Assembly (NCBI RefSeq): GCF_005116675.2
Contig: NZ_CP050699.1
Span: forward strand, 4,831,001 to 4,895,000
DNA: 64,000 nt
Origin: Desulfosediminicola ganghwensis
GTDB lineage: Bacteria; Desulfobacterota; Desulfobulbia; Desulfobulbales; Desulfocapsaceae
Direction: 5' to 3'
Position numbers and translations under genes: made by a program. Numbering within the stretch: the first letter of the stretch is position 1; each line of letters opens with the position of its first letter. Below the pieces are notes generated by a model. The model was given only the letters and a program-made list of their open reading frames with translations. It made no database searches and was not told the origin of the DNA. Of the stretch, positions 1 through 64,000 are shown piece after piece.

Positions 1-1035
1 TTTCTGCCTTCGATCTGTTACACCTTCGTTGAACCCCAGGCTATCAATTACCCTTGGAAAGGTATTAGGTATTTTCCCCATGACATTGCCGTTTTTATCA
101 GGAAATATCAATTCTCCTTTTTTCCCTCTCCTCATCTCGATAAAAACCTCCCGAACTGCAGGAACAATTTGTACGGTTCGAGCCTCTCCATTTTTGGGTT
201 TAGCAATGTATATTGTTTCATTTTCAATGCTAATATCTTGCCACCTGAGAGCAGCTATCTCACCGAACCTCATACCAGTATTTAATGAAATTAAGGCGAT
301 CCGGTATACATGGATTGATCTAGCTTTCAGAGCAACTAGCAACTGATTCGCCTGGATAGGCGAATAATAGGCTTCCCTTGCATTACTGATTTTCTGGCCT
401 TCCAAAAAAAATTCTGTTGGGGATGACCCAAAGTATAACTCGTGTCTCCTTGCGTAAGTATAGACAGGACGAACTATCTCTTTAATTGTTTTTATCGTCT
501 TCTCTGCCCGCCCCTCCTGCCTCATCCGTTTCTCAATCCGCTGCAGGTCCAGCAATTTGATTTCGTCCAAGCGTTTCGAGCCAAGATCACCTTTCAACCA
601 TCTGTTATAAAACAGAATAGTATTTCTTTTATACTCATTATCTGGCTTATAAAAGAGACTTTCATCGAAGACACGACTAAACACAATTCGATTCAACCTC
701 TCTTCCTCTGCCTTTGCTTTCCGCTCAGCCTCAGACTCCTCTGTCAATCTTCTTTCCCGCTGAATCAAATACTCTTTGTAAGAGCAGGGAGCCTGCCTCA
801 GCTTTCTGTTTGTCTTAAAAGTTTGGGCCAAGTGCTCGATCTCACTTTTTCCACCTTTGAAATCTGACTCCCACCCAAAATAATCTGTAACGGTTTTTTT
901 GGTCATTGGGTGTTTGAACACAAGCCTGTAATATCTTTTAAGTCGACGACTTCTACTGGCTCCAATCTTCTCAGTATCATGTTCGTAATAAGAGAGACCG
1001 AGTTTACTGCTATTGTCTTTGATCCACTTGGGCAT
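1..1035 (-). CDS. Tyrosine site-specific recombinase (integrase), C-terminus beyond the window edge
   Basis: The minus strand is open from an ATG at 1035 to the window edge: 345 codons with no stop, so the gene is incomplete here. The N-terminal third is basic and carries a charged helical stretch (about residues 95-115). The catalytic half begins near residue 240 and shows LNTGMRFGEIAALRW, with the first catalytic arginine at about residue 256, followed by a beta-hairpin lysine in AKPKNGEARTV. The second catalytic box (HxxR) and the nucleophilic tyrosine would lie off the left edge. AAGGTG lies 6 bases before the ATG. Integrases of this kind catalyse integration and excision of phages and genomic islands, often at tRNA 3' ends, which fits the tRNA-Arg fragment 150 bp behind its start. 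It is transcribed away from that site. The family call is firm; the element type (prophage or island) cannot be told. Confidence 0.9.
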   Translation of the reverse strand, partial: MPKWIKDNSSKLGLSYYEHDTEKIGASRSRRLKRYYRLVFKHPMTKKTVTDYFGWESDFKGGKSEIEHLAQTFKTNRKLRQAPCSYKEYLIQRERRLTEESEAERKAKAEEERLNRIVFSRVFDESLFYKPDNEYKRNTILFYNRWLKGDLGSKRLDEIKLLDLQRIEKRMRQEGRAEKTIKTIKEIVRPVYTYARRHELYFGSSPTEFFLEGQKISNAREAYYSPIQANQLLVALKARSIHVYRIALISLNTGMRFGEIAALRWQDISIENETIYIAKPKNGEARTVQIVPAVREVFIEMRRGKKGELIFPDKNGNVMGKIPNTFPRVIDSLGFNEGVTDRRQK

Positions 1036-1067
1036 AGGAAATCACCTTGGCACATCTTCCGTCTTAC

Positions 1068-1089
1068 TTTAACAACCATTTAACAACCA
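1068..1089. repeat. Tandem 11-bp direct repeat upstream of the integrase
   Basis: TTTAACAACCA occurs twice head to tail, immediately upstream of the integrase start and inside the attachment region. Tyrosine integrases often use short direct repeats next to the core site as arm-type binding sites, so that is a reasonable guess; it could also be an excisionase or repressor site. Confidence 0.5.
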
Positions 1090-1165
1090 AATTCGGTATT
1101 AAGACGTACTCCAAGTGACAGAAAACATCAACCAACTACATGCTATTACATAATAAAAGACATTT

Positions 1166-1185
1166 AGGGACTCTGAGGGACTCTC
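1166..1185. repeat. Tandem 10-bp direct repeat beside the attachment core
   Basis: AGGGACTCTG is followed directly by AGGGACTCTC, two copies identical over nine bases, ending just before the tRNA-derived block. The position between the integrase gene and the core suggests arm-type integrase binding sites. The role is inferred from position only. Confidence 0.45.
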
Positions 1186-1188
1186 ATC

Positions 1189-1241
1189 GCACTAGGCTTC
1201 GAACCTGGGTGTCAGGGGTTCGAATCCCTTCGGGTGTACCA
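1189..1241 (+). other. tRNA-Arg(TCG) 3' fragment: attachment site (att) at the element boundary
   Basis: This block reads as the 3' part of a tRNA: an anticodon stem-loop CTAGG-CTTCGAA-CCTGG giving anticodon TCG (arginine), a 5-base variable loop, a T arm AGGGG-TTCGAAT-CCCTT, an acceptor 3' strand CGGGTGT, the discriminator A and an encoded CCA. No D arm or matching 5' acceptor strand (ACACCCG) precedes it; instead there are direct repeats and the integrase gene. It is therefore the displaced 3' end left when an element integrated into a tRNA-Arg gene. The intact gene, with its 3' end rebuilt by the element, should lie at the other end, left of the window. The exact crossover cannot be set without that copy. 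Confidence 0.8.
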
Positions 1242-1249
1242 TATATATC

Positions 1250-1286
1250 AAGGACTTAGCATCAACGTGCTAAGTCCTTTTTTGTT
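1250..1286 (+). terminator. Rho-independent terminator of the former tRNA-Arg gene
   Basis: A perfect 12-bp stem (AAGGACTTAGCA with its complement) closes a 6-base loop and is followed by a run of T. It sits 8 bases after the tRNA CCA, so it is probably the original tRNA terminator, which was left on the chromosome side when the element integrated. Confidence 0.85.
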
Positions 1287-1397
1287 TTGTGGGTGATCAG
1301 GATCACTACAGAGCCGCTACTTCGCACTCGCACTCTCCCTCGCTCTCTTCCTTGCCCTACTTTACCACTCATCTCCTCCCTTCAGCTGATTCCAGGT

Positions 1398-1426
1398 TTG
1401 TTGTTTCTGATTTTTCGCCATATAAT
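1398..1426 (+). promoter_or_regulatory. Sigma-70-like promoter upstream of the 45-residue membrane protein
   Basis: TTGTTG and a perfect TATAAT are separated by exactly 17 bases. The predicted start of transcription is about 90 bases before the small reading frame at 1521, the only rightward frame nearby. Judged by sequence only. Confidence 0.5.
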
Positions 1427-1520
1427 TGACCTATTCTTTAATGCACGACTGGAGTCAGCGATGCACTCGGTTACGACCTTACCGAGCCACAACCATTTCA
1501 ACCAAAACCTGTAAAGCGCT

Positions 1521-1658
1521 ATGAGCAAAGAACTGCCATCCAACCAGGGTCACAAGAAAGACAGGTCACGCCTCTCAGGCTTTATAGGCTATGCAATTGT
1601 TGTTTTCGTAGCTCTTTTAGTCAGTCTCGTTGTCATATACCTGAGAAGCAGTGCCTGA
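1521..1658 (+). CDS. Small single-pass membrane protein, 45 residues
   Basis: This frame is short. It starts at ATG 1521 and encodes a hydrophilic, basic head of about 20 residues (MSKELPSNQGHKKDRSRLSG) followed by one strong hydrophobic helix (about residues 21-40) and a short RSSA tail. The basic head before the helix predicts an inside N-terminus. No clear ribosome binding site is visible, but a good promoter lies at 1398-1426. It stands alone between the element boundary and rarA. I do not recognise a family. The composition is typical of real small membrane proteins rather than of random frames, but the call stays tentative. Confidence 0.4.
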   Translation: MSKELPSNQGHKKDRSRLSGFIGYAIVVFVALLVSLVVIYLRSSA

Positions 1659-1998
1659 TTGCTGACAGGGAAAGAAACAGCTTCCCTTCTGATTTAATTT
1701 CCTGGGCTTCTCCGCCACCACTTCCCTGACCGTGTCATATCTTCCCTGCAACCTCTAACAGGCTGTTTATTTATCATACTTTCGTACTTGCTCCGGTCAA
1801 TACCCAGCCATTATACCTGGCCACACCATCTTTTGGCTAACGTACATATTATCCTGAGAGAGCCTTGTATGGACATACCAGGGCACATTGGTTATTTTGG
1901 CAGACAATGACAGTGAGCAGGTCATATTGAGCGAGAATATTTTAACGTGATTTCTCGCGTCATTTTTTGTGGAAACTCATTCAAAGCAAATTGCAACT
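1659..1998. other. Gene-free stretch before rarA
   Basis: About 340 bases without a convincing gene, RNA or repeat. It presumably holds the rarA promoter and leader. If the alternative GTG at 1969 were the rarA start, the stretch would end there. Confidence 0.5.
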
Positions 1999-3339
1999 AT
2001 GTCCAAACAGTTATCGTTTTTAGAATCATCCAGTGCACCAACTGACATCCCTCTTGCCGAACGCGCACGCCCCGGTAATCTGGATGATATTGTCGGACAT
2101 GAAAAACTGCTCTCGGCAGGTTCCCTGCTGGAGTCGATGATTCACTCCGATAACTACAGTTCTTTCGTGCTCTGGGGCCCTCCCGGTACCGGCAAGACCA
2201 CAATTGCCAGGCTGATCGAGCAGAATACCAGTCACGCCTTTTGTGCTTTGAGTGCAGTGCTCACCAAGATAGGTGAAGTGAAAATCCTCATGGAAGAAGC
2301 GAAGAACAGGCTCTACCGGGAAAACAAAAAGACGCTGGTCTTTGTTGACGAGATTCACCGCTTCAATAAATCCCAGCAGGATGCTTTCCTCCCCTATGTG
2401 GAATCAGGAGCTATAGTGCTTATCGGTGCCACCACCGAAAATCCATCATTTGAAGTGATCAGTGCTCTTCTCTCCCGCTGTCATGTTTTTGTATTGGAAC
2501 AACTCAGCGAGGAAAGCATTACTCGAATTCTCAAACGAGCTGTGGAGCAACTACCCAGAGATCTGAAAGCCGATGATGAGGCACTTCGGGTCCTGGCAGA
2601 AAAATCCGGAGGCGACGGCAGAAAAGCCCTGAACAACCTTGAACTGGTGTCGCGCGGGATGACTCGGGGTGAGACAATTACTGCGGAGCAGGTGCTGCAA
2701 TCGATCTCCCAGCGCTCACAATTCTACGACAAACAGGGCGAGGAGCATTACAACCTGATTTCCGCTTTCCAGAAATCCATCAGGGGCAGTGATCCACAGG
2801 CGGCACTTTACTGGCTGGCCAGAATGCTGGAATCGGGAGAAGACCCGATGTATATCACCCGGAGATTGGTACGCATCGCCACTGAAGATGTGGGGCTTGC
2901 CGACCCGCAGGCAATTGTGCAGGCTATGGCTATCAAAGATTCTGTGCATTTTCTGGGGATGCCCGAGGCGTCGACTGCTCTCACCCAGCTCACCATATAT
3001 CTGGCAACCGCACCCAAAAGTAACACCACTGAAGTGGCCTGGTTTGGAGCACGAGACGACGCCAGAGATACAGGGCATCTCAAGGTGCCGCTCCATATCT
3101 GTAACGCCCCAACCAAACTCATGAAAGATCTTGGCTATAACAAGGGGTACAAATATTCCCACGCCTATGATAACGGCTACAGCTACCAGAGATACTTCCC
3201 TGATAACATGGAAGAAAAGAGCTATTACTCCCCCTCACCCTATGGCTTTGAAAAAGAGATCCAGCGCAGACTCGACTGGTGGGAAAGCTTAAAGTCGCAG
3301 CAAATGGCGAAAAAAGCTGATGCCGCAGACGATCTTTAA
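1999..3339 (+). CDS. rarA: Replication-associated recombination protein A, AAA+ ATPase
   Basis: RarA (MgsA) is a clamp-loader-like AAA+ ATPase that acts at stalled replication forks together with single-strand binding protein and RecA. The 446-residue product shows Walker A GPPGTGKTT (about residue 58), Walker B VFVDEIHRF (about 114), sensor 1 IGATTENPSFEV, and sensor 2 in GGDGRKALNNLE, followed by the helical tetramerisation region typical of the family; length is normal. An upstream GTG at 1969 would add ten residues, but the ATG at 1999 puts the usual short N-terminus before PLAERARPG. Neither start has a good ribosome binding site. The stop overlaps the stop of the convergent kinase gene by four bases within an inverted repeat. 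Confidence 0.95.
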   Translation: MSKQLSFLESSSAPTDIPLAERARPGNLDDIVGHEKLLSAGSLLESMIHSDNYSSFVLWGPPGTGKTTIARLIEQNTSHAFCALSAVLTKIGEVKILMEEAKNRLYRENKKTLVFVDEIHRFNKSQQDAFLPYVESGAIVLIGATTENPSFEVISALLSRCHVFVLEQLSEESITRILKRAVEQLPRDLKADDEALRVLAEKSGGDGRKALNNLELVSRGMTRGETITAEQVLQSISQRSQFYDKQGEEHYNLISAFQKSIRGSDPQAALYWLARMLESGEDPMYITRRLVRIATEDVGLADPQAIVQAMAIKDSVHFLGMPEASTALTQLTIYLATAPKSNTTEVAWFGARDDARDTGHLKVPLHICNAPTKLMKDLGYNKGYKYSHAYDNGYSYQRYFPDNMEEKSYYSPSPYGFEKEIQRRLDWWESLKSQQMAKKADAADDL

Positions 3340-3350
3340 ATATCGTCTGC
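3325..3350. terminator. Inverted repeat spanning two convergent stop codons
   Basis: GCAGACGAT, an 8-base centre, and ATCGTCTGC form a perfect 9-bp stem. The centre holds the stop codons of rarA (rightward) and the sensor kinase (leftward). It lacks a T run on either strand, so it may be a weak bidirectional terminator or a 3'-end protecting hairpin. Confidence 0.45.
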
Positions 3351-6056
3351 CCGGAATCGTTGTATCTGCAGCTCCCGGTTCACACTTTGTACAATCTGGT
3401 GCATGGTGTACGGCTTTTTCACATACACACCGGCACCAAGCTCCATAGCCCGCTGAACATCCTTGTTTTCCGCGTAGCCACTGACGATTATAGCCTTCTG
3501 TTGAGGTTGAATTTCAAGAATCCGACGATAGGTCTCAAGCCCGTTCAAGCCCGGCGGCATCAACATATCAAGGATGATCAGATCGACACTCCGGCTCTTT
3601 AAGAATTCCACAGCCTCTTCGCCCGACTGGCACGTTTTTACATCATAACCAAAGCGTTCCAGCATTCTCTTCGCAATATCACGCTGGAGCTGTTCATCAT
3701 CAATTACCAGAATCCGCCCACCTGCTGCACCACCAGCTTCCGGAAACTCTTCGAATCTGTGGGGCACTGCCCCCTCGTCAGACGGCAGGTGAATTGTAAA
3801 GATTGTCCCCCGTTCCTTTTGGCTATCAACAGAAATGGAACCGCCGTGCTCGTTGACCATATTCCAGACTACGGTCAAACCGAGCCCGGTTCCCTGCATA
3901 CCAAGAACTTTTCTGGTATAGAACGGTTCAAAGACATTTTTGCTATCATCGTCTGAAATTGTCGGCCCATCATTTTCGACCCGCAGCACCGCCACGCTGT
4001 CTGAGATTTCATTGCCCTCGGCATCGATACTCCTGTGTACCCGTTCTGTGCAGGCTGAAATACGAACCTTGCCTGGCCCTTTGAGCCAGAAAATAGAATT
4101 TGCCAGAAGGTTTCTCATCATCTTCTCCATATGAGAAGGTGAGCCGAAGATTATGGTCGGTTCTTCATTAAAGGCTGTAACTACTTCAACCCCCGGCTTA
4201 TCTTCAATAAAATGCTGAAACCATTCTGACCGCAGTACATCGTTGATAAGAGTTTCAAGTTCTAAGGCACATTTCTCCCGGATGTCACCCTGGGTCAGGG
4301 CCGTCAGATCGCTCACGATTGCCGCAGCCCTTTGCCCTGACTTGAGAATCATCTCGATTGGTTGGCGGATCTCGCTCTGCTCCGGCAGGCTGGCAAGTAA
4401 CAGCTCGGGGTAACCAACGACGCCGGAGAGGATATTATTCAGGTCATGCGCCACACCACCTGCTGTCTGCCCAACTGCCGCCATTTTTTCACTCTGCAGC
4501 AACTGAATCTGGGCGGTTTTCAGCTCATTCAGGGCCTCGACCAACTGCCTGTTTTTCCACTCCAGGTCATCGACAACTTTGTTTTTGGCTACATTTACCG
4601 CTTCCGCCTTGAGATGGTCCCGCTCTGCCTTCTCCCGGCGCTTTCTCTCAGAAATGTCGAATATCCGTGCATCATAGGCCTGGACCTCACCATGTTCACT
4701 GCGCACCACATTGCCAGAGATAGAAACAGGAAAGATTGTACCGTCTTTTCGTCTGAACTCCACTTCGCAGTCGAGAAGCTGGCCACTCTTTTCTAATACG
4801 GAACAGACGTTAACCCAGTCGGCAGGGTCTCTGTACAGTTGCTCGCCCAGTTTGCCGACTTCTTCTATCATCTCCTGTATCGACTCATAACCTGCCATGG
4901 CTGCCATCGCAGGATTCATCTCGGTTATTCTGCCGGTCGGTGAAGTCCTGATGATTCCTTCAATGGCGGAAGTAAAAAGATGGCGATAACGAGACTCAGC
5001 GTTGGAAATTTCCTCAAAGGCGGTCACTCGATCAACGGCAACTGTAACCATCCGTGACAGGGTAGCGATAAAATCCTGATCGACCGTGGCAAAACCGTTG
5101 TAGTATCTTGTGGCAACGAAGGGCACTACCCGGTAATTGAACTCATCATCTGCTATCGGCAAAGTAAATATAATTTCGTGGTCTTCCGCCCCACCTTGCC
5201 GCCCTGCGCCCACTGAACCTGTAAAATTATATTCATAATCGACACGATCATTGTTCTGGCGCCTGACCGGCAACTGCGCTTCAATCAGCTCTGTCGCCAC
5301 ATCGATAATCTCTTCAGTATTTCTGGCGAGAGAGAATTTCTCAGCAGCGCTGTTCAGCACTTTGAGCTTCACCGTATAGGCTTCGATGGTGGAGATCATC
5401 ATATTGACATGCTCCATCATAGTTCCCAGCTGGTCAGGAGGCCCTGTCGCGCCGGTACGCACCGAGAAATCCCCCTCAACTATCTTACGTAGTACAGATG
5501 AAGTCTGCCTGATACGAGGTACCACCATACGATAGACTGCCCACACCTCAAGGGCCGAACTCAAAAGAAGTATAACAAGCGCCCATAGTGAGAACTGGTG
5601 GCATAACATTTTCTTTTCTGCATGCACCCTATCTCCGCTCACTTCTATGAAGAAGATTACCGGCTGGTCTCCAACAACGAAGTGATCAAGCAAAGCCAGA
5701 TTTTCCCCGTCATCTACAGAGATCACCTCAGAGGTTGGCAGCAAATCAATTCTGCTTACAATTTCCTTTGGAATAAAACCGGCAATGGTTTCGCCATCTT
5801 CATCGGCCAGGCCAGCAGCGATGACATGCTGTCCGACAAGGCCGGAAAGAAGTGCCATGTTCTCAAACACCGAGTTGTCGAGGTGCCTTTCCGAAATCAG
5901 TTTGCCAGGCATCTTAAGATGCAGGGACAACTCTTTGTCTATAGTGCGATTGAAATATCCGATAAAATAGATGCCACCGACAAACAGCAGCATCGCCTCG
6001 ATTGCCAGAATCGAGGCGCAAATTCGAAAAGGAATACTTTTGAAGATATGGTTCAT
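3336..6056 (-). CDS. Membrane hybrid sensor histidine kinase with C-terminal receiver
   Basis: A 906-residue two-component hybrid kinase. In order: a transmembrane helix near residues 10-33, an extracytoplasmic sensor of about 120 residues, a second helix near 155-180, a HAMP segment, a region rich in short acidic repeats without a named fold, a PAS domain (about 355-470, ending DISERKRREKAE), a dimerisation domain with phospho-acceptor His in GGVAHDLNNI, an ATPase domain with the G box GMQGTGLGLTVVWN, and a receiver starting RILVIDDEQ with phospho-acceptor in LIILDMLMPP and lysine in VKKPY. The lack of an output domain implies phosphotransfer to a separate partner or direct control by the receiver. 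A GTG at 6077 is an alternative start. It lies downstream of the D-lactate dehydrogenase gene on the same strand, but no regulatory link is shown. Confidence 0.9.
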   Translation of the reverse strand: MNHIFKSIPFRICASILAIEAMLLFVGGIYFIGYFNRTIDKELSLHLKMPGKLISERHLDNSVFENMALLSGLVGQHVIAAGLADEDGETIAGFIPKEIVSRIDLLPTSEVISVDDGENLALLDHFVVGDQPVIFFIEVSGDRVHAEKKMLCHQFSLWALVILLLSSALEVWAVYRMVVPRIRQTSSVLRKIVEGDFSVRTGATGPPDQLGTMMEHVNMMISTIEAYTVKLKVLNSAAEKFSLARNTEEIIDVATELIEAQLPVRRQNNDRVDYEYNFTGSVGAGRQGGAEDHEIIFTLPIADDEFNYRVVPFVATRYYNGFATVDQDFIATLSRMVTVAVDRVTAFEEISNAESRYRHLFTSAIEGIIRTSPTGRITEMNPAMAAMAGYESIQEMIEEVGKLGEQLYRDPADWVNVCSVLEKSGQLLDCEVEFRRKDGTIFPVSISGNVVRSEHGEVQAYDARIFDISERKRREKAERDHLKAEAVNVAKNKVVDDLEWKNRQLVEALNELKTAQIQLLQSEKMAAVGQTAGGVAHDLNNILSGVVGYPELLLASLPEQSEIRQPIEMILKSGQRAAAIVSDLTALTQGDIREKCALELETLINDVLRSEWFQHFIEDKPGVEVVTAFNEEPTIIFGSPSHMEKMMRNLLANSIFWLKGPGKVRISACTERVHRSIDAEGNEISDSVAVLRVENDGPTISDDDSKNVFEPFYTRKVLGMQGTGLGLTVVWNMVNEHGGSISVDSQKERGTIFTIHLPSDEGAVPHRFEEFPEAGGAAGGRILVIDDEQLQRDIAKRMLERFGYDVKTCQSGEEAVEFLKSRSVDLIILDMLMPPGLNGLETYRRILEIQPQQKAIIVSGYAENKDVQRAMELGAGVYVKKPYTMHQIVQSVNRELQIQRFRADDI

Positions 6057-6277
6057 GCACCAAACCCCGATTAACACCAGGCGTTGAGCGGCACTGCCGC
6101 CCCGCTTTTCACAAAACTCTTCACTCCATCAATTCAGGAGTTCAAAGTAACCGGAGTATGGTGCAACTTGCAAACAATAGTCGATCAATATTTTATAATT
6201 GTTAACAATAATATACACAAATTTAGAAACCAGAGTTCATTGACAACAAACTCGACCACTGCCAACGAACACTATGA

Positions 6278-9136
6278 TCAACGGCTGCACTGTTCGATAA
6301 GGTACATAATCGATCGATAGTGTATGCCCGAATGAAGCGACAAGCCTATCTCGCAGGTACGACTATTCGAATACCCTGCCACAGCGCCACCACCCTCCAC
6401 AGCAGGACGTAAATCTTTCAGCGCTGAAGCGTTAAGTTCCGGGAAAGTGAAACCTCTATCACCGGCGAATCCGCAACAGCCAACTTTTTCCGGCACCACC
6501 ACCTCAGATGCACACGCCTGTGCCACCGCCAGGAACTTTGGCGCCAAACCCATTTTCTCGGAGGAGCAGGTGGTATGAATAGTGACGGTTTCTTTCAGTG
6601 GTGTGATGTCCAGTTTCGGTAAAATAAAGTCATGTATAAATTCTACCGGTTCATAGAGCCGTAAGCGCTTATCCATAGCCTCCCGCATCCGGTAGATACA
6701 CGGACTGGTATCGCATAATATAGGTACCAACCCACCACCGCTTGCCTCGAGCAGGACTCGCTCAAGGTCAGCACTCTTTTCATCGGCCTGCCTGAAGGCA
6801 CCTTTACTCTGAAACGGCACTCCGCAACAGAGGCTGTCGGTCTCTTTCGGGTAGATCACTCCGTACCCCGCCCTCTTAAGCACCGTTTCAGTGATTTCCA
6901 TCAGTACCCGCTGCTCACCGTCACCACGGGATGGCCCCATGGTCCTCGAAATACAGCTTGGGAAGTAGACAACCTGACCACCGCCGTTGGCCTTGATAGG
7001 AGCATAGCCCCGTTTTTTGATACCTTTGGGCATTTCCGGAGTCCAGAGAGGAAGCCTGTTACCGCTGATTTTCCTGGCAGTAGTCGCAATTTTGTCCATT
7101 GCGTCGGTACCCAGCAGCTTATGCACCAGGTCTACGCCTTTCAGGCTCATACGGATCGCCCCCGTGAGAGCCGCAAAATTCCTGGCCGACAATTTAGCAA
7201 TATTCTCTTTATATGTGCCTGCAACCTCATCATTTCGCAGGGCCTTGGTCAACTCCCCGGTATTGATGCCCACCGGACAGGCACTTTGACATAAACCATC
7301 CGCCGCGCAGGTCGCATCTCCATAATATTTGTACGCATCCACCAGACTCTTTAACCTGTCCGGGTCTTCCTTGGTCACTTTGAGCCGGGAAATCTCCCGC
7401 TGAACAGTGATTCTCTGACGGGGACTGAGGGTAATATCCCGCGATGGGCACTGCGGTTCACAAAACCCGCACTCGATACACTTGTCGACCAGGGGATGAG
7501 TTGCTGCCAGTGGCTTGAGGTTTTCGAGATGCGCTTTCGGGTTGGCATTCAATATCACTCCAGGGTTCAACAATTCATTGGGATCAAAAAGTGCTTTAAT
7601 GCGTTTCATCAGCAGATATGCATCACGCCCCCATTCATATTCGACGAATGGGGCCATATTGCGACCAGTTCCATGCTCGGCTTTAAGAGAGCCGCCATAC
7701 TTTTCGACCACCATGGTACACACCTCCTGCATCAGCCCCTCATAGCGGTCGATTTCTTCCTGGCTGCCGAAATCCTGAGTGAAAACGAAATGGAGGTTAC
7801 CCTCCAGGGCATGGCCGAAAATAATACCATCGTAGTTGAACCGGGCCATTGCCTGCTGCAGTTCAACCGCAGCGTCTGCAAGATGAGAAATAGGGAAAGC
7901 GACATCTTCAATAATCACTGTGGTGCCCGTCTCCCGAACAGCACCAACCGCAGGGAACAGACCTTTCCGGATGTTCCAGTAGAGGGTGTACTCCTCTAGC
8001 TTATCGGTGAATTTCAGAGGCAGGACCAATGACGCCTCTGCAAGCGCGCCACTGATAGATTCGATATTCGCCGAAAGTGTCTCCTTCTCTGCTGCGCGGG
8101 TCTCAACCAAGAGCGCAGTGGTTCCTTCAGGGAGTTCTTTCAGATATTCCGGCATGCCTTCCTTGTCTTCTACGGACCTGAGAGCTGGCCGGTCCATCAG
8201 CTCCACCGCGGCAACAGGCTGCTGCCGTAACAGCTCTGTGGCCTGACACGCCTCCCTGATCGTCGGAAAAAATACCAGCGCACTCGCCTTGTTGGCATAT
8301 TCATCGACCGTCTGATAGGTAATTTCAGAGATAAAACCAAGAGTTCCTTCAGAGCCGATCATCAAGTGGGTGATTATATCGATTGGATCTGTAAAATCTA
8401 CCAGGGCGTTGAGGCTATAACCCGTGGTGTTCTTGATTTTGAACTTGTCGCGGATTCTTCCGGCCAGCACCTCGTTAGCCTTTACTTCCCGACTCAGCGC
8501 TTCAATGCCCTCAACCAGGTCCCCGCGCTTCTGAAGAAAATTACTCCGACTCGCTTCGTCTGCCGTATCGAGCAATGTTCCATCTTGAAAAATGATCCGC
8601 ATCCCGGCAACGGTCTTATAACTGTTCTGGGCAGTGCCGCAACACATGCCACTGGCGTTATTGGCTGCGATACCGCCGATCATGGCAGCATTTATCGAAG
8701 CTGGATCGGGGCCGATCTTTTTCTCAAATGGTGCCAGAATACTGTTTGCGTGTTTTCCTATTACACCTGGTTGTAAACGTATCCGCCCACCGTCATCGAG
8801 AACTTCTCTCTCTTGCCAGGCCGTTGTGGCCAATACCAGAACGGAGTCTGAAATAGCCTGACCAGACAGGCTGGTTCCCGCAGCTCTGAAGGTCACCGCA
8901 ACCTGACACGTCTCCGCGGCTCTCAACAGGTCCGCCACCTCCTGCTCATTGTCCACCCGAACTACAACTTGCGGAATAAGGCGGTAAAAGGAGGCATCTG
9001 TTCCGTAGGCGAGGGTACGAAGAGGATCAGTTATAATCCTTTCACTTGATATAATCTTCTGAATCAGTTGATTAAATCGACGATAATCACCGGTAAGATG
9101 ACCGGTGGCAGGGGGGACACTGGTACTGGCGTTCAT
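6278..9136 (-). CDS. FAD/4Fe-4S D-lactate dehydrogenase (Dld-II type)
   Basis: A 952-residue fusion of a glycolate-oxidase-type FAD subunit and an iron-sulfur subunit. The FAD-binding domain covers roughly residues 40-270 (GGIAANNASGMCCG, GSEGTLGFI), the FAD-oxidase C-terminal domain about 280-540 (HALEGNLHF, KAEHGTGRNMAPF). Two 4Fe-4S motifs follow, CIECGFCEPQC (about 552) and CAADGLCQSAC (about 609), then two cysteine-rich CCG domains (CCGVPF, CCGFAGDRG). This matches the Dld-II and YdiJ group, which oxidise D-lactate or D-2-hydroxyglutarate and pass electrons to the quinone pool. In a sulfate reducer D-lactate is the likelier substrate, but the sequence alone does not decide. GGAG stands 8 bases before the ATG. 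No lactate permease is adjacent. Confidence 0.9.
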   Translation of the reverse strand: MNASTSVPPATGHLTGDYRRFNQLIQKIISSERIITDPLRTLAYGTDASFYRLIPQVVVRVDNEQEVADLLRAAETCQVAVTFRAAGTSLSGQAISDSVLVLATTAWQEREVLDDGGRIRLQPGVIGKHANSILAPFEKKIGPDPASINAAMIGGIAANNASGMCCGTAQNSYKTVAGMRIIFQDGTLLDTADEASRSNFLQKRGDLVEGIEALSREVKANEVLAGRIRDKFKIKNTTGYSLNALVDFTDPIDIITHLMIGSEGTLGFISEITYQTVDEYANKASALVFFPTIREACQATELLRQQPVAAVELMDRPALRSVEDKEGMPEYLKELPEGTTALLVETRAAEKETLSANIESISGALAEASLVLPLKFTDKLEEYTLYWNIRKGLFPAVGAVRETGTTVIIEDVAFPISHLADAAVELQQAMARFNYDGIIFGHALEGNLHFVFTQDFGSQEEIDRYEGLMQEVCTMVVEKYGGSLKAEHGTGRNMAPFVEYEWGRDAYLLMKRIKALFDPNELLNPGVILNANPKAHLENLKPLAATHPLVDKCIECGFCEPQCPSRDITLSPRQRITVQREISRLKVTKEDPDRLKSLVDAYKYYGDATCAADGLCQSACPVGINTGELTKALRNDEVAGTYKENIAKLSARNFAALTGAIRMSLKGVDLVHKLLGTDAMDKIATTARKISGNRLPLWTPEMPKGIKKRGYAPIKANGGGQVVYFPSCISRTMGPSRGDGEQRVLMEITETVLKRAGYGVIYPKETDSLCCGVPFQSKGAFRQADEKSADLERVLLEASGGGLVPILCDTSPCIYRMREAMDKRLRLYEPVEFIHDFILPKLDITPLKETVTIHTTCSSEKMGLAPKFLAVAQACASEVVVPEKVGCCGFAGDRGFTFPELNASALKDLRPAVEGGGAVAGYSNSRTCEIGLSLHSGIHYRSIMYLIEQCSR

Positions 9137-9273
9137 ATGAACTCTCCATTCTGGTCAGGAAAAAGCATCACGGCACAATCCGCAAGACTTTGTGATGCCG
9201 GAACGAGACAGGGATATCAATCAAGTGAGCTCAGTTCACTTTCAAGGAAAATCCGGTATCCTCAGTTCCTGAA

Positions 9274-9302
9274 AATTCTTACATTTCAAAATAATAAGAA
9301 TT
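9274..9302. promoter_or_regulatory. Inverted repeat between the exporter and D-lactate dehydrogenase genes
   Basis: AATTCTTA and TAAGAATT face each other across 13 bases, 138 bp before the dehydrogenase start. It could be an operator for the dehydrogenase or a weak structure after the exporter gene; the AT-rich arms make chance plausible. Confidence 0.3.
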
Positions 9303-9341
9303 CTCATTATCTTTTCCAGGAAGAGTATAGATTTAATAAAG

Positions 9342-9977
9342 TCAGCCCGTCGCCAGCCAGAGCCCAACAAAGATCATCAGTAATCCTGCAATGCCATTCA
9401 TCTTCCTCACATTGCCACTCTGCTGAAGAAATCTGCGCATGGTCACTCCGCCACCGGCGTAGAGCAGCAAACAGCAAAATTCGATGAATAGTATCAATAA
9501 AACCAGTAAACTCAATTGCGCCGGCAAGGGCAGGCTGGTATCAATAAACGGCGGTAGCAGCGAAACCATAAAGGCCCAACCTTTTGGATTCGCAATGGCG
9601 GTTACAAAACCTTGCATGGCAAGTTCTGTTCTGCCCAAATGGCTGGCGTCGCTCTCGTCATCTTCCTGTATGGCCATCTTCCCCCTGGACCGGAGCAGTT
9701 GAATTCCGAGATAACAGAGATATGCTCCACCACAGTATTTCAAAACCAGATATAATTGGGGATAATTGAGCATGACCGAAGCGACACCGATTACTGCGGC
9801 AACAGAAACAAGAGCAACGCCGACCAACTCGCCGCTCATCATCCACAGGGTTCTCTTAACCCCGATAGTCATCCCCAGGGTCAGGGACAGGGTCATACAC
9901 ATACCCGGCGTTGCAGATACCAAAATAAACGTGGGGATAAAAATTGACAGCAAGGAGATGTTCAGCACCTGATCCAC
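9342..9977 (-). CDS. LysE/RhtB-family amino-acid exporter
   Basis: A 211-residue inner-membrane protein with about six hydrophobic segments. The N-terminal helix contains the family motif region PTFILVSATPGMCMTL, and the third segment GGAYLCYLGIQLLRSRG is also typical. LysE/RhtB proteins export amino acids or related small molecules by proton antiport. The start is a GTG at 9977 with GGAG 8 bases upstream; the substrate cannot be predicted. It is followed on the same strand by the D-lactate dehydrogenase gene after about 205 bp, too far for a tight operon. Confidence 0.88.
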   Translation of the reverse strand: MDQVLNISLLSIFIPTFILVSATPGMCMTLSLTLGMTIGVKRTLWMMSGELVGVALVSVAAVIGVASVMLNYPQLYLVLKYCGGAYLCYLGIQLLRSRGKMAIQEDDESDASHLGRTELAMQGFVTAIANPKGWAFMVSLLPPFIDTSLPLPAQLSLLVLLILFIEFCCLLLYAGGGVTMRRFLQQSGNVRKMNGIAGLLMIFVGLWLATG

Positions 9978-10302
9978 GAAAGTACTCCGGATAAAAATAA
10001 TAACAGGAAGGATTAGAGAAATTGCGAGGTCATCACCCTAGCGCTCATCTGGACCAGCTGCAACTATAAATCAGTCAACAGGGTTCAACTTCCTAAAAAT
10101 ATGATATAAAAAGATTCCACAATTATCGTTTGCCAAGTTTTTTGTTCTATGATACTTTCTCCTGGAAATAGTTATCAATATCATCTAAATGTTGCACTCA
10201 GGTCTCACCAGAATGTTACATCAAACGAACACCGAAGCTGGCAAGATTATGCTTTCAGACAGGTGCAACCAAGCTCACCCAAGGTAAATCGGATATAAAC
10301 CA
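9978..10302. other. Divergent intergenic region, 325 bp
   Basis: AT-rich region between the leftward exporter gene and the rightward membrane protein gene. It must carry promoters for both, but I could not pick a convincing -35/-10 pair and saw no RNA or strong hairpin. Confidence 0.5.
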
Positions 10303-11172
10303 ATGAACTTTTTGTACGAAAGAATAACGTATATCTTTGACCCGCTTCACCACCACTGGGAGCAGGAAAAAATCTACCGTAAAATTTCAGTAGCCCTGGT
10401 GCTGTTTTTTCTCTCCTATCTTGTCGTAATTGAAATTAAACGACAGGGGTTGTTGGGAAATGAAGTATTCGATGTTATTCCGACCAACCATTTTTATGCC
10501 ATCTCCAGCGCTTTTACCGTGGTGCTGATTCTTGAGGTTATCAGCCTGGTCTTTACTCTGCCCTGTTCGTTTTCCAAATCCGTGGGAAAACAGTTCGAGA
10601 TTCTTTCTCTGATCCTGTTGCGTAACGCGTTTAAAGAGTTGCAAAATTTCCCGGAACCACTCACATATGCCGGAAATGAAGAGGCTATACTACGCATTGC
10701 TTCAGATGGCTTCGGAGCTTTGCTGATATTCGCCCTGCTGGGCTACTACTACATAGTACAGGCCAAAGCCTCGGAAGAGACGATGCGGCCAACCGATCTT
10801 TATGCCTTTGTCGCAGCCAAGAAAGGCATCGCCCTGCTTCTCTTGTTCACATTCATCTACATGGGAATCAACAACCTTTTTGACTCCCTGGCGGGCAGAG
10901 AACACGACGATTTTCTGCACCAGTTCTATACTATGCTGATATTGTCGGATATTCTTGTGGTTTTGATCGCCCAGTGCTTTCAACCGTCGTTCCAGGCCAT
11001 GTTTCGAAACTCAGGATTCGCCCTGTCTACCCTGATGATACGAATAGCCCTCGCCGCCCCTCCTTTTTATAATGTACTACTTGGGCTTGCCGCGGCCGTG
11101 TTTGCAATACTGCTCACCCAAATCAGTATGTCGTTGTTTATAAAGCCCAGGAGCAAGGCAAGAGAAACGTAA
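10303..11172 (+). CDS. Polytopic membrane protein of unknown function, 289 residues
   Basis: I do not recognise this family. The protein begins with a soluble, aromatic and histidine-rich head (MNFLYERITYIFDPLHHHWE) and then has six or seven hydrophobic helices, near residues 26-45, 63-86, 135-154, 174-192, 208-226 and 240-280. Between helices 2 and 3 is a 50-residue loop of mixed charge. There are no cysteine clusters, ATP motifs or obvious catalytic residues. It stands alone between divergent and convergent neighbours, so context gives no function. The ATG at 10303 has no strong ribosome binding site. The regular hydrophobic pattern and length make it a real gene. Confidence 0.75.
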   Translation: MNFLYERITYIFDPLHHHWEQEKIYRKISVALVLFFLSYLVVIEIKRQGLLGNEVFDVIPTNHFYAISSAFTVVLILEVISLVFTLPCSFSKSVGKQFEILSLILLRNAFKELQNFPEPLTYAGNEEAILRIASDGFGALLIFALLGYYYIVQAKASEETMRPTDLYAFVAAKKGIALLLLFTFIYMGINNLFDSLAGREHDDFLHQFYTMLILSDILVVLIAQCFQPSFQAMFRNSGFALSTLMIRIALAAPPFYNVLLGLAAAVFAILLTQISMSLFIKPRSKARET

Positions 11173-11204
11173 CAGAAAGGAAAAAATAGAGGGGGGGTGA
11201 GATA

Positions 11205-12212
11205 TTACCAGACGCCCGGAATCACCGCAGAACATTCCAGGCATCTGCCGTCAATCATGGATTTGCCCTGGATGGAAAAACCGAGCCGGCTGACGACCAC
11301 CGTCCCACATGAGGGGCAGATGGTATCTTCCCCACCCTTGCTGAGGATGTTGCCGACATAGACCTGCTGCAGACCGGCCTCAAAGCCTATCTCCTGCGCT
11401 TTAAGGAGAGTACGCTTCGGCGTGTGCTTCTCTTCGAGCATTTTATAGCTCGGGGAGAAAGCGGTTACATGCCAGGGAATTGTGGCATCCACCTCCACCA
11501 GGAATTTTGCAATATCATTCAATTCATCAACCGAATCGTTATAGTCCGGAATCACCAGAGTAGTAACCTCAACCCATACTCCCAGCTCCCGCATCAGCTT
11601 CACGGTGTCCAGCACAGGCTGCAAACGTGCGCCGCATACTTTGCGGTAAAATTCATCCCGGAAAGATTTGATATCAATATTTATTGCGGTCAGAAATGGC
11701 GCTATAACCCGCGCCGTGCGCCCGGTCATGTAACCATTTGAGACAAAAACATTGTAGATACCGTTATCTGCTGCCAGCTGGCAACAGTCGTAGGCAAATT
11801 CGAAGAAAATTGTCGGCTCCACATAGGTGTAGCTAATGGTTTTACACTCAGCTTTAAGTGCAGCATCCACCACTTCCTGGGGAGACCGGGTGAGACAGAA
11901 CCTGGTGGGATCATCGCCCATAGCAACCTGGGAGATGGAGCTATTCTGGCAATGCCTGCAGTGAAAATTGCATCCTCTGGTTGCTATGGAATAGGAGGTT
12001 GAGCCCGGAAAAACATGAAACAGAGGCTTTTTCTCGATGGGATCCACATGTTCAGCTATCAGCTTTCCGTAAACGAGGGTATATAACTTACCGCCACGGT
12101 TTTCCCGGACGTTACAGAGCCCCCGCTTACCATCGCGAATTTTGCATTCGTGGGCACAAAGCTCGCACTGAATCACCCCCTCATGCCTGGTATACAATCT
12201 CGCCTCATGCAT
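11205..12212 (-). CDS. amrS: AmmeMemoRadiSam-type radical SAM enzyme
   Basis: A 335-residue radical SAM protein of the AmrS/PflA-like group. It opens with a cysteine pair region (CELCAHECKIRDGKRGLC), then the radical SAM motif CNFHCRHC (about residues 79-86) in the context ATRGCNFHCRHCQNSSIS, and ends with a zinc-ribbon-like CPSCGTVV and CLEC. The ATG at 12212 is chosen because GAGAG lies 8 bases upstream; a TTG at 12227 would extend it by five residues. The family is named for its frequent association with AMMECR1 and Memo homologues, neither of which is in this window, and its substrate is unknown. It lies convergent to the preceding membrane protein gene. Confidence 0.9.
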   Translation of the reverse strand: MHEARLYTRHEGVIQCELCAHECKIRDGKRGLCNVRENRGGKLYTLVYGKLIAEHVDPIEKKPLFHVFPGSTSYSIATRGCNFHCRHCQNSSISQVAMGDDPTRFCLTRSPQEVVDAALKAECKTISYTYVEPTIFFEFAYDCCQLAADNGIYNVFVSNGYMTGRTARVIAPFLTAINIDIKSFRDEFYRKVCGARLQPVLDTVKLMRELGVWVEVTTLVIPDYNDSVDELNDIAKFLVEVDATIPWHVTAFSPSYKMLEEKHTPKRTLLKAQEIGFEAGLQQVYVGNILSKGGEDTICPSCGTVVVSRLGFSIQGKSMIDGRCLECSAVIPGVW

Positions 12213-12444
12213 ATCGTTTTCTCTCAACCCCGTTCACTCTTTCTGCATAATGTTGTTCACAGTAGAGCACACGCCTGAAAAGAGCGCGTGGCATGTCATC
12301 TTTAATGATGTTGCTGCATGGCACCTATAAAAGACAAACAGCGCTACATTATTGAATAAACAGCGAAGTCAGCAAGCGAGAGTCACAGGTTCATCGGACA
12401 ACCGTGAAACACGACAGGGCATTGGCCTGAGCACGTAAGATGTT

Positions 12445-12627
12445 TCATAGCTGGCGAAACATGAGCTCTTTTACAGTTCGTAAGGCTTTCACCCAGATAA
12501 ACTCAGGCCGTTTTCTTTGAGCCGAACTTTGTGACCACAAGGTCTGCTGTCCCGGATTAGGAATCTCAAGTTTGGAGCCGCTACGATCGATATGACTCAC
12601 AATTCCCTCTACATGCCACTTTTTCAT
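12445..12627 (-). CDS. Small hypothetical protein, 60 residues
   Basis: The frame is short, but a perfect GGAGG stands a few bases before its ATG (GGAGGGGGGATATG), which is the strongest ribosome binding site in the area. The product is basic and soluble (MKKWHVEGIVSHIDRSGSK at the start, VKALRTVKELMFRQL at the end) and has no cysteines or membrane helix. I recognise no family. A 7-bp inverted repeat (ATGTTTC/GAAACAT, 12440-12462) overlaps the stop codon. It lies between bpt and amrS on the same strand with gaps of over 200 bp on both sides. Confidence 0.45.
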   Translation of the reverse strand: MKKWHVEGIVSHIDRSGSKLEIPNPGQQTLWSQSSAQRKRPEFIWVKALRTVKELMFRQL

Positions 12628-12887
12628 ATCCCCCCTCCAACATATGGATTATTGCCAAAAAAAGTGCATATTTAAAAGCTTGCTTAAATCGTATCACAAA
12701 AAAAATTGGTTCGTCAAACGTGTCAAAATCTTTGGGCTCACGTCCTGTATACCGGCTAGCTGGACAGATTCACTCCAAATACCCGAACACATAAAAAATA
12801 TTACTATTTTGCTCTGTCCCTACAGTAGGATGGAACTGGTCGTGAGAACTTGGGTGAAAAGAGAATTTTTTGCCGTTGAAATGGCCA

Positions 12888-13628
12888 TCAGGCGGACTCA
12901 AGCCACCTGCCATTGATGAAAAGTTCGTGGGGACGAAAGTGCTCTTTATAGCACATGGCATCAACACCCTTGATGAGATACCCCAAGTAAAGATAATCAA
13001 TACCATAGTCAAGACACATCTCAACCAGGGTGAGGATGTTGAAGGTACCGAGGCTTCTGGCCGACTCATCGGGGTCGAAATAAAAATAGACGGCATTCAT
13101 CCAGTTGCCGCCAAGATCAATGACAGAACCACCGATAAGTTTATCTTTGCATGAAAACTCGATACGCACCGAGTCGACGATGGTATTGCAGAAAAACCCG
13201 CCGTAATACCCCTCGGCGGTATTATGTTCCTGTGGATAGCGGGCCTGGAGGAAACGGTCGCACAGGGCCATGTTGTCATGGTCCATATCCACCGGAGTAA
13301 CCCGAACGGACAGGTCGCTGTTCTTTTTAGCAGCCCTTCGCTGATTCCTGTTTGATTTAAATTTCTCCGGCCTTAGGCGGATAGGGATACATGCACTGCA
13401 CTGAGCGCAACGCATGTTATACAGGCAGTTGCCATTGCGGCGGTACCCTGCTGCCAGAAACAGTTCCATTGCCCGGTCTGTCAGGGGCCCGAACATCGCC
13501 TGATGAAAACTGGCCATATAGGGCAATCCGTAAGGACACTCGGTATTCAGCTCCACAAAATACCTGTCTACCCTGTTCTGGAGTGCGGCAAATTCAGCGG
13601 CGCAGGTTATATCGTAATCGGTCGTCAA
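12888..13628 (-). CDS. bpt: Aspartate/glutamate leucyltransferase
   Basis: Bpt transfers leucine from Leu-tRNA to N-terminal aspartate or glutamate, making substrates for ClpS/ClpAP degradation. The 246-residue protein shows ECPYGLPYMASFHQAMF, the cysteine-rich stretch YNMRCAQCSACIPIRL that starts the conserved core, and a C-terminal half with DLGGNWMNAVYFYFDPDE and YLGYLIKGVDAMCYKEHFRP, all typical of the ATE-like Bpt family; length is normal. The start is a TTG at 13628: an in-frame TAG lies nine bases upstream and the next ATG is at residue 39, inside conserved sequence, so no alternative start gives a whole protein. No clear ribosome binding site is visible. Confidence 0.9.
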   Translation of the reverse strand: MTTDYDITCAAEFAALQNRVDRYFVELNTECPYGLPYMASFHQAMFGPLTDRAMELFLAAGYRRNGNCLYNMRCAQCSACIPIRLRPEKFKSNRNQRRAAKKNSDLSVRVTPVDMDHDNMALCDRFLQARYPQEHNTAEGYYGGFFCNTIVDSVRIEFSCKDKLIGGSVIDLGGNWMNAVYFYFDPDESARSLGTFNILTLVEMCLDYGIDYLYLGYLIKGVDAMCYKEHFRPHELFINGRWLESA

Positions 13629-13715
13629 TGTATTCTAATGTATGCTCATCAGGTACTGCAGCCCGGCTGGTTACCCGTTCGCAACCAACCCTGCAGGAGC
13701 ACCTGTCTGTTTTCT

Positions 13716-15065
13716 TTATACAAGCCCCTGGTCAAGCATGGCATTGACCACTTTTATAAAGCCGGCAATGTTTGCTCCCACCAGATAATTCTGGCCGGCT
13801 CCATATTCGGAAGCCGCATCAAGGCAGGTTTTATGGATACATTTCATGATCTGCTTCAGCCTGGCGTCCACTTCTTCCCGCGGCCAGGACAGGCGCATTG
13901 AATTCTGGGCCATCTCCAGGCCCGAGACAGCAACTCCGCCGGCGTTGGCGGCCTTGCCCGGTGCGTAGAGTACACCACTATCGATCAGGATATCCACCGC
14001 ATCCGGCGTGCAGGGCATGTTCGCACCTTCGCTCACGAGCCTGACTCCACCCTGTAAGAGGTTCTCCGCATCCACTTTATTCACTTCATTCTGGGTTGCA
14101 CAAGGCATTGCGCAATCCGCAGGGTGTGACCAAAGTGGATTGTGGTCAAGGGTTGGGTCTACTGCAGTGTATACGGCATTAGGGTACTTCTCCACATATT
14201 CCTTGATCCGCCCCCGCATTACGTTCTTCAACTCTTTTACATACCTGAGCTTTTCACAGTCAAGCCCTTCTTCATCGTAGATATAGCCGGAAGAGTCAGA
14301 AAGAGTTACCACTTTGCCCCCAAGTTCCAGAATTTTTTCTGTGGTATATTGCGCCACATTTCCAGAACCGGAAACGAGGCAGGACTTGCCCTCCAGCGTT
14401 TCCCCTTGAGTCTCCAGCATCTCTGCCGCAAAATAGACATTACCATAGCCCGTTGCCTCGGGTCGGATCAGACTTCCACCCCAGTTGAGACTTTTGCCGG
14501 TAAGAACGCCTGTAAACTCATTGCTCAACTTCTTGTACATTCCGAACAGGTAGCCGATCTCCCTGGCGCCCACACCGATATCACCTGCCGGCACATCGGT
14601 ATCTGGGCCAATATGGCGATACAATTCCCCCATAAATGATTGGCAAAAGCGCATTACCTCACCATCAGAACGGCCCTTGGGGTTAAAGTCAGAACCTCCT
14701 TTTCCCCCTCCCATGGCCAGTGTTGTCAGCGAATTCTTGAAAACCTGCTCAAAGGCTAAAAATTTTATGATGCCCAGATTCACAGACGGATGAAAGCGCA
14801 GCCCCCCCTTGTAAGGGCCCAGAGCACTATTCATCTGCACCCTGAAGCCACGATTGACTTGAACCTGACCATCGTCATCCTGCCACGGCACCCTGAACAT
14901 GATAACCCGCTCAGGTTCGGTAACTCTCTCCAATACACCTTGCTGCCTGTAGGCGGCGTTACGATCAAGAACAGGTTTTACCGTCTCCACTACCTCCTGT
15001 ACCGCCTGATGGAACTCACGCTGTTCCGGATCCCGTCCTTTGACAAGACTCATTATCTCGTCCAT
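13716..15065 (-). CDS. gdhA: NADP-specific glutamate dehydrogenase
   Basis: Hexameric glutamate dehydrogenase, which makes glutamate from 2-oxoglutarate, ammonia and NADPH. The 449-residue length is that of the NADP-dependent bacterial class. Visible are the substrate-binding lysine segment GPYKGGLRFHPSV, the catalytic MGGGKGGSDFNPKG, DVPAGDIGVGAREIGYLFG, and the Rossmann region CLVSGSGNVAQYTTEK. The frame is open further upstream, but the ATG at 15065 has AAGGAGG eight bases before it and begins like the family (MDEIMSLVKGRDPEQREF). The start lies only 13 bases after the stop of the receiver/PEP-synthase-like gene, so the two are probably cotranscribed. Confidence 0.96.
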   Translation of the reverse strand: MDEIMSLVKGRDPEQREFHQAVQEVVETVKPVLDRNAAYRQQGVLERVTEPERVIMFRVPWQDDDGQVQVNRGFRVQMNSALGPYKGGLRFHPSVNLGIIKFLAFEQVFKNSLTTLAMGGGKGGSDFNPKGRSDGEVMRFCQSFMGELYRHIGPDTDVPAGDIGVGAREIGYLFGMYKKLSNEFTGVLTGKSLNWGGSLIRPEATGYGNVYFAAEMLETQGETLEGKSCLVSGSGNVAQYTTEKILELGGKVVTLSDSSGYIYDEEGLDCEKLRYVKELKNVMRGRIKEYVEKYPNAVYTAVDPTLDHNPLWSHPADCAMPCATQNEVNKVDAENLLQGGVRLVSEGANMPCTPDAVDILIDSGVLYAPGKAANAGGVAVSGLEMAQNSMRLSWPREEVDARLKQIMKCIHKTCLDAASEYGAGQNYLVGANIAGFIKVVNAMLDQGLV

Positions 15066-15078
15066 CGTGCCTCCTTCG

Positions 15079-18000
15079 CTAACTATACTGCTGATTATAC
15101 ATCCTCTGCCCCTCGATCTCACAAACCTGGTCCTGATGAAAAGAACCGGGAAGAATACATGCCTCTGAATTTTTCCCGTCACATTTTATGATGAGCGGTT
15201 TTTCAAACCGTACATGCCGAACAAATTTCAGCCGCTCGATCTCCGGCTGCTCGCTCAGCCAATGCCAGTCTACGAAATCATCTCCCCGGCTCTTTTGAGG
15301 CTTTCGGGGCTGTCTCTCGGTTATGGTCAGGTAGGGGATTCCAAGAGAGGTGATATTCTGGAAAAAATGTGACCCCTGGGAAGGATCTACTTTCAAGATA
15401 TCGTTTCTGAGTTCTATAATAGCCCCTACCCGCGAAATATCCGCCCACTGCACCGGTATACCAAGCCACGGATCGGCAGACCCCCATCTGCCCGGTCCTA
15501 CCAGCAGAAATGGCCTGTCTTCTGCCGTGAGTTTTCTATTTATTGCAGCTATCTCCATGGCAATCTGCCTGGTCTGGCCAGGGTCGAAATCATCAGGATT
15601 TACATAGACCAGATCTGCCATGGTCTCGAAATTCCCATGCCCTAAAGCCTCACTGGAAAAACTGAAGGAATTTTCAATATCTTTATCACAGATCTGTACA
15701 TCTGCCCGCTCACTGCCAGTCACCATCGGCCGAATCTGCAGAAAGTAAAAAGTGGATTTTTTCAGCTCAGGTTCGATCGCCACCGCAAACTCAATCTCAA
15801 CTTCACAGCCCATACCTTTCCTCCCGAGGCTGAGCAGTTCTGTGAGAATCTTTGAGATCGGATACGCATCATATTTCAGCAACTGGGCAAAGGTCATGAT
15901 CTTCAAGCCTGGCAAGTATGCATCGCGGATGACATGTTCTTCGGCAAAATAGGTGGAAGAAAGCTGCTGCACCGGCAGCTCATTTTCAGCGTCCTGAATC
16001 GAGCGTTTGACCAAATTTGATCCATACCTTTTCAGGCAGGTGTTATCCAGCATATTCAAAGCATAAAACTCCCGCTGACAGTTTTCCAGAATATCATCAA
16101 CGGTGGAAAACTGTAATAACCGCTTGGGGTATTGCGGCGAAAATCGAAGAGATTTTTCCCCCTCAACCACGGTCTTGCCGACTCCAAGCGCTATGTGGAC
16201 AATCCCCTCCTCCGGCATCATCCCCATCACCGGATAATAATTGTGCGACTGCGCCACCCCGGCAATTGACGGGTACCAGTAATCGCCATACCGGTTACCC
16301 ACGACCTGCTGGATAATAATTGCCATCGAGTCTCCCCGGCCCTGGCTTGAATATCTGGAGAATGCCCGGGGGCTTTCAAACCAGGTTGAGGCGTAGACAA
16401 GTTTTACCGCACTCTCCAACTGACTGAGACGCTCCTGAAAGTCCTCATTGTTGTTGGCTAGAAAGTAGGTTGAATAGAGCCCTGCGTATGGCTTGAACAG
16501 TGCATCCTCAAGCAGGCTCGAAGAACGCACCGACAGCGGCAGATTATTTTTTTTCAGAAAAGCGGCCAGATCTTTTCTCAGCCAGGCGGGCAGTGTGGCA
16601 TCAAGGAAGAGATCAGCAACCTTTTCATCCGGCATATCCGGCTGGTACTTCAATTTATTTTCAGCCACAAAGGCATCAAAGCCGTCCGCAGTAATCACAC
16701 AGGTTTTAGGAATTGTTACCGTATAATCGGTCAGCACCGAACCTTCAGAATAGGCTCCCTGCAAACAGGCCCACATAAAGGCCAATCCCCTGGCCTTGCC
16801 CCCCATGGTCCCTTCACCAATCTTAACAAAATCCATGATATCGATGTCATAACCGGCATCCCTGAATTTGACGACAACTCCCTGCTGACGTAATTTCCGC
16901 AGCGAGTGTACTTTGAATATCAGGTCCTCGCGCATCTCCTTAATGTTTCCAATGTTAGAAATGTAATCGCAGTGCAGACGACGGGCCAGGGCAACCTCAG
17001 CCCTGGCCATAACCCAGTTTGAAAAGTGGTTGCGTTTAGCATGATACTCTAGCGACTCGTCAGGTATCTCGGCCAGCATTCGTTCAAACTCATACAAGGT
17101 GGAGGCGTGCCCGATTGCGGTTTCATCCGGCATTCTGAACACAAAGTCACCAAAGCCTAGATAATTCAAGAAAAATCTATGTATTTCATCCCGAACGAGT
17201 GGCGAATCTTTATTGATGAATATTGCCGGCAGGCTCTCTGCTGCCTTTCTGTTTTGCGACTCTGAACTAACCATCAGCAGCGGCAGGTCAGAGACTTCCT
17301 TCCGGACCTTGGATAAAAAGGAATAGCCGGCAGAGGAATCTATTTCCCCTGCCTTTTTGAACCTCGCATCGGATATAATGGCAAAGACATATGGCTTATA
17401 GCGCTCATAGAGGTCCATCGCCTCTTCATAGGTGGTAGCCATCAAAATTCTCGGCCGCGCCCGCATCCTGAGCAGCCTGTGGCGCTCATTGAGGCTCTCG
17501 TCCAGAACCGATTGGGTCTGCAGAACTATCTCCTGGTAAATCATCGGCAAGAATAAAGAGGCATAAACAGGAGAGTCTTCCACATAGATGATTACCCTGA
17601 CCATGGCCCTGCCGATATCCTCATCGACATTTCTATGATCTTCGACGTTCTTGATAATTGCCAGCAGCAGATCAGCTTCGCAACACCAGAGAAAGATCCT
17701 GTCAACCCCATGGGCATCGAGCTTGTCAGCAAACGTAGAGCGTATGTGGTGGGCAACCAGAATGACAGGCACATCGGGCCGGATCTTCTTAATTTCGCCA
17801 CCCAGTTCGAATGCGTCCATGCTCCCCAGATACGGCATGGTCATAACCATATCGAAGGGACGCCGTTTGAGGATACCAAGTGCCTCCTCGGCAGTTGAAA
17901 CTCTGGTTATTCTAGGGGCTTTGCTTAGATTCAAACCATGATACTCTTTGATCAGCCTGGTTGCCAGGCTACCATCCTCCTCCATAATAAAGGCATCATA

Positions 18001-18108
18001 GAGACTGGAAACTAGCAGAATTTCCTGCACCTTGAACTGCATCAACTCATGAAATACCTTGAAATGAGGATCGAAATCCGAAACTATCCTTCCTGAGTCG
18101 ATGAGCAT
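15079..18108 (-). CDS. Receiver-receiver-PPDK_N fusion (PEP/pyruvate-binding domain protein)
   Basis: A 1009-residue protein with three parts. Residues about 28-150 have a receiver-like fold, but the phospho-acceptor position reads MVMTMPYLG, without aspartate. Residues about 165-300 form a second receiver-like domain with the acidic pair in VEDSP, a candidate acceptor in AIISDARF and a lysine in FINKDSP. From about 430 to 800 is the ATP-binding N-terminal domain of pyruvate phosphate dikinase/PEP synthase (GEGTMGGKARGLAFM, PLSVRSSSLLEDA, FYFLQIRPMV). The phosphohistidine swivel domain and the PEP/pyruvate barrel are absent, so it cannot be a complete PEP synthase. AAGGTG precedes the ATG by five bases. 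Its 13-base distance to gdhA suggests a role linked to nitrogen or carbon flux, but the reaction is unknown. Confidence 0.85.
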   Translation of the reverse strand: MLIDSGRIVSDFDPHFKVFHELMQFKVQEILLVSSLYDAFIMEEDGSLATRLIKEYHGLNLSKAPRITRVSTAEEALGILKRRPFDMVMTMPYLGSMDAFELGGEIKKIRPDVPVILVAHHIRSTFADKLDAHGVDRIFLWCCEADLLLAIIKNVEDHRNVDEDIGRAMVRVIIYVEDSPVYASLFLPMIYQEIVLQTQSVLDESLNERHRLLRMRARPRILMATTYEEAMDLYERYKPYVFAIISDARFKKAGEIDSSAGYSFLSKVRKEVSDLPLLMVSSESQNRKAAESLPAIFINKDSPLVRDEIHRFFLNYLGFGDFVFRMPDETAIGHASTLYEFERMLAEIPDESLEYHAKRNHFSNWVMARAEVALARRLHCDYISNIGNIKEMREDLIFKVHSLRKLRQQGVVVKFRDAGYDIDIMDFVKIGEGTMGGKARGLAFMWACLQGAYSEGSVLTDYTVTIPKTCVITADGFDAFVAENKLKYQPDMPDEKVADLFLDATLPAWLRKDLAAFLKKNNLPLSVRSSSLLEDALFKPYAGLYSTYFLANNNEDFQERLSQLESAVKLVYASTWFESPRAFSRYSSQGRGDSMAIIIQQVVGNRYGDYWYPSIAGVAQSHNYYPVMGMMPEEGIVHIALGVGKTVVEGEKSLRFSPQYPKRLLQFSTVDDILENCQREFYALNMLDNTCLKRYGSNLVKRSIQDAENELPVQQLSSTYFAEEHVIRDAYLPGLKIMTFAQLLKYDAYPISKILTELLSLGRKGMGCEVEIEFAVAIEPELKKSTFYFLQIRPMVTGSERADVQICDKDIENSFSFSSEALGHGNFETMADLVYVNPDDFDPGQTRQIAMEIAAINRKLTAEDRPFLLVGPGRWGSADPWLGIPVQWADISRVGAIIELRNDILKVDPSQGSHFFQNITSLGIPYLTITERQPRKPQKSRGDDFVDWHWLSEQPEIERLKFVRHVRFEKPLIIKCDGKNSEACILPGSFHQDQVCEIEGQRMYNQQYS

Positions 18109-18420
18109 GGGAACACCTTGTTATTTGGCGGAGAAGATATCCATCAGGGACTGCTTTCAGCTTTCTCCAATTCCCCTGATCCTCAGCTTGAAAATATGAG
18201 GGCCAGGCGTGAGATGATGCGTGACAGATTAGCTCAACACGCCTCGCTTTTTAAAGCTGAGCTTCAGGGGTAATCATATAGCTTTTTACGCTTTTTATTA
18301 TTGTAAGCAGCAAAAACCTGTATTGGTAGTATTTCTTGACAGCGGTACTCAGAACCCGGATGTAATGATTTCTCTAAAAAGTCAGCAGACATCTGCTGAT
18401 ATCCGATCTCCTCCTGAAAT
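18109..18420. other. 312-bp gap with two short palindromes
   Basis: No gene seen. It holds CAGCAGA/TCTGCTG (18383-18398, two-base centre) and CTCCTGAA/TTCAGGAG (18411-18427, one-base centre), the second overlapping the stop of the leftward operon. Neither is a standard terminator; they may be operators or chance. Confidence 0.4.
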
Positions 18421-19449
18421 TCAGGAGACCTCGCCGCCCACCACCAGGTAGACAACAGGAGCGTAGGCGGTAATCAGGATAAATATTATTAAAAACAGAA
18501 TACTGGCAGGTATAGCCATGGCTCTGTAACGACTGACGGGAACGGCCAGACCTGCCAGCTTTTTCAGGGGTTCGATGAGCCCTGATGTTGCTCCTAAAAA
18601 TGTGGCGGAAAACAATGATAAATAGATAGGAAATCCTATGTAGGAATAGTTGGCCTGCAAAATATCAAACGGGCATCTGTGTGAGGGCATGGCATATATA
18701 TATGAGGAAAAAAATACGATCACGGTCCAGAGGGCAGTTGGAAAGAACACAATCCAACCAGTCGTGTTTAACATTAATATTGCATTTGAATAACTTTTAC
18801 CTTTTTGGGCGGTGTAAAACAGTTGAATACCACTGGTGGCAAGAATGAAAGTGGTCAAATAGAGACTACCTAGGAGAAGTACAGGAGAATAAGGGTCAAG
18901 CAAGTTGTAACCGTCACCGGAGGAGGACTTGAACAGCACGCCGCAGCATGATGTGAGTACATCCGGTTCCAGTTTGATCAGGTACAGGAACTGGAACACA
19001 GCATCAACAACCATCAGTGGTAAGAGGAAAAAGAGAAAGATATACTTGGATTTCACTAAAGGATAACTCTCTGACTGATTATCCAGATGGTTAAGCAGCA
19101 GCCAGTAGCCGCAGAAAAACACCAAGACAATCTTCACAAGGAGCGTAACAATGCCATAATCATTGGCCAGGAATGCTCCCGTGGCACACATTGCACCAAC
19201 AAGCGCCCCTGAAAAGGCATCAGCCGCCAACACCAGCATAACTAAGGAAACAACCTGAAAGAAAAGAGCATATTTCATCAGCGCCGAAGTGAGCCAGACC
19301 TCTGTCTCTAATCTGATCTGTCGTGCGGTGTCTGCACCGGAATCCCAGAAACAGACAACTTTGATCCCACACCAGGCTGCCATCAGGCCGAGAAAAAGAA
19401 TACCGACCGAACAGATCATCAAAGCGATGGCCCAGCCGTTTACCAGCAT
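18421..19449 (-). CDS. Polytopic membrane protein, last gene of the NosL/ABC operon
   Basis: A 342-residue integral membrane protein with roughly eight or nine hydrophobic segments. Cysteines stand out: AAWCGIKVVCFW near the N-terminus, MCATG, an adjacent pair in LTSCCGVLF, and a PSHRCPFDILQANYSYIGFP motif near residue 270. The HxCPF motif followed by a YIGFP-type segment is reminiscent of membrane proteins I have seen beside NosL and FtsX-like genes, but I cannot name a family. The start ATG has GGGGGA seven bases upstream, inside the end of the ATPase gene, whose stop is two bases away; it is therefore translated with the operon. The cysteines suggest metal or thiol chemistry in the membrane, as an inference only. 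Confidence 0.8.
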   Translation of the reverse strand: MLVNGWAIALMICSVGILFLGLMAAWCGIKVVCFWDSGADTARQIRLETEVWLTSALMKYALFFQVVSLVMLVLAADAFSGALVGAMCATGAFLANDYGIVTLLVKIVLVFFCGYWLLLNHLDNQSESYPLVKSKYIFLFFLLPLMVVDAVFQFLYLIKLEPDVLTSCCGVLFKSSSGDGYNLLDPYSPVLLLGSLYLTTFILATSGIQLFYTAQKGKSYSNAILMLNTTGWIVFFPTALWTVIVFFSSYIYAMPSHRCPFDILQANYSYIGFPIYLSLFSATFLGATSGLIEPLKKLAGLAVPVSRYRAMAIPASILFLIIFILITAYAPVVYLVVGGEVS

Positions 19450-19451
19450 GC

Positions 19452-20189
19452 TCAGTCCCCCAGGACAACAGATCTTTCGTTCACCACATCCCTGAAACCA
19501 GACTGTTGATCAACCTCGGGTAGTACCCTGCCATCAACCACATCCATTACCCGATCTATCTCAACACGCTCGAAAACACGAGGGTCGTGTGACGCTATAA
19601 CAATTGTCTTGCCTTGCTTTTTCAGCTGAGCTATCGAATCCATAAAAGAAGTCGCCAGACCAGAGTCCAGGTGAGCGGTGGGTTCATCGGCAATGATTAC
19701 TGGAGGATTATTAATAAGCGCCCGGCATATGGCTACACGCTGCAGTTCGCCCCCTGAGATGCTGTCCGCCTTGAAATATGCCCGCTCCATAAGATGGTAA
19801 CTGCTCAACAGGGCTGCCGCCCTTTCGGTTCGATCTTTGCCGGAAACACCTGCCGGAAACAGCGGCAAACTGACATTTTCGATTACGCTGAGATCCCCGA
19901 TTATATTGAAATCCTGAAAAATGAATCCAATTTTTTCTCTTCTGAACCGGCAGAGAAAATGATCTGGTAACCTGGACACCTTTTTGCCACCCAGCTCAGC
20001 CCTGCCGCTCGACGGAGGAAATATGCAGCCGATTATAGAAAGAAGTGTTGTTTTACCTGAGCCGGATGCACCGCGCAGACAGACCATTTCTCCGCTCGCT
20101 ATTGCCAGGTCAACCCTCTGGAGAGCAATGACTTCATTCGACTCGCCCCGGTTATAAATCTTTGTCACTCCTTCAAGCTCAATCCGCAT
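19452..20189 (-). CDS. ABC transporter ATP-binding protein, LolD/MacB type
   Basis: A 245-residue ATPase of the type that pairs with FtsX/MacB-like permeases. Walker A is LRGASGSGKTTLLSIIG (about residues 37-50), the Q loop sits in FIFQDFNII, the signature is SISGGELQRVAICRALI, Walker B is PVIIADEPTAHLD, and the switch histidine is in VIASHD. The permease gene ends one base upstream and the membrane protein gene begins two bases downstream, so the partner assignment is strong. These ATPases usually drive conformational work on periplasmic or lipoprotein substrates rather than classical import. What this one moves is unknown; the NosL and redoxin genes in the operon suggest copper or thiol handling. 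Confidence 0.92.
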   Translation of the reverse strand: MRIELEGVTKIYNRGESNEVIALQRVDLAIASGEMVCLRGASGSGKTTLLSIIGCIFPPSSGRAELGGKKVSRLPDHFLCRFRREKIGFIFQDFNIIGDLSVIENVSLPLFPAGVSGKDRTERAAALLSSYHLMERAYFKADSISGGELQRVAICRALINNPPVIIADEPTAHLDSGLATSFMDSIAQLKKQGKTIVIASHDPRVFERVEIDRVMDVVDGRVLPEVDQQSGFRDVVNERSVVLGD

Positions 20190-20190
20190 G

Positions 20191-21381
20191 CTACACCACC
20201 GTATCTGCTCTCACGACTGAACTGCGCCAGGATGGAACTACGGTGGCGCAGAGATATGGGAGTACCGAAAAAGCGAGGATCAATATAATATCTTCGACCA
20301 GCAGGGGTGGGGCAATAGTCAGCCCCGGTCTCAAAACGGACCACCCCAACAACAACGGTTTGAAGATAGCCCCCTGCCACCACATTATATGTACCCAGGC
20401 CAGGCCATAACCCAGCAGAAACGCTAACAGAGAAACAAGCGTGGACTCCCAGAATCGCACTGCCATCACATCGGCGGTCTCCCAACCGAGCACTTTGAGT
20501 ATTCCAACTTCCCGAATATCTTCCCTGGTGAGCCCTGATGCCTTGTCATAGGCAAGAATTGCGAACGCAGCTAGTGATGCCAACAGGCAGAAGCTTCCGA
20601 AACCACTCCGCCAGCCAAACACGACACTGTACGTCTTAAGTATCTGATCTCGAGTCAACACCCGGGTGCCAGGTAAACGATCTGCAATTTTCGCAGCAAT
20701 AGTGTCGATCTCCCTTGGGTTACCGGCATAAACCATGAGATCTGTTATCTCATCTTCGCCCATGGCAAACAGATTTCTTGCGGCCCCGAGCGAAACAAGC
20801 AAGATATCCCCGGTTACCGGCTCAGTTTTCTCATCAAATACGCCGGTGGTTGTGAAGGAAACCAATTCAAGGTCTGGGCGAAATAGAGAAAAACTCTTAC
20901 GTTCACCAAGCCCCATCGATCTGCGCACTCCCGTGCTCAACACCACATCTCCCATGCTACCGGCTGTCGGCAATTCTCCTTTGATGCCCTCAACAGGCAG
21001 GGCATGGGAACCATTTTCTGCCAAGTCGAGCCCCACCACGGTGTAGTTCGCTCCGTTCTTTTCATCGAAATAGTAACCCCAGATTCTGGGTGTTATAGAC
21101 TTAATTCCAAAAATATCATCTATTCTGGTTGCGGCATCTGCTGTCAACGATACCTGGCGTCCGGCTACCAACTGCTGCACGGTAATCTCCGGTGCATGCT
21201 TGAGCACCTGAGCCGCCAACTCGGTCAGCCCGCGACTCATGAGCAGAAATGAGGAAAAAAGAAAAATGACCAGACTGAAAATGACGAGTATGCCGAAATT
21301 TTTTGTTTTCTTCCTGTTGAGAGATCCCAGAGTGTAGTCCAGGATATTCAGCTGGCGCTGCAACTTGAGCCGAATACTCAT
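20191..21381 (-). CDS. ABC transporter permease, FtsX/MacB type
   Basis: A 396-residue permease with the layout of the MacB/LolCE superfamily: one N-terminal membrane helix (about residues 25-50), a periplasmic domain of about 200 residues, and three C-terminal helices (from about 265, 310 and 365). The conserved cytoplasmic segment TREDIREVGILKVLGWETADVM is the coupling element that contacts the ATPase. Its start codon overlaps the stop of the preceding small gene by one base (TAATG), and the ATPase gene follows after one base. The periplasmic domain is where it could meet NosL or the redoxin lipoprotein of the same operon. Substrate unknown. Confidence 0.9.
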   Translation of the reverse strand: MSIRLKLQRQLNILDYTLGSLNRKKTKNFGILVIFSLVIFLFSSFLLMSRGLTELAAQVLKHAPEITVQQLVAGRQVSLTADAATRIDDIFGIKSITPRIWGYYFDEKNGANYTVVGLDLAENGSHALPVEGIKGELPTAGSMGDVVLSTGVRRSMGLGERKSFSLFRPDLELVSFTTTGVFDEKTEPVTGDILLVSLGAARNLFAMGEDEITDLMVYAGNPREIDTIAAKIADRLPGTRVLTRDQILKTYSVVFGWRSGFGSFCLLASLAAFAILAYDKASGLTREDIREVGILKVLGWETADVMAVRFWESTLVSLLAFLLGYGLAWVHIMWWQGAIFKPLLLGWSVLRPGLTIAPPLLVEDIILILAFSVLPYLCATVVPSWRSSVVRADTVV

Positions 21382-21671
21382 TATTGAACCGGCCGGAAGA
21401 AAGAGCCTGAAGGGAAGTGTTCCAACGCCCCGGGATGATCCATAAATGGAACCACCTCATCGCTCACCGCAGGGTGTCTGGTGTACCTGGCCTCAGTTGA
21501 TAGAGCCAGATCAGAAAGGCCCATCAGCGATACCATTTCACCAGCTACCGCATAAGATGCAAGAACATCTGTTCTTCGCTCCATTATGCTCACCAGAAGT
21601 GTTAGCATTGATAGAATTACAGCCACAACCAAAAGACAAAACAGGCGAAGTCGAGGGATCGTGCCGCTCAT
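21381..21671 (-). CDS. Small membrane-anchored protein of the NosL/ABC operon, 96 residues
   Basis: One N-terminal hydrophobic helix (about residues 8-27) is followed by an extracytoplasmic tail of about 65 residues with LSDLALSTEARYTRHPAVS and, near the end, DHPGALEHFPSGSFF. I recall closely similar short proteins with a TEARYTRH...HP.ALEHFPSGS pattern encoded next to NosL and FtsX-like permease genes in other bacteria, so it is likely a dedicated subunit rather than a chance frame; no function is known to me. Its start overlaps the nosL stop by four bases and its stop overlaps the permease start by one, which implies coupled translation. Histidines and a glutamate are the only potential ligand residues, with no cysteine in the tail. 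Confidence 0.8.
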   Translation of the reverse strand: MSGTIPRLRLFCLLVVAVILSMLTLLVSIMERRTDVLASYAVAGEMVSLMGLSDLALSTEARYTRHPAVSDEVVPFMDHPGALEHFPSGSFFRPVQ

Positions 21672-22192
21672 TTCTTCATGCCGCCCATCATCTTGTGCCC
21701 TTTTCGAATACTTTGCACAAGCTCATTATCGATTTCATCAAATAAGAGAACTCTTTTGCCGCGGTGATCTTTAGCAAAATTCTTAGCGGCCTCCATGGTT
21801 TCGAAAGGCACAAACTCATTTCCCATGGGACCATAAACATCACTGCCCATTACATAAAACGCCTGCTCGCCGTCTATCCACTCCTGACTGTAGTAATCCC
21901 GTACCACCACATCTCCAACAGTTGCATCACCTGCGCCAAAATCCTTTGGTGACATGTAATACGCCAACATGTCCTTGGGACCGTCAAACATTTCCACCCT
22001 GTCATCCGACAAACGAATCTGAGCAACCCAGGTCGGATACTTACTGACAAACATTCCGCAGACCGGGCAGCGATCTCTGGCGGTCACCACAGCAAGAGGT
22101 TTACTTTCGCCGGCTTTGGAGTTCACTACAATTATCGCCCCTTCCACCAGCAAAAACACCATGACAAGTGTCAAACCAACAATTCGTTTCAT
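21668..22192 (-). CDS. nosL: NosL-family copper-binding protein
   Basis: A 174-residue protein with an N-terminal hydrophobic segment (MKRIVGLTLVMVFLLVEGAI) and the NosL core: RDRCPVCGMFVSKYPTW, then ..DRVEMFDGPKDMLAYYM.. and DYYSQEWIDGEQAFYV, ending in a basic and methionine-rich tail (KGHKMMGGMKK). NosL proteins bind Cu(I) and help deliver copper to nitrous oxide reductase, but many homologues, like this one, occur without nosZ nearby and presumably serve other metal targets. The ATG at 22192 is preferred because GAGGGG lies eight bases upstream; a GTG at 22201 is the alternative. The protein lacks an obvious lipobox. It overlaps the next gene by four bases. Confidence 0.85.
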   Translation of the reverse strand: MKRIVGLTLVMVFLLVEGAIIVVNSKAGESKPLAVVTARDRCPVCGMFVSKYPTWVAQIRLSDDRVEMFDGPKDMLAYYMSPKDFGAGDATVGDVVVRDYYSQEWIDGEQAFYVMGSDVYGPMGNEFVPFETMEAAKNFAKDHRGKRVLLFDEIDNELVQSIRKGHKMMGGMKK

Positions 22193-22238
22193 CAATTTCA
22201 CCCCTCAAATGATGTGCGGTGCAACCATTGAACGTTTT

Positions 22239-22757
22239 TTAATTTTCATGCAAATACTCTCCCAGCAATTCTTCAAATTCAGCTTCGCCCACCCCACCGA
22301 AAAGAGTTGCCAGTATACGCCTGTCCGGGCCGATCATAAAAGTCTGAGGATAAATTTTGACGTTAAACAAATCCGCCAACCTGGCATCCTCATCCATCAC
22401 CACATGAAATTTAATACCCAGTTTTTCTATATAGTCATCCACAGCCTGGCGCTCTTCAAAGAAGCTGCTCACATAGACGATGGTCAGACCCTTGTCCTTA
22501 TATTTACTGTAATATTGATTAAATAACGGGGTATCAGCTTTACAGAATTTGCAATTGGTTTCCCAGAACCTGACAATCACCGGTTTCCCCCCCAGATTTG
22601 AAAGCACAATCACATCACCTTCCAGATCCCGGGCCATAAAATCAGGCGCCTCATCACCAGCCATAAGCGGCCCGCCGGTTCTCTCCTGCTTGCACCCGAA
22701 AAACAAAAAAATAACACAAGAAAAAAGTAGAAACCAATTGAATGTCAGGTTCTTCAC
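22239..22757 (-). CDS. TlpA-like redoxin lipoprotein
   Basis: A 172-residue thioredoxin-fold protein of the TlpA/ResA kind. The start has a hydrophobic segment ending in a lipobox-like FLFFGC, so it is probably a lipoprotein. The redox motif is CKFC in VRFWETNCKFCKADTPLF, and the cis-proline loop is IYPQTFMIGPD. Such proteins keep periplasmic thiols or metal-binding cysteines reduced. It is the first gene of the operon: the GTG at 22757 follows AAAGGAGG at about nine bases, and nosL starts within 50 bases of its stop. Reducing the NosL CxxC is the obvious hypothesis. The upstream region is shared with the divergent XRE/two-CW regulator gene. Confidence 0.9.
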   Translation of the reverse strand: MKNLTFNWFLLFSCVIFLFFGCKQERTGGPLMAGDEAPDFMARDLEGDVIVLSNLGGKPVIVRFWETNCKFCKADTPLFNQYYSKYKDKGLTIVYVSSFFEERQAVDDYIEKLGIKFHVVMDEDARLADLFNVKIYPQTFMIGPDRRILATLFGGVGEAEFEELLGEYLHEN

Positions 22758-23123
22758 TGCCTACAACCTCCTTTCCCATGCGGGTTCAGGCATCAGTCCA
22801 TTTCTAGCTGCTCCCCCTCACCGTTGTCCGTGTCCATATTTCATTTTTTTCAACTTGTCGAACTTGTGCGGCCTGTGCTTCCATGGTACAGTGTGGCACC
22901 AAATGCATCATATATAATTGTTTTACCAGAAGTATACACGTTGCCTAACGATTGCTTAAGGACTTTATACTCCTGTTGTCCGTAAGGTTGGATACAGGCA
23001 AAACAACCCGGAATCAACAGGTCGGTCAAGCAGGCGCAAAACACTTCTGGACCGTAGTGTGGCACAATTTGTATTGCCTGAGGTCCACCAACACTCAGGC
23101 TATTGATTTTGGCTAGGAATGTT
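22758..23123. promoter_or_regulatory. Divergent regulatory region with direct and inverted repeats
   Basis: This 366-bp region separates the redoxin-NosL-ABC operon from the XRE regulator. It contains AGTGTGGCAC twice (22890-22899 and 23056-23065), the second followed by ACAATTTG, and an inverted repeat GCCTGAG/CTCAGGC across 11 bases (23076-23100) that ends 23 bases before the regulator start. The set suggests regulated divergent promoters. A leftward frame of 119 codons runs across it and into the regulator gene, but it looks like a shadow. Confidence 0.5.
23076..23100. promoter_or_regulatory. Candidate operator for the XRE/two-CW regulator
   Basis: GCCTGAG and CTCAGGC form a perfect 7-bp inverted repeat with 11 bases between, just before the ATG at 23124. 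XRE proteins bind such dyads as dimers, and autoregulation is common. It is also within 320 bp of the divergent redoxin start. Confidence 0.4.
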
Positions 23124-23501
23124 ATGGAAAATACAGATTTTCTCCAGATCCGGAAGCGCTTAGGCAAAACCCAGAAAGAGCTTGCAGCTTTGCTGGGTAC
23201 TTCACTCAAAGCCGTCAGCAGTTACGAGCAAGGTTGGCGCGGTATACCTGCCCATGTGGAAAGGCAGTTATTCTTTTTACTGTCGCAGAAAAGTGGCAAG
23301 CGCCACAACATGAAAAACTGCTGGGAAACAAAGCGTTGCCCCGAGAAAAAGCGTCGCCAGTGTCCCGCATGGGAGTTCGATGCAGGTCAGATTTGCTGGT
23401 TTATCAACGGCACTATCTGCAACTCAACGAACAGATCCAGTTGGGAAGAAAAGATTGAAGTCTGCAAGGAATGTCAGATAATGAAACGAGCCTGCTGCTA
23501 G
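23124..23501 (+). CDS. XRE-type regulator with cysteine-rich two-CW tail
   Basis: A 125-residue protein. Residues 1-60 are an XRE helix-turn-helix (RKRLGKTQKELAALLGTSLKAVSSYEQG). Residues 65-125 hold nine cysteines and three tryptophans in the pattern of the two-CW domain: NCWETKRCP, RRQCPAWE, ICWFINGTIC and a terminal CKEC...ACC. Such tails probably bind a metal or iron-sulfur cluster, so the protein may sense redox state or metal. AGGA lies eight bases before the ATG at 23124; an upstream in-frame ATG at 23103 is less likely. It is divergent to the redoxin-NosL-ABC operon, which makes it the natural candidate regulator. Family assignment rests on motif recollection. Confidence 0.85.
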   Translation: MENTDFLQIRKRLGKTQKELAALLGTSLKAVSSYEQGWRGIPAHVERQLFFLLSQKSGKRHNMKNCWETKRCPEKKRRQCPAWEFDAGQICWFINGTICNSTNRSSWEEKIEVCKECQIMKRACC

Positions 23502-23626
23502 ACAGGTTCGTTTTCGGACTCATCAGAGAGCTTGAAGGTTTGCGTTCAGAGGGTGAACTTGAGGCCTGACACCTAACCGACAAAAGGACTCCACCAGGTC
23601 TCCATTCGACATAACAGGAATTGCGA

Positions 23627-24649
23627 TCAGATATCCACAGACTGCAATTCCTGTGGCGTGTTTATATTGCTCCAGGCAAACTGCAGTTCCTCAGGCACAG
23701 GCAACAATTTCGTCTTTGCAAAATCAGCCACTCTGCCTATGCGCCTCTCCCCCATTGCACAAAGCTTCTCAAAATAGTGTTTGCTCTGAGGTTCATACCT
23801 GGCAAAAAGCGGTTCAGCCGTTCTGCCATCGGTAAGAGTGGGCAAGCCCGCCCAGCCTCCCAAAACCGGGCTATCCAGAACCCAGCGAACAGCCTCCTCC
23901 GAGATATGCGGCATATCACAAGCAAGAAGCAGCCAGGATACATCGGGTTGCCATCGCATGGCAGATAATATACCTGTCAATGGCCCCTGCACATCCGGAA
24001 TATCAGGAATCCTCGGCAAAAAGGCAAGAGATTGCGGGACACTGCCTTTGCCAGAAAGTACGACCCCATCCACATGGGGCTCAAGAAGTCGCACCACCCG
24101 CTCTAACCAGGTAGTTCCATTCTTATCTTTCAGCAGATGTTTCGGTTGGCCCATTCGTGAGCTTTTACCACCGATCAGGATACAAGCCCAGACAGGTCTC
24201 TTTTTCTGTAATCTGCCGGCGTGTGTCCAGATAGTTTCAAAACCGTCTTGCAGGGTGCCATCGCCCAATATGAGCTCACGGTTATTTTCCGCCTTTTCCT
24301 GTAAGCCCCCATGGGCAAATGTTAACTGCCAGAAATCTTTAATATCTTCTTCGCCTTCAACAAACACCAGATCGTGAGAACGGAGCAGCTCCCTGGCCTG
24401 CACCAGTAGTTGATGCTCGTCACCCACGAACGAGTAACCTGCAACAATGTCTGACAGGGATCCTTCCAGGTTCAACGACGTACATGCGCCCGACAGGGCT
24501 CCAGCAACCAGTGAGTCATAGCGGATGAGTGATATTTCAAGTCCGGCTTCGACAAAAAGCGGCAATAACGAATACACAGTTTCACGCAACTCATTGCCTT
24601 GGCCAGCTGGGATACAGTAAACAGGCAAATTCAAACAAGACGCTCCCAT
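23627..24649 (-). CDS. mobA: MobA-type molybdenum cofactor guanylyltransferase with a degenerate MobB-like head
   Basis: The C-terminal 190 residues (about 155-340) are a MobA nucleotidyltransferase, which attaches GMP to molybdopterin: ILIGGKSSRMGQPKHLL, DVQGPLTGILSAM, and the metal-binding SWLLLACDMPHIS. The first 150 residues resemble a MobB domain by order and length (LPVYCIPAGQGNELRETVYSL, EISLIRYD, HDLVFVEG) but have no Walker A lysine; GQGNE stands where a GxxGxGK loop would be. It may therefore be a non-catalytic head. The ATG at 24649 is chosen because GGAGG lies six bases upstream. The gene sits 28 bp downstream of mqnD on the same strand. Confidence 0.87.
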   Translation of the reverse strand: MGASCLNLPVYCIPAGQGNELRETVYSLLPLFVEAGLEISLIRYDSLVAGALSGACTSLNLEGSLSDIVAGYSFVGDEHQLLVQARELLRSHDLVFVEGEEDIKDFWQLTFAHGGLQEKAENNRELILGDGTLQDGFETIWTHAGRLQKKRPVWACILIGGKSSRMGQPKHLLKDKNGTTWLERVVRLLEPHVDGVVLSGKGSVPQSLAFLPRIPDIPDVQGPLTGILSAMRWQPDVSWLLLACDMPHISEEAVRWVLDSPVLGGWAGLPTLTDGRTAEPLFARYEPQSKHYFEKLCAMGERRIGRVADFAKTKLLPVPEELQFAWSNINTPQELQSVDI

Positions 24650-24677
24650 TACCACCCTCCGACACAGAGTCTCACGT

Positions 24678-25523
24678 TCATATCCTTAAACCTGAATTGC
24701 TTGGCGGCAGGGCTCCTGCCTCACGCCCACGGGCAAGAAAAAGCTCGATTGCCGCAAAACCCTCTGCGCCGAGGTCACGTGAATAATCATTGACATAAAG
24801 ACCGATATGGCTCTGCACCACCTTTTCGTCCATCTCCTGGCTATACTGACGAATATAGTCCAGGCAGGCTTCCGGCTTTTTGAAAGCAAACTCCACACTC
24901 GCGCCAATCGTCCTTTCGATTTGCAGCACCTTATCCCTCCCCAAACTTCTCCTGGCCACAATCGCCCCCAGCGGGATAGGCATGCCCGACTGATCTTCCC
25001 ACCATTGCCCCAGATCCTGCAGGCAGAAGAGTCCATACTGCTGGTAGGTAAAACGGCTCTCATGAATAATCACCCCGGCATCCACTTCGCCATTCTTCAC
25101 CGCATCCATGATCATGTCAAAACGCATCTCCACCAGATTGCTACAGCCGGGAAGCAGCATTTGCAATAACAGCGCCGCCGTTGTGTATTTGCCCGGGATA
25201 GCTATCCGTTTATCCTTGAGATGGTCAATATCCACCTCTTTGCCTGTAACCAACAGTGGGCCACAGCCACGACCGAGAGCACTGCCTGTTGCCAGTACGC
25301 AATATTCGTCGAGGACATGACCGAGCGCATGGAAGCTCAGCTTGGTTACATCCAGTCTGGACTGGAGTGCCCAGCTATTCAGGGTTTCAACATCTTCCAG
25401 ATACGGCGCACCATAGCTGAGCCCGCCGAGATCGACTTTACCATGCATCATTGCATAAAAAATAAAGGTATCGTTGGGACACGGAGAGTAGCCCAGCGAT
25501 AGCTGAGAGCGCGATTCACTCAT
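24678..25523 (-). CDS. mqnD: 1,4-dihydroxy-6-naphthoate synthase (futalosine menaquinone pathway)
   Basis: MqnD converts cyclic de-hypoxanthinylfutalosine to 1,4-dihydroxy-6-naphthoate. The 281-residue protein begins with the hallmark LSLGYSPCPNDTFIFYA and continues with the periplasmic-binding-protein-like fold of MqnA/MqnD (DVTKLSFHALGHVLDEY, GKEVDIDHLKDKRIAIPGKYTTA, DAGVIIHESRFTYQ). The histidine in IIHESRF corresponds to the expected catalytic position. It overlaps mqnB by four bases (ATGA), so the two form an operon, with mobA downstream. Together they show that menaquinone is made by the futalosine route. Confidence 0.95.
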   Translation of the reverse strand: MSESRSQLSLGYSPCPNDTFIFYAMMHGKVDLGGLSYGAPYLEDVETLNSWALQSRLDVTKLSFHALGHVLDEYCVLATGSALGRGCGPLLVTGKEVDIDHLKDKRIAIPGKYTTAALLLQMLLPGCSNLVEMRFDMIMDAVKNGEVDAGVIIHESRFTYQQYGLFCLQDLGQWWEDQSGMPIPLGAIVARRSLGRDKVLQIERTIGASVEFAFKKPEACLDYIRQYSQEMDEKVVQSHIGLYVNDYSRDLGAEGFAAIELFLARGREAGALPPSNSGLRI

Positions 25524-26182
25524 AAAAACTCCTTTAACAACAGGGCGGCGGTCTCGCCTGCCTTTTCACAGGCCCGGCTGAGTTGCCAGTTCTGCAGATT
25601 TCTATCTTCCACCATGTTTGAGATCACCCGGATCTCCAGCATGGGAATATCATACAATGCGCAAACCCTGGCCGCGGCAGCGCCCTCCATATTCTCACAG
25701 AGGCCATTGGAGTACCTGCGTAGCGACTCCCCCCGACGCCTGGTGCCACTGGCGCAATTGACCGTTACAAAATTGCCAACGACATGTTCAAGCCCTGCTG
25801 CGGAGAGTGCAGCTGTCGCCCTGTTGAGCAAGGATCGGCTGAGCGGGTAGTTACTGCATGGGACCAGATCGCTGGAAAAATATTCCAGCTCATCTCCGAC
25901 CTCGACGCCGAGATCGCCGAGAAATTCCTGTTCAGCCAGACACAGGGAGAGCAGCCCGGCCCGCTGCTCGTGCTCAGCCGGATGGATATACGCGCCGCCA
26001 ACACCAAACTGCAGCACACCTTTAACCTGCCGGTGATGCTGGGCCAGATACTGTCCGAGCCGGGCAGCAGTCTCCAATATACCGACCCCGGAAATCATGA
26101 GCGCCCAGCGTTCACTTTCCGCCCCCATTCGGGAACGAAGAGAAGCAGCTTCCATTTCAGTTGCAGCAACCGCAAGTATCAT
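25520..26182 (-). CDS. mqnB: Futalosine hydrolase
   Basis: MqnB cleaves futalosine to hypoxanthine and dehypoxanthinylfutalosine. The 220-residue protein has the purine-nucleosidase/phosphorylase fold: MILAVAATEMEAASLRS at the start, QFGVGGAYIHPAE, the substrate-binding TVNCASGTRRRGESL and NMEGAAAARVCALYDIPMLEIRVISN. It overlaps mqnD by four bases. A GGAG stands 14 bases before the ATG, which is distant. It is divergent to queA. mqnA, mqnC and mqnE are not in the window. Confidence 0.94.
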   Translation of the reverse strand: MILAVAATEMEAASLRSRMGAESERWALMISGVGILETAARLGQYLAQHHRQVKGVLQFGVGGAYIHPAEHEQRAGLLSLCLAEQEFLGDLGVEVGDELEYFSSDLVPCSNYPLSRSLLNRATAALSAAGLEHVVGNFVTVNCASGTRRRGESLRRYSNGLCENMEGAAAARVCALYDIPMLEIRVISNMVEDRNLQNWQLSRACEKAGETAALLLKEFL

Positions 26183-26253
26183 GGTATTGAGATCAACTCC
26201 ATAGTTTGCCAGACACCTCTTTTAAAACGCACGCTAGCGGACTAGAAGAGTTG

Positions 26254-26283
26254 TTGGCCGTTTTCACTACTGATCATTATAGT
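26254..26283 (+). promoter_or_regulatory. Possible sigma-70 promoter for queA
   Basis: TTGGCC and TATAGT are separated by 18 bases, about 80 bp before the queA start. The -35 match is moderate. It lies in the mqnB/queA divergent region and is the best candidate seen there. Confidence 0.35.
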
Positions 26284-26362
26284 ACACAATATGCTACAAA
26301 GCAGGACTCCTGCTAAGCACCAGATGACCAGACGAATTTCAAAGCAGGGACAGTATACCCCA

Positions 26363-27463
26363 ATGGACAAGGATTTCACCCTCGAGGCATATAATTACCA
26401 CCTTCCCCAGGAAAACATTGCCCAGCGTCCCGCTGACAAGCGTGACAACTCACGGCTGCTGGTTCTGGACGCCGGTGAAGGTCACCGCAGCCATAAGCGA
26501 TTTGCTGATATTGTAAACTATATTGACGACAGGGACATGTTGGTAGTCAATGACACCAGGGTTTTCCCGGCACGGCTTCATGGCAAAAAGGAATCAGGCG
26601 GAAAAGTTGAGGTTTTCCTGCTGAGCTTTCCAAGTACCAGCGACCGCCGCTCCGGTGAGGGTGAAGTTGAGGCGCTGATTAAAAGCTCCAAACGCCCCCG
26701 CCCCGGCTCTAAAATCATAATCAACGACAGCCTGTACTTTCAGGTAATTGAACTGCTGGATGGTGGCAAAGCGGCGCTCAAAATCTATTACGACCAAAAC
26801 AGGGAACTCACTGAAATTCTCTCAGCTTGCGGCCAGGTTCCCCTGCCTCCTTATATAACCCGGGAAAATGGTACCACAGGTGAGGACGTCAACCGCTACC
26901 AGACAGTATACGCGAATCAACCTGGTGCTGTTGCCGCACCCACTGCTGGGCTTCATTTCACAGACGACCTCATAGACACCCTGAAACAGCGGGGTGTACT
27001 TTTCGGTTCTATCACTCTGCACGTCGGTTACGGGACTTTTGCTCCCGTAAGGGCAGAAAAAATCAAAGACCACTCAATCCACCAGGAATATGTCATTGTC
27101 CCGGAAGAGACCGTAGCAAAAATCGAAGCAACCAGAAAACGCGGAGGCCGTATCTGGGCTGTTGGAACCACCACGGTACGAACCCTTGAGTTTGCGGCAC
27201 GCGATGGTGAGCTGAAAGCGATGGAAGGTTTTTGCGATCTTTATATCTATCCCGGTTACGAATTCAGGGTTATCGACAACATGATCACCAATTTTCACCT
27301 GCCCGAATCATCGTTGATGTTTCTGGTTTCCGCTCTTTGCGGAAGGGAATCCCTGCTGGAGTGTTACAATGAGGCGATAGAACTCGGATACCGGTTCTAT
27401 TCATATGGCGACGCCATGGCGGTGATAACCACAGCCGGGGCAGTGGGCAATGATAAACACTGA
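26363..27463 (+). CDS. queA: S-adenosylmethionine:tRNA ribosyltransferase-isomerase
   Basis: QueA moves the ribosyl part of SAM onto 7-aminomethyl-7-deazaguanine at tRNA position 34, forming epoxyqueuosine. The 366-residue protein shows YHLPQENIAQRPADKRDNSR, VNDTRVFPARLHGKK, QPGAVAAPTAGLHFT, LHVGYGTFAPVR and AVGTTTVRTLE, all diagnostic. The frame is open 24 codons upstream, but the ATG at 26363 begins with the usual MDKDFTLEAYNYHLP. tgt is not in the window. Confidence 0.96.
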   Translation: MDKDFTLEAYNYHLPQENIAQRPADKRDNSRLLVLDAGEGHRSHKRFADIVNYIDDRDMLVVNDTRVFPARLHGKKESGGKVEVFLLSFPSTSDRRSGEGEVEALIKSSKRPRPGSKIIINDSLYFQVIELLDGGKAALKIYYDQNRELTEILSACGQVPLPPYITRENGTTGEDVNRYQTVYANQPGAVAAPTAGLHFTDDLIDTLKQRGVLFGSITLHVGYGTFAPVRAEKIKDHSIHQEYVIVPEETVAKIEATRKRGGRIWAVGTTTVRTLEFAARDGELKAMEGFCDLYIYPGYEFRVIDNMITNFHLPESSLMFLVSALCGRESLLECYNEAIELGYRFYSYGDAMAVITTAGAVGNDKH

Positions 27464-27473
27464 AAACCGCAAA

Positions 27474-27509
27474 GCGGCTAACACCTGTTGATAAACAAGC
27501 GTTAGCCGC
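27474..27509. terminator. Inverted repeat after queA
   Basis: GCGGCTAAC and GTTAGCCGC form a perfect 9-bp stem with an 18-base loop, 11 bases after the queA stop. There is no T run, so it may be a weak or factor-dependent terminator between queA and the convergent FmdB gene. Confidence 0.45.
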
Positions 27510-27598
27510 GCAAACAGTGATACAGAGATCCGGGCAACTATACGTCTACGATTTGGTATGAATGTGCCCGAAGATGCTGCAAATTATTAATTCGCGTA

Positions 27599-27871
27599 TC
27601 AGGATGCAGAAGATGCCGGACAGCCGGAACAACCACCGCCGGTCGAGCAGGCGGGAGCACTGCTTGAGGAACTGGTTTCCGATTTTGCTGAGGTAGATGT
27701 ATAACCGTCGGCATACCAGCCACCGCCCTTGAGCTGAAAGGAACTTCTGGACATGAGTTTTTTCAACCCACCCTCACATTCCGGACAGGTGGTCAATGGA
27801 TCATCTGCCATTTTCTGCTGAACTTCAAACACTTTATGACACGCATCACATTCGTACTCGTAAACTGGCAT
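27599..27871 (-). CDS. FmdB-family zinc ribbon protein
   Basis: A 90-residue FmdB/CxxC-CxxC regulatory-type protein: MPVYEYECDACHKVFEVQQKM, then TTCPECEGGLKKLMSRSSF. The four cysteines form one zinc ribbon. After GGGWYADGY comes a low-complexity serine-rich tail with extra cysteines (CSTGGGCSGCPAS). GGAG lies five bases before the ATG. The family's molecular role is not settled. It is convergent to queA and stands alone. Confidence 0.9.
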   Translation of the reverse strand: MPVYEYECDACHKVFEVQQKMADDPLTTCPECEGGLKKLMSRSSFQLKGGGWYADGYTSTSAKSETSSSSSAPACSTGGGCSGCPASSAS

Positions 27872-28198
27872 CTCTGCTCCAATCTCTAATTACTGAAATT
27901 TTTTCTATGATAGTTCCTTGAAAAAGCCTTGCGACCTGATCAAACACTGACATTGTGTCTAAAACAGGCGTTAGAATAATTCTCCTGCATCATCATGTCA
28001 ACAGTACGACCACTACTATCATATTTTTTCCATATCACACAACCCCTCCAGCTAACGTCGGAATCCTTGCGCCGCTTGTTGTTCCTATCTGTTTCTGGTA
28101 TAGAAGATCAAACACCAGTCAATTGCGGAACTTCCAGCTCCGCCAATTATTTAGCGATTACGACTTTTCTCTTTATCACTTTTTTTTGACAAAACTTT
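27872..28198. other. 327-bp gap before murI
   Basis: Pyrimidine-rich on the plus strand and AT-rich near murI. Promoters of the FmdB gene (leftward) and murI (rightward) must lie here. I saw no convincing gene, RNA or repeat. Confidence 0.4.
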
Positions 28199-28978
28199 AT
28201 GATAGGTATTTTTGATTCAGGAGTCGGCGGCATGACCGTCATGCGGGAAATCACCAATCTGCTGCCCGATCTGCCAACCTGCTATCTTGGTGATCTTGCC
28301 AGGATGCCCTATGGTTCTAAAAGCGACTCGGCCATAATCGACTACTCCGTCGAAAACACCAATTTCCTGATAGATCAGGGGGCAAAGCTGATTATTGTTG
28401 CCTGTAACTCTGCTTCAGCGGTTGCCACAGGGAAACTGCGAGAGCAATTCAAGGTGCCCATCCTTGAGGTTATCACCCCGGCGGTGCATGAGGCACTGGC
28501 CAGAAGTGAAAAAGGCAGAATTGGTGTCATTGGAACCAGGGCGACTATCCGTAGCGGCAGTTATGAGCAGCAGATTACAGCTCTTAAACCCGGGTTCAAG
28601 ACCTATTCCGCTGCCTGCCCCCTGCTGGTGCCGCTGGTGGAGGAGGGATTTACCAATGCCAGAGAGACGAAAATGATATTACGCAGGTATCTCTCAACGC
28701 TCAGGCACAAGCAGATAGATGCACTGATACTCGGATGCACCCACTATCCACTGTTGAAAAAACTCATCCAACCACGGATAGGTAAGCGCGTTCACCTTGT
28801 CGACCCGGCGGAAGCAATGGCCCGATACCTGCAGACCTTTCTTCACGATCATCCGAATTTGTGGGATTCAATTGAAAAAACAGCTGAGCACAGGTATTGT
28901 GTAACTGATCTTACAGATTCTACTCAAAGAATAGCTGATACCATCTTCCAGAGACCAATCGAGTTTACCCGCTTATGA
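28199..28978 (+). CDS. murI: Glutamate racemase
   Basis: MurI makes D-glutamate for peptidoglycan. The 259-residue protein begins IGIFDSGVGGMTVMREI and has both catalytic cysteines in their motifs, IIVACNSASAVA and DALILGCTHYPLL, plus the aspartate in FDSG. The start has no visible ribosome binding site, but the family sequence begins at this ATG. It overlaps lolA by four bases. Confidence 0.96.
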   Translation: MIGIFDSGVGGMTVMREITNLLPDLPTCYLGDLARMPYGSKSDSAIIDYSVENTNFLIDQGAKLIIVACNSASAVATGKLREQFKVPILEVITPAVHEALARSEKGRIGVIGTRATIRSGSYEQQITALKPGFKTYSAACPLLVPLVEEGFTNARETKMILRRYLSTLRHKQIDALILGCTHYPLLKKLIQPRIGKRVHLVDPAEAMARYLQTFLHDHPNLWDSIEKTAEHRYCVTDLTDSTQRIADTIFQRPIEFTRL

Positions 28979-29712
28979 TATATATTACCGTTCAAGAGTT
29001 ACCCTGCATTGTCCGCAAGCTCTCTTTCATCCTGATCACCCTGTTATTTTTACTCACTGTTTCTCCGGCTTATGCTGTGTCAACCACTGAATATCCGGAA
29101 CAGATCGCCGAAAGACTGCAAAAACGTTTCGATGCCATGTCCAGCCTTTCGTTTACCTTCAATCAACGCAGCCAGGGGCAGATGGGCGGCAGAGCCAAAA
29201 CAGGCAGCGGTACCGCCTACTTTTCCAAATTGGACAAGACTCCCAAGATGCGCTGGAACTATAGTGCGCCTGAGCAACAGGTACTGATCAGCGATGGTAC
29301 TACTTTTTCCATGTATTTTGCCGAGCTCAAACAGCTGATTGTTACCCCGGCCGAAGCTCTGGATAACGATGTCACCTACGCATTTTTCAGTGGTAAATCG
29401 AGGATCGCCGAAAGTTTCCACATACTGCCGCCTGACGAACATTATATGAGCGACCAGGCTTCCGGACAGAAGGATGTACCCAAAATCATCAAACTTGTTC
29501 CCAAGGAGCAGCAGTCCCAGCTCCAATCTGTCCATCTCTGGGTGGATGACGAATCACTGATACGTAGGATTGAACTGCTCGACCTTTTCGATACCGTAAC
29601 CGTTATAAATATCAGCAAGATTGACGTTGATTTTCTGGATAACAAACGCCAGGAAGCTCGCAAACTGTTCTCATTTACTCCCCCTGCCGGCACCGAGATA
29701 ATCCGTCAGTAA
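28975..29712 (+). CDS. lolA: LolA-family outer-membrane lipoprotein carrier
   Basis: A 245-residue protein with a signal peptide (hydrophobic LSFILITLLFLLTVSPAYA, cleavage after AYA near residue 34) and the LolA fold: QKRFDAMSSLSFTFNQRS, GTAYFSKLDKTPKMRWNYSAPE.QVLISDGTTFSMY. LolA ferries lipoproteins across the periplasm from LolCDE to the outer membrane. No LolB is seen. Its ATG overlaps the murI stop (ATGA), implying coupling. The ABC transporter at 19.5-21.4 kb is LolD/LolC-like in class but is tied to nosL, not to this gene. Confidence 0.88.
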   Translation: MIYITVQELPCIVRKLSFILITLLFLLTVSPAYAVSTTEYPEQIAERLQKRFDAMSSLSFTFNQRSQGQMGGRAKTGSGTAYFSKLDKTPKMRWNYSAPEQQVLISDGTTFSMYFAELKQLIVTPAEALDNDVTYAFFSGKSRIAESFHILPPDEHYMSDQASGQKDVPKIIKLVPKEQQSQLQSVHLWVDDESLIRRIELLDLFDTVTVINISKIDVDFLDNKRQEARKLFSFTPPAGTEIIRQ

Positions 29713-29724
29713 TACCTCGACTAT

Positions 29725-31563
29725 ATGACTTTTTCTTCGGATAACGGGCGAACTTCACCAACACCAGACAAGCAGTCACATCTGGCAATGATTTCAATGC
29801 CCTGGGCTATTTACAATCGTCCTTCGATTCAGCTCGGCTCTCTCAAGGCATATGTTGAGACAAACAGCGAATTCAGCGCACACTGTTTTCATCCCTATCT
29901 CGACATCGCGGCTGCGCTCGGCACTGACCTGTACACCACCATTTCAGACAGCAGCTGGGCCGGGGAGGCAGTGTTCTCCGCCCTGCTGTTTGAGGAAAAA
30001 TACCCTGAGGCTGAAAAGCTCTTCAATAAGAGCCTGAAGAAATCTGCCGCATCTGCCAGTGATCGGCCCGTCTTTGAAAAGACAGTCAAGGCCGTCGAAG
30101 AAGTATGCAATAGCTGGCTGGCAGAAACCGACTGGAGCAGTTTTCAGCTTGTCGGTGTATCCGTCTGTTTTAACCAGCTACTAGCATCTCTGTATATCTC
30201 TCGCAAAATTTCCAATCTCGCAGGATCACCGCCAATCGTCTTCGGTGGCTCATCCTGTGCCGGTGAACTGGGAAAATCCCTGCTCGCCACTTTTCCCTGG
30301 ATAGATTTCGTGGTCGACGGTGAAGGCGAGGCTTCACTCGTTGATCTGCTCGAATACCTCACGAACCAAACGGGAAAACTGCCGGATTGCATTTATAGCA
30401 AGGCCCCGGTGGCCACATCCCCCCTCAGCCAGGAAATAACGGATTTAAACGCACTGCCCACACCCGACTTCGATCACTACTTCAAGCAGCTCAGGATAAC
30501 CTTTCCGGATTCTCCTTTCTCCCCGATATTACCCGTCGAGTTTTCCAGGGGATGTTGGTGGAACAAGTGCACCTTCTGTAATCTGAATCTGCAATGGCAT
30601 AACTACAGGGCAAAAAACGCTGAAAAGATGCTCAGCGAGTTAAGCACCCTCTGCAAACGCTTTCAGTGCCTTGATTTCACTTTCTGTGACAATGCCTTGC
30701 CAGTCGGGGAAAGCAAACGTTTCTTTGACACCATGGCCCAGGTTGAGCCTGATATACGTTTTTTTGCCGAAATCCGTGGTACAACCTCTTATGAGTCTCT
30801 GCTGGCATTTAGAAAAGGAGGGCTCGATACCATCCAGGTTGGTATAGAATCTCTCTCAACATCTCTTCTTACCAGGATGAAAAAAGGGGTTACGACCATA
30901 GAAAACCTGGCAATTATGAAACATGCCATGGCCGCAGGTATTCGTCTCGAGGGCAATCTGATAGTAGAATTTCCCGGCTCCACAGAGCAAGAAGTTGCCG
31001 AGACCGCCGAAAACATTGCGTATGTTCTGCCATTTCATCCTCTTTCAGCTGCTGCCTTTTTTCTCGGCCACGGTTCTCCAGTTGCCTGCAACCCACAGGA
31101 ATTTGGAATCAGTGCTCAGCTCACCCACAGTAAGAACAAGAGTCTCTTCCCTGATAGTGTGCTTCACACAATGACTCTGCTCTCTTCGGAATACAGAGGG
31201 GATCGCAGTAAACAGAAAATCCTGTGGCAACCGGTCAGGAAGAAAATCGAAAAATGGCAGGAATTCCACAAGTTGCGTGAGGACGGGCAGCCACCTGCTC
31301 TCAGATACCGTGATGGAGGCAACTTCATAATTATCCGGCAGGAGCTTGCCGACGCCCCACCCCTTCGCCACAAACTCACGGGCCTATCACGCCAGATCTA
31401 TATTTTTTGCAGCGAAATTCGCACCCTGGATGAGATCAAAAAACAATTTAATTCAAGTAAAGATTCCGCAATACTTGCATTTATCGATCAACTCTGTCAA
31501 AAACGACTGATGTTCCGTGAACACAGTCGCGTCCTCTCCCTGGCAATCAGACAGCGAAAATGA
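29725..31563 (+). CDS. B12-binding radical SAM protein of the RiPP C-methyltransferase type
   Basis: A 612-residue protein. An N-terminal B12-binding-like domain (about 20-230; ISMPWAIYNRPSIQLGSLKAY, IVFGGSSCAGELG, FVVDGEGEASL) precedes a radical SAM domain with the cluster motif FSRGCWWNKCTFCNL near residue 275. The spacing is Cx4Cx2C, unlike the standard Cx3Cx2C; the RiPP maturation radical SAM methyltransferases have a similarly widened loop, and the N-terminal layout also matches that group. The end (about 545-612) looks like a winged-helix, PqqD-like domain. No typical precursor, protease or exporter lies nearby; the only candidate is a 34-codon frame overlapping its stop. lolA ends 12 bases upstream. 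Confidence 0.82.
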   Translation: MTFSSDNGRTSPTPDKQSHLAMISMPWAIYNRPSIQLGSLKAYVETNSEFSAHCFHPYLDIAAALGTDLYTTISDSSWAGEAVFSALLFEEKYPEAEKLFNKSLKKSAASASDRPVFEKTVKAVEEVCNSWLAETDWSSFQLVGVSVCFNQLLASLYISRKISNLAGSPPIVFGGSSCAGELGKSLLATFPWIDFVVDGEGEASLVDLLEYLTNQTGKLPDCIYSKAPVATSPLSQEITDLNALPTPDFDHYFKQLRITFPDSPFSPILPVEFSRGCWWNKCTFCNLNLQWHNYRAKNAEKMLSELSTLCKRFQCLDFTFCDNALPVGESKRFFDTMAQVEPDIRFFAEIRGTTSYESLLAFRKGGLDTIQVGIESLSTSLLTRMKKGVTTIENLAIMKHAMAAGIRLEGNLIVEFPGSTEQEVAETAENIAYVLPFHPLSAAAFFLGHGSPVACNPQEFGISAQLTHSKNKSLFPDSVLHTMTLLSSEYRGDRSKQKILWQPVRKKIEKWQEFHKLREDGQPPALRYRDGGNFIIIRQELADAPPLRHKLTGLSRQIYIFCSEIRTLDEIKKQFNSSKDSAILAFIDQLCQKRLMFREHSRVLSLAIRQRK

Positions 31564-31667
31564 TGCAGAATCAGTTGAGAAAAGACTGGTTCGGTACAGC
31601 AGCCAAGCAAAGGATAGCAGCCAGGCTCAATCAAAATAACATAATTTATTGGGTTTCAATACATTGA
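31563..31667 (+). CDS. Possible 34-residue peptide overlapping the radical SAM stop
   Basis: An ATG overlaps the radical SAM stop (TGATG), which would permit coupled translation. It encodes MQNQLRKDWFGTAAKQRIAA and a further 14 residues that end NNIIYWVSIH. The peptide is basic at the front and hydrophobic and aromatic at the end. There is no GG cleavage site or known leader motif. Such a peptide could be the substrate of the enzyme, or the frame may be accidental. Confidence 0.25.
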   Translation: MQNQLRKDWFGTAAKQRIAARLNQNNIIYWVSIH

Positions 31668-31734
31668 AAGGCCTTGCACGCCGGTACGTTTAGACCCACA
31701 TTATAATAGAATCGTAGAAACCAACCGTTTTTTT

Positions 31735-31757
31735 TGAGGTCGTAAAGAGCAACCTCA
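31735..31757 (+). promoter_or_regulatory. Leader hairpin before the S1-domain protein
   Basis: TGAGGT and ACCTCA pair across 11 bases, 48 bp before the start codon; a perfect TATAAT lies upstream at 31702-31707, so the hairpin would be in the mRNA leader. A leader structure could serve autoregulation by an S1 protein; this is inferred. Confidence 0.3.
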
Positions 31758-31804
31758 TCAACCCATAACCATTACTTAAGTACATCGGATTTACGGAAAA
31801 CCAC

Positions 31805-33007
31805 ATGGACTCAAACAACGACAGCTTTGAAGCCCTGTTCAACCAGGAAGCCACGAAGAAGCTTCGCCATTTCAAGCCAGGCCAGAAAGTATCAGCCACC
31901 ATCATCGATATCAGTGGTGAATCCATCTTCCTGGATGTCGGCGGCAAAAGTGAAGGAATCGTAAACAGCGCCGAATTACGAAACGAAGAGGGAGAACTTC
32001 AGGTCGCCGTTGGCGATGTCATTGAAGTCTACTTTTTGAAATCCAGCGGTTCAGAGTTGGTCTTTGCTGCCAGGCTCGGCGGCGGCTCAGGCGCTGAACA
32101 GCTCGAAGATGCCTTTCATAGCGGTATCCCTATTGAAGGATTGGTTAAAGCTGAAATAAAAGGTGGTTTTGAGATCACCCTCGGCGGCAACATCCGCGCC
32201 TTCTGCCCGTATTCACAGATGGGCCTCAGACGCGTTGAAGATGCCGCCGCCACCTATCTCGACACCCGTATGACCTTTCGCATAACAAAGTTTGAACCAG
32301 GCGGCAGGAACATCGTGGTGTCTGCCCGTGCCATTCTGGAAGAAGAGCAAGAGGCCAGGCGCGAAGAACTCCGCCAGACCTTATCTGAAGGTGACACGGT
32401 TGAAGGTGAAATCACCTCACTCAGGGACTTTGGCGCTTTTGCCGATATCGGCGGCATTGATGGCCTGATCCCTATTTCCGAGGTTGGCTGGAGTCGGGTG
32501 GAAAATATTGCCGACGTCTTCACCGTTGGTCAAAAGGTCAATGTTATCATCAAGAAACTTGATTGGGACAACAACCGAATCTCACTGAGTTTCAAAGAGA
32601 CACTCACCGACCCTTGGGAGGAAGCTGTCACCAATTTCCCTGAAGGCTCAACTGTAACTGGCAAAGTCGTTCGCCTCGCCCAATTCGGCGCCTTTGTCAA
32701 TCTGGCTCCCGGTGTCGATGGCCTGGTGCATATTTCCAAACTTGGCAGCGGCAGAAGAATCAACCACCCCCGTGAGGTGGTCGAAGAAGGTCAGGAGCTT
32801 GAGGTAATCGTTGAATCCATTGACCTGGACGAACGACGCATCAGCCTTGCACCTACCGATTACGTCTCCGAGGAATCCAAGGAGAATATTGAAAAAGCCG
32901 ACTACACCAGCTATGTGAAGAAATCTCAGAAGAAAGAAAAAGCCGACAGCAATACAGGCAGCTTCGGAGCCTTGCTGAGAGCCAAGATGGACCAGAAGAA
33001 GAAGTAG
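31805..33007 (+). CDS. S1 RNA-binding domain protein, four repeats (ribosomal protein S1-like)
   Basis: A 400-residue protein with four S1 domains (near residues 24-92, 102-172, 190-258 and 278-348). The third and fourth are clearest, for instance GDTVEGEITSLRDFGAFADI and GSTVTGKVVRLAQFGAFVNL, each followed by DGLIP/DGLVHIS. E. coli S1 has six repeats in 557 residues, so this is a shorter S1-like protein; it may be the ribosomal S1 or a paralogue. The C-terminus is lysine-rich. GGA precedes the ATG by a few bases. It is monocistronic, with a strong terminator behind it. Confidence 0.88.
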   Translation: MDSNNDSFEALFNQEATKKLRHFKPGQKVSATIIDISGESIFLDVGGKSEGIVNSAELRNEEGELQVAVGDVIEVYFLKSSGSELVFAARLGGGSGAEQLEDAFHSGIPIEGLVKAEIKGGFEITLGGNIRAFCPYSQMGLRRVEDAAATYLDTRMTFRITKFEPGGRNIVVSARAILEEEQEARREELRQTLSEGDTVEGEITSLRDFGAFADIGGIDGLIPISEVGWSRVENIADVFTVGQKVNVIIKKLDWDNNRISLSFKETLTDPWEEAVTNFPEGSTVTGKVVRLAQFGAFVNLAPGVDGLVHISKLGSGRRINHPREVVEEGQELEVIVESIDLDERRISLAPTDYVSEESKENIEKADYTSYVKKSQKKEKADSNTGSFGALLRAKMDQKKK

Positions 33008-33040
33008 GTTTCAGCTCGTCATCAGACATCATTTACAGCT

Positions 33041-33086
33041 AAAAAGCCTGCAGATACTGACAGTATCTGCAGGCTTTTTTATTTTT
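33041..33086 (+). terminator. Strong terminator after the S1-domain gene
   Basis: An 18-bp perfect stem (A-rich start, then GCCTGCAGATACT) with a 3-base loop, followed by a T run. The A run before the stem makes it work on both strands, also ending rlmB from the right. Confidence 0.92.
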
Positions 33087-33147
33087 GGGCGGGCTAAACG
33101 CCCTGCCTAAAAATTCTTAGAGCGTGCCTGTATATAGCGATTGAGCT

Positions 33148-33969
33148 TTATTCCCCTTTTTTGACACAGGCCGCCTGCCGCATTGCCTCGAACATGATCA
33201 CTGCCGCGGCGACGGAACTGTTTAACGAGTCAAGGGTCCCCTCCATCGGGATGGAAATGAGCATATCACATTCCTTGCGCACCAGCGGCCTGATACCTTT
33301 CCCCTCGCTCCCCACTACAATACAGGCAGGCAGATTGAGGTCGGTCTCATAGAGTGATACGGCAGTCTCATCCTTGATGGCACCGAAAACCCAGGCTCCG
33401 GCCTCTTTGAGCTTTTTGAGCGCGGTGGCAAGATTGGTCACCTGACAGATATCAATGTGTGACATTGCACCAGCTGACGATTTTGCGGCAGTTCCGCCAA
33501 GAGGAGCCGAACGCTCACGGGTCAACACAACTCCTGTTACCCCTGAAGCAAGAGCAGAGCGAATAATTGCGCCGAGATTATGTGGATCCTGCAAACTGTC
33601 GCAAACTATCAGGCGTGGCTTTTCACCGGCCTCGATTCTTTGCCTGAAGCGCTCGACAATCGTATCAAAATCAATCAGCGAAGAGGCGCTGGTTTTTGCC
33701 AGAACGCCCTGATGACGGACCTGTGAAGCCCCCTCACCAATCAGCCTGAATGATTGCAGAAAGCTCACTTTGACCTTTGCCTTTCTGGCCAGTTCAACGA
33801 TCTCATCCTGCTTTTTCCCTCTGCGCTCTTTCAGCAGAATGACCTCTGTAACCCGCTCAGGCTCCCTGGTGAGTGCCTCGACCACCGGATGAGTACCAAA
33901 CAATAAATCGTCACTCAGTTTGATCCGTTTTTCTGCGGCAGGCCTCGTATCTTTATAATCTTTTCTCAT
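33148..33969 (-). CDS. rlmB: 23S rRNA (guanosine-2251-2'-O)-methyltransferase
   Basis: A 273-residue SPOUT (TrmH/SpoU) methyltransferase. The N-terminal substrate-binding domain starts near FGTHPVVEALTREP; the catalytic part shows DSLQDPHNLGAIIRSALASG, CIVVGSEGKGIRPLV and ISIPMEGTLDSLNSSVAAAV, motifs 1 to 3 of the family. RlmB methylates G2251 in the peptidyl-transferase loop. It overlaps gmk by four bases and is the last gene of the yicC-remA-gmk-rlmB series. Confidence 0.9.
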   Translation of the reverse strand: MRKDYKDTRPAAEKRIKLSDDLLFGTHPVVEALTREPERVTEVILLKERRGKKQDEIVELARKAKVKVSFLQSFRLIGEGASQVRHQGVLAKTSASSLIDFDTIVERFRQRIEAGEKPRLIVCDSLQDPHNLGAIIRSALASGVTGVVLTRERSAPLGGTAAKSSAGAMSHIDICQVTNLATALKKLKEAGAWVFGAIKDETAVSLYETDLNLPACIVVGSEGKGIRPLVRKECDMLISIPMEGTLDSLNSSVAAAVIMFEAMRQAACVKKGE

Positions 33970-34580
33970 GAATCCACTTCTACTCTTACCAACTCACCCG
34001 TTGGTCGTCTGCGAACCTTTGCCCTCTCGGCAATTATTATCGAGGAAAGAACTTCACATGCTTCTTCAAGGTTATCGTTAACCACCAGATAGGCATAATT
34101 GTCGACAGCCCTCATTTCGGTTCTGGCATTTTGCAGGCGGAGCTGCAATACATCCTCGTCTTCCGTGTTTCTCTTTCTTAGTCTGGTTTCCAGCACCGCA
34201 ATGCTCGGTGGTGCAATGAAAATCTGCACGCTCTCAAATGCAACAGAGTTTCTTATTATTTCAGCTCCCTGTACATCAATATCGAGAATGACATCCTCAC
34301 CACTGTCGAGCTGATCACGTACAGCTGATACGCTGGTACCATAGAGATTGTCGTGGACCCTCGCCCACTCAATAAACTGCTGCTTCGAGATCATTTCCTC
34401 GAAAGAATCCTTGTCCACAAAATAGTAATCCTTGCCGTCATGCTCACCTTTTCGTGGTGGCCGTGTGGTGTGTGATACCGAAAAGTTCAGACCCGGAATG
34501 CGTGCCATCACTTTTTTCAACAAGGTGGTCTTTCCCGTCCCGGACGGGGCCGAAATAACAAACAGTAAACCTTTATTCAT
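33966..34580 (-). CDS. gmk: Guanylate kinase
   Basis: Gmk phosphorylates GMP to GDP. The 204-residue protein shows the P-loop ISAPSGTGKTTLLKKVM and the GMP-binding segment SVSHTTRPPRKGEHDGKDYYFV. The acidic VILDIDVQGAE follows and the length is normal. It lies between remA (15 bp upstream) and rlmB, an arrangement usual in Desulfobacterota and Firmicutes for the first pair. Confidence 0.97.
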   Translation of the reverse strand: MNKGLLFVISAPSGTGKTTLLKKVMARIPGLNFSVSHTTRPPRKGEHDGKDYYFVDKDSFEEMISKQQFIEWARVHDNLYGTSVSAVRDQLDSGEDVILDIDVQGAEIIRNSVAFESVQIFIAPPSIAVLETRLRKRNTEDEDVLQLRLQNARTEMRAVDNYAYLVVNDNLEEACEVLSSIIIAERAKVRRRPTGELVRVEVDS

Positions 34581-34595
34581 TGGTTCCAGTGCAAT

Positions 34596-34886
34596 TTAAA
34601 CTTTTTCTTTAGGTTGTCTCTGCTCCAACTCAGCCAGGTGGTACTCGGGATATAATGCCTGCATTCTCTGGGTAATGGTATCTGATTGTACTGATGAGAG
34701 AACTACATGGCTTGAATCCATGACGAGAATCGACCTGGTACGGCGCCCCTCGGTAACGTCAATGAGTTTGCCATCTTTCTTGGCAATATCTTTCAATTTC
34801 CTGGCCGGAGAAGAACCTGTATTCACCACGGCAATGACCCTCTCAACCATTACCGTATTTCCAAACCCTACATTCAGAAGTTTCAT
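34596..34886 (-). CDS. remA: RemA/DUF370-family DNA-binding regulator
   Basis: A 96-residue protein matching RemA (DUF370): LLNVGFGNTVMVERVIAVV, then SSPARKLKDIAKKDGKLIDV, TEGRRTRSILVMDSSHVVLS and QSDTITQRM. In Bacillus RemA binds DNA as a ring and activates matrix and osmoprotection genes; in Gram-negatives the role is less clear, but the yicC-remA-gmk order is conserved. The frame is open 28 codons upstream; the ATG at 34886 is chosen because the family begins there. Confidence 0.92.
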   Translation of the reverse strand: MKLLNVGFGNTVMVERVIAVVNTGSSPARKLKDIAKKDGKLIDVTEGRRTRSILVMDSSHVVLSSVQSDTITQRMQALYPEYHLAELEQRQPKEKV

Positions 34887-35031
34887 TGTTTTTCCGCTGG
34901 ACGCCGGAAAGAGTACACACATCAGCATCAATGCCGAAACATTGCGCCGCAGCTCTCTAGCCAGCATCATGAAAGTAAAGTTCCACAGGGTAACAAAAAG
35001 TTGGAAGATAAAATCTTTTCCCCTGTATCGA

Positions 35032-35913
35032 TTATTCTATATTCTGAACCTGTTCACGCATCTTCTCAAGCTCACTCTTCAAATCGACGGTATGATGCGC
35101 AACAGCCGCGTCGTTGATTTTTGAAGCGATGGTGTTCACCTCGCGCAGAAACTCCTGGATAAGAAAGTCAAGCTTTCTGCCAACAGCCCCACCGTCTCCG
35201 ATAAAGGCTGAAAATTGCTGAATATGACTTCTCAAACGAACAATTTCCTCTGTCACATCTGTCTTATCAGCAAGCATGGCAACCTCCTGAGCGAGCCGCA
35301 TCGGTTCCATCTCAGTATTGTCCAGAAGCTTTTCAAGTCGCTCTTTCAGGTTATTCTCACGCTGCTGAACCAGTTGCGGCACAGACTGATCAATGGTGCT
35401 GATCGTGACGCCAAAGTTGGTGAGCCGTCCCTGCAGATCAGCTGCGAGCGCCTGACCCTCCTGGCTTCTCATCAAGGTACAATTCTCAAGCCCATCGACT
35501 AATGCCTGTTCGATATATGGCCAGATCGTCTCGAGATCTTCTTCCTTTTGTTCGCGAACGATAACATCCGGATACGAAGAAAGCTGAACGAGTGTAATGT
35601 CGCTATCAAGTCCGAACTCGTCGGCAAGCTGAACCAGTACCTGATGGTAATTTCGAGCAATCTCAAGGTTGGCTGACACGTGCTGCAGATCAGAAAAATC
35701 ACCACTGACGGACAGTACCAGATCAACCCGACCACGCTGGTGATATTCAGAGACTTTTTTCCTGATGCGCTCTTCAATGCCTGCATAACCCCGGGGGAGT
35801 TTGGTCTTCAGATCGAGAAATCTATTATTTACGCAACGAATCTCAACAGTCCAGATCCTGCCCCCGTGCTCACTCTCGCCCCGGCCAAAACCGGTCATGC
35901 TCCGAACAGCCAT
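35032..35913 (-). CDS. yicC: YicC-family endoribonuclease
   Basis: A 293-residue YicC protein. It begins with the hallmark RSMTGFGRGE and WTVEIRCVNNRFLDLKTKLP, and ends with the DUF1732-type segment GRKLDFLIQEFLREVNTIASK. YicC has been linked to RNA turnover in Enterobacteria. AAGGT lies five bases before the ATG. It leads the leftward operon with remA, gmk and rlmB. Confidence 0.94.
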   Translation of the reverse strand: MAVRSMTGFGRGESEHGGRIWTVEIRCVNNRFLDLKTKLPRGYAGIEERIRKKVSEYHQRGRVDLVLSVSGDFSDLQHVSANLEIARNYHQVLVQLADEFGLDSDITLVQLSSYPDVIVREQKEEDLETIWPYIEQALVDGLENCTLMRSQEGQALAADLQGRLTNFGVTISTIDQSVPQLVQQRENNLKERLEKLLDNTEMEPMRLAQEVAMLADKTDVTEEIVRLRSHIQQFSAFIGDGGAVGRKLDFLIQEFLREVNTIASKINDAAVAHHTVDLKSELEKMREQVQNIE

Positions 35914-36346
35914 ACTTTACCTTTTTTGAAATTTACCTGATTTTATTCAGGGAGCGCCAAAAGTGGCACTGTTATAATTGTACCCTATCGGCACCCTGGA
36001 CCTTGTTACCTATGAACACTAAGCACTGAATAAAAAAGTAGTTCCCTGCTAACCACATACATCAAAGCTGACTTAGGTGGTTTTCACAAAATGTTCAACA
36101 AACATCAGCCTATGCATGTGCAATTTTCCTCAGAGTATTGCCTGCAGGCTCAAGTCATTATTTCTTACGGACTACTAAATCATCTGGATCGTCCCGCCTG
36201 AACAGATGATAGGATTAGACTCATTTTCCTGAACCTTATCAGGGTTATTGTTTATACAATAAAATAAAAAACGATGCATGGGGGTACCCCGTGCATCGTT
36301 TTTCATAATTGGCGGCAACCCTTGTGCCATGAAATAACTGATAGTG
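35914..36346. other. 433-bp gap between yicC and skp
   Basis: The left part is the yicC promoter region. A terminator sits at the right end (36266-36303). A 36-codon rightward frame in the middle (ATG at about 36090) has no good ribosome binding site and I reject it. No other structure stands out. Confidence 0.45.
36266..36303 (-). terminator. Terminator after skp
   Basis: A 13-bp stem (ACGATGCATGGGG, one G-T pair) with a 2-base centre, flanked by A and T runs so that it has a T tail on the minus strand, just after the skp stop. Confidence 0.85.
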
Positions 36347-36874
36347 TTACTTCGCCATGGCCTTATTCAATTCTTTAACAAGTGCGCCAGTTACATCTGC
36401 ACTTTCGGCAAAGTAAATAGCACCCATTTTGGTGTCAAGAATTATAGTGTAACCATTTTTCTTGCCAAAATCATTCACAACACCTTCGAGCGCCTTAAGA
36501 ATTGGCTCAAACTCTCTTTCCTGCAGTTGTTTCAGCTCGAAGTTGGCGTCGTCGTTCTTTTCCTGCAACTCGCGCTGCATTTTCTGGAAATCACGAGATT
36601 TTGAAGCCTTTTTTTCTTCGCTCCAGGCAGAACCTTTTTTAGCTATTTCCTGACGAAGAGCGACGAGTTCCTGCTGTTCAACATCGAACTTGGATTTCAG
36701 ATCGCCCATTTTGGCTTCGAACTTCTTCTTGGCTGCTTTACCGGCATCAGAGAGAGCAATAATCTTCTGAATGTTCATTACTCCTACTTTTACCTCGGCA
36801 AACGCCTGGCCGGTTCCTGCAAAGGCAAAAGCACAGAGAAGAGAGACGGTTACGACAAACTTTTTAAGATTCAT
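36347..36874 (-). CDS. skp: OmpH/Skp-family periplasmic chaperone
   Basis: A 175-residue Skp/OmpH protein: a signal peptide (KKFVVTVSLLCAFAFAGTGQAFA, cleaved near residue 27), the short beta segment VGVMNIQKII, a long charged coiled coil (about 45-135), and the closing strand EFEPILKALEGVV...YTIILDTKMGAIYF. Skp keeps outer-membrane proteins soluble in the periplasm. GGGGAAGG precedes the ATG closely. No bamA or lpxD is adjacent, unlike the usual context. Confidence 0.9.
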   Translation of the reverse strand: MNLKKFVVTVSLLCAFAFAGTGQAFAEVKVGVMNIQKIIALSDAGKAAKKKFEAKMGDLKSKFDVEQQELVALRQEIAKKGSAWSEEKKASKSRDFQKMQRELQEKNDDANFELKQLQEREFEPILKALEGVVNDFGKKNGYTIILDTKMGAIYFAESADVTGALVKELNKAMAK

Positions 36875-36934
36875 TACCTTCCCCGGGTAGACCGGGAAGC
36901 CCTGGCACTGGCTTCCCGATTAATTTATCAATAG

Positions 36935-37453
36935 TTACTCTACAATAACAAAGTCATCACGACGATTCTGGGCCCAAGAGAGCTCATCCTGACCCTGAAG
37001 GAGAATACGCTCCTCACCATAACTGATGGTGGACATACGCTGCTCTTCAATACCGAGGTTCATGAGGTATTTCTTTGCACCCAGAGCACGACGCTCACCA
37101 AGAGCCATGTTATATTCTTTGGTGCCGCGTGGATCGGTGTTACCCTCGATACGAATGGTGGTATCGGCACTTTCTTTCAAGAAATCAGCGTTTACCTGAA
37201 TACGCGAAACCTGATCCCCACGGATATCAGAAGAATCGAACTCAAAATACACAGGCAGCATTGGTGCGCTGGTGCGCCCCTCACTGATTGTGATTGCTGG
37301 CTTTTCGGTTACCAGAGGCTCCTCGACGCCCATCGCATCGCCGGCATCTGCCTTCATTTCAGTATCTGTGGCTGATTTGGAACCACAACCTGCAAGCGTA
37401 AGTACAGATACACACAATAATGCAGGCAATACCGCCCGAACATTTCCTATCAT
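36935..37453 (-). CDS. pal: Peptidoglycan-associated lipoprotein (OmpA family)
   Basis: A 172-residue lipoprotein: signal peptide with lipobox LTLAGC (Cys at 23), a linker of about 45 residues, and an OmpA-type peptidoglycan-binding domain: YFEFDSSDIR at about 70, then RIEGNTDPRGTKEYNMALGERRA. In canonical Pal proteins the motif reads GHTDERGTPEYN; here histidine is replaced by asparagine (EGNTDPRG), a common change. GGAGG stands nine bases before the ATG. tolB and tolQRA are not in the window. Confidence 0.9.
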   Translation of the reverse strand: MIGNVRAVLPALLCVSVLTLAGCGSKSATDTEMKADAGDAMGVEEPLVTEKPAITISEGRTSAPMLPVYFEFDSSDIRGDQVSRIQVNADFLKESADTTIRIEGNTDPRGTKEYNMALGERRALGAKKYLMNLGIEEQRMSTISYGEERILLQGQDELSWAQNRRDDFVIVE

Positions 37454-37779
37454 AACCAGAACCTCCTAGAATTTCTGTATGGTTTGTTTACATGCTGGCA
37501 GACACCTGGGATAATGTCCTAACAATGAGTTACACTTATAACCCACGGTCAACTATCAACCAAGAGAATATATAAAGGAAAGGCTACTAAATTCAAGGAA
37601 TATTTTTCATCTCAAGGCTTTTAGCACCTTTTTCAAGATCTGAATTTCCCGCAATATTTGACAGCCGCTGCTTCACTGCATCATTATTAAAAAAACGTTA
37701 CATTCCATGTCAATAACTGTCTCCAGGAGATTTTTTACTGAATAGCTCCATTTCAACTCATTTTTTTCACACCAAGACG
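37454..37779. other. 326-bp divergent gap between pal and the phosphorylase gene
   Basis: AT-rich towards the right. It must hold the pal promoter and the alpha-glucan phosphorylase promoter, but I saw no clear consensus pair and no strong hairpin or repeat. Confidence 0.4.
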
Positions 37780-39987
37780 ATGTCAAACATTAGAGATTCT
37801 TTAAATACTTTTTTGGTCCATCACAAATTCGGTAACTTTGTGGGGATGAGCCAGAGACATTTTGAGAAAGTGTGGAATAGGCTCACCGATAAAAAAAATG
37901 ATGTCATCGTATATATAACCATGGAGATTGGTGCAGATCCGGACGTTTATGACCCGGTTAGAGCATTGCTCGAATCGAGACAACTCCTGCCGCATACACC
38001 TGACACTGATCCCCTGAAAGATCCACTATTCCAACGCTACGCCAGAGATACCAGCAAAATACCAACCTATAGCGGTGGTCTTGGTGTACTCGCAGGCGAT
38101 ACTTTAAAAAGTTTTGCTGATTGCCACCTTCCCGCTGTTGCCATCAGCCTGTTGTACAAACAAGGATATTTCAACCAGGTCGTCGACTCCCAACTCGGCC
38201 AGATTTCCTGCGGTGTTAAATGGTCGCCCGAAACCACTCCCGGTCTTTACCTACTTCATGACCCAATGGAAAAGGATCAACCTCTTACCATTGAGTTACC
38301 TTTTTTTTCGAGAGATCTTAATGATCACAACAAGGAACATCTGATCTTTGCCCAGATCTGGGTCAAACTCGAATTCAGTCAGAATTGTGATTATTTTGTG
38401 CCGGAATTCCTGCTCGATTTTGCAGTCGATGCCAATCCGCCAATCATCCGGAATGCTGCTGCACAGCTCTACAACGCAGAGTCATCTCTCACCAAAGCTA
38501 TTCAACGGAGAATCCTCGGAATGGGCATCCTGCCGACCCTCAGGAAAATTGGAATCAGCCCAGCAACGTTTCATCTGAACGAACAGCATGGAGTAGTAGT
38601 GGCCATGCAGCTGATTGCTGAGGAGCTACACAATACCCAGTTACGAAACGGAAAATCAGCTGTAACCAGAAAAGAAATCATGATGGCTGCAGAAAAAGTG
38701 GCCAGCAGGCTTGTTTACACTATCCACACTCCTGTGGTTGCCGGACATGACCGATTCGATAAAATGCTCTACAAGGGTATATGCAGTACTACCTGCAGCG
38801 AAATCCTCGATGTCCTTGCTCACGACAAAGATCACCCTGGTCAATATAACTTTACCGCCATGGCCATGCGTGTTAACCGCTCTGCGAACAGTGTCAGCAG
38901 GCTACACCGCGATGTAACGCACAAACAGTTCCCTGATTTCACACAAAAAATATCTGCTATTACCAATGGTGTCCACCACCTCACCTGGATCAGCGCAGCC
39001 AGGGCTGACGTCTTTGACAAGTTCGAAGTATTAAAAGGATGGCGCGAAAACCCTGGCGTCTTTACTGAAGTAGCTCAACTTGACCAGGATGTATCTTTTC
39101 AGCAATCGCTGCTTGAGGCCTGGCGTCAGGATAACCGGTCTCTGATAAAGCACGTTAATGAGATGCTCCAATTGCATCGCAGACAAACAGTGGAAACCTG
39201 GATCGATCCGCCTAACTATTTATCAACCATACTTCACAGAGAGGTTCTTCTTGAGCCGGATATGTTAACATTCGGTTTTGCGCGCCGATTTTCAACATAT
39301 AAGCGGGCAGATCTGATTTTTTATGACATAGATCGTCTCTGCAACATTATCGCCAAATACGGTAAACCTGTTTACTTTCTCTTTGCAGGAAAGGCCCACC
39401 CTGCAGACGAACCAGGCAAGCACGTGCTTATCGACCTGCTCAAGCGCCAGCAGGAGTTGCTGGAAAAAAGCGGCAACCTCGCCAAGCTGATTTTTATTCC
39501 GGGCTATGACATGTCCATTGCCAAAATCCTTGTTTCCGGTGTGCATTGTTGGCTCAACTGCCCTAAACGCCCACTGGAAGCTTCCGGCACCAGCGGCATG
39601 AAAGCAGCCATGAATGGTGTGCCAAACGTTTCAATCATGGACGGATGGTGGGTTGAAGGTTACCATAATGGTCTGACAGGTTGGAAATTCGGACGTGAAG
39701 GTGAGATTAATCTGGATAGTCTGAGCGAAAAGAGGGAAACTCTTTTGTATCAGGAAGACTCCAACTCCTTTTACAAATTGCTTCCTTCTCTGATCAACGA
39801 TTTTTACAAATCAGAAAATTCTGAGGTCTTTTTACGGAAAGGGATCGAAAACCTAAAGAGAAATATACCAATTTTCAATACCCATCGGATGGCTGCAGAG
39901 TATCTGCAGCGGTACCATCTCAATCTGCCTGATGAACAAATTGCGAAAATGGATGGGTATGCCAAACTTTACAGTAGTGATATTTAA
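37780..39987 (+). CDS. glgP: Alpha-glucan family phosphorylase
   Basis: A 735-residue glycogen/maltodextrin phosphorylase of the shorter bacterial-archaeal class. Visible motifs: YITMEIGADP at the start, IPTYSGGLGVLAGDTLKS, FHLNEQHGVV, ARRFSTYKRADLIF, and the pyridoxal-phosphate site EASGTSGMKAAMNGVPNV with its lysine, followed by DGWWVEGYH. It releases glucose 1-phosphate from stored polysaccharide, so the organism likely stores glycogen. Two genes of unknown role follow on the same strand. Confidence 0.93.
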   Translation: MSNIRDSLNTFLVHHKFGNFVGMSQRHFEKVWNRLTDKKNDVIVYITMEIGADPDVYDPVRALLESRQLLPHTPDTDPLKDPLFQRYARDTSKIPTYSGGLGVLAGDTLKSFADCHLPAVAISLLYKQGYFNQVVDSQLGQISCGVKWSPETTPGLYLLHDPMEKDQPLTIELPFFSRDLNDHNKEHLIFAQIWVKLEFSQNCDYFVPEFLLDFAVDANPPIIRNAAAQLYNAESSLTKAIQRRILGMGILPTLRKIGISPATFHLNEQHGVVVAMQLIAEELHNTQLRNGKSAVTRKEIMMAAEKVASRLVYTIHTPVVAGHDRFDKMLYKGICSTTCSEILDVLAHDKDHPGQYNFTAMAMRVNRSANSVSRLHRDVTHKQFPDFTQKISAITNGVHHLTWISAARADVFDKFEVLKGWRENPGVFTEVAQLDQDVSFQQSLLEAWRQDNRSLIKHVNEMLQLHRRQTVETWIDPPNYLSTILHREVLLEPDMLTFGFARRFSTYKRADLIFYDIDRLCNIIAKYGKPVYFLFAGKAHPADEPGKHVLIDLLKRQQELLEKSGNLAKLIFIPGYDMSIAKILVSGVHCWLNCPKRPLEASGTSGMKAAMNGVPNVSIMDGWWVEGYHNGLTGWKFGREGEINLDSLSEKRETLLYQEDSNSFYKLLPSLINDFYKSENSEVFLRKGIENLKRNIPIFNTHRMAAEYLQRYHLNLPDEQIAKMDGYAKLYSSDI

Positions 39988-40080
39988 AATTTCGGTTTAT
40001 ATAGCGGGTTGTAGTGAACAGACAATCCAAAATCTACGATAAAACCCGCCTGGCGGGCCGACATCCTCCGGGAGGTATAG

Positions 40081-40506
40081 ATGGCTAAAGTAAGTGTTAG
40101 TGCTAACAGATCTACAGACAAAACTATTCGTGCAATTGACCGCAAACGCGAGCGTGAGCGGAGAAAGATGTTCCGGACTGCGAAAGAGCATGCCGAACCC
40201 TTAACTGTCAGGCTGGTTCAACGCCTCATTGATCGCGAGGTTATCGAGTGCAGTGCCGTCGCCAATATTCAGAAATCGATAGAAGACCAGTTGCAGAAGC
40301 TGCCTCACCTCGATGATTTTGACCTGCAGATGAAAATTGCACCTTTGCGCACCCTGGTTCAGGACCCCAATATCGTCAGCCTCTATTTGACCCAGTATGT
40401 TGTTGAAGACCTCATCAATCATCCTGATATTTTAGATGTATTTGGAGATGATCTTGATATTTATCGCGCTATAGATTCAGTCATGCGAGTACTCAGACCA
40501 CAGTGA
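40081..40506 (+). CDS. Unknown protein, 141 residues, coupled to a radical SAM gene
   Basis: I do not recognise a family. The N-terminal 40 residues are very basic (IRAIDRKRERERRKMFRTAKE), the remainder is alpha-helical and acidic (IEDQLQKLPHLDDFDLQMKI, VVEDLINHPDILDVFGDDLD). GGAGG stands five bases before the ATG and is part of CCTCCGGGAGG, which could fold back and hide it. Its stop overlaps the GTG start of the next gene by four bases, so the two are translated together. This suggests a small partner or substrate of the radical SAM protein. Confidence 0.8.
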   Translation: MAKVSVSANRSTDKTIRAIDRKRERERRKMFRTAKEHAEPLTVRLVQRLIDREVIECSAVANIQKSIEDQLQKLPHLDDFDLQMKIAPLRTLVQDPNIVSLYLTQYVVEDLINHPDILDVFGDDLDIYRAIDSVMRVLRPQ

Positions 40507-41807
40507 TTCATCCAACTGAAATACCTTCTCTGGTCATCGCGGATGATCAGGGAACTATCACAGATTTTCCGGACCTGCAGATGTGCGGCAGCGCCGCTGG
40601 AGAATTTGTGCGTCCAGAACTGGATGACCTCATTCCCCTGCCTGAAGGCAGCGAACTTTTCGCTCTGCCAATGAGGCTTCCGGTTGGCTGCGACCCTGAC
40701 AGTGGTGAACCGCTGCTCCTTGAGGAAGACCCCTTCGAACCCGGCCGTGATATTCAGGCTGTTGCCGCATTCATGTCACCGGCTCACACCAGTGCGCTGA
40801 GCAGCGCTTTTCAGACGAAGAAAGGTGCTCCCACTCTCCCGCTCTTTGCCTACACTGCCGTTGGTTGGTTTAACAACCAGTTCTGGGTGCCTGCTTTTCG
40901 CAGCGACTCCGATATCCGGCAGGACTGCGATCAGTACAAGCAGGAAACAGTCAACCGCAAAACCAAAGCAGTTCTTAAAGCGAATGCAAATAACAGATTG
41001 ATCCAGCATCTGGGCAAATGCTGTCTCACCTATGGTTGCCCTGCAGCAAGAAATTATTTTCTCGGGCGCTGGGAAGCACCTCTACCTACATCGCCTGAAT
41101 GTAATGCCCGTTGTGTAGGTTGTATATCGTTGCAGGAATCGGGTTGCTGCCCTTCAACCCAGGATCGAATAGCTTTTGTTCCGACTCCGCATGAAATTTG
41201 CCAGATGGCAGTCGCTCATCTTAATACAGCAGAAAGGGCTATTGTCAGTTTCGGCCAGGGATGTGAGGGAGAGCCACTGCTGCAGGCCAGTACCATCGAA
41301 AAGGCAATAGGCCTTATCCGCCAAAAAACATCCAAGGGTACAGTCAACCTAAACTCCAATGCCAGCTTGCCCGATAAAGTAGAAAACCTCGCTCGAGCGG
41401 GTCTTGACTCGCTCCGGGTCAGCTTGAATTCAGTTCAGGAAGACCGTTATCTCAGATACTATCGCCCCAAAGGATATTGCTTCGATGACGTGAAAAAATC
41501 GATAGCAGTAATGAAATCTCACGGTAAATTCGTCTCACTGAATTACTTCATCCTGCCGGGATTTACCGACTCTCCTCAGGAGTTTGATAGTTTATGTAGC
41601 TTTGTTGAAGAGTTGTCCCCTGACTTTATTCAACTGAGAAACCTCAACATGGATCCCGAGTGGTACCTGAAAACAATTGATTTTCAGCCGACCGAAAAAG
41701 CACTGGGTGTTCGCAATTGGCTCAGCTTGCTTAAAGAGGAATGTCCCACATTGAAATTTGGCTATTTTAACCCTCCTTTAGCCAACGGCTTCACAATTAA
41801 ACCCTGA
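40503..41807 (+). CDS. Radical SAM protein with a distinctive N-terminal region
   Basis: A 434-residue protein. The radical SAM cluster motif is CNARCVGC (Cx3Cx2C) near residue 199; about 190 residues precede it, including LPVGCDPDSGEPLLL and FAYTAVGWFNNQFWVPA, which belong to no domain I can name. A second cysteine-rich stretch, CCLTYGCP, lies just before the motif, and ESGCCPS after. The barrel follows with VSFGQGCEGEPLLQ and FILPGFTDSPQEF. There is no auxiliary-cluster tail. The start is a GTG overlapping the upstream stop. Substrate unknown; the upstream protein is the natural candidate partner. Confidence 0.85.
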   Translation: MIHPTEIPSLVIADDQGTITDFPDLQMCGSAAGEFVRPELDDLIPLPEGSELFALPMRLPVGCDPDSGEPLLLEEDPFEPGRDIQAVAAFMSPAHTSALSSAFQTKKGAPTLPLFAYTAVGWFNNQFWVPAFRSDSDIRQDCDQYKQETVNRKTKAVLKANANNRLIQHLGKCCLTYGCPAARNYFLGRWEAPLPTSPECNARCVGCISLQESGCCPSTQDRIAFVPTPHEICQMAVAHLNTAERAIVSFGQGCEGEPLLQASTIEKAIGLIRQKTSKGTVNLNSNASLPDKVENLARAGLDSLRVSLNSVQEDRYLRYYRPKGYCFDDVKKSIAVMKSHGKFVSLNYFILPGFTDSPQEFDSLCSFVEELSPDFIQLRNLNMDPEWYLKTIDFQPTEKALGVRNWLSLLKEECPTLKFGYFNPPLANGFTIKP

Positions 41808-41873
41808 ATTTCATTCCCCACGCCGGCCAAAAGTACCACAACGTGTAACTTATTATCCCTGTGGACTTTTTCA

Positions 41874-41901
41874 TTGATATTTTTTCATTTTGATATACAA
41901 T
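41874..41901 (+). promoter_or_regulatory. Promoter of the Fur-family gene
   Basis: TTGATA and TACAAT with 16 bases between, about 50 bases before the start of the Fur-family gene. An inverted repeat lies immediately downstream. Confidence 0.5.
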
Positions 41902-41907
41902 GTCAGC

Positions 41908-41922
41908 TAATAACATTTATTA
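41908..41922. promoter_or_regulatory. Candidate Fur/PerR-type operator
   Basis: TAATAA-CAT-TTATTA is a 6-3-6 dyad at the expected transcription start of the Fur-family gene. It resembles AT-rich Fur/PerR sites and would fit autorepression. The AT content weakens the case. Confidence 0.35.
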
Positions 41923-41949
41923 ATACTTAGAATTTAGCGGGATAATGAT

Positions 41950-42351
41950 ATGGAATCTCTACCGAATATGCGACTGACCACTCAGCGCCAGGTTATTCTC
42001 GAAGAACTCGGCAAGGTTACTTCCCACCCGACTGCCAACGAAGTTTATGATATGGTTCGCAAGAGGTTGCCGAGGATTGGCCTTGGCACCGTTTACAGAA
42101 ACCTTGAATTGCTTGCTGACAGCGGAGTAATCCTCAAATTAGAGGTCGGTGGTACCCAGAAGCGTTTCGACGCAACTGTAGATCCTCATTACCACATACG
42201 CTGCGCCAGCTGTGGCAAAGTTGACGATATAGACATCCCCGTCCAGGAACACATCAATGTAGCTGCCATGGAAGCCAGCCAATATGAGGTGATTGGTCAC
42301 CACATCGAATTTTCCGGAGTTTGTGGTACCTGCCGTAAAAATGGCATGTAA
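41950..42351 (+). CDS. Fur-family transcriptional regulator, PerR-like
   Basis: A 133-residue Fur-family repressor. The winged helix holds MRLTTQRQVILEELGKVTSHPTANEVYDMV and RIGLGTVYRNLELLADSGVI, the HPTANEVYDMVR and LGTVYRNL forms being typical of PerR. The dimerisation domain has a zinc site with two CxxC motifs, CASCGKVDDI and CGTCRK, and metal-binding histidines in DPHYHIRC and HHIEFSG. PerR senses peroxide through iron-bound histidine oxidation, Fur senses iron; motif choice favours PerR, without proof. The gene is monocistronic and ends in a terminator. Confidence 0.88.
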   Translation: MESLPNMRLTTQRQVILEELGKVTSHPTANEVYDMVRKRLPRIGLGTVYRNLELLADSGVILKLEVGGTQKRFDATVDPHYHIRCASCGKVDDIDIPVQEHINVAAMEASQYEVIGHHIEFSGVCGTCRKNGM

Positions 42352-42450
42352 CACAGGTTGATAAGCTAAAATCGATTGATGTTACCCTTGTAAGTTCCTG
42401 AAAGGTTCTTCATTTTTCTGAATACGGCAAGTCAGACGCACAAAATAAAA

Positions 42451-42488
42451 AAGGCCGGTTCGCGACAGAGCGAACCGGCCTTTTTTTA
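42451..42488. terminator. Bidirectional terminator between the Fur-family gene and tyrS
   Basis: A 13-bp perfect stem (AAGGCCGGTTCGC) with a 6-base loop, flanked by A run and T run, so that it serves both convergent genes. Confidence 0.92.
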
Positions 42489-42507
42489 TTTCACTTTACA
42501 GTCGGGA

Positions 42508-43719
42508 TTAGACGAACTTCACCATACTGAATCTACGCTTGCCAACCTTCAGCAACACCTCGCCACTTGGTTCAATTGTGCCCTTCATATCGGTGACCTT
42601 CTCGCCATCGATTGATACGGCGTTCTGCTTTATCATCCTGCGGCCGTCTGAAGTTGAGGCAACCAGTTCGGCATCAAGCAGTAACTGAGGGATCCACACC
42701 GGCTCACTGGCTGAAACTTCAACAACTGGAATGTCATCCGGCAGACCACCCTGCTTGAATACCTGCTCAAAGTTCTCTTCCGCAGCAACGGCAGCCTCTT
42801 CACCGTGGTAACGGGCAGTCAGTTCACGGGCAAGCTTCTTCTTCACCTCTTTAGGGTGCAGCTCGCCTTTCTCTATGCCCGCTTGCAAATCTGCAATCTC
42901 AGCTTTTGAAAGATCACTGAGCAACTCATAATAACGGAACATCAACTCGTCGGATATGGAAAGCACCTTGCCGTAGATATCGTTGGCGGGCTCAGTAATG
43001 CCAATGTAATTGCCGAGCGATTTGCTCATCTTGTTTACACCGTCCAGACCTTCCAGCAACGGCATGGTCAATACCACCTGAGGCGCCTGACCACGTGACC
43101 GCTGGAGATCCCGCCCCATAAGTACATTGAACAACTGGTCGGTGCCGCCAAGCTCAACATCCGCTTCCATGGCCACAGAATCATACCCCTGAATCAGGGG
43201 GTACATGAACTCATGAATGGAAATTGGTTTGCCACTATCAAAGCGGGTTCGAAAATCCTCCCGCTCCAACATTCTGGCCACAGTCAACTCAGAAGCGAGC
43301 TTTATCATGTCGTAAGAGCTCAGGCCGCCGAGCCAGGTAGAATTGAATACGACCTCGGTCTTTTCAGGATCAAGAATTTTAAATACCTGCTCCTTGTAAG
43401 ACTCTGCATTATTGGCAACATCTTCAGGGGTAAGCGCCTTACGGGTTTCGGACTTACCTGTCGGGTCACCGATCATACCGGTAAAGTCACCGATCAAAAA
43501 GTATACCTGATGGCCAAGGTCCTGAAAGTGCTTCAGCTTCTGCAACAGCACGGTATGGCCAAGATGCAGATCCGGTGCGGTGGGGTCAAAGCCCGCTTTC
43601 ACTTTCAGCGGCACACCTGTTTCAGCTGATTTCGTGAGCTTTTTTTTCAGCTCCTCCCGGGAGATGAAATCAACGACACCTCGCTCGATAAGTTCTAACT
43701 GTTCCTCAATAGATTGCAT
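42508..43719 (-). CDS. tyrS: Tyrosyl-tRNA synthetase
   Basis: Class I synthetase charging tRNA-Tyr. The 403-residue protein has the HIGH-like [18 protein letters not shown], the KMSKS motif in [14 protein letters not shown], and a C-terminal S4 domain. [14 protein letters not shown] lies before the anticodon-binding part. It belongs to the TyrZ-like branch by its HIGH form. It follows rny on the same strand after about 45 bp, probably cotranscribed, and ends at the shared terminator. Confidence 0.96.
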
Positions 43720-43765
43720 TACTGTATTGCCCTATCCTTTCTTATTTACTGACCATTTATTAACT

Positions 43766-45331
43766 TTACTTAGCGTACTCAACGGCACGAGTTTCCCTGA
43801 TTACTGTCACCCGTATCTGGCCTGGGTAGGTCAATTTCTCTTCAACGGACCGGGCAATGTCCTGGCTCATCAAGATAGCCGCATCATCGTTGATCTTGCT
43901 GGCATCAACTATTATCCGCAAATCACGTCCGGCTTGAATGGCATAGGACTTTTCAACGCCCTGACAGGCGTTGGCAATATTTTCGAGATCTTCGAGTCGC
44001 TTTACGTAACTCTGGAGCATTTCTTTTCTCGCCCCCGGCCTTGCACCGGAGAGCGCATCGGCAGACTGAACCAGCACATCAAGTACTGATTGTGGAGGCT
44101 GATCTTCGTGATGAGCGCCTATAGCGTAAACAACGTCTTCGGTCTCACCGTATTTTTTGGCAAGGTCACGACCAATAATGGCATGGGACCCTTCCACCTC
44201 ATGATCAACAGCTTTACCAATATCATGCAGGAGGCCCGCCCGTTTGGCGACTTTAACATCCAACCCAAGCTCAGCAGCCATAATACCGCAGAGAAAAGCA
44301 ACTTCAAGCGAGTGCTGCAATACATTCTGACCGTAACTGGTACGATACTTGAGTCTACCCAGCAGTTTAATAAGCTCTACGTGAACTCCGTGCGCCCCCA
44401 CATCAAATGTTGCCTGCTCACCAGCTTCCAGGATGGTGACCTCCAGCTCCTTGGTAACCTTGGTAACCACCTCTTCAATGCGACCAGGATGAATCCTGCC
44501 ATCATTTATGAGCTGCAGAAGGGCAAGACGGGCAACCTCACGACGTACCGGGTTGAACCCGGACAGGATAACAGCCTCGGGGGTGTCATCTATAATGATA
44601 TCAATGCCGGTGGCAGCCTCAATTGCCCTGATATTCCGTCCCTCACGCCCGATAATCCGCCCTTTCATCTCATCGTTGGGCAGTGGCACCATGGAGACTG
44701 TCTTGTCTGCGACATAATCGCCAGCGTAACGGGAGATCGCCAATGCCAGAATATTCTTGGCCTTGCGATCCGCCTCCATTTTCATTTCGTTTTCAATTCG
44801 GGCAAGCCTTTTCGCTGCTTCCATACGGGCTTCGCTTTCCAGCGAGTCCATGAGCATCTTCTTGGCCTCTTCCTGACTGATGCCGGCGATACGGGCCATT
44901 TCATAGCGTTGTTTACCGATGAGATTATCAACCTCTTTATATTTCTCGGCAATACCCGTCTCTTTGCTGCGCAAGGTGTCCTCAAAGGACTTAAGTTCTC
45001 TCCCCTTACGGTCCAGATTGTCCCATTCTTTCTTCAGGGTCTCTCGCTTACGATTCAGCTGACGCTCTTCAGACTTGATCTCGTCTTTTTCTGCTTTCAG
45101 TTCTCTTTCGTGAGCCTGCTTGATCTGATACGCTTCTTCCTTACTCTGGAGAAGTGCTTCTTTCTTGAGTTGTTCAGCCTCGATTATGGCAGTTTCTATT
45201 ATCTGCTTGCTCTGGGCCTGAATATTTCGCTGGTGGCCTTCAATAAACTGCTTGCGCAAGAGATATCCAACAACTGCGCCAAGCGTCAAGCCTAGTATGA
45301 TGAAAAGCGATGGGTGGTTCAATACGCTCAT
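43766..45331 (-). CDS. rny: Ribonuclease Y
   Basis: RNase Y is a membrane-anchored endoribonuclease that starts mRNA decay. The 521-residue protein has one N-terminal helix ([16 protein letters not shown]), a long coiled coil (about 30-200), a KH domain ([19 protein letters not shown]) and an HD domain with the metal ligands in [10 protein letters not shown] and [12 protein letters not shown]. The frame runs 50 codons further upstream, but the ATG at 45331 starts the expected short periplasmic tip, and AGGA lies at a proper distance. The segment with the 6S RNA and zapA is upstream. Confidence 0.96.
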
Positions 45332-45999
45332 GACGTTATTCCTGTGTATGCTGTAACTGATCGCGCAGAAAGGAATAACAGGCGTATGAAAAGTGGGATT
45401 ACAAGACGGGGATAATAAACGGGAAGATTCTTTAAGTCGGGGAAAAACCCCAACTTTTTCAGATAACGAGCGATCATACAACTGTCAGAAGTTGGTAAAC
45501 CGGTTGATTACACCCACCAACTCTCAAACATAATGTATTTCACCCCAAATAGCGGGGAACTTGCCCGGTAAGCTACACCAAAACTGTCAATTGCTCTTAA
45601 GCTTGAAGTAAGCGGATGAAAGGGCTGGCCAATGCCACAGAAACATCGTACATCCTACCGTCGTACCAGCCTATATGGTCTTGTGTTCATTCATAAAAAC
45701 CATCCTTCTCTATTCATCGTACCGATACACAATGCATATTATTGTCATGTATCAAACCGATGCCCCTCCCTCGAACTCTATATACCACTTCGGGCAATTG
45801 TCTCTTTGCTCCGTGCAAATCTGACACTCAAAACAGATATCTGAAAAGCTACCCTGCTTCTTTAATGTCCGTAATCTCTTTCAAACAGCATCCCTGCTGC
45901 ACTCAGTCGTGTTAAATTAAAATTCGGCCGTAATACCGATATCCTGCCAGCCAGCCGCATATATAAACAGAACGAATTTCAGCGAATTCGCTCTGAGCT
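45332..45999. other. 668-bp gap between 6S RNA and rny
   Basis: Holds the rny promoter and leader on its left and the 6S RNA terminator on its right. A rightward frame of 70 codons (45632-45844) has no ribosome binding site and an unlikely composition. In some Desulfobacterota a 5-formyltetrahydrofolate cyclo-ligase gene lies here; I see no trace of one. Confidence 0.45.
45968..45995 (-). terminator. Terminator hairpin behind the 6S RNA
   Basis: CAGAGCGAATT and AATTCGTTCTG (minus strand) pair over 11 positions with one mismatch, followed by TTTATAT. It lies a few bases after the 6S RNA 3' end. Confidence 0.6.
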
Positions 46000-46180
46000 A
46001 GTAACTTCCCCGCACTGCCGTGTCGACAGGTCAGTTAAACCTAATGAATTAGGTGGGCAGCCTCATAACTACTTCAGGAAATTCCGTATGGATTTTCCTT
46101 AATCAGTAAGGGGAGGTACCCTTTTTTTGAGAGTTGGCTCAACACACACAGCAGATCACCAACAGCGCAGGGAAATCTCT
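46000..46180 (-). ncRNA. ssrS: 6S RNA
   Basis: About 180 bases directly downstream of zapA on the same strand, the classic position and size of 6S RNA. The ends pair strongly: CCCTGCGCTGTT at the 5' side with GGCAGTGCGGGG at the 3' side gives 12 continuous pairs, four of them G-T, extended by ATTT with AAGT. Inside is a long imperfect hairpin with GAGCC facing GGCT and an A-rich 5' bubble, resembling the open-complex mimic of 6S RNA. A TAGAAT box lies 5-10 bases upstream of the 5' end and a terminator hairpin follows. 6S RNA binds and inhibits sigma-70 RNA polymerase. Precise ends are estimated. Confidence 0.75.
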
Positions 46181-46199
46181 AAAATTCTACTTCCTGAAA

Positions 46200-46223
46200 G
46201 GTAGAATCACTCTATTTTCTACC
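46200..46223 (-). terminator. Hairpin between zapA and 6S RNA
   Basis: GGTAGAA and TTCTACC form a 7-bp stem with a 10-base loop, then TTTC on the minus strand. It may terminate zapA weakly or mark a processing site; it overlaps the likely 6S promoter region. Confidence 0.4.
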
Positions 46224-46298
46224 AGATCAAACAATCTTCAAATCAGACTTCAGTATAGCAAACTTTCAACTAAACGAAAACAAAATATAGTTGCAGCA

Positions 46299-46598
46299 TC
46301 AGCCTTGAGGAAGACTGTTTCGTATCTTTTCGCTCAAGTCGTAAAAACGGCTTTCATTGTCCGTTTTATAACTCTCAAAATCCTGTTTTAACTGAACATA
46401 TTTAGATGCAATATTCAAACATGCCATCACTGCTATTTTACTTGCCGGTAATGTTCCAGTTCGCGTGCTGAGATTTCCTTCAACCTGCTCGCGAACCAGT
46501 TCCAGAATCGCATCCATCTCTGCCTCGGTGGCAGCAGTATAAAATTTAAATTCCTGCCCGAACAGCTCAAACCGGACCAAACGTTCAGTTTCAGACAT
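46299..46598 (-). CDS. zapA: Cell division protein ZapA
   Basis: A 99-residue ZapA: VRFELFGQEFKFYTAATEAEMD (globular FtsZ-binding head), then the helical region IAVMACLNIASKYVQLKQD and a coiled-coil tail. ZapA bundles FtsZ filaments at mid-cell. The ZapB-like gene is 47 bp upstream on the same strand and 6S RNA lies downstream, an arrangement shared with many Proteobacteria. Confidence 0.92.
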   Translation of the reverse strand: MSETERLVRFELFGQEFKFYTAATEAEMDAILELVREQVEGNLSTRTGTLPASKIAVMACLNIASKYVQLKQDFESYKTDNESRFYDLSEKIRNSLPQG

Positions 46599-46645
46599 TA
46601 TGACTGTATTTCACCCCAATACGATTCTGCCTGCTTCGTTTAATA

Positions 46646-47008
46646 TCAGCTGGTACGGCCACTCTCTTGCTGATCTGCCTGGGCACCATCAACAGCAGTT
46701 TCTGTCTCACTTGAATTAAACAGATTACGCTGTTCAGTGTGATCGTCAAGAGTCAAAGTATCAAATACTTCTTCTCCCAGGTTGATTTCCCACTCTTCGA
46801 TCTGTTCAATCAAGCCATTTACCCGGGTGCTGATCTCGCTGCGTTCGTTCTCATGAACCGCAAGCCTGTCTTTCATCTGGGCAACACTCTCATACTGCTC
46901 CTGCAGTTCCAGGGTCAGCTTGTCGTTCTCCAACTTCAGTTCCTGGTAACTCACCAGCAATTTGCTGACGAAGCTCTCAAGACGTCGTAATTCGCTCTCC
47001 TGAGACAT
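46646..47008 (-). CDS. ZapB-like coiled-coil protein
   Basis: A 120-residue protein whose first 75 residues are a continuous coiled coil (SYQELKLENDKLTLELQEQY and onward), followed by an acidic low-complexity tail. AAGGAG stands six bases before the ATG. ZapB in E. coli is a short coiled coil recruited by ZapA; the length, fold and position directly upstream of zapA support the name, though coiled coils are easily mistaken. Confidence 0.75.
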   Translation of the reverse strand: MSQESELRRLESFVSKLLVSYQELKLENDKLTLELQEQYESVAQMKDRLAVHENERSEISTRVNGLIEQIEEWEINLGEEVFDTLTLDDHTEQRNLFNSSETETAVDGAQADQQESGRTS

Positions 47009-47119
47009 ATCTCTACTCCTTCTCTTGGGATAAGGATTGATTAAATCTGTTTCAGCCAGACTATACCATGCAAACGATCTTCCGCAAGCTGAAAGAGCTG
47101 TCCCCAGGCCGCATATTTT

Positions 47120-47605
47120 CTACATTCTCGTATACTCCCAACTTAACGGCCTATCGTTTTCATAGGGCATGTAACCGTGAAATATCCGCGGATCATCGTC
47201 AAAAACCAGAGGCAGAAAATGACGATCCCCCTCCCACATTGGCAGTTCCATAATTCTCTCAACCTCAACCCATTCCAGATCGCCCTCTTCATTTGTTTTT
47301 CCAGGCTCTCCTTCAAAGCTTTCCACTCGAAAGATGAATCCGAACCAATTTTCCCCATTGGGGCCAAAACCGGTCCAGTTAATTGTGCCCCGAAGGGTTG
47401 TTTCCACGATTTTTATACCTGCCTCTTCACGTATTTCCCTCGCCAGACAACCAAAAACGTCCTCATTGGGCTCCATCTTGCCGCCAAGACCATTATATTT
47501 TCCCAGGTGTTGATCGTCGTGTCGCTTGTTTCGATGTACCATGAGTGTTTTCTTCTTATCGGGTGACAAAATGTAACCGAGTGTTCCTATTATTGGTGTA
47601 TACAC
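47120..47605 (-). CDS. Nudix hydrolase, MutT-like (8-oxo-dGTP diphosphatase type)
   Basis: A 161-residue Nudix protein with the complete box in GGKMEPNEDVFGCLAREI followed by REEAGI. The N-terminal half GTLGYILSPDKKKTLMVHRN and the later WTGFGPNGENWFGFIF are like those of MutT/NUDT1-type enzymes, which remove 8-oxo-dGTP from the nucleotide pool; substrate is inferred. The start is a GTG at 47605 with AAGGAG six bases upstream. Confidence 0.9.
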   Translation of the reverse strand: MYTPIIGTLGYILSPDKKKTLMVHRNKRHDDQHLGKYNGLGGKMEPNEDVFGCLAREIREEAGIKIVETTLRGTINWTGFGPNGENWFGFIFRVESFEGEPGKTNEEGDLEWVEVERIMELPMWEGDRHFLPLVFDDDPRIFHGYMPYENDRPLSWEYTRM

Positions 47606-47743
47606 TTATAACTCCTTATTTCACTCCAGCTGGAGTAATTACCTCAACGTACCAGTTCCAGAAAACTATTCCGATGGTATGTCATGTGTGCTATAGGTTT
47701 GGAAATTGCTTAACTCATATTCAATACTATTTAATATTTTCAT

Positions 47744-49678
47744 ATGATAGATTTTCGTCATCACCCGCCGGGCCGCTCATCTTCTGTTCTCTTCCACCCC
47801 ATGCTATGCTGGCAACTCCCTCTGTTTGTTCTGTTACTGACTATCAGCATCTGTCTACCCAGAACCAGTGGGGCTGCATCCAATAAGATCTTTCCTGAAT
47901 ACCCTGAAATCAAAGCGGCTGTAAAATTCTGGGAAGACATTTATTCAACCCATTCAATACATTCCTCGGTCATTCATGACCATGAGGATCTGTCCAGGAT
48001 TTATGAGGTCATTCAGCTCCTGGACAGAAATCTGCCGGCCGCCGAAAAAATCAACAGGACAGCAATCCAACAGGCCGTTGAGAAATATAAGAACATACTC
48101 GAAGGACTTGGCAAAGGAAACCCACCTGTAACCGTGGAAGAAATACGGATTGCAGCCATGTTTTCAGGACCAGAACGTCTCAAACAGATGACGGAAGCTG
48201 CCGGCCGGATTCGCAGTCAGACCGGACTGAAAGAACGTTTCATAGAAGGCGTGACCCGCTCAGGAGCCTATATAGGTGCCATCAAAGCGATCCTGACCGA
48301 CTACGGCCTACCGGTCGAACTTGCCTACCTGCCGCACGTCGAATCATCCTTCAACCCAAAGGCATACAGTAAATTCGGCGCTGCTGGAGTCTGGCAGTTC
48401 ACCAAAGCCACCGGTGAACAATATATGCAGATTAACGATACTGTCGACGAACGTAGGGACCCTCTAATCGCCGCCGAGGCCGCAGCCAAGTACCTGAAAA
48501 ACAGTTATATGCTTCTTGGCGAATGGCCCGAGGCAATCACTGCCTACAATTATGGTACCGCCGGCATGTTACGCGCCCAGAATTCCCATGGCAGCTACCC
48601 TGCCATCTATACCAGCTATAGTGAAGGTCATTTTGGCTTTGCGTCAAGAAACTTTTATTCGGAGTTCCTGGCAGCGCTCAAGGTTGCAACCCACCTTGAA
48701 CAAGATTCCTCAATCCCTAAAGACCAGGCTCTGATATTTGCCACCTACCCCCTGCCCGGCTTTATACATCTCTATGATGTGAAGAAACATTTTGCCCTGA
48801 GTGAGAAGGAACTAAAAATCCTTAACCCGGCCTTGCGGGATCCCGTTTTCCAGGGAAAGCGTCTTATCCCCCGCAGGTATCAACTCCGACTGCCAGCCGG
48901 AGCCAGGACTGAGAAGCTGATAACAACAATCCCTCTCAGAATGCTCTCAAATTCCCAGATGACGGAATCGCTCTACCGGGTCAAGCGTGGCGATACAGCC
49001 GGAGCGATAGCCTCAAACAACGATATCCCGCTCAAGGTGCTGCTGCGTGCCAATGCCCTCGATTCCGACGCACGAATATACGTGGGCCAGAAACTCCGCA
49101 TCCCTTCTCATCCGAGACTCAGTTCTGCTGAACCACTACTGCCCCATCTCGCTTCAGAACGAGAAAGTTTCAAGCGCTTTTCTTCACCAGATGAAAAAAA
49201 AACTGCTCAGGTCCCTGTAATAAGAGCACGGAAAAAACTGTATCCCGAGCAGACCCCTGTTGCCCGCGAAGCTCTCAAGAGAGATACGATCTCTGTTCAC
49301 CCGGATGAAACCCTGCCGCTTTTTGCCCATTGGTTAAAAATGGATGAAGCTGAATTACGAAAAGCCAACAAGCTTGCAATCACTGATACTATCCAGCCGG
49401 GCCAAAAACTGATCGTGCTCTACGATGAGATTTCTGCCGCTGAATTTGCAGATCTCCGTGCTGATTTTGCCAGAGAAAATCAAGAAGATTTCTTTGCAGC
49501 GTTTCAGGTTGCGGACCAGATAACCTACACGGTTCAGCCGGGAGATACCATTTGGAATCTGTGCAACCGCAAATTTCATATCCCCCTCTGGCTGTTAAAA
49601 AAGTATAATGATAGCATAGATTACAGTACCATCCAGCAATCCCAGACTCTGGTAATACCAATAGTCGTGGAGCGCTGA
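47744..49678 (+). CDS. mltD: MltD-type lytic transglycosylase with LysM repeats
   Basis: A 644-residue periplasmic or outer-membrane enzyme that cleaves peptidoglycan. A hydrophobic segment (MLCWQLPLFVLLLTISICLP, about 20-39) looks like a signal peptide; a start at 47801 is therefore possible. The transglycosylase domain (about 180-330) holds the catalytic glutamate in LPHVESSFNPKAYSKFGAAG and AITAYNYGTAGM. LysM repeats follow near 415 (YRVKRGDTAGAIASNNDIP), 510 and 600 (YTVQPGDTIWNLCNRKFHIP). MoaE-like and HDOD genes follow but are unrelated. Confidence 0.9.
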   Translation: MIDFRHHPPGRSSSVLFHPMLCWQLPLFVLLLTISICLPRTSGAASNKIFPEYPEIKAAVKFWEDIYSTHSIHSSVIHDHEDLSRIYEVIQLLDRNLPAAEKINRTAIQQAVEKYKNILEGLGKGNPPVTVEEIRIAAMFSGPERLKQMTEAAGRIRSQTGLKERFIEGVTRSGAYIGAIKAILTDYGLPVELAYLPHVESSFNPKAYSKFGAAGVWQFTKATGEQYMQINDTVDERRDPLIAAEAAAKYLKNSYMLLGEWPEAITAYNYGTAGMLRAQNSHGSYPAIYTSYSEGHFGFASRNFYSEFLAALKVATHLEQDSSIPKDQALIFATYPLPGFIHLYDVKKHFALSEKELKILNPALRDPVFQGKRLIPRRYQLRLPAGARTEKLITTIPLRMLSNSQMTESLYRVKRGDTAGAIASNNDIPLKVLLRANALDSDARIYVGQKLRIPSHPRLSSAEPLLPHLASERESFKRFSSPDEKKTAQVPVIRARKKLYPEQTPVAREALKRDTISVHPDETLPLFAHWLKMDEAELRKANKLAITDTIQPGQKLIVLYDEISAAEFADLRADFARENQEDFFAAFQVADQITYTVQPGDTIWNLCNRKFHIPLWLLKKYNDSIDYSTIQQSQTLVIPIVVER

Positions 49679-49739
49679 CAACAACGACAAGCCAGTCTAC
49701 AGCCCTTGAAACATCAATATCACCCGAAAGGAAGTACGC

Positions 49740-50099
49740 ATGGATATCACTGAAGCAATTGCCCAACTCAAGCAAAAACCAGGATTTAAGGATAACGTCG
49801 GTATGATTTTGATCCATAACGGTGTGGTCCGAAACTGGTCCCGCAAGGACAGATCAGATGTTTCCGCCCTGGAAGTACGTCCGGACTTTGACAAAATCGA
49901 ACAACTTCGCCAGGAGTATCTGAAAAAAGAGGGCATTTTCGATATAGTCATCAAAGCGTACGAAGGTACCTTTTCACCCGGTGACGATCTGCTCTTTATC
50001 ATCGTAGCCGGAGATATACGGGAAAACATCAAACCGGTCCTGGCCGATCTGCTCGACCGCGTTAAAGCAGAGGCTGTGACCAAACGGGAAATAGCCTGA
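49740..50099 (+). CDS. MoaE-like protein (molybdopterin synthase large subunit homologue)
   Basis: A 119-residue protein of the MoaE fold, shorter than E. coli MoaE. It reads IHNGVVRNWSRKDRSDVSALEV where MoaE has the conserved GRVR segment, and ends with AVTKREIA, comparable with the catalytic KKE/KREI end of MoaE. MoaE with MoaD inserts the dithiolene sulfurs of molybdopterin. No moaD is adjacent. GGAAG lies close to the ATG. mobA is in the same window, so Mo/W enzymes are expected. Confidence 0.72.
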   Translation: MDITEAIAQLKQKPGFKDNVGMILIHNGVVRNWSRKDRSDVSALEVRPDFDKIEQLRQEYLKKEGIFDIVIKAYEGTFSPGDDLLFIIVAGDIRENIKPVLADLLDRVKAEAVTKREIA

Positions 50100-50136
50100 A
50101 GTACCACGGCCTCTTCACCATCAATACCAGGATACC

Positions 50137-50798
50137 ATGCCCCCATCACTCTCCTTCTTCAGCCAATTCAGTGATGCTCAGACCCTGCCGTTCACCGTGA
50201 CGCGCCTTTCAAGCCTTATGGCAGACGAGAGCACTACCATGAAGCAGTTCGACGAGGTGATTACCATGAATCCTGTGTTGATGGTTCGCCTCCTCAAACT
50301 CGTCAACAGTCCATATTGCGGACTGCTGTATAAAGTTGACTCAGTGAGTCGCGCCATAACGTTGCTTGGCAAAAAGAATCTGCACAACATTGCCCTGACT
50401 GAGGCCTTGAAGATGTTTTTCATCGACTTGACCAACACCTCAGTTTTGACCGGCAAAGGAACGGCCTTCAATTTCACCACAAGGGTGGCGAAGTCGGGAA
50501 AAGTTCCGCGAAGACCAGCACCATCTGCAGACTTGAGAGGAAATTCTGGTGGTCGACGACAATGGTGCCAATAATGATGTCCTCAGTACCCTGCTTGGTC
50601 GGGCAGGCATCGAGGTCGAAATCGAAACTGATTCCGCCAGGGCTCTCCCCCTTCTGATGCAGAACCAGGAAGCCGGCATAAGGTATGAAAGGTGATCACG
50701 AGCAATGCCTGGAAGCCGGAATGACAGATTATATATCCAAACCAATCAAGCGTGAGGTGGTCTTTCAGATTCTTGATAAGTGGCTCCACACCTATTGA
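50137..50798 (+). pseudogene. Decayed HDOD and hybrid-kinase relic
   Basis: The first 100 codons of a 145-codon frame (50137-50574) are the N-terminal half of an HDOD domain (VITMNPVLMVRLLKLVNSPY, VSRAITLLGKKNLHNIALTE), which is cut off where it should continue for another 100 residues. Next is a fragment like the end of a kinase ATPase domain (GKGTAFNFTTRV), and then in a second frame (50537-50692) a receiver start, EEILVVDDNGANNDVLSTLL, stopping after about 52 residues. In a third frame (50685-50798) is a receiver end, MKGDHEQCLEAGMTDYISKP. The receiver middle with the phospho-acceptor is missing. Several deletions and frameshifts thus fused what were an HDOD gene and a hybrid kinase gene. 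AGGA precedes the first ATG, so a short protein may still be made. Confidence 0.8.
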
Positions 50799-50815
50799 CC
50801 CTCAAGATATTCACC

Positions 50816-52348
50816 ATGACCAAAAACGGCAAAAACTCAGACGAAACATGCGGTAAAAATCATTTTTTCAAAAATGGTGCAGCCGATTCGATCAGTGCTC
50901 TCAACCGATGGGTACATTCGCCTTCCGACTCTTCGGGAACTCTGACCGGCCTGTTGCGTAACGTTGTGCGAGTGCTGATGATAATGTTCTCTGAACTCAA
51001 GAGAAACGATATCGCTCTACGCTCAGGCGCCCTGACATATACGGTGCTCCTGTCCCTGGTGCCTCTTCTGGCGATGTCCACCGCTGTCGTTAAAGGCCTC
51101 GGTGGCGGCGATCAATTGCGCGATGTCGCCTACGGCTATATCGATAGCATCACGCCCAGCCCTACAAGTGCAAAAGATCTTACCCTTGAGCAGGTTACTT
51201 TTCAGCAGCAATCCCCCACAGGGGACCGGAGTTCGGTGCCATCCACGCCGCCCGCCACCCCTGCAGGGGAAGAGAGTGCAGCAGTAGCCAAAGCTGATGA
51301 CAGCGGTACCGCAGGCATGGCTACCCATATGCGATCGGCCGTGGATAAGCTGTTCAATTATGTGGACAAGACCAATTTCGCCACCCTGGGAACCTTTGGT
51401 GTGGTCGGTATCCTGCTCAGCGTTATTCTGGTACTCGGTAATATTGAAATGGCTATGAATGCCATCTGGCATGTTGAAAGCAGCAGGTCGATAATCAGGA
51501 AAGTTTCCGATTATCTGACACTTTTAATTTTGATGCCCATTTCCATCAATGTTGCCTTCGCGGCCAGTGCGTTTCTGAAAAACCCCACCCTGGCCTCCAA
51601 ATTTGAAATGCTGTTTCCTTTTCAGTGGCTGGAGACCCTGATATTGAAACTGATACCTGTTTTCTTCATCTCTTTAACTCTTTACATAATCTACATTTTC
51701 TTTCCAAATACCAAAGTGCGCTCCCTGCCTGCGGCCATCGGGGCAGTGCTAGCCGCCATTGCCTGGTTTGTTGTCCAGAATGCGTATATTACGCTGCAGG
51801 TCGGTGTCTCGAAATACAATGCGATCTATGGTTCTTTTGCCACCCTGCCCCTCTTTCTGGTCTGGATGTATCTCGGCTGGCTTTTCATCCTCGGTGGAGC
51901 CCAGATAGCCTATGCCTGTCAGCATATCAACAGTTACTCATTACGCAGCAGCTCTTCATCTCCTGCAAGAAAACTTGGCGCTGCACTGGATATAATGAGC
52001 GAAGTTACAGCAGGGTATCAAACACACCAGAGCGTGACGGTGAACAGCCTGGCTGACAAACTCTCGGCGTATAGCGCACGCCTTATAGAGGAAGCCGTCG
52101 CCGATTTACAAAAAGCGGAGCTCCTTTACCTTACTGCTATTCAGGAACAGTTATTGCCGGCTGGAAACTACAGTAAACAGATGATAGTGGATGCGATCCT
52201 CGGCACAGATGCCGCAGATACTCCCGGCGGCCAATCAAGCCTCAGGATGGTGAGTGGAGTTGGAGCCCTTACCGGGCAGGATGTCGTAAATCAGCTATCG
52301 GGGTCATCCTCCTCAGGTAAACGGCAGGAAGGGGAAAGCTCCACATAA
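50816..52348 (+). CDS. YihY/BrkB-family membrane protein
   Basis: A 510-residue polytopic protein of the YihY (UPF0761, formerly RNase BN) family. After a hydrophilic head comes the family segment RNDIALRSGALTYTVLLSLVPLL (about 75-95), then a low-complexity serine, proline and threonine-rich insertion of some 90 residues before the second helix (FATLGTFGVVGILLSVILVLGN); I know of no such insertion in the E. coli protein. Further helices include SKYNAIYGSFATLPLFLVWMY, the most conserved motif, and a winged-helix-like tail. An in-frame GTG at 50780 lies in the receiver relic; the ATG at 50816 is preferred. Its last 58 bases overlap the convergent kinase gene. Confidence 0.88.
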   Translation: MTKNGKNSDETCGKNHFFKNGAADSISALNRWVHSPSDSSGTLTGLLRNVVRVLMIMFSELKRNDIALRSGALTYTVLLSLVPLLAMSTAVVKGLGGGDQLRDVAYGYIDSITPSPTSAKDLTLEQVTFQQQSPTGDRSSVPSTPPATPAGEESAAVAKADDSGTAGMATHMRSAVDKLFNYVDKTNFATLGTFGVVGILLSVILVLGNIEMAMNAIWHVESSRSIIRKVSDYLTLLILMPISINVAFAASAFLKNPTLASKFEMLFPFQWLETLILKLIPVFFISLTLYIIYIFFPNTKVRSLPAAIGAVLAAIAWFVVQNAYITLQVGVSKYNAIYGSFATLPLFLVWMYLGWLFILGGAQIAYACQHINSYSLRSSSSSPARKLGAALDIMSEVTAGYQTHQSVTVNSLADKLSAYSARLIEEAVADLQKAELLYLTAIQEQLLPAGNYSKQMIVDAILGTDAADTPGGQSSLRMVSGVGALTGQDVVNQLSGSSSSGKRQEGESST

Positions 52349-53466
52349 AAGCTGGCTCCGGCGCCCTCGATAGATTTCAGGCAGATGCTGCCGCCGTGAG
52401 CTTTCATTATCTGCTGACAGAATATCAATCCCAGCCCAGAACCACTTTCTCCTGAAGTCCCTACCTGGGTAGTATTCACATCCGGTCGGAAAATATCGTT
52501 TATCAACTTATCTGCAATGCCCTTTCCCTCATCTTTCACCACCAGCACTACACGGTCATCGTTGTCGTCAACAAAGACGTCCACCCTACCACCCTCAAAA
52601 CTGAATTTTACCGCATTGGAAATCAGGTTGTTGAGTACCACTGAATAGAGATTTTTATCCGCAAAAATCTCTATATCTTTTGGTACCCTATTCACCATAA
52701 CCAGCTTCTTCTGCATGGAAGGATGCGTATAATTATCAAATACTTCCGTTATCGCATCGTGCAGATTAAAAAAGGTCTGGTCAAGTCGTATCTCTCCTTT
52801 ATCCATTCGGTGAATATCGAGCAGACTGTCGATCATCCTCAGCATACGTTCACCGTTTTTGATGATATTTTCCAGAAACTGCTGGTGAATCTTATGGTCA
52901 AATTTTTCCTTTTTGAGTATGCGCTGGAGCATGCTGATGATTGAATGAAAAGGTGACTTCAAGTCATGGGCAACCAACGCCACATACTTGCTATTGGCTG
53001 AAATACTGCTATTGGCCTGCTTGCGGGCTTCGCTCAAAAAACTCTCTAACTGCTTTTGCTCTGTTATATCGTAGGCGATAACGAGCCTGAACAACTGCCC
53101 CTCATTCAATTCCAGTTCCTCTACCTTTTCCCGGTACCACTTTTTGGTTAATGGATATTGATATTCGCGAAATTGATCTCCCGGCAGCATTTTTCCGGAA
53201 ACACTGCGCGTTTCGCAGCCGGTATCGTCTGCTTCATCTGCCGAATATTTTTTCATCAGATCATCACTTTTCCGGCCTATGAGATCATGACCAAAGACCT
53301 TTTTAAAGGCCTTGTTGACAAACATAATTCGATCCGATTTCGGCTCGACAATATAAATCAGGCTGTCAAGGCTATCAAAAATCCTGCCAAGCAGATCGCC
53401 GGGAAAAGTTACAGAAGATGACAAAAATCCCTTGCCACCATGCAGATTTTGTTTCCTTTTACTCAT
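52291..53466 (-). CDS. PAS-domain sensor histidine kinase
   Basis: A 391-residue cytoplasmic kinase with no membrane helix. It has a PAS domain (about 30-145: RIFDSLDSLIYIVEPKSDRI, ending YDITEQKQ), a dimerisation helix with phospho-acceptor His in YVALVAHDLKSPFHSII, and an ATPase domain with N box (VVLNNLISNAVKFS), G1 (VKDEGKGI) and G2 (GESGSGLGLIFCQQI). The frame runs 61 codons upstream, but the ATG at 53466 gives a natural start. No partner regulator is adjacent. Its 3' end overlaps the YihY gene by 58 bases. Confidence 0.9.
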   Translation of the reverse strand: MSKRKQNLHGGKGFLSSSVTFPGDLLGRIFDSLDSLIYIVEPKSDRIMFVNKAFKKVFGHDLIGRKSDDLMKKYSADEADDTGCETRSVSGKMLPGDQFREYQYPLTKKWYREKVEELELNEGQLFRLVIAYDITEQKQLESFLSEARKQANSSISANSKYVALVAHDLKSPFHSIISMLQRILKKEKFDHKIHQQFLENIIKNGERMLRMIDSLLDIHRMDKGEIRLDQTFFNLHDAITEVFDNYTHPSMQKKLVMVNRVPKDIEIFADKNLYSVVLNNLISNAVKFSFEGGRVDVFVDDNDDRVVLVVKDEGKGIADKLINDIFRPDVNTTQVGTSGESGSGLGLIFCQQIMKAHGGSICLKSIEGAGASFYVELSPSCRLPEEDDPDS

Positions 53467-53659
53467 AAAAAGTCCGCTGTTATCTGCCAGAGTCCAAACC
53501 ATAAGAACACAGCTGAAAAACAAATAGTAATCAGCTGGAGGCTGCGGTTCTACAGTGCAAATCAATACTATTTCACGATAGCATAATTTTTTTTTCCCTG
53601 TCCAACTGCAGGGGAAGGAAGTTGGTCGACTCTCCTGTGAATCCGTCATAAAAATAAAT

Positions 53660-53695
53660 AGGGGCTTTCTACCATTGGAAGAAAGCCCCTTTTTA
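53660..53695 (-). terminator. Terminator behind phoR
   Basis: AGGGGCTTTCT and its complement form an 11-bp stem with a 9-base loop, flanked by A/T-rich runs on both strands, 23 bases after the phoR stop. Confidence 0.85.
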
Positions 53696-53717
53696 CAGAC
53701 ATGTACCAGCTATAATG

Positions 53718-55553
53718 CTATGCCATTCGACCATCCAGAGTCAGGATAAATTCCGAACCTTTGCCAAGTTCGCTTTTCACCTCGACACTTCCTCCGTGAG
53801 CCTGAATGATATGTTTAACTATGGCAAGGCCAAGACCTGTTCCACCGAGATCCCTGCTGCGAGCTTTATCACTTCGATAAAAGCGCTCAAAAAGCCTTGG
53901 CAAATGCTCTGGTGAAATACCACAGCCGGTGTCTTTCACAGAAATACAAACCTTACTACTATCGCCCATTTTCAACAAATTGCTGCGCACAGTTATGGTA
54001 TCGCCGGTTTTGCTATACTTAATGGCGTTGACCAGCAGATTCACAACCGCCTGCTCAATCAATGTACCATTCATGTTGGCCAGGATACCCTCCACACACT
54101 GCAAATCGACCTGAACCCCACGCTGCTGAGCGTTTACCTGGCAGGTCTGAACTGCCGATTCCACAACACAGCATAGTGGGCTTTCTTCCATGTGGACTTC
54201 ACCATCGCTCGATTCCTGTTCAATTCTGGACAGCGAGAGCAAGTCGTCAATAATTGCATTCAGGCGCTGGGATTGACGGAGTACAACCTCGAGAAACCGA
54301 ACCGAGTCCTCACGGTCATCGAGGGCCCCATCAAGCAATGTTTCGACATAACCGCGAATCGAGGTAATAGGTGTTCTCAACTCATGGCTGACATTGGCCA
54401 CAAAATCACGCCGTATATGTTCGAGCTTGCGCAGCCTGGTCACATCATTCATGACAATAAGCACACCGACACTATCGCCTCTGCCGTCATTCAGAGTAAC
54501 TACACTGGTCTGGAGAAATTTTTCTTCAGAACCGTCACGAAGAACTATCTCATCCTCCATCGACTCCTTGGTACTTATAATCTGATGGATCTGCTCCTGG
54601 AGTTGAGTGTGACGGATAACTTCCTGAACAATTTTACCATGCGCTGCCACCCGGCTGATACCGAGAAGGTCGGCTGCCGCCTTGTTAATGCTGATTACCC
54701 GTTCGTCTCTGTCGATGGCAATAACCGACTCAACCATGCTGGAAAACACGGTCTCCAACTGGTTCCTGTGGGTGACGATAGCCTTGATTTTTTCATCGAG
54801 CATCTCAGCCATCTTGTCCATGGACAGCGCCAGTGCGGCAACTTCCTGGGAGGAGGCCCTGTTGAGACGGGGACTCATGCGCTGCGTAAAATCACCACGT
54901 GCGAATTTTTCAGCGGTTTTGGTCATCTCTTCCAGCGGGCGGCTTATGTTGCGGGAAATGAATAGACTGACCACTGCACCACCGATACTGATCAGGATAC
55001 ATCCGAAAACAACTTTGAAAATGAGACTCTTCAGGGTTTCAAAAAGTGAAGTAACGGGAACCGACATCCTGATTACGGCAATCACTTCGGCCGGTGTGCT
55101 CACATAACTCGCCGGCCGGTTGTCGCTGAAGAGTGGCACGGCAATGTAGAGCATCGACTGTCCCAGAGTATTGCTTAATCGCAGGGACCTGCCTAGGATA
55201 CCGGAATAAGCGGTTGCTATTTCCGGGCGTTCATGATGGTTGTCCATGTACTCAGGATCGGAGTCCGAATCTGCAAGAACCCGGCCCTGAAGGTCGATTA
55301 TCGTTATGCGTGTACGGGATTCACGTCCGGCTATTTTACTGAAATCCCGCAGTTCATTTAACTCGCCGGTGGTAAGATAGTCATGAACACGTGACTTTAT
55401 AAGACTGGCCCGTGCCTCAAGATCCTTCTCCGCCTCAGCGAGATGAAACTCCTGGAAAACTATTGAACTATACCATGTTACGGCGGCAATCGTAGCAATA
55501 ACGGCTATTAAGGTTGCAGGGAATATCTGCCAGACAAGCTTTTGAGGTTTCAT
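53718..55553 (-). CDS. phoR: Phosphate-regulon-type sensor histidine kinase
   Basis: A 611-residue membrane kinase. Two helices (about 8-28 and 172-200) flank a periplasmic sensor of about 140 residues, followed by HAMP (ISRNISRPLEEMTKTAEKFA), PAS (about 265-375), a dimerisation domain with phospho-acceptor His in FVANVSHELRTPITSIRG, and the ATPase with GGTGLGLAIVKH. The name rests on the overlap (four bases) with phoB and divergence from phoU-pst; the larger periplasmic domain is as in Gram-positive and delta-type PhoR, unlike E. coli PhoR. Confidence 0.92.
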   Translation of the reverse strand: MKPQKLVWQIFPATLIAVIATIAAVTWYSSIVFQEFHLAEAEKDLEARASLIKSRVHDYLTTGELNELRDFSKIAGRESRTRITIIDLQGRVLADSDSDPEYMDNHHERPEIATAYSGILGRSLRLSNTLGQSMLYIAVPLFSDNRPASYVSTPAEVIAVIRMSVPVTSLFETLKSLIFKVVFGCILISIGGAVVSLFISRNISRPLEEMTKTAEKFARGDFTQRMSPRLNRASSQEVAALALSMDKMAEMLDEKIKAIVTHRNQLETVFSSMVESVIAIDRDERVISINKAAADLLGISRVAAHGKIVQEVIRHTQLQEQIHQIISTKESMEDEIVLRDGSEEKFLQTSVVTLNDGRGDSVGVLIVMNDVTRLRKLEHIRRDFVANVSHELRTPITSIRGYVETLLDGALDDREDSVRFLEVVLRQSQRLNAIIDDLLSLSRIEQESSDGEVHMEESPLCCVVESAVQTCQVNAQQRGVQVDLQCVEGILANMNGTLIEQAVVNLLVNAIKYSKTGDTITVRSNLLKMGDSSKVCISVKDTGCGISPEHLPRLFERFYRSDKARSRDLGGTGLGLAIVKHIIQAHGGSVEVKSELGKGSEFILTLDGRMA

Positions 55554-56284
55554 ATTTCCAGGGCTTCTTCCTGCTGATTTACATTCTTAAACCTGTAGCC
55601 GATTCCACGTACAGTCTCAATCATCTTACCAGATTCACCAAGCTTCTTTCTCAAACCAAAAATCTGCACATCAATAGCTCGCGGCGTAATAAGAAAATCA
55701 TAACCTCGCACCGCATCTATAATTTGCTGACGAGTGAATACCCACCCCGCTTTACCGGCAAGAAGAGCGAGAATGCCGAACTCTGTAGCCGTAAGCTGAA
55801 TTTCAATATCATTTAAACGAACTTCATGCTTACCCTGATTTATAACGAGGTTTCCGCAAACTATTGTTGAAGGCACACCATCGCTTTTATTATCAAGCCT
55901 GGCCGCACTTCGCCTGAGTACAGTCTTGATCCTGGCGATCAGTACTTTTGGAGAAAATGGCTTGGTAATATAGTCGTCTGCGCCGCAATCCAGACCGGCA
56001 ACCACATCCTCCTCTTCACCCTTGGCGGTAAGCATGATAATCGGCACGTCAGCGTACTCTTTTGCCCTGCCTTTCTTTACTTCTGAGCAAACTTCAATAC
56101 CGGACAGTCCGGGAAGCATTAAATCAAGCAACATGCAGTCAATATTCTCCTCGCGTAAACACTCCAAAGCCTCTTCGCCGGAGTCGGCACAAGTGACATT
56201 GAACCCTGCTCTGATCAGGTTATAACTCACGAGTTGTTGAATATCAGCTTCATCCTCAACAATCAGTATATGTACTTTTCCCAT
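55550..56284 (-). CDS. phoB: PhoB-type response regulator
   Basis: A 244-residue OmpR/PhoB-family regulator: receiver with VEDEADIQQ, phospho-acceptor in CMLLDLMLPGLSG, threonine in IIMLTAKGEE and lysine in YITKPFSPK, then a winged-helix DNA-binding domain (LTATEFGILALLAGKAGWVF, RAIDVQIFGLRKKLG). AGGGA stands eight bases before the ATG. It is divergent to phoU-pstCASB across 426 bp, in which it should bind. Confidence 0.94.
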   Translation of the reverse strand: MGKVHILIVEDEADIQQLVSYNLIRAGFNVTCADSGEEALECLREENIDCMLLDLMLPGLSGIEVCSEVKKGRAKEYADVPIIMLTAKGEEEDVVAGLDCGADDYITKPFSPKVLIARIKTVLRRSAARLDNKSDGVPSTIVCGNLVINQGKHEVRLNDIEIQLTATEFGILALLAGKAGWVFTRQQIIDAVRGYDFLITPRAIDVQIFGLRKKLGESGKMIETVRGIGYRFKNVNQQEEALEI

Positions 56285-56710
56285 GGTAATTTTTCCCTTG
56301 TGAGTTCAGAATTCGGTGGATTTCCCACACCATTCATAGGGTCGTAGTTGACCTGAGACGCTCACATCATCTTCTGGAATGACCTGTTTCGGACAGGATG
56401 CAGCACCTTCACTCTCCCTTTTCGAGGATTGTAAAGACCTGTTCCCCCGGTGCCCACCTTAAACAGGCATATGGATTAGCTCTTCTTTGACCCAATTACA
56501 AACAGTTATCAGTCTCCAATAGTGATACGCACCTTTGGAATAATCAATACCATTCAGTATTTTCAGCACCGCCGCAACCCATTTCCCTAACTTTAATGCG
56601 ATTCTAACATTCTCCTAATTGATGAAAAACATACCTCGCGTACTGTGTTGCAAACAATTGATAGATTCCAACATATGTTGGTTTTTTCGCATAATTTAAC
56701 AGGAACACTC
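56285..56710. promoter_or_regulatory. 426-bp divergent control region between phoB and phoU
   Basis: Should carry PhoB sites for both operons, but I could not find a convincing pho box (repeated CTGTCAT-like 7-mers). It holds a perfect 14-bp palindrome CCAACATATGTTGG (56668-56681) followed by six T, 29 bases before phoU, which could be an operator or a small attenuating hairpin. No other gene or RNA was seen. Confidence 0.5.
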
Positions 56711-57385
56711 ATGGAACCTTATTACACATTTCACCACGAACTGCTCAGCCTGAAAAAAAAGCTTATGCAGGTCAGCACGATGGTGGAAGAACGAGTCCGC
56801 ACCGCAGCAGCCTGCCTCTCTGAGCGAAATGACGAAGCACTGCAGAAACTGATCCTCACCGACTATGAAGTCGATGAAATGGAAGTGGAGATAGAAGAAG
56901 ACTGCCTCAAGATTCTCGCCCTTCACCAGCCTGTGGCCAGCGACCTGCGATTTATTATTGCCGTCATTAAGATCAATAACGAAATTGAGCGAATCGCCGA
57001 TATGGCTGTCAGCATTGCCATGCGTATTCAGTCTATTTACAAGAAATACGACGAGAGCGGCAATGGTCAAAACCCCTGGATTTATGATTATTCCCAGATG
57101 TCAGATAAAGTCATCGTGATGCTGAAGATGAGCCTTGACGCCCTTGTCAACAGAGACCCGGCCATGGCCCGTCAGGTATTCATCTTAGACGACGATGTCG
57201 ATCAGATGATGATAGACGCCTACGACCAGGTTCGCGAAGAGATCAAGCGTAAACCGGACCAGCCCGGACAACTGATTAATATCTATCTGGTTGCCAGGCA
57301 TCTTGAAAGGATTGCCGACCGCTCCACCAACATTTCAGAGGAAGTCATTCACCTTGTCGAGGGAACCATCGTCCGCTCCCAATAG
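56711..57385 (+). CDS. phoU: Phosphate signalling protein PhoU
   Basis: PhoU links Pst transport state to PhoR and dampens phosphate uptake. The 224-residue helical protein has two repeats with metal-binding motifs: LTDYEVDEMEVEIEEDCLKI and DDDVDQMMIDAYDQV, plus the conserved INNEIERIADMAVSIA and LVARHLERIADRSTNIS. The frame opens 22 codons earlier, but AGGA lies eight bases before the ATG at 56711. It is the first gene of the pst operon, an unusual order. Confidence 0.95.
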   Translation: MEPYYTFHHELLSLKKKLMQVSTMVEERVRTAAACLSERNDEALQKLILTDYEVDEMEVEIEEDCLKILALHQPVASDLRFIIAVIKINNEIERIADMAVSIAMRIQSIYKKYDESGNGQNPWIYDYSQMSDKVIVMLKMSLDALVNRDPAMARQVFILDDDVDQMMIDAYDQVREEIKRKPDQPGQLINIYLVARHLERIADRSTNISEEVIHLVEGTIVRSQ

Positions 57386-57452
57386 CCAGGAAGAAGCAAC
57401 CGATATCTCACTAAAATCATGAGTCAATATTAGCCAGAGCATACCAAATCTG

Positions 57453-58841
57453 ATGCCATATACATACACCTTACCATACATTCTCCTGCTCTCTGTGGGT
57501 GCTTTTCTGCTCGGCAGACACAGGGCTTTCTCGGTATCCCGTGATGTTGGGGGAGTACGTGCACTGCATTCATTGCCAAACCACTACGGGGTTTTGATGG
57601 CATTGGCCTGCGGCATACCTGCACTGCTGGTGTTTTGCTTCTGGCAAATGGCAGAGACTACAGTGATCACCCAGATGATCGTTAAAACCCTGCCGGCAGA
57701 GGTCCAGAAGCTGAGTTCCAATGAACTGACCCTGGTTCTCAATGACATCCGCAATATCGTCACGGGCAATATTGTATCAGACGCTTCCAATCCTGCCATT
57801 TTATCCGCTGCGGAACAATATCTCCAGATCCAGACATCCGCCAGGAATCTCATCTTCACGACGGTCACCTCTTCAATGGTGCTCGCCACCGGAGTCGTCT
57901 ACTACTGGATAAAAGCGGAACTGCGCGCCAGGAACCTCGTTGAGGGCCTGACCATGGTATTTCTTTTTGCCTGTTCCGCCGTTGCGATTCTTACCACTGT
58001 CGGTATCGTGCTCTCTGTTCTTTTCGAGGCAATCAGATTCTTTAAGGCTATACCCATCAACGAGTTCCTGTTCGGCCTCAACTGGAGCCCACAGATCGCC
58101 ATCCGCGCCGACCAGGCAGGTTCGTCCGGTGCCTTCGGCGCTGTGCCGATCTTTGCCGGCACCCTGCTCATTGCCTCCATAGCCATGTGCGTGGCTATTC
58201 CGATCGGCCTGTTCTCAGCTATCTACCTCTCAGAATATGCCAGCAACACAGTTCGAACCATAGCCAAGCCGCTGCTGGAGATCCTGGCCGGCATACCAAC
58301 TGTGGTCTACGGCTTTTTCGCCGCGCTGACTGTCGCCCCGCTCATTCGGGATACAGGTGGGCTTTTTGGTCTTTCAGTTGCCTCTGAGAGTGCTCTCGCC
58401 GCCGGCCTGGTTATGGGTATCATGATTATCCCGTTCATCTCTTCACTCTCCGATGATGTTATTCATGCCGTTCCCCAGACTTTGCGAGATGGCTCTCTGG
58501 GCCTTGGCGCCACCCAGTTTGAAACTATCCGCTATGTTGTTGTCCCTGCGGCCCTACCCGGTATTGTCGGCGGAGTCCTGCTTGCTGTTTCCCGTGCAAT
58601 TGGAGAGACCATGATTGTTGTTATGGCTGCCGGTCTCGCGGCCAACCTCACAGCCAACCCGTTACAGGCGGTTACCACAGTAACTGTACAGATTGTCACG
58701 TTACTGGTGGGAGACCAGGAGTTTGACAGCCCGAAAACTCTTGCAGCATTTGCACTTGGTCTCTTCCTGTTCATCTTTACCCTGATCCTGAACTTCATTG
58801 CCTTGAGAGTTGTCCGCAAATTCAGGGAACAGTACGAGTAG
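57453..58841 (+). CDS. pstC: Phosphate ABC transporter permease PstC
   Basis: A 462-residue permease, longer than E. coli PstC (319). The extra is at the N-terminus: two hydrophobic segments with a periplasmic helix region (about 1-150), before the usual core of six helices. The coupling motif is in QTLRDGSLGLGATQFETIRY, and AIGETMIVVMAAG follows. Spacing to phoU is 67 bp. It pairs with PstA for high-affinity phosphate uptake. Confidence 0.94.
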   Translation: MPYTYTLPYILLLSVGAFLLGRHRAFSVSRDVGGVRALHSLPNHYGVLMALACGIPALLVFCFWQMAETTVITQMIVKTLPAEVQKLSSNELTLVLNDIRNIVTGNIVSDASNPAILSAAEQYLQIQTSARNLIFTTVTSSMVLATGVVYYWIKAELRARNLVEGLTMVFLFACSAVAILTTVGIVLSVLFEAIRFFKAIPINEFLFGLNWSPQIAIRADQAGSSGAFGAVPIFAGTLLIASIAMCVAIPIGLFSAIYLSEYASNTVRTIAKPLLEILAGIPTVVYGFFAALTVAPLIRDTGGLFGLSVASESALAAGLVMGIMIIPFISSLSDDVIHAVPQTLRDGSLGLGATQFETIRYVVVPAALPGIVGGVLLAVSRAIGETMIVVMAAGLAANLTANPLQAVTTVTVQIVTLLVGDQEFDSPKTLAAFALGLFLFIFTLILNFIALRVVRKFREQYE

Positions 58842-58935
58842 CAGGCAGGGCAGGACACATTACATCACGCGCCAGGCCTTACGGCAAAACACATTACGGG
58901 TAGCGTTATACGCTCCCACTGAAATAGTGAAAAGA

Positions 58936-60213
58936 ATGCAGACTACAGAGCAGCAAGCAAAAATGAATCTCAAATTCAATGAAGGGCTTAATCGCCGCTA
59001 CCGTGCTGAGAGAAACTTTCAACGCATGGGTATCGCTGCTATCCTCATTGCCCTGACATTTCTGGCATTTCTTTTCATTTCTATCGTTTCTAAAGGCTAT
59101 ACCGCCTTTCAGCAGACCTATATCCAACTGGACGTGGAGTTTGACCCAGGTTATTTCCAAAATGAAAACCTTGCTGCCGCCGACTACCCCGGGCTTGTAA
59201 AGGCTTCCCTCCGAAATATGTTCCCGGAAGTGAATGACCGCAAGGAGAAAAGACGACTTTATGGTCTTGCCAGCAACTCAGCCGCCTTCACCCTCTTTGA
59301 CATGGTAAAAGAGAATCCGAACATCATAGGCACCAGACAACAGGTATGGGTATTGGCCGATGATGATGTGGATATGCTGGTCAAAGGCCATTACGATCGC
59401 GATCTGCCTGAATCTGATCGCCGGGTAAAAGATAACCAGGTCGGCTGGATCGATAGTCTTGAAGAAAACGGCAGGTTGAAGAAAAAATTCAACACCACCT
59501 TCTTCACTTCAGGTGATTCACGTGAACCTGAACAAGCCGGCATCTGGGGAGCGGCACGTGGTTCCTTTTACACCCTCCTGCTGACACTCGCCCTCTCTTT
59601 CCCCATTGGCGTTGCCGCAGCTATTTATCTCGAGGAGTTTGCGCCCAATAATGTCTGGACGGACCTTATTGAAATCAACATCAATAACCTCGCCGCAGTA
59701 CCATCCATTATCTTCGGTCTACTCGGCCTTGCTATTTTTATAAATTTCTGGGGTATGCCCCGTTCGACCCCAATCGTCGGTGGTCTGGTTCTCACCCTGA
59801 TGACCCTGCCCACCATCATCATCGCTGCCAGAGCTTCACTTAAATCAGTACCTCCTTCAATTCGTGAGGCAGCTCTCGGCATCGGGGCGTCAAAAATCCA
59901 GATGGTCACACATCACGTTCTCCCTCTGGCTCTACCAGGAATGTTGACCGGAACCATCATCGGCATGGCGCAGGCACTAGGCGAAACCGCCCCGCTGCTG
60001 ATGATAGGAATGGTCGCGTTCATCGTAGATGTACCTGGTAGCTTCACCGATCCTTCAACCGTCCTCCCAGTTCAGATTTTTCTCTGGGCGGATAGTCCTG
60101 AGCGTGCCTTCACCGAAAAAACCTCGGCAGCGATCATGATCCTGCTTGGCTTTTTGATTCTCATGAATGGTGCAGCGGTTTATCTCAGGAAAAAATTCGA
60201 AATCAAGTGGTAG
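58936..60213 (+). CDS. pstA: Phosphate ABC transporter permease PstA
   Basis: A 425-residue permease with an N-terminal extension: one helix near residues 33-55, then about 130 residues of soluble region before the transport core (WGAARGSFYTLLLTLALSFP and on). The coupling motif is PSIREAALGIGASKIQMVTH and the end has AQALGETAPLLMIGM. The frame overlaps the pstC end upstream, but the ATG at 58936 avoids that; a start at 58963 is also possible. A longer periplasmic loop in both permeases suggests they co-evolved. Confidence 0.93.
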   Translation: MQTTEQQAKMNLKFNEGLNRRYRAERNFQRMGIAAILIALTFLAFLFISIVSKGYTAFQQTYIQLDVEFDPGYFQNENLAAADYPGLVKASLRNMFPEVNDRKEKRRLYGLASNSAAFTLFDMVKENPNIIGTRQQVWVLADDDVDMLVKGHYDRDLPESDRRVKDNQVGWIDSLEENGRLKKKFNTTFFTSGDSREPEQAGIWGAARGSFYTLLLTLALSFPIGVAAAIYLEEFAPNNVWTDLIEININNLAAVPSIIFGLLGLAIFINFWGMPRSTPIVGGLVLTLMTLPTIIIAARASLKSVPPSIREAALGIGASKIQMVTHHVLPLALPGMLTGTIIGMAQALGETAPLLMIGMVAFIVDVPGSFTDPSTVLPVQIFLWADSPERAFTEKTSAAIMILLGFLILMNGAAVYLRKKFEIKW

Positions 60214-60284
60214 TTATTTTACAACTGGCTGAATCAACAGCTGAATTCCAGAAGTACAAAGACCTTTTCAAGGAGAAAAGAACG

Positions 60285-61331
60285 ATGAAAACCAAAGGCT
60301 TCCTGCTTGCAAGCGCACTTACCATGACCGTGATCAGCACTGCACCTGCAATGGCTGCCCGCGACTACATTTCCATAGTGGGTTCTTCTACCGTTTACCC
60401 GTTCGCTACCGTAGTAGCTGAGCAGTTCGGTAAAACCTCAGGCTTCAAAACCCCTAAAATCGAATCTACCGGTTCAGGCGGCGGATTTAAACTGTTCTGC
60501 GGTGGCGTTGGCGTTGAGTACCCGGATATCACCAACGCTTCCCGCGCTATCAAGTCTTCTGAGATTGAAAAGTGTGCTGCCAACGGCGTTAAAGATATCG
60601 TTGAAGTTAAGATCGGATACGATGGCATCGTACTTGCCAACTCCAAGAAATCAGCCCCTTTAAAGCTCACCAGAAAAGATATCTTCCTGGCGCTTGCTAA
60701 AGATGTACCTGATCCCAAAAATCCAGGGAAACTCATTCCGAACCCTTACAAGACCTGGAAGGAAGTTAATCCAGAACTGCCAGATACCAAAATTGAAGTT
60801 CTCGGACCTCCTCCGACCTCCGGTACCCGCGATGCATTTGTTGAGCTTGCCATGGAAGGTGGTGCCAAGAAATTCGATTTCATCGCGGCGATGAAGAAGG
60901 CAGACAAAAAAGCGTACAAGAAAGTATGCCACACCGTACGTGAAGATGGTGCGTACGTAGAAGCTGGTGAGAACGACAACCTGATCGTACAGAAGCTTCA
61001 GGCCAACCCTGTTTCTGTCGGTATCTTTGGTTACTCTTTCCTCGATCAGAATTCAGACGTAATTCAGGGCTCTTTCGTAGAGTCTGAGGCTCCTACCTTC
61101 GAGAATATCGCAGAGGGTAAATACCCGGTTTCCCGTCCGCTTTTCTTCTACGTAAAGAAAGCCCATGTAGACGTTATACCGGGCATAAAAGGATACCTGG
61201 CTGAGTTCACCGCGGAGAAAGCCTGGGGCAACGAGGGATACCTTGCAGACAAAGGTATGATCCCAATGCCTGATGCAGAGCGTAAAGAGTATGCAGCAAA
61301 CGTGAAGAACCTCAAAGCCATTGGAATGTAA
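60285..61331 (+). CDS. pstS: Phosphate-binding protein PstS
   Basis: A 348-residue periplasmic binding protein: signal peptide KGFLLASALTMTVISTAPAMA, then DYISIVGSSTVYPFATVVAE, ESTGSGGGFKLFCGG, and the phosphate-binding loop GPPPTSGTRDAFVE. AAGGAG lies about ten bases before the ATG at 60285. It is placed fourth in the operon, after the permeases, instead of first. Confidence 0.95.
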   Translation: MKTKGFLLASALTMTVISTAPAMAARDYISIVGSSTVYPFATVVAEQFGKTSGFKTPKIESTGSGGGFKLFCGGVGVEYPDITNASRAIKSSEIEKCAANGVKDIVEVKIGYDGIVLANSKKSAPLKLTRKDIFLALAKDVPDPKNPGKLIPNPYKTWKEVNPELPDTKIEVLGPPPTSGTRDAFVELAMEGGAKKFDFIAAMKKADKKAYKKVCHTVREDGAYVEAGENDNLIVQKLQANPVSVGIFGYSFLDQNSDVIQGSFVESEAPTFENIAEGKYPVSRPLFFYVKKAHVDVIPGIKGYLAEFTAEKAWGNEGYLADKGMIPMPDAERKEYAANVKNLKAIGM

Positions 61332-61439
61332 TTATTCCTTGCTCTGACTGAAAACTGTGCCATAGCAGCCTATTGAGGGTTGCTATGGCTGTTGCCGCCT
61401 TTATGTTTTTAACCTTTATGATCTTATTCTTGACCAGAT

Positions 61440-62321
61440 ATGGAACTCACAGCAGACATGCACAACCCAGCTTTTCCCACGCTCGTAAATGAAAAGGTAG
61501 TCATTGATGAGGCGGCTGTAGATACGTCTTCATCCAATTCGACAATCGGCGAACCCTTTGTTGAGAATCCCCGGATGACCTGTAGAGATGTAGACGTATA
61601 TTATGGGGAAAAGTGTGCCATCAACAAGGTGAGTATCGATGTCGGACGCAACGAAGTACTTGCCATGATCGGCCCTTCCGGCTGCGGTAAATCCACCTTC
61701 CTTCGCTGTCTCAATCGTATGAACGATACCGTTTCCTCATGTCGGGTTGAAGGCGATATTCGCCTTGACGATATTGATATATACGATCCCGGCGTCGATG
61801 TGGTGCCACTCAGGGCCCGGGTTGGTATGGTTTTCCAGAAACCAAACCCATTCCCAAAATCAATCTTTGACAACGTAGCCTATGGCCCTAAGATCCATGG
61901 CCTTGCAACAGACAAAAATGAACTGGCCGATATTGTTGAAACATCATTAACCAAGGCTGGTTTGTGGAACGAGGTCAAAGACAGACTCCATGAACCCGGA
62001 ACCGGTCTTTCCGGTGGCCAGCAGCAACGTCTCTGCATCGCCCGGGCGATCGCCGTAAGTCCTGAGGTCATCCTGATGGATGAGCCATGTTCCGCACTCG
62101 ACCCGATTGCCACAGCAAAAGTTGAAGAGTTGATCGCGGAGCTGCGGGAGCAGTTCTCCATTGTAATCGTCACCCACGCTATGCAACAGGCCTCTCGCGT
62201 TTCACAACGCACCGCCTATTTTCATCTCGGTGATCTGGTAGAAGTTGGCCCTACAGAGAGAATATTTACCAATCCCCGCCATCGGCTCACCGAAGATTAC
62301 ATTACCGGCCGTTTTGGTTGA
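61440..62321 (+). CDS. pstB: Phosphate ABC transporter ATP-binding protein PstB
   Basis: A 293-residue ATPase. The core starts near residue 48 ([18 protein letters not shown]) and has Walker [22 protein letters not shown] loop [11 protein letters not shown], signature [15 protein letters not shown], Walker [14 protein letters not shown] and the switch histidine in VTHAMQQ. The first 45 residues are an unconserved, acidic extension (a start further in is possible, but no closer ATG has a ribosome binding site that I can see). It ends the phoU-pst operon. Confidence 0.96.
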
Positions 62322-62378
62322 TATCATCCTGGTCTGGTTTTCCCTGGGCCTGCAGCCTTTCGAAATTCAGGAAACGCA

Positions 62379-62416
62379 AAGCCCCTCAAAGAGTGTTTCA
62401 GCTCTTTGAGGGGCTT
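62379..62416. terminator. Hairpin behind pstB
   Basis: AAGCCCCTCAAAGAG and its complement form a perfect 15-bp stem with an 8-base loop; T tracts are short on both strands, so strength is uncertain. It lies between the convergent pstB and cytochrome genes. Confidence 0.8.
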
Positions 62417-62467
62417 AGTTATTACAGTCTTATCCAGTTCAAATACTGCCTTTCACTTTTATCAGAA

Positions 62468-63913
62468 TCAATCAGGATAATCGTGGCACAGTTCACAATC
62501 CTGTTCAATATAATCACCATCTTCTGTTTCATGGCTATCATTATGACATCTGAAACAGCCATACCCATCATCCTCATATTGATGACCGTTGTGTGCCTTA
62601 TATGTGCCCCAGGTCACTTTCATTTTGGGCCAGACGTTGCCCATGTATGAAGCCAGCAGATAATCAGCTGCCGCACTGAGTTGAGTGCCATTTTCAGAAA
62701 TAAACTCTGCTCCGTTACGCTTGGCCTGAAGTTCAAAAAGGTGCCTTTTGATGCCTTCCTGGGCCTTGGCACGATCCTCATAGCTCTTAGTCAGAACCGT
62801 CATTGAATCTTCCCTGATGCCTGGAATCTCCCCATCCAGCTTTTTGGCGTATATGCCGTTATCAACTGTTACCTCCAGATCCCCATAGAGATGTGAGGTA
62901 AGATTGTGGCAATCCAGACAATCCATCACCCTCCAATGCTCCCCCTCTTCCTCTTCGCCATCACTTCCGTCATAATCATAGACCCGCTCCTCTCCATCAG
63001 CGTCAGTTACCCGTATTTTACCGATCAGCGTTCTTTCCCTGTTAAGGGAGTGATACTCAATCTGGACATTATTACTCACATGCCAGTGAATACCTTCAAA
63101 CTCATCGGTAAATGGATTAGGTCCCCCGATATTGAGGGCAAGTTCGGTAACATCCGGGTTCAACTGGTCAGTATTGCTGTACTCGATAAACTTTTTCACT
63201 TTCTGACCATAAAATTTTTCTGGCCAGTGGCATTCTTCGCAAATGTCCCTGGCAGGACGAAGATCCTGGATGGGTGTTGCTATGGGCACATGGTAACTGT
63301 TGGTCATAACAGCCCATACCTGTCTCAAACCTGATAATTTAGCCTTGACATACCATTTCGCACCTGAACCGATATGGCACTCTACGCATTTCACCCTGGC
63401 ATGCCCGGAACGCTGGTACACTGTATAGGAGTTGTCCATTACCGTATGACAAACCGTTCCGCAGAAGTAATTTGAGTCGGTAAAGTGATAGGCTTCATAG
63501 GCAAATACTCCAAAAACAGCCACGTTGACTACGGTTAAAACTATAAAGAGGGAGACCGCCCGGCGATGATATTTGTTACCAAAGTCGAGAATGAGTTTAT
63601 CACTTGCCAGGCTACCTCGAAACCATCTCTTTCTCCGCATGTAATAGGCAACCGGGATGAGAATCAGCCCGAGCAACACCCCTGCCGGAAATACCATGAA
63701 GGTAATTATCGAAGCATATTGATTCTCAATCAGGCCTGCCACGTGTCCAAACAACCCAAGGATGAGCAACGTAAAACTCACAGTAGTAAGGCCCACACCA
63801 AACAGACCCAATGGAGTTTTCCAGGAAACCCCAAACTGTTCCTGCCAGGTCAGTTCCTCAAATTTTTTGCGATGTTCCTTAATTACTTCGTTATCCGGTA
63901 CGTTCTCAGCCAT
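62468..63913 (-). CDS. NapC/NirT-type membrane multihaem cytochrome c
   Basis: A 481-residue quinol-linked cytochrome. Two helices near residues 35-60 and 65-90 and one near 120-140 anchor it. Haem motifs follow in order: CGTVCH (a Cx3CH form) with HTVM, CVECH, CEECH, CLDCH, CFRCH and CELCH, so up to six haems, one of them atypical. The order CGTVCHTVM, then HARVKCVECHIG, is that of NapC/NrfH-like quinol dehydrogenases widened by a C-terminal part. It probably passes electrons from menaquinol to a periplasmic partner, which is not in the window. The ATG at 63913 has GGGAG eight bases upstream; a TTG at 63931 is less likely. Confidence 0.88.
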   Translation of the reverse strand: MAENVPDNEVIKEHRKKFEELTWQEQFGVSWKTPLGLFGVGLTTVSFTLLILGLFGHVAGLIENQYASIITFMVFPAGVLLGLILIPVAYYMRRKRWFRGSLASDKLILDFGNKYHRRAVSLFIVLTVVNVAVFGVFAYEAYHFTDSNYFCGTVCHTVMDNSYTVYQRSGHARVKCVECHIGSGAKWYVKAKLSGLRQVWAVMTNSYHVPIATPIQDLRPARDICEECHWPEKFYGQKVKKFIEYSNTDQLNPDVTELALNIGGPNPFTDEFEGIHWHVSNNVQIEYHSLNRERTLIGKIRVTDADGEERVYDYDGSDGEEEEGEHWRVMDCLDCHNLTSHLYGDLEVTVDNGIYAKKLDGEIPGIREDSMTVLTKSYEDRAKAQEGIKRHLFELQAKRNGAEFISENGTQLSAAADYLLASYMGNVWPKMKVTWGTYKAHNGHQYEDDGYGCFRCHNDSHETEDGDYIEQDCELCHDYPD

Positions 63914-64000
63914 CTGGTTACTCCCTCTCAATAATTATTTCAAGATATCGAAATTACAGCCAGTATCGAAGCCGGTTCCTGAAATTACCCGGTGCACGTT

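Follow-up and report, generated by a model that had tools for sequence, protein, structure and literature searches.

A NosL-containing ABC operon in Desulfosediminicola ganghwensis, found in a genome without detectable NosZ, as a possible copper-handling system of the cell envelope

Introduction

Permeases of the FtsX type act on many different substrates. Among the described systems closest to the locus reported here, the first is the NosDFY transporter with NosL; the sections of PMC6530538 drawn on here present NosL as a chaperone dedicated to CuZ, the copper centre of the nitrous oxide reductase NosZ. A second is the iron uptake cluster FetMP-FetABCDEF of Campylobacter jejuni, for which the portion of PMC10783030 drawn on lists ABC permeases, an ATPase, thioredoxins and a polytopic Cys protein. 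A third is the MacB/LolCDE/FtsEX group.

The locus is an operon of six genes from Desulfosediminicola ganghwensis (assembly GCF_005116675.2, contig NZ_CP050699.1, forward strand 4,831,001-4,895,000); all positions below are those of this stretch of 64,000 nucleotides, called the window. The host is a sulfur-cycle bacterium. Like NosDFY with NosL, the operon pairs a Cu(I) protein of the NosL family with an ABC unit, made up of an ATPase and a membrane permease, that works on the periplasmic side, but its permease is of the FtsX type, it has an extra redoxin and an eight-transmembrane (8-TM) Cys protein, and neither NosD nor NosY is among the six. With FetMP-FetABCDEF, so far as the cited portion describes that system, it shares an envelope ABC unit, a thioredoxin-like protein, a polytopic Cys protein and a periplasmic metal-binding neighbour; it differs in having NosL rather than P19, one permease rather than two, no FetM-like gene, and an 8-TM protein in which no match to the FetA DUF2318 domain (PF10080) or to FtrD was found. 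Like MacB, LolCDE and FtsEX, it has an FtsX-type permease and an ATPase of that group, but no MacA adaptor or TolC-type gene occurs among the six, and scores fall under the curated subfamily cut-offs. No earlier account of the operon was found among the titles and abstract openings listed by searches of an open-licence library.

Results

The ORF list and translations confirmed all six reading frames on the minus strand between 18421 and 22757 (Table 1). From the redoxin gene to the gene for the polytopic protein, the spacings are a 37-bp gap, a 4-bp overlap, a 1-bp overlap, a 1-bp gap and a 2-bp gap, bearing out the tight packing over 4.3 kb reported in the preliminary description. No promoter-like site was seen in the 500 bases preceding the redoxin gene, the region scan returning 4 sites against 6.4 in shuffles. 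The divergently transcribed neighbour is a possible regulator and is conserved in part of the loci: its homologues form a cluster in 8 loci, the window included, in a first set of gene maps and occur in 8 of the 80 named loci.

Table 1. Features of the operon and its flanks, in window positions.
Feature	Position	Strand	Description
Terminator-like hairpin	18382..18399	-	About 21 bases past the last stop; consensus match only; scan total 9 vs 6.0 (sd 2.6) in shuffles, not clearly above
Polytopic 8-TM protein	18421..19449	-	342 aa; no family found
ABC ATPase, MacB/LolD/FtsE group	19452..20189	-	245 aa; Pfam ABC_tran 1.1e-28
FtsX/MacB-type ABC permease	20191..21381	-	396 aa; Pfam FtsX (PF02687) 7.4e-11, over cut-off
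Small anchored protein	21381..21671	-	96 aa; one N-terminal hydrophobic stretch; ALEHFPSGS tail present
NosL-family protein	21668..22201	-	177 aa, GTG start; Pfam NosL (PF05573) 117.4 bits, 7.2e-34
Redoxin, ResA/TlpA-like	22239..22757	-	172 aa, GTG start; Pfam AhpC-TSA 4.6e-23
HTH protein with Cys-rich tail	23103..23501	+	Pfam HTH_3 4.3e-07; divergent from operon

The redoxin opens with a lipobox-like FFGC22 sequence and is, on its sequence, probably a lipoprotein; CKFC forms its CxxC active site (C69, C72), all three cysteines are kept in 23 of 23 aligned rows, and the score to the ResA model is 104 bits, under the cut-off of 170. The NosL-family protein, the only one found by a genome search, matches solved NosL structures (E 1e-10) and carries the motif CxxCGM, with C45, C48, G49 and M50 present in every one of 34 rows; since no Cys precedes residue 45, it has no lipobox. 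The small anchored protein has no family above cut-off in Pfam or NCBIfam, and its conserved tail contains EARYTRH and EHFPSGS, where E60, A61, R62, Y63, T64, R65, H66, H85, F86 and P87 are each found in at least 34 of 37 aligned rows. The permease scores 25.1 bits against MacB_PCD, the MacB-like periplasmic core, slightly under the cut-off of 27; the ATPase scores 197 bits to MacB, 186 to FtsE and 181 to LolD, every one under its own model's cut-off.

The 8-TM protein matches no Pfam or NCBIfam model. In an alignment of proteins from 47 of the 80 loci plus that of the window, C88, C168-C169 and H257-x-C259 are invariant (48 of 48 rows); they lie in the loops TM2-3, 4-5 and 6-7, predicted from the AlphaFold2 model (pLDDT 91.8, pTM 0.90) and from loop charges to face the periplasm. 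Foldseek returned no match to the model at E <= 0.001 (best E 0.31), and the best hit of the VIA fold search (Z 14.9) was to a designed helical bundle. Because the fold searches gave no significant match, we claim no fold relative for this protein, which may still adopt a known fold.

Gene maps, drawn by longest-ORF picking with BLAST labels, were made for 80 loci, the best of 560 confirmed, so that conservation counts lean towards close relatives. Sufficient upstream sequence was available for 57 of the 80 at 4.6 kb and for 51 at 6.2 kb. All six genes lie on one strand in 47 of the 57, and this recurrence of gene set and order in relatives shows that the operon is not a chance arrangement; the single machine that the preliminary description read from gene spacing gains from a set so often kept together. 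The 8-TM protein occurs in 60 of a set of 117 genomes that includes the window's own. Its absence from a single-contig genome of the same genus (G001), where no match was found, indicates that the system is dispensable; another single-contig genome of the genus, G003, has the operon. For co-occurrence tests, a genome was counted as having the operon (form A) if its best 8-TM match reached E <= 1e-60, with G075 and G097 (split match) added and partial matches, G050 and G060 among them, left out; form A was checked on gene maps for part of the genomes. The genome sets were compiled by hand from search outputs, and the Fisher tests handle related genomes as independent.

No NosZ was found in the genome, where the only match, of 22.9 bits to the CuA region, was weak and overlapped the COX2 gene. 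None was found in any of the 117 genomes at 1e-30, the window's own included, or in any of 257 genomes of the class at 1e-20; the positive control, pSymA, scored 478 bits (8.5e-144), itself under the model cut-off of 625. The operon thus does stand, as first described, in a genome with no nitrous oxide reductase found, and the counter-reading named at the time, that nosZ with a full nosRDFY lies elsewhere in the genome and that nosZ-negative relatives lack the operon, fails with that search. No NosD match was found among the six proteins, and the permease is FtsX, not NosY-type. An ordinary nos accessory set is rejected, since no NosZ was found in the genome, the 117 genomes or the 257 of the class.

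A paralogous core, consisting of the small protein, FtsX permease, ATPase and 8-TM protein, was found in 15 loci. At least one copper gene (NosL, a second NosL, CusA or CusB type, SCO1) adjoins it in 11 of the 15, and two of the other four loci are contigs of less than 6 kb. A CusA-type RND gene is present in five (L037, L039, L040, L044 and L045), with a CusB-type adaptor in two of those, these labels resting on one tested member of each cluster. SCO1 adjoins the core in L034, L036 and L048, where NosL is missing. Three loci encode large secreted proteins that fall into a single cluster; both members tested match multicopper oxidase. The copper genes beside the core in 11 of the 15 loci make copper the substrate with the strongest support.

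Outside the window's own family, all 29 genomes with the operon encode a secreted beta-propeller with a c-heme motif, in a divergent form in three of the 29. Over the 117 genomes, 29 have both operon and propeller, 21 the operon only, four the propeller only and 63 neither (Fisher p = 4e-10, kinship ignored); the three operon-only genomes outside the window's family contain the divergent propeller. The propeller alignment was built from 34 of the 80 loci plus L150; the L150 propeller is of the divergent kind, so its row accounts for some of the score of the divergent matches. Within the window's family, the propeller was not found in 18 of 21 genomes with the operon, and none was found in the window's own genome, profile search included. 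It therefore has no explanatory power for the window and is rejected as an explanation there.

The propeller model has 24 strands in six blades and conserved His and Cys residues. It resembles nitrous oxide reductase (N2OR) and thiocyanate dehydrogenase in being a secreted beta-propeller with conserved His and a fold Z of about 20 to both, but those enzymes have seven-bladed propellers, according to the parts of PMC6530538 and PMC6504805 consulted, whereas the partner protein is modelled with six blades and has a c-type heme motif and no CuA domain. Fold scores to metal-free propellers such as LRP6 and YncE (Z 20.4-22.6) equal or exceed those to N2OR and thiocyanate dehydrogenase (20.0-20.1). 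A profile search against solved structures gave no match to either enzyme at E <= 1 and found hydrazine synthase beta (1.7e-07) and WD40-type proteins. Residue spacings resemble the active-site positions of thiocyanate dehydrogenase as given in the part of PMC6504805 consulted; several mappings are possible, and we make no residue claim.

Discussion

Judged from gene anatomy and neighbourhood, the chances are close to even that the six genes specify an envelope machine that handles copper with the energy of ATP and independently of NosZ. The best reading of the comparisons is an ABC-driven copper loader that would work like NosDFYL or FetABCDEF while being a member of neither. On the outer side of the inner membrane, NosL would carry Cu(I) at the CxxCGM motif, the thiolate/His site of the 8-TM protein would receive it or pass it on in the periplasm, and the redoxin would hold the cysteines of both in the reduced state. 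ATP hydrolysis by the complex of permease, ATPase and small protein would drive a shape change in the periplasm by which copper is handed over to an acceptor protein instead of being moved across the membrane. In the sister families, the co-occurring secreted c-heme propeller is the likeliest acceptor.

A more elaborate scheme, which we regard as doubtful, would have two ABC units share in copper maturation, the operon being one of them. Its original client would be a novel family of secreted cuproenzymes, six-bladed propellers with a His/Cys metal hub and a covalent c-type heme in place of CuA, in sulfur-cycling Desulfobulbales and Nitrospirota; the lineage of the window would have kept the loader and lost or replaced the client.

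Copper detoxification, with NosL and the 8-TM protein gathering Cu(I) in the periplasm for an ABC unit that either sequesters it or channels it to an exit route, is unlikely. The CusA- and CusB-type genes at the paralogous loci speak for it, but the gene maps place no gene of either cluster beside the redoxin-bearing form, the operon has no adaptor or outer-membrane gene, and a propeller in 29 of 29 sister-family operon genomes is easier to reconcile with a dedicated client than with general efflux. The CusA/B neighbours in themselves suit efflux as well as loading.

Redox-assisted uptake of iron or copper after the manner of FetMP-FetABCDEF, with the ABC unit and thioredoxin bringing reducing power to a metal site on the membrane, seems quite unlikely to us. 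The part list in the cited portion of PMC10783030 is comparable, and the operon does hold an ABC unit and a thioredoxin-like protein in one cluster. Moreover, a separate FtrD-like PF10080 protein is encoded after the 8-TM gene in the Nitrospirota locus L151, and the second permease of the sister families weakly resembles a partial Fet-type permease of the relative G018 (hhalign probability 76, E 2e-5). The family to which the window's permease belongs, however, does not match that permease (probability 3), the operon has one permease where Fet has two, and the metal protein is NosL; P19/FetP (PF10634) was not found in the genome and was found in only one of the 117.

Very unlikely is a LolCDE-like machine for the release of lipoproteins or envelope proteins, equipped with a thiol-redox arm and involving copper only incidentally through NosL. 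The weak similarity to lolCE (37.7 bits) and LolD, together with the lipobox-like start of the redoxin, would fit such a role, but the scores lie far under the respective cut-offs of 362 and 308 bits, the operon's NosL lacks a lipobox, and several unrelated copper proteins occur in the paralogous clusters.

Supply of copper to the genome's cytochrome c oxidase is highly improbable: the genome does contain an operon of cox genes (COX2 identified by PF00116, the subunits assigned by eye) with a SCO1-type protein, and within the window's family COX2 is weakly associated with the operon (15 of 21 genomes with it vs 21 of 51 without, one-sided p = 0.018), but over the 117 genomes there is no association (18 of 50 vs 22 of 67, p = 0.44), the cox operon carries its own SCO, and G001 has COX2 and no match to the 8-TM protein. 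On the same overall test, COX2 is rejected as a client, and so is the long multicopper oxidase of the genome (690 aa, twin-arginine start), which is carried by two of the 117 genomes, its own included. The preliminary description had proposed a copper or other metal machine for an enzyme other than NosZ, to be followed up by phylogenetic profiling. Copper is indeed favoured, through the paralogous clusters beside CusA/B, SCO1 and multicopper oxidase, while COX2 does not track the operon over the 117 genomes; the 8-TM protein occurs in 60 of these, and NosZ was found in none. The propeller partner of the sister families and the likeness to FetABCDEF lay beyond what a reading of the sequence could reveal.

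The 8-TM Cys protein and the small protein with EARYTRH/EHFPSGS represent two families for which neither Pfam nor NCBIfam has a model, and they can serve as markers; the propeller of the sister lineages provides a concrete, testable candidate enzyme. A conserved ATP-driven NosL operon where NosZ is not found points to further enzymes of copper, or of another metal, among anaerobes of the sulfur cycle.

Layout and Distribution of the Six-Gene Operon

The six genes sit in the arrangement first read from the sequence in the preliminary description, all on one strand, with intergenic gaps of 37, -4, -1, 1 and 2 bases (see table). Pfam recognizes four of the six products, as AhpC-TSA (the redoxin), NosL, FtsX and ABC_tran, and the small anchored protein (96 aa) and the polytopic 8-TM protein (342 aa) stay below cut-off for every Pfam and NCBIfam family. 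The operon combines known part types with two families that lack such a model. Its description as a new system holds as to the literature searched, in which no report of the six-gene operon was found. All 23 aligned redoxin rows conserve a lipobox-like cysteine, C22, and a CxxC motif (C69, C72). NosL, the only one found in this single-contig genome of 5.65 Mb, conserves C45xxC48GM in 34 of 34 rows, and solved NosL structures match it with homology up to E 1e-10.

Positions of the operon, its neighbors and loci discussed in the text
Feature	Location	Strand	Remarks
Six-gene operon	window 22757-18421	-
Helix-turn-helix protein, Cys-rich tail	window 23103-23501	+	divergent from operon
Glutamate dehydrogenase-like gene and 1009-aa response-regulator/phosphoenolpyruvate-synthase-like gene	window 13716-18108	-	both named by eye; downstream of operon
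Cytochrome c oxidase operon with DOMON-domain and SCO1-type proteins	L162:3531-8138 (own genome, outside window)
Multicopper-oxidase C-terminal match	G000:C1:3124015-3124299 (own genome; loci L165/L167)		78 bits; 168-aa open frame
Separate ABC cluster, Fet-like layout	L177:5413-12001 (relative G072)

Homologs of the helix-turn-helix protein, possibly a metal- or redox-responsive regulator, are encoded close to the operon in several relatives. Homologs of the 1009-aa protein form one cluster (c13) in 6 of the mapped loci.

The 342-aa protein is present in 60 of 117 genomes, this one included, and at 560 confirmed loci in the GTDB collection. The best 80 of these 560 come mostly from MAGs named Desulfobulbaceae, Desulfobacterales or Deltaproteobacteria, and include five named Nitrospirae or Thermodesulfovibrionales. 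In 47 of the 57 among those 80 that have at least 4.6 kb of upstream sequence, the six genes are complete and share a strand. What is missing in the remaining ten is the redoxin only (six loci), the small protein only (one), all five upstream genes (L139, L144) or four of them (L128). The protein has no match in G001, a single-contig genome of the same genus, so the operon is dispensable.

Absence of Nitrous Oxide Reductase

A search of the genome found no nosZ. The NosZ model TIGR04246 reaches 22.9 bits at best, in a match that overlaps a COX2 gene; the oxidase operon to which this gene belongs, its subunits named by eye, has its own SCO1-type protein. In a positive control, the model detects the Sinorhizobium meliloti pSymA NosZ at 8.5e-144 and 478 bits (model cut-off 625). 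Searches run apart from this control, and with no control of their own, found NosZ in 0 of 117 genomes, this one included, at 1e-30 and 0 of 257 across the class at 1e-20. The sole match in four same-genus genomes is a CuA region (G002, 1e-5). NosZ-like proteins of a divergent kind, which combine a lactonase-type propeller with a cupredoxin domain, have been reported from Nitrospirota (PMC11033732); none is indicated here by PF00116, whose only match in the genome is COX2. In relative G114, a PF00116 match lies in a 566-aa frame (L176) that also reads through an upstream dehydrogenase-like stretch; by eye it appears to be a cytochrome oxidase subunit II with fused cytochrome c and not a NosZ.

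A Propeller Partner in Sister Families

In 33 of the 51 loci whose upstream sequence reaches at least 6.2 kb, a secreted beta-propeller of about 390 residues with a C-terminal CxxCH is encoded near the operon. As a rule it diverges from the operon and adjoins a second permease of the FtsX type, and the redoxin is preceded by a second ATPase. When the operon is called as form A by hit score, 29 of the 117 genomes have both operon and propeller, 21 the operon only, 4 the propeller only and 63 neither (Fisher p = 4e-10, related genomes being counted as independent). Of the 29 operon genomes outside the window's own family, 26 have the propeller and three a divergent one (E 3e-13 to 4e-17) that adjoins a permease of the second type (G072 by BLAST; G098 and G106 by eye). 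Within the family 3 of 21 operon genomes have the propeller; searching the remaining 18 with a profile brought up a single weak match (G063, E 0.007), and none in the genome studied here.

The propeller model (pLDDT 85.4) has 24 strands, or six blades. By our own blade count, several conserved propeller residues stand on the first strand of a blade or immediately ahead of it, the place of the metals in N2OR. All 35 rows conserve H55, H118, C149, H308, D309, C367, C370, H371 and C387, and 34 of them conserve H87, H90, H200 and H383. The modeled fold alone says little, because LRP6, a surface-layer protein, YncE and others (Z 20.4-22.6) score above N2OR and thiocyanate dehydrogenase (20.0-20.1). 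Copper transport genes are also described in thiocyanate dehydrogenase loci (PMC6504805).

In three relatives (G079, G107, G114), open frames of 783 to 829 aa match the propeller more than once and are apparently tandem versions of it; G107 matches the propeller at six places. The separate ABC cluster of G072 encodes, in a row, the divergent propeller, an FtsX-type permease, an ATPase, a second larger permease, a lipoprotein-like protein and a redoxin.

Copper as the Probable Substrate

The preliminary description proposed ATP-driven loading or extraction of copper, or another metal, for an enzyme other than NosZ, an idea that is partly supported. Its copper element gains from a paralogous core, consisting of small protein, FtsX, ATPase and 8-TM protein without the redoxin and less similar to the window, found at 15 of 40 mapped loci (two of which, L033 and L051, are contigs under 6 kb with the 8-TM gene alone). 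Copper genes, their clusters identified by Pfam on one or two members each, adjoin the core in 11 of the 15: NosL in 8, a second NosL in 6, a CusA-type RND pump in 5 and SCO1 in 6. NosL is missing from three (L034, L036, L048), where SCO1 and a cytochrome-c-like protein adjoin the core instead, and two (L035, L043) have no copper gene beside it. Three of the 15 have a nearby protein of one cluster, 660 to 1483 aa in length (shorter members being clipped by the locus end), and both members tested match multicopper oxidase PF07731. The case for copper rests chiefly on this sharing of one core by copper proteins of several unrelated kinds, and transfer in either direction would fit it.

As the client, COX2 has no overall support (p = 0.44), its association with the operon within the family being weak (one-sided p = 0.018), and the genome's 690-aa multicopper oxidase is too rare. 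The 168-aa frame with a multicopper-oxidase match may be a gene fragment. The genome is sulfate-reducer-like.

The 8-TM Protein and a Proposed Mechanism

An AlphaFold2 model of the 8-TM protein (48 sequences; pLDDT 91.8, pTM 0.90) has eight long helices, and fold searches with it found no convincing relative. Residues C88, C168, C169, H257 and C259 are invariant in 48 of 48 rows. Position 262 varies between Cys (34 rows) and Asp (14 rows, the window's protein among them). All six positions lie on loops 2-3, 4-5 and 6-7. The short odd loops are richer in K+R (means of 1.6-2.2) than the longer even ones (0.1, 1.1 and 1.4), so the conserved Cys and His residues are predicted, by the positive-inside rule, to face the periplasm.

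Transporters of the FtsX/MacB type perform mechanical work on the periplasmic side. NosL has a reported role in CuZ assembly, and its CXM motif likely binds Cu(I) (PMC6530538). Campylobacter iron uptake by FetMP is reported to need both FetA and the putative ABC transporter FetBCD, each by itself, and the thioredoxins FetE and FetF jointly (PMC10783030). The operon probably resembles NosDFYL and FetABCDEF in mode of working, but fails tests that define each. Combining the NosL, FetABCDEF and FtsX/MacB background, we infer every step of a mechanism in which the redoxin would hold thiols in the reduced state, Cu(I) would be passed by NosL and the 8-TM protein, and its hand-over to an acceptor would be driven by the ABC unit.
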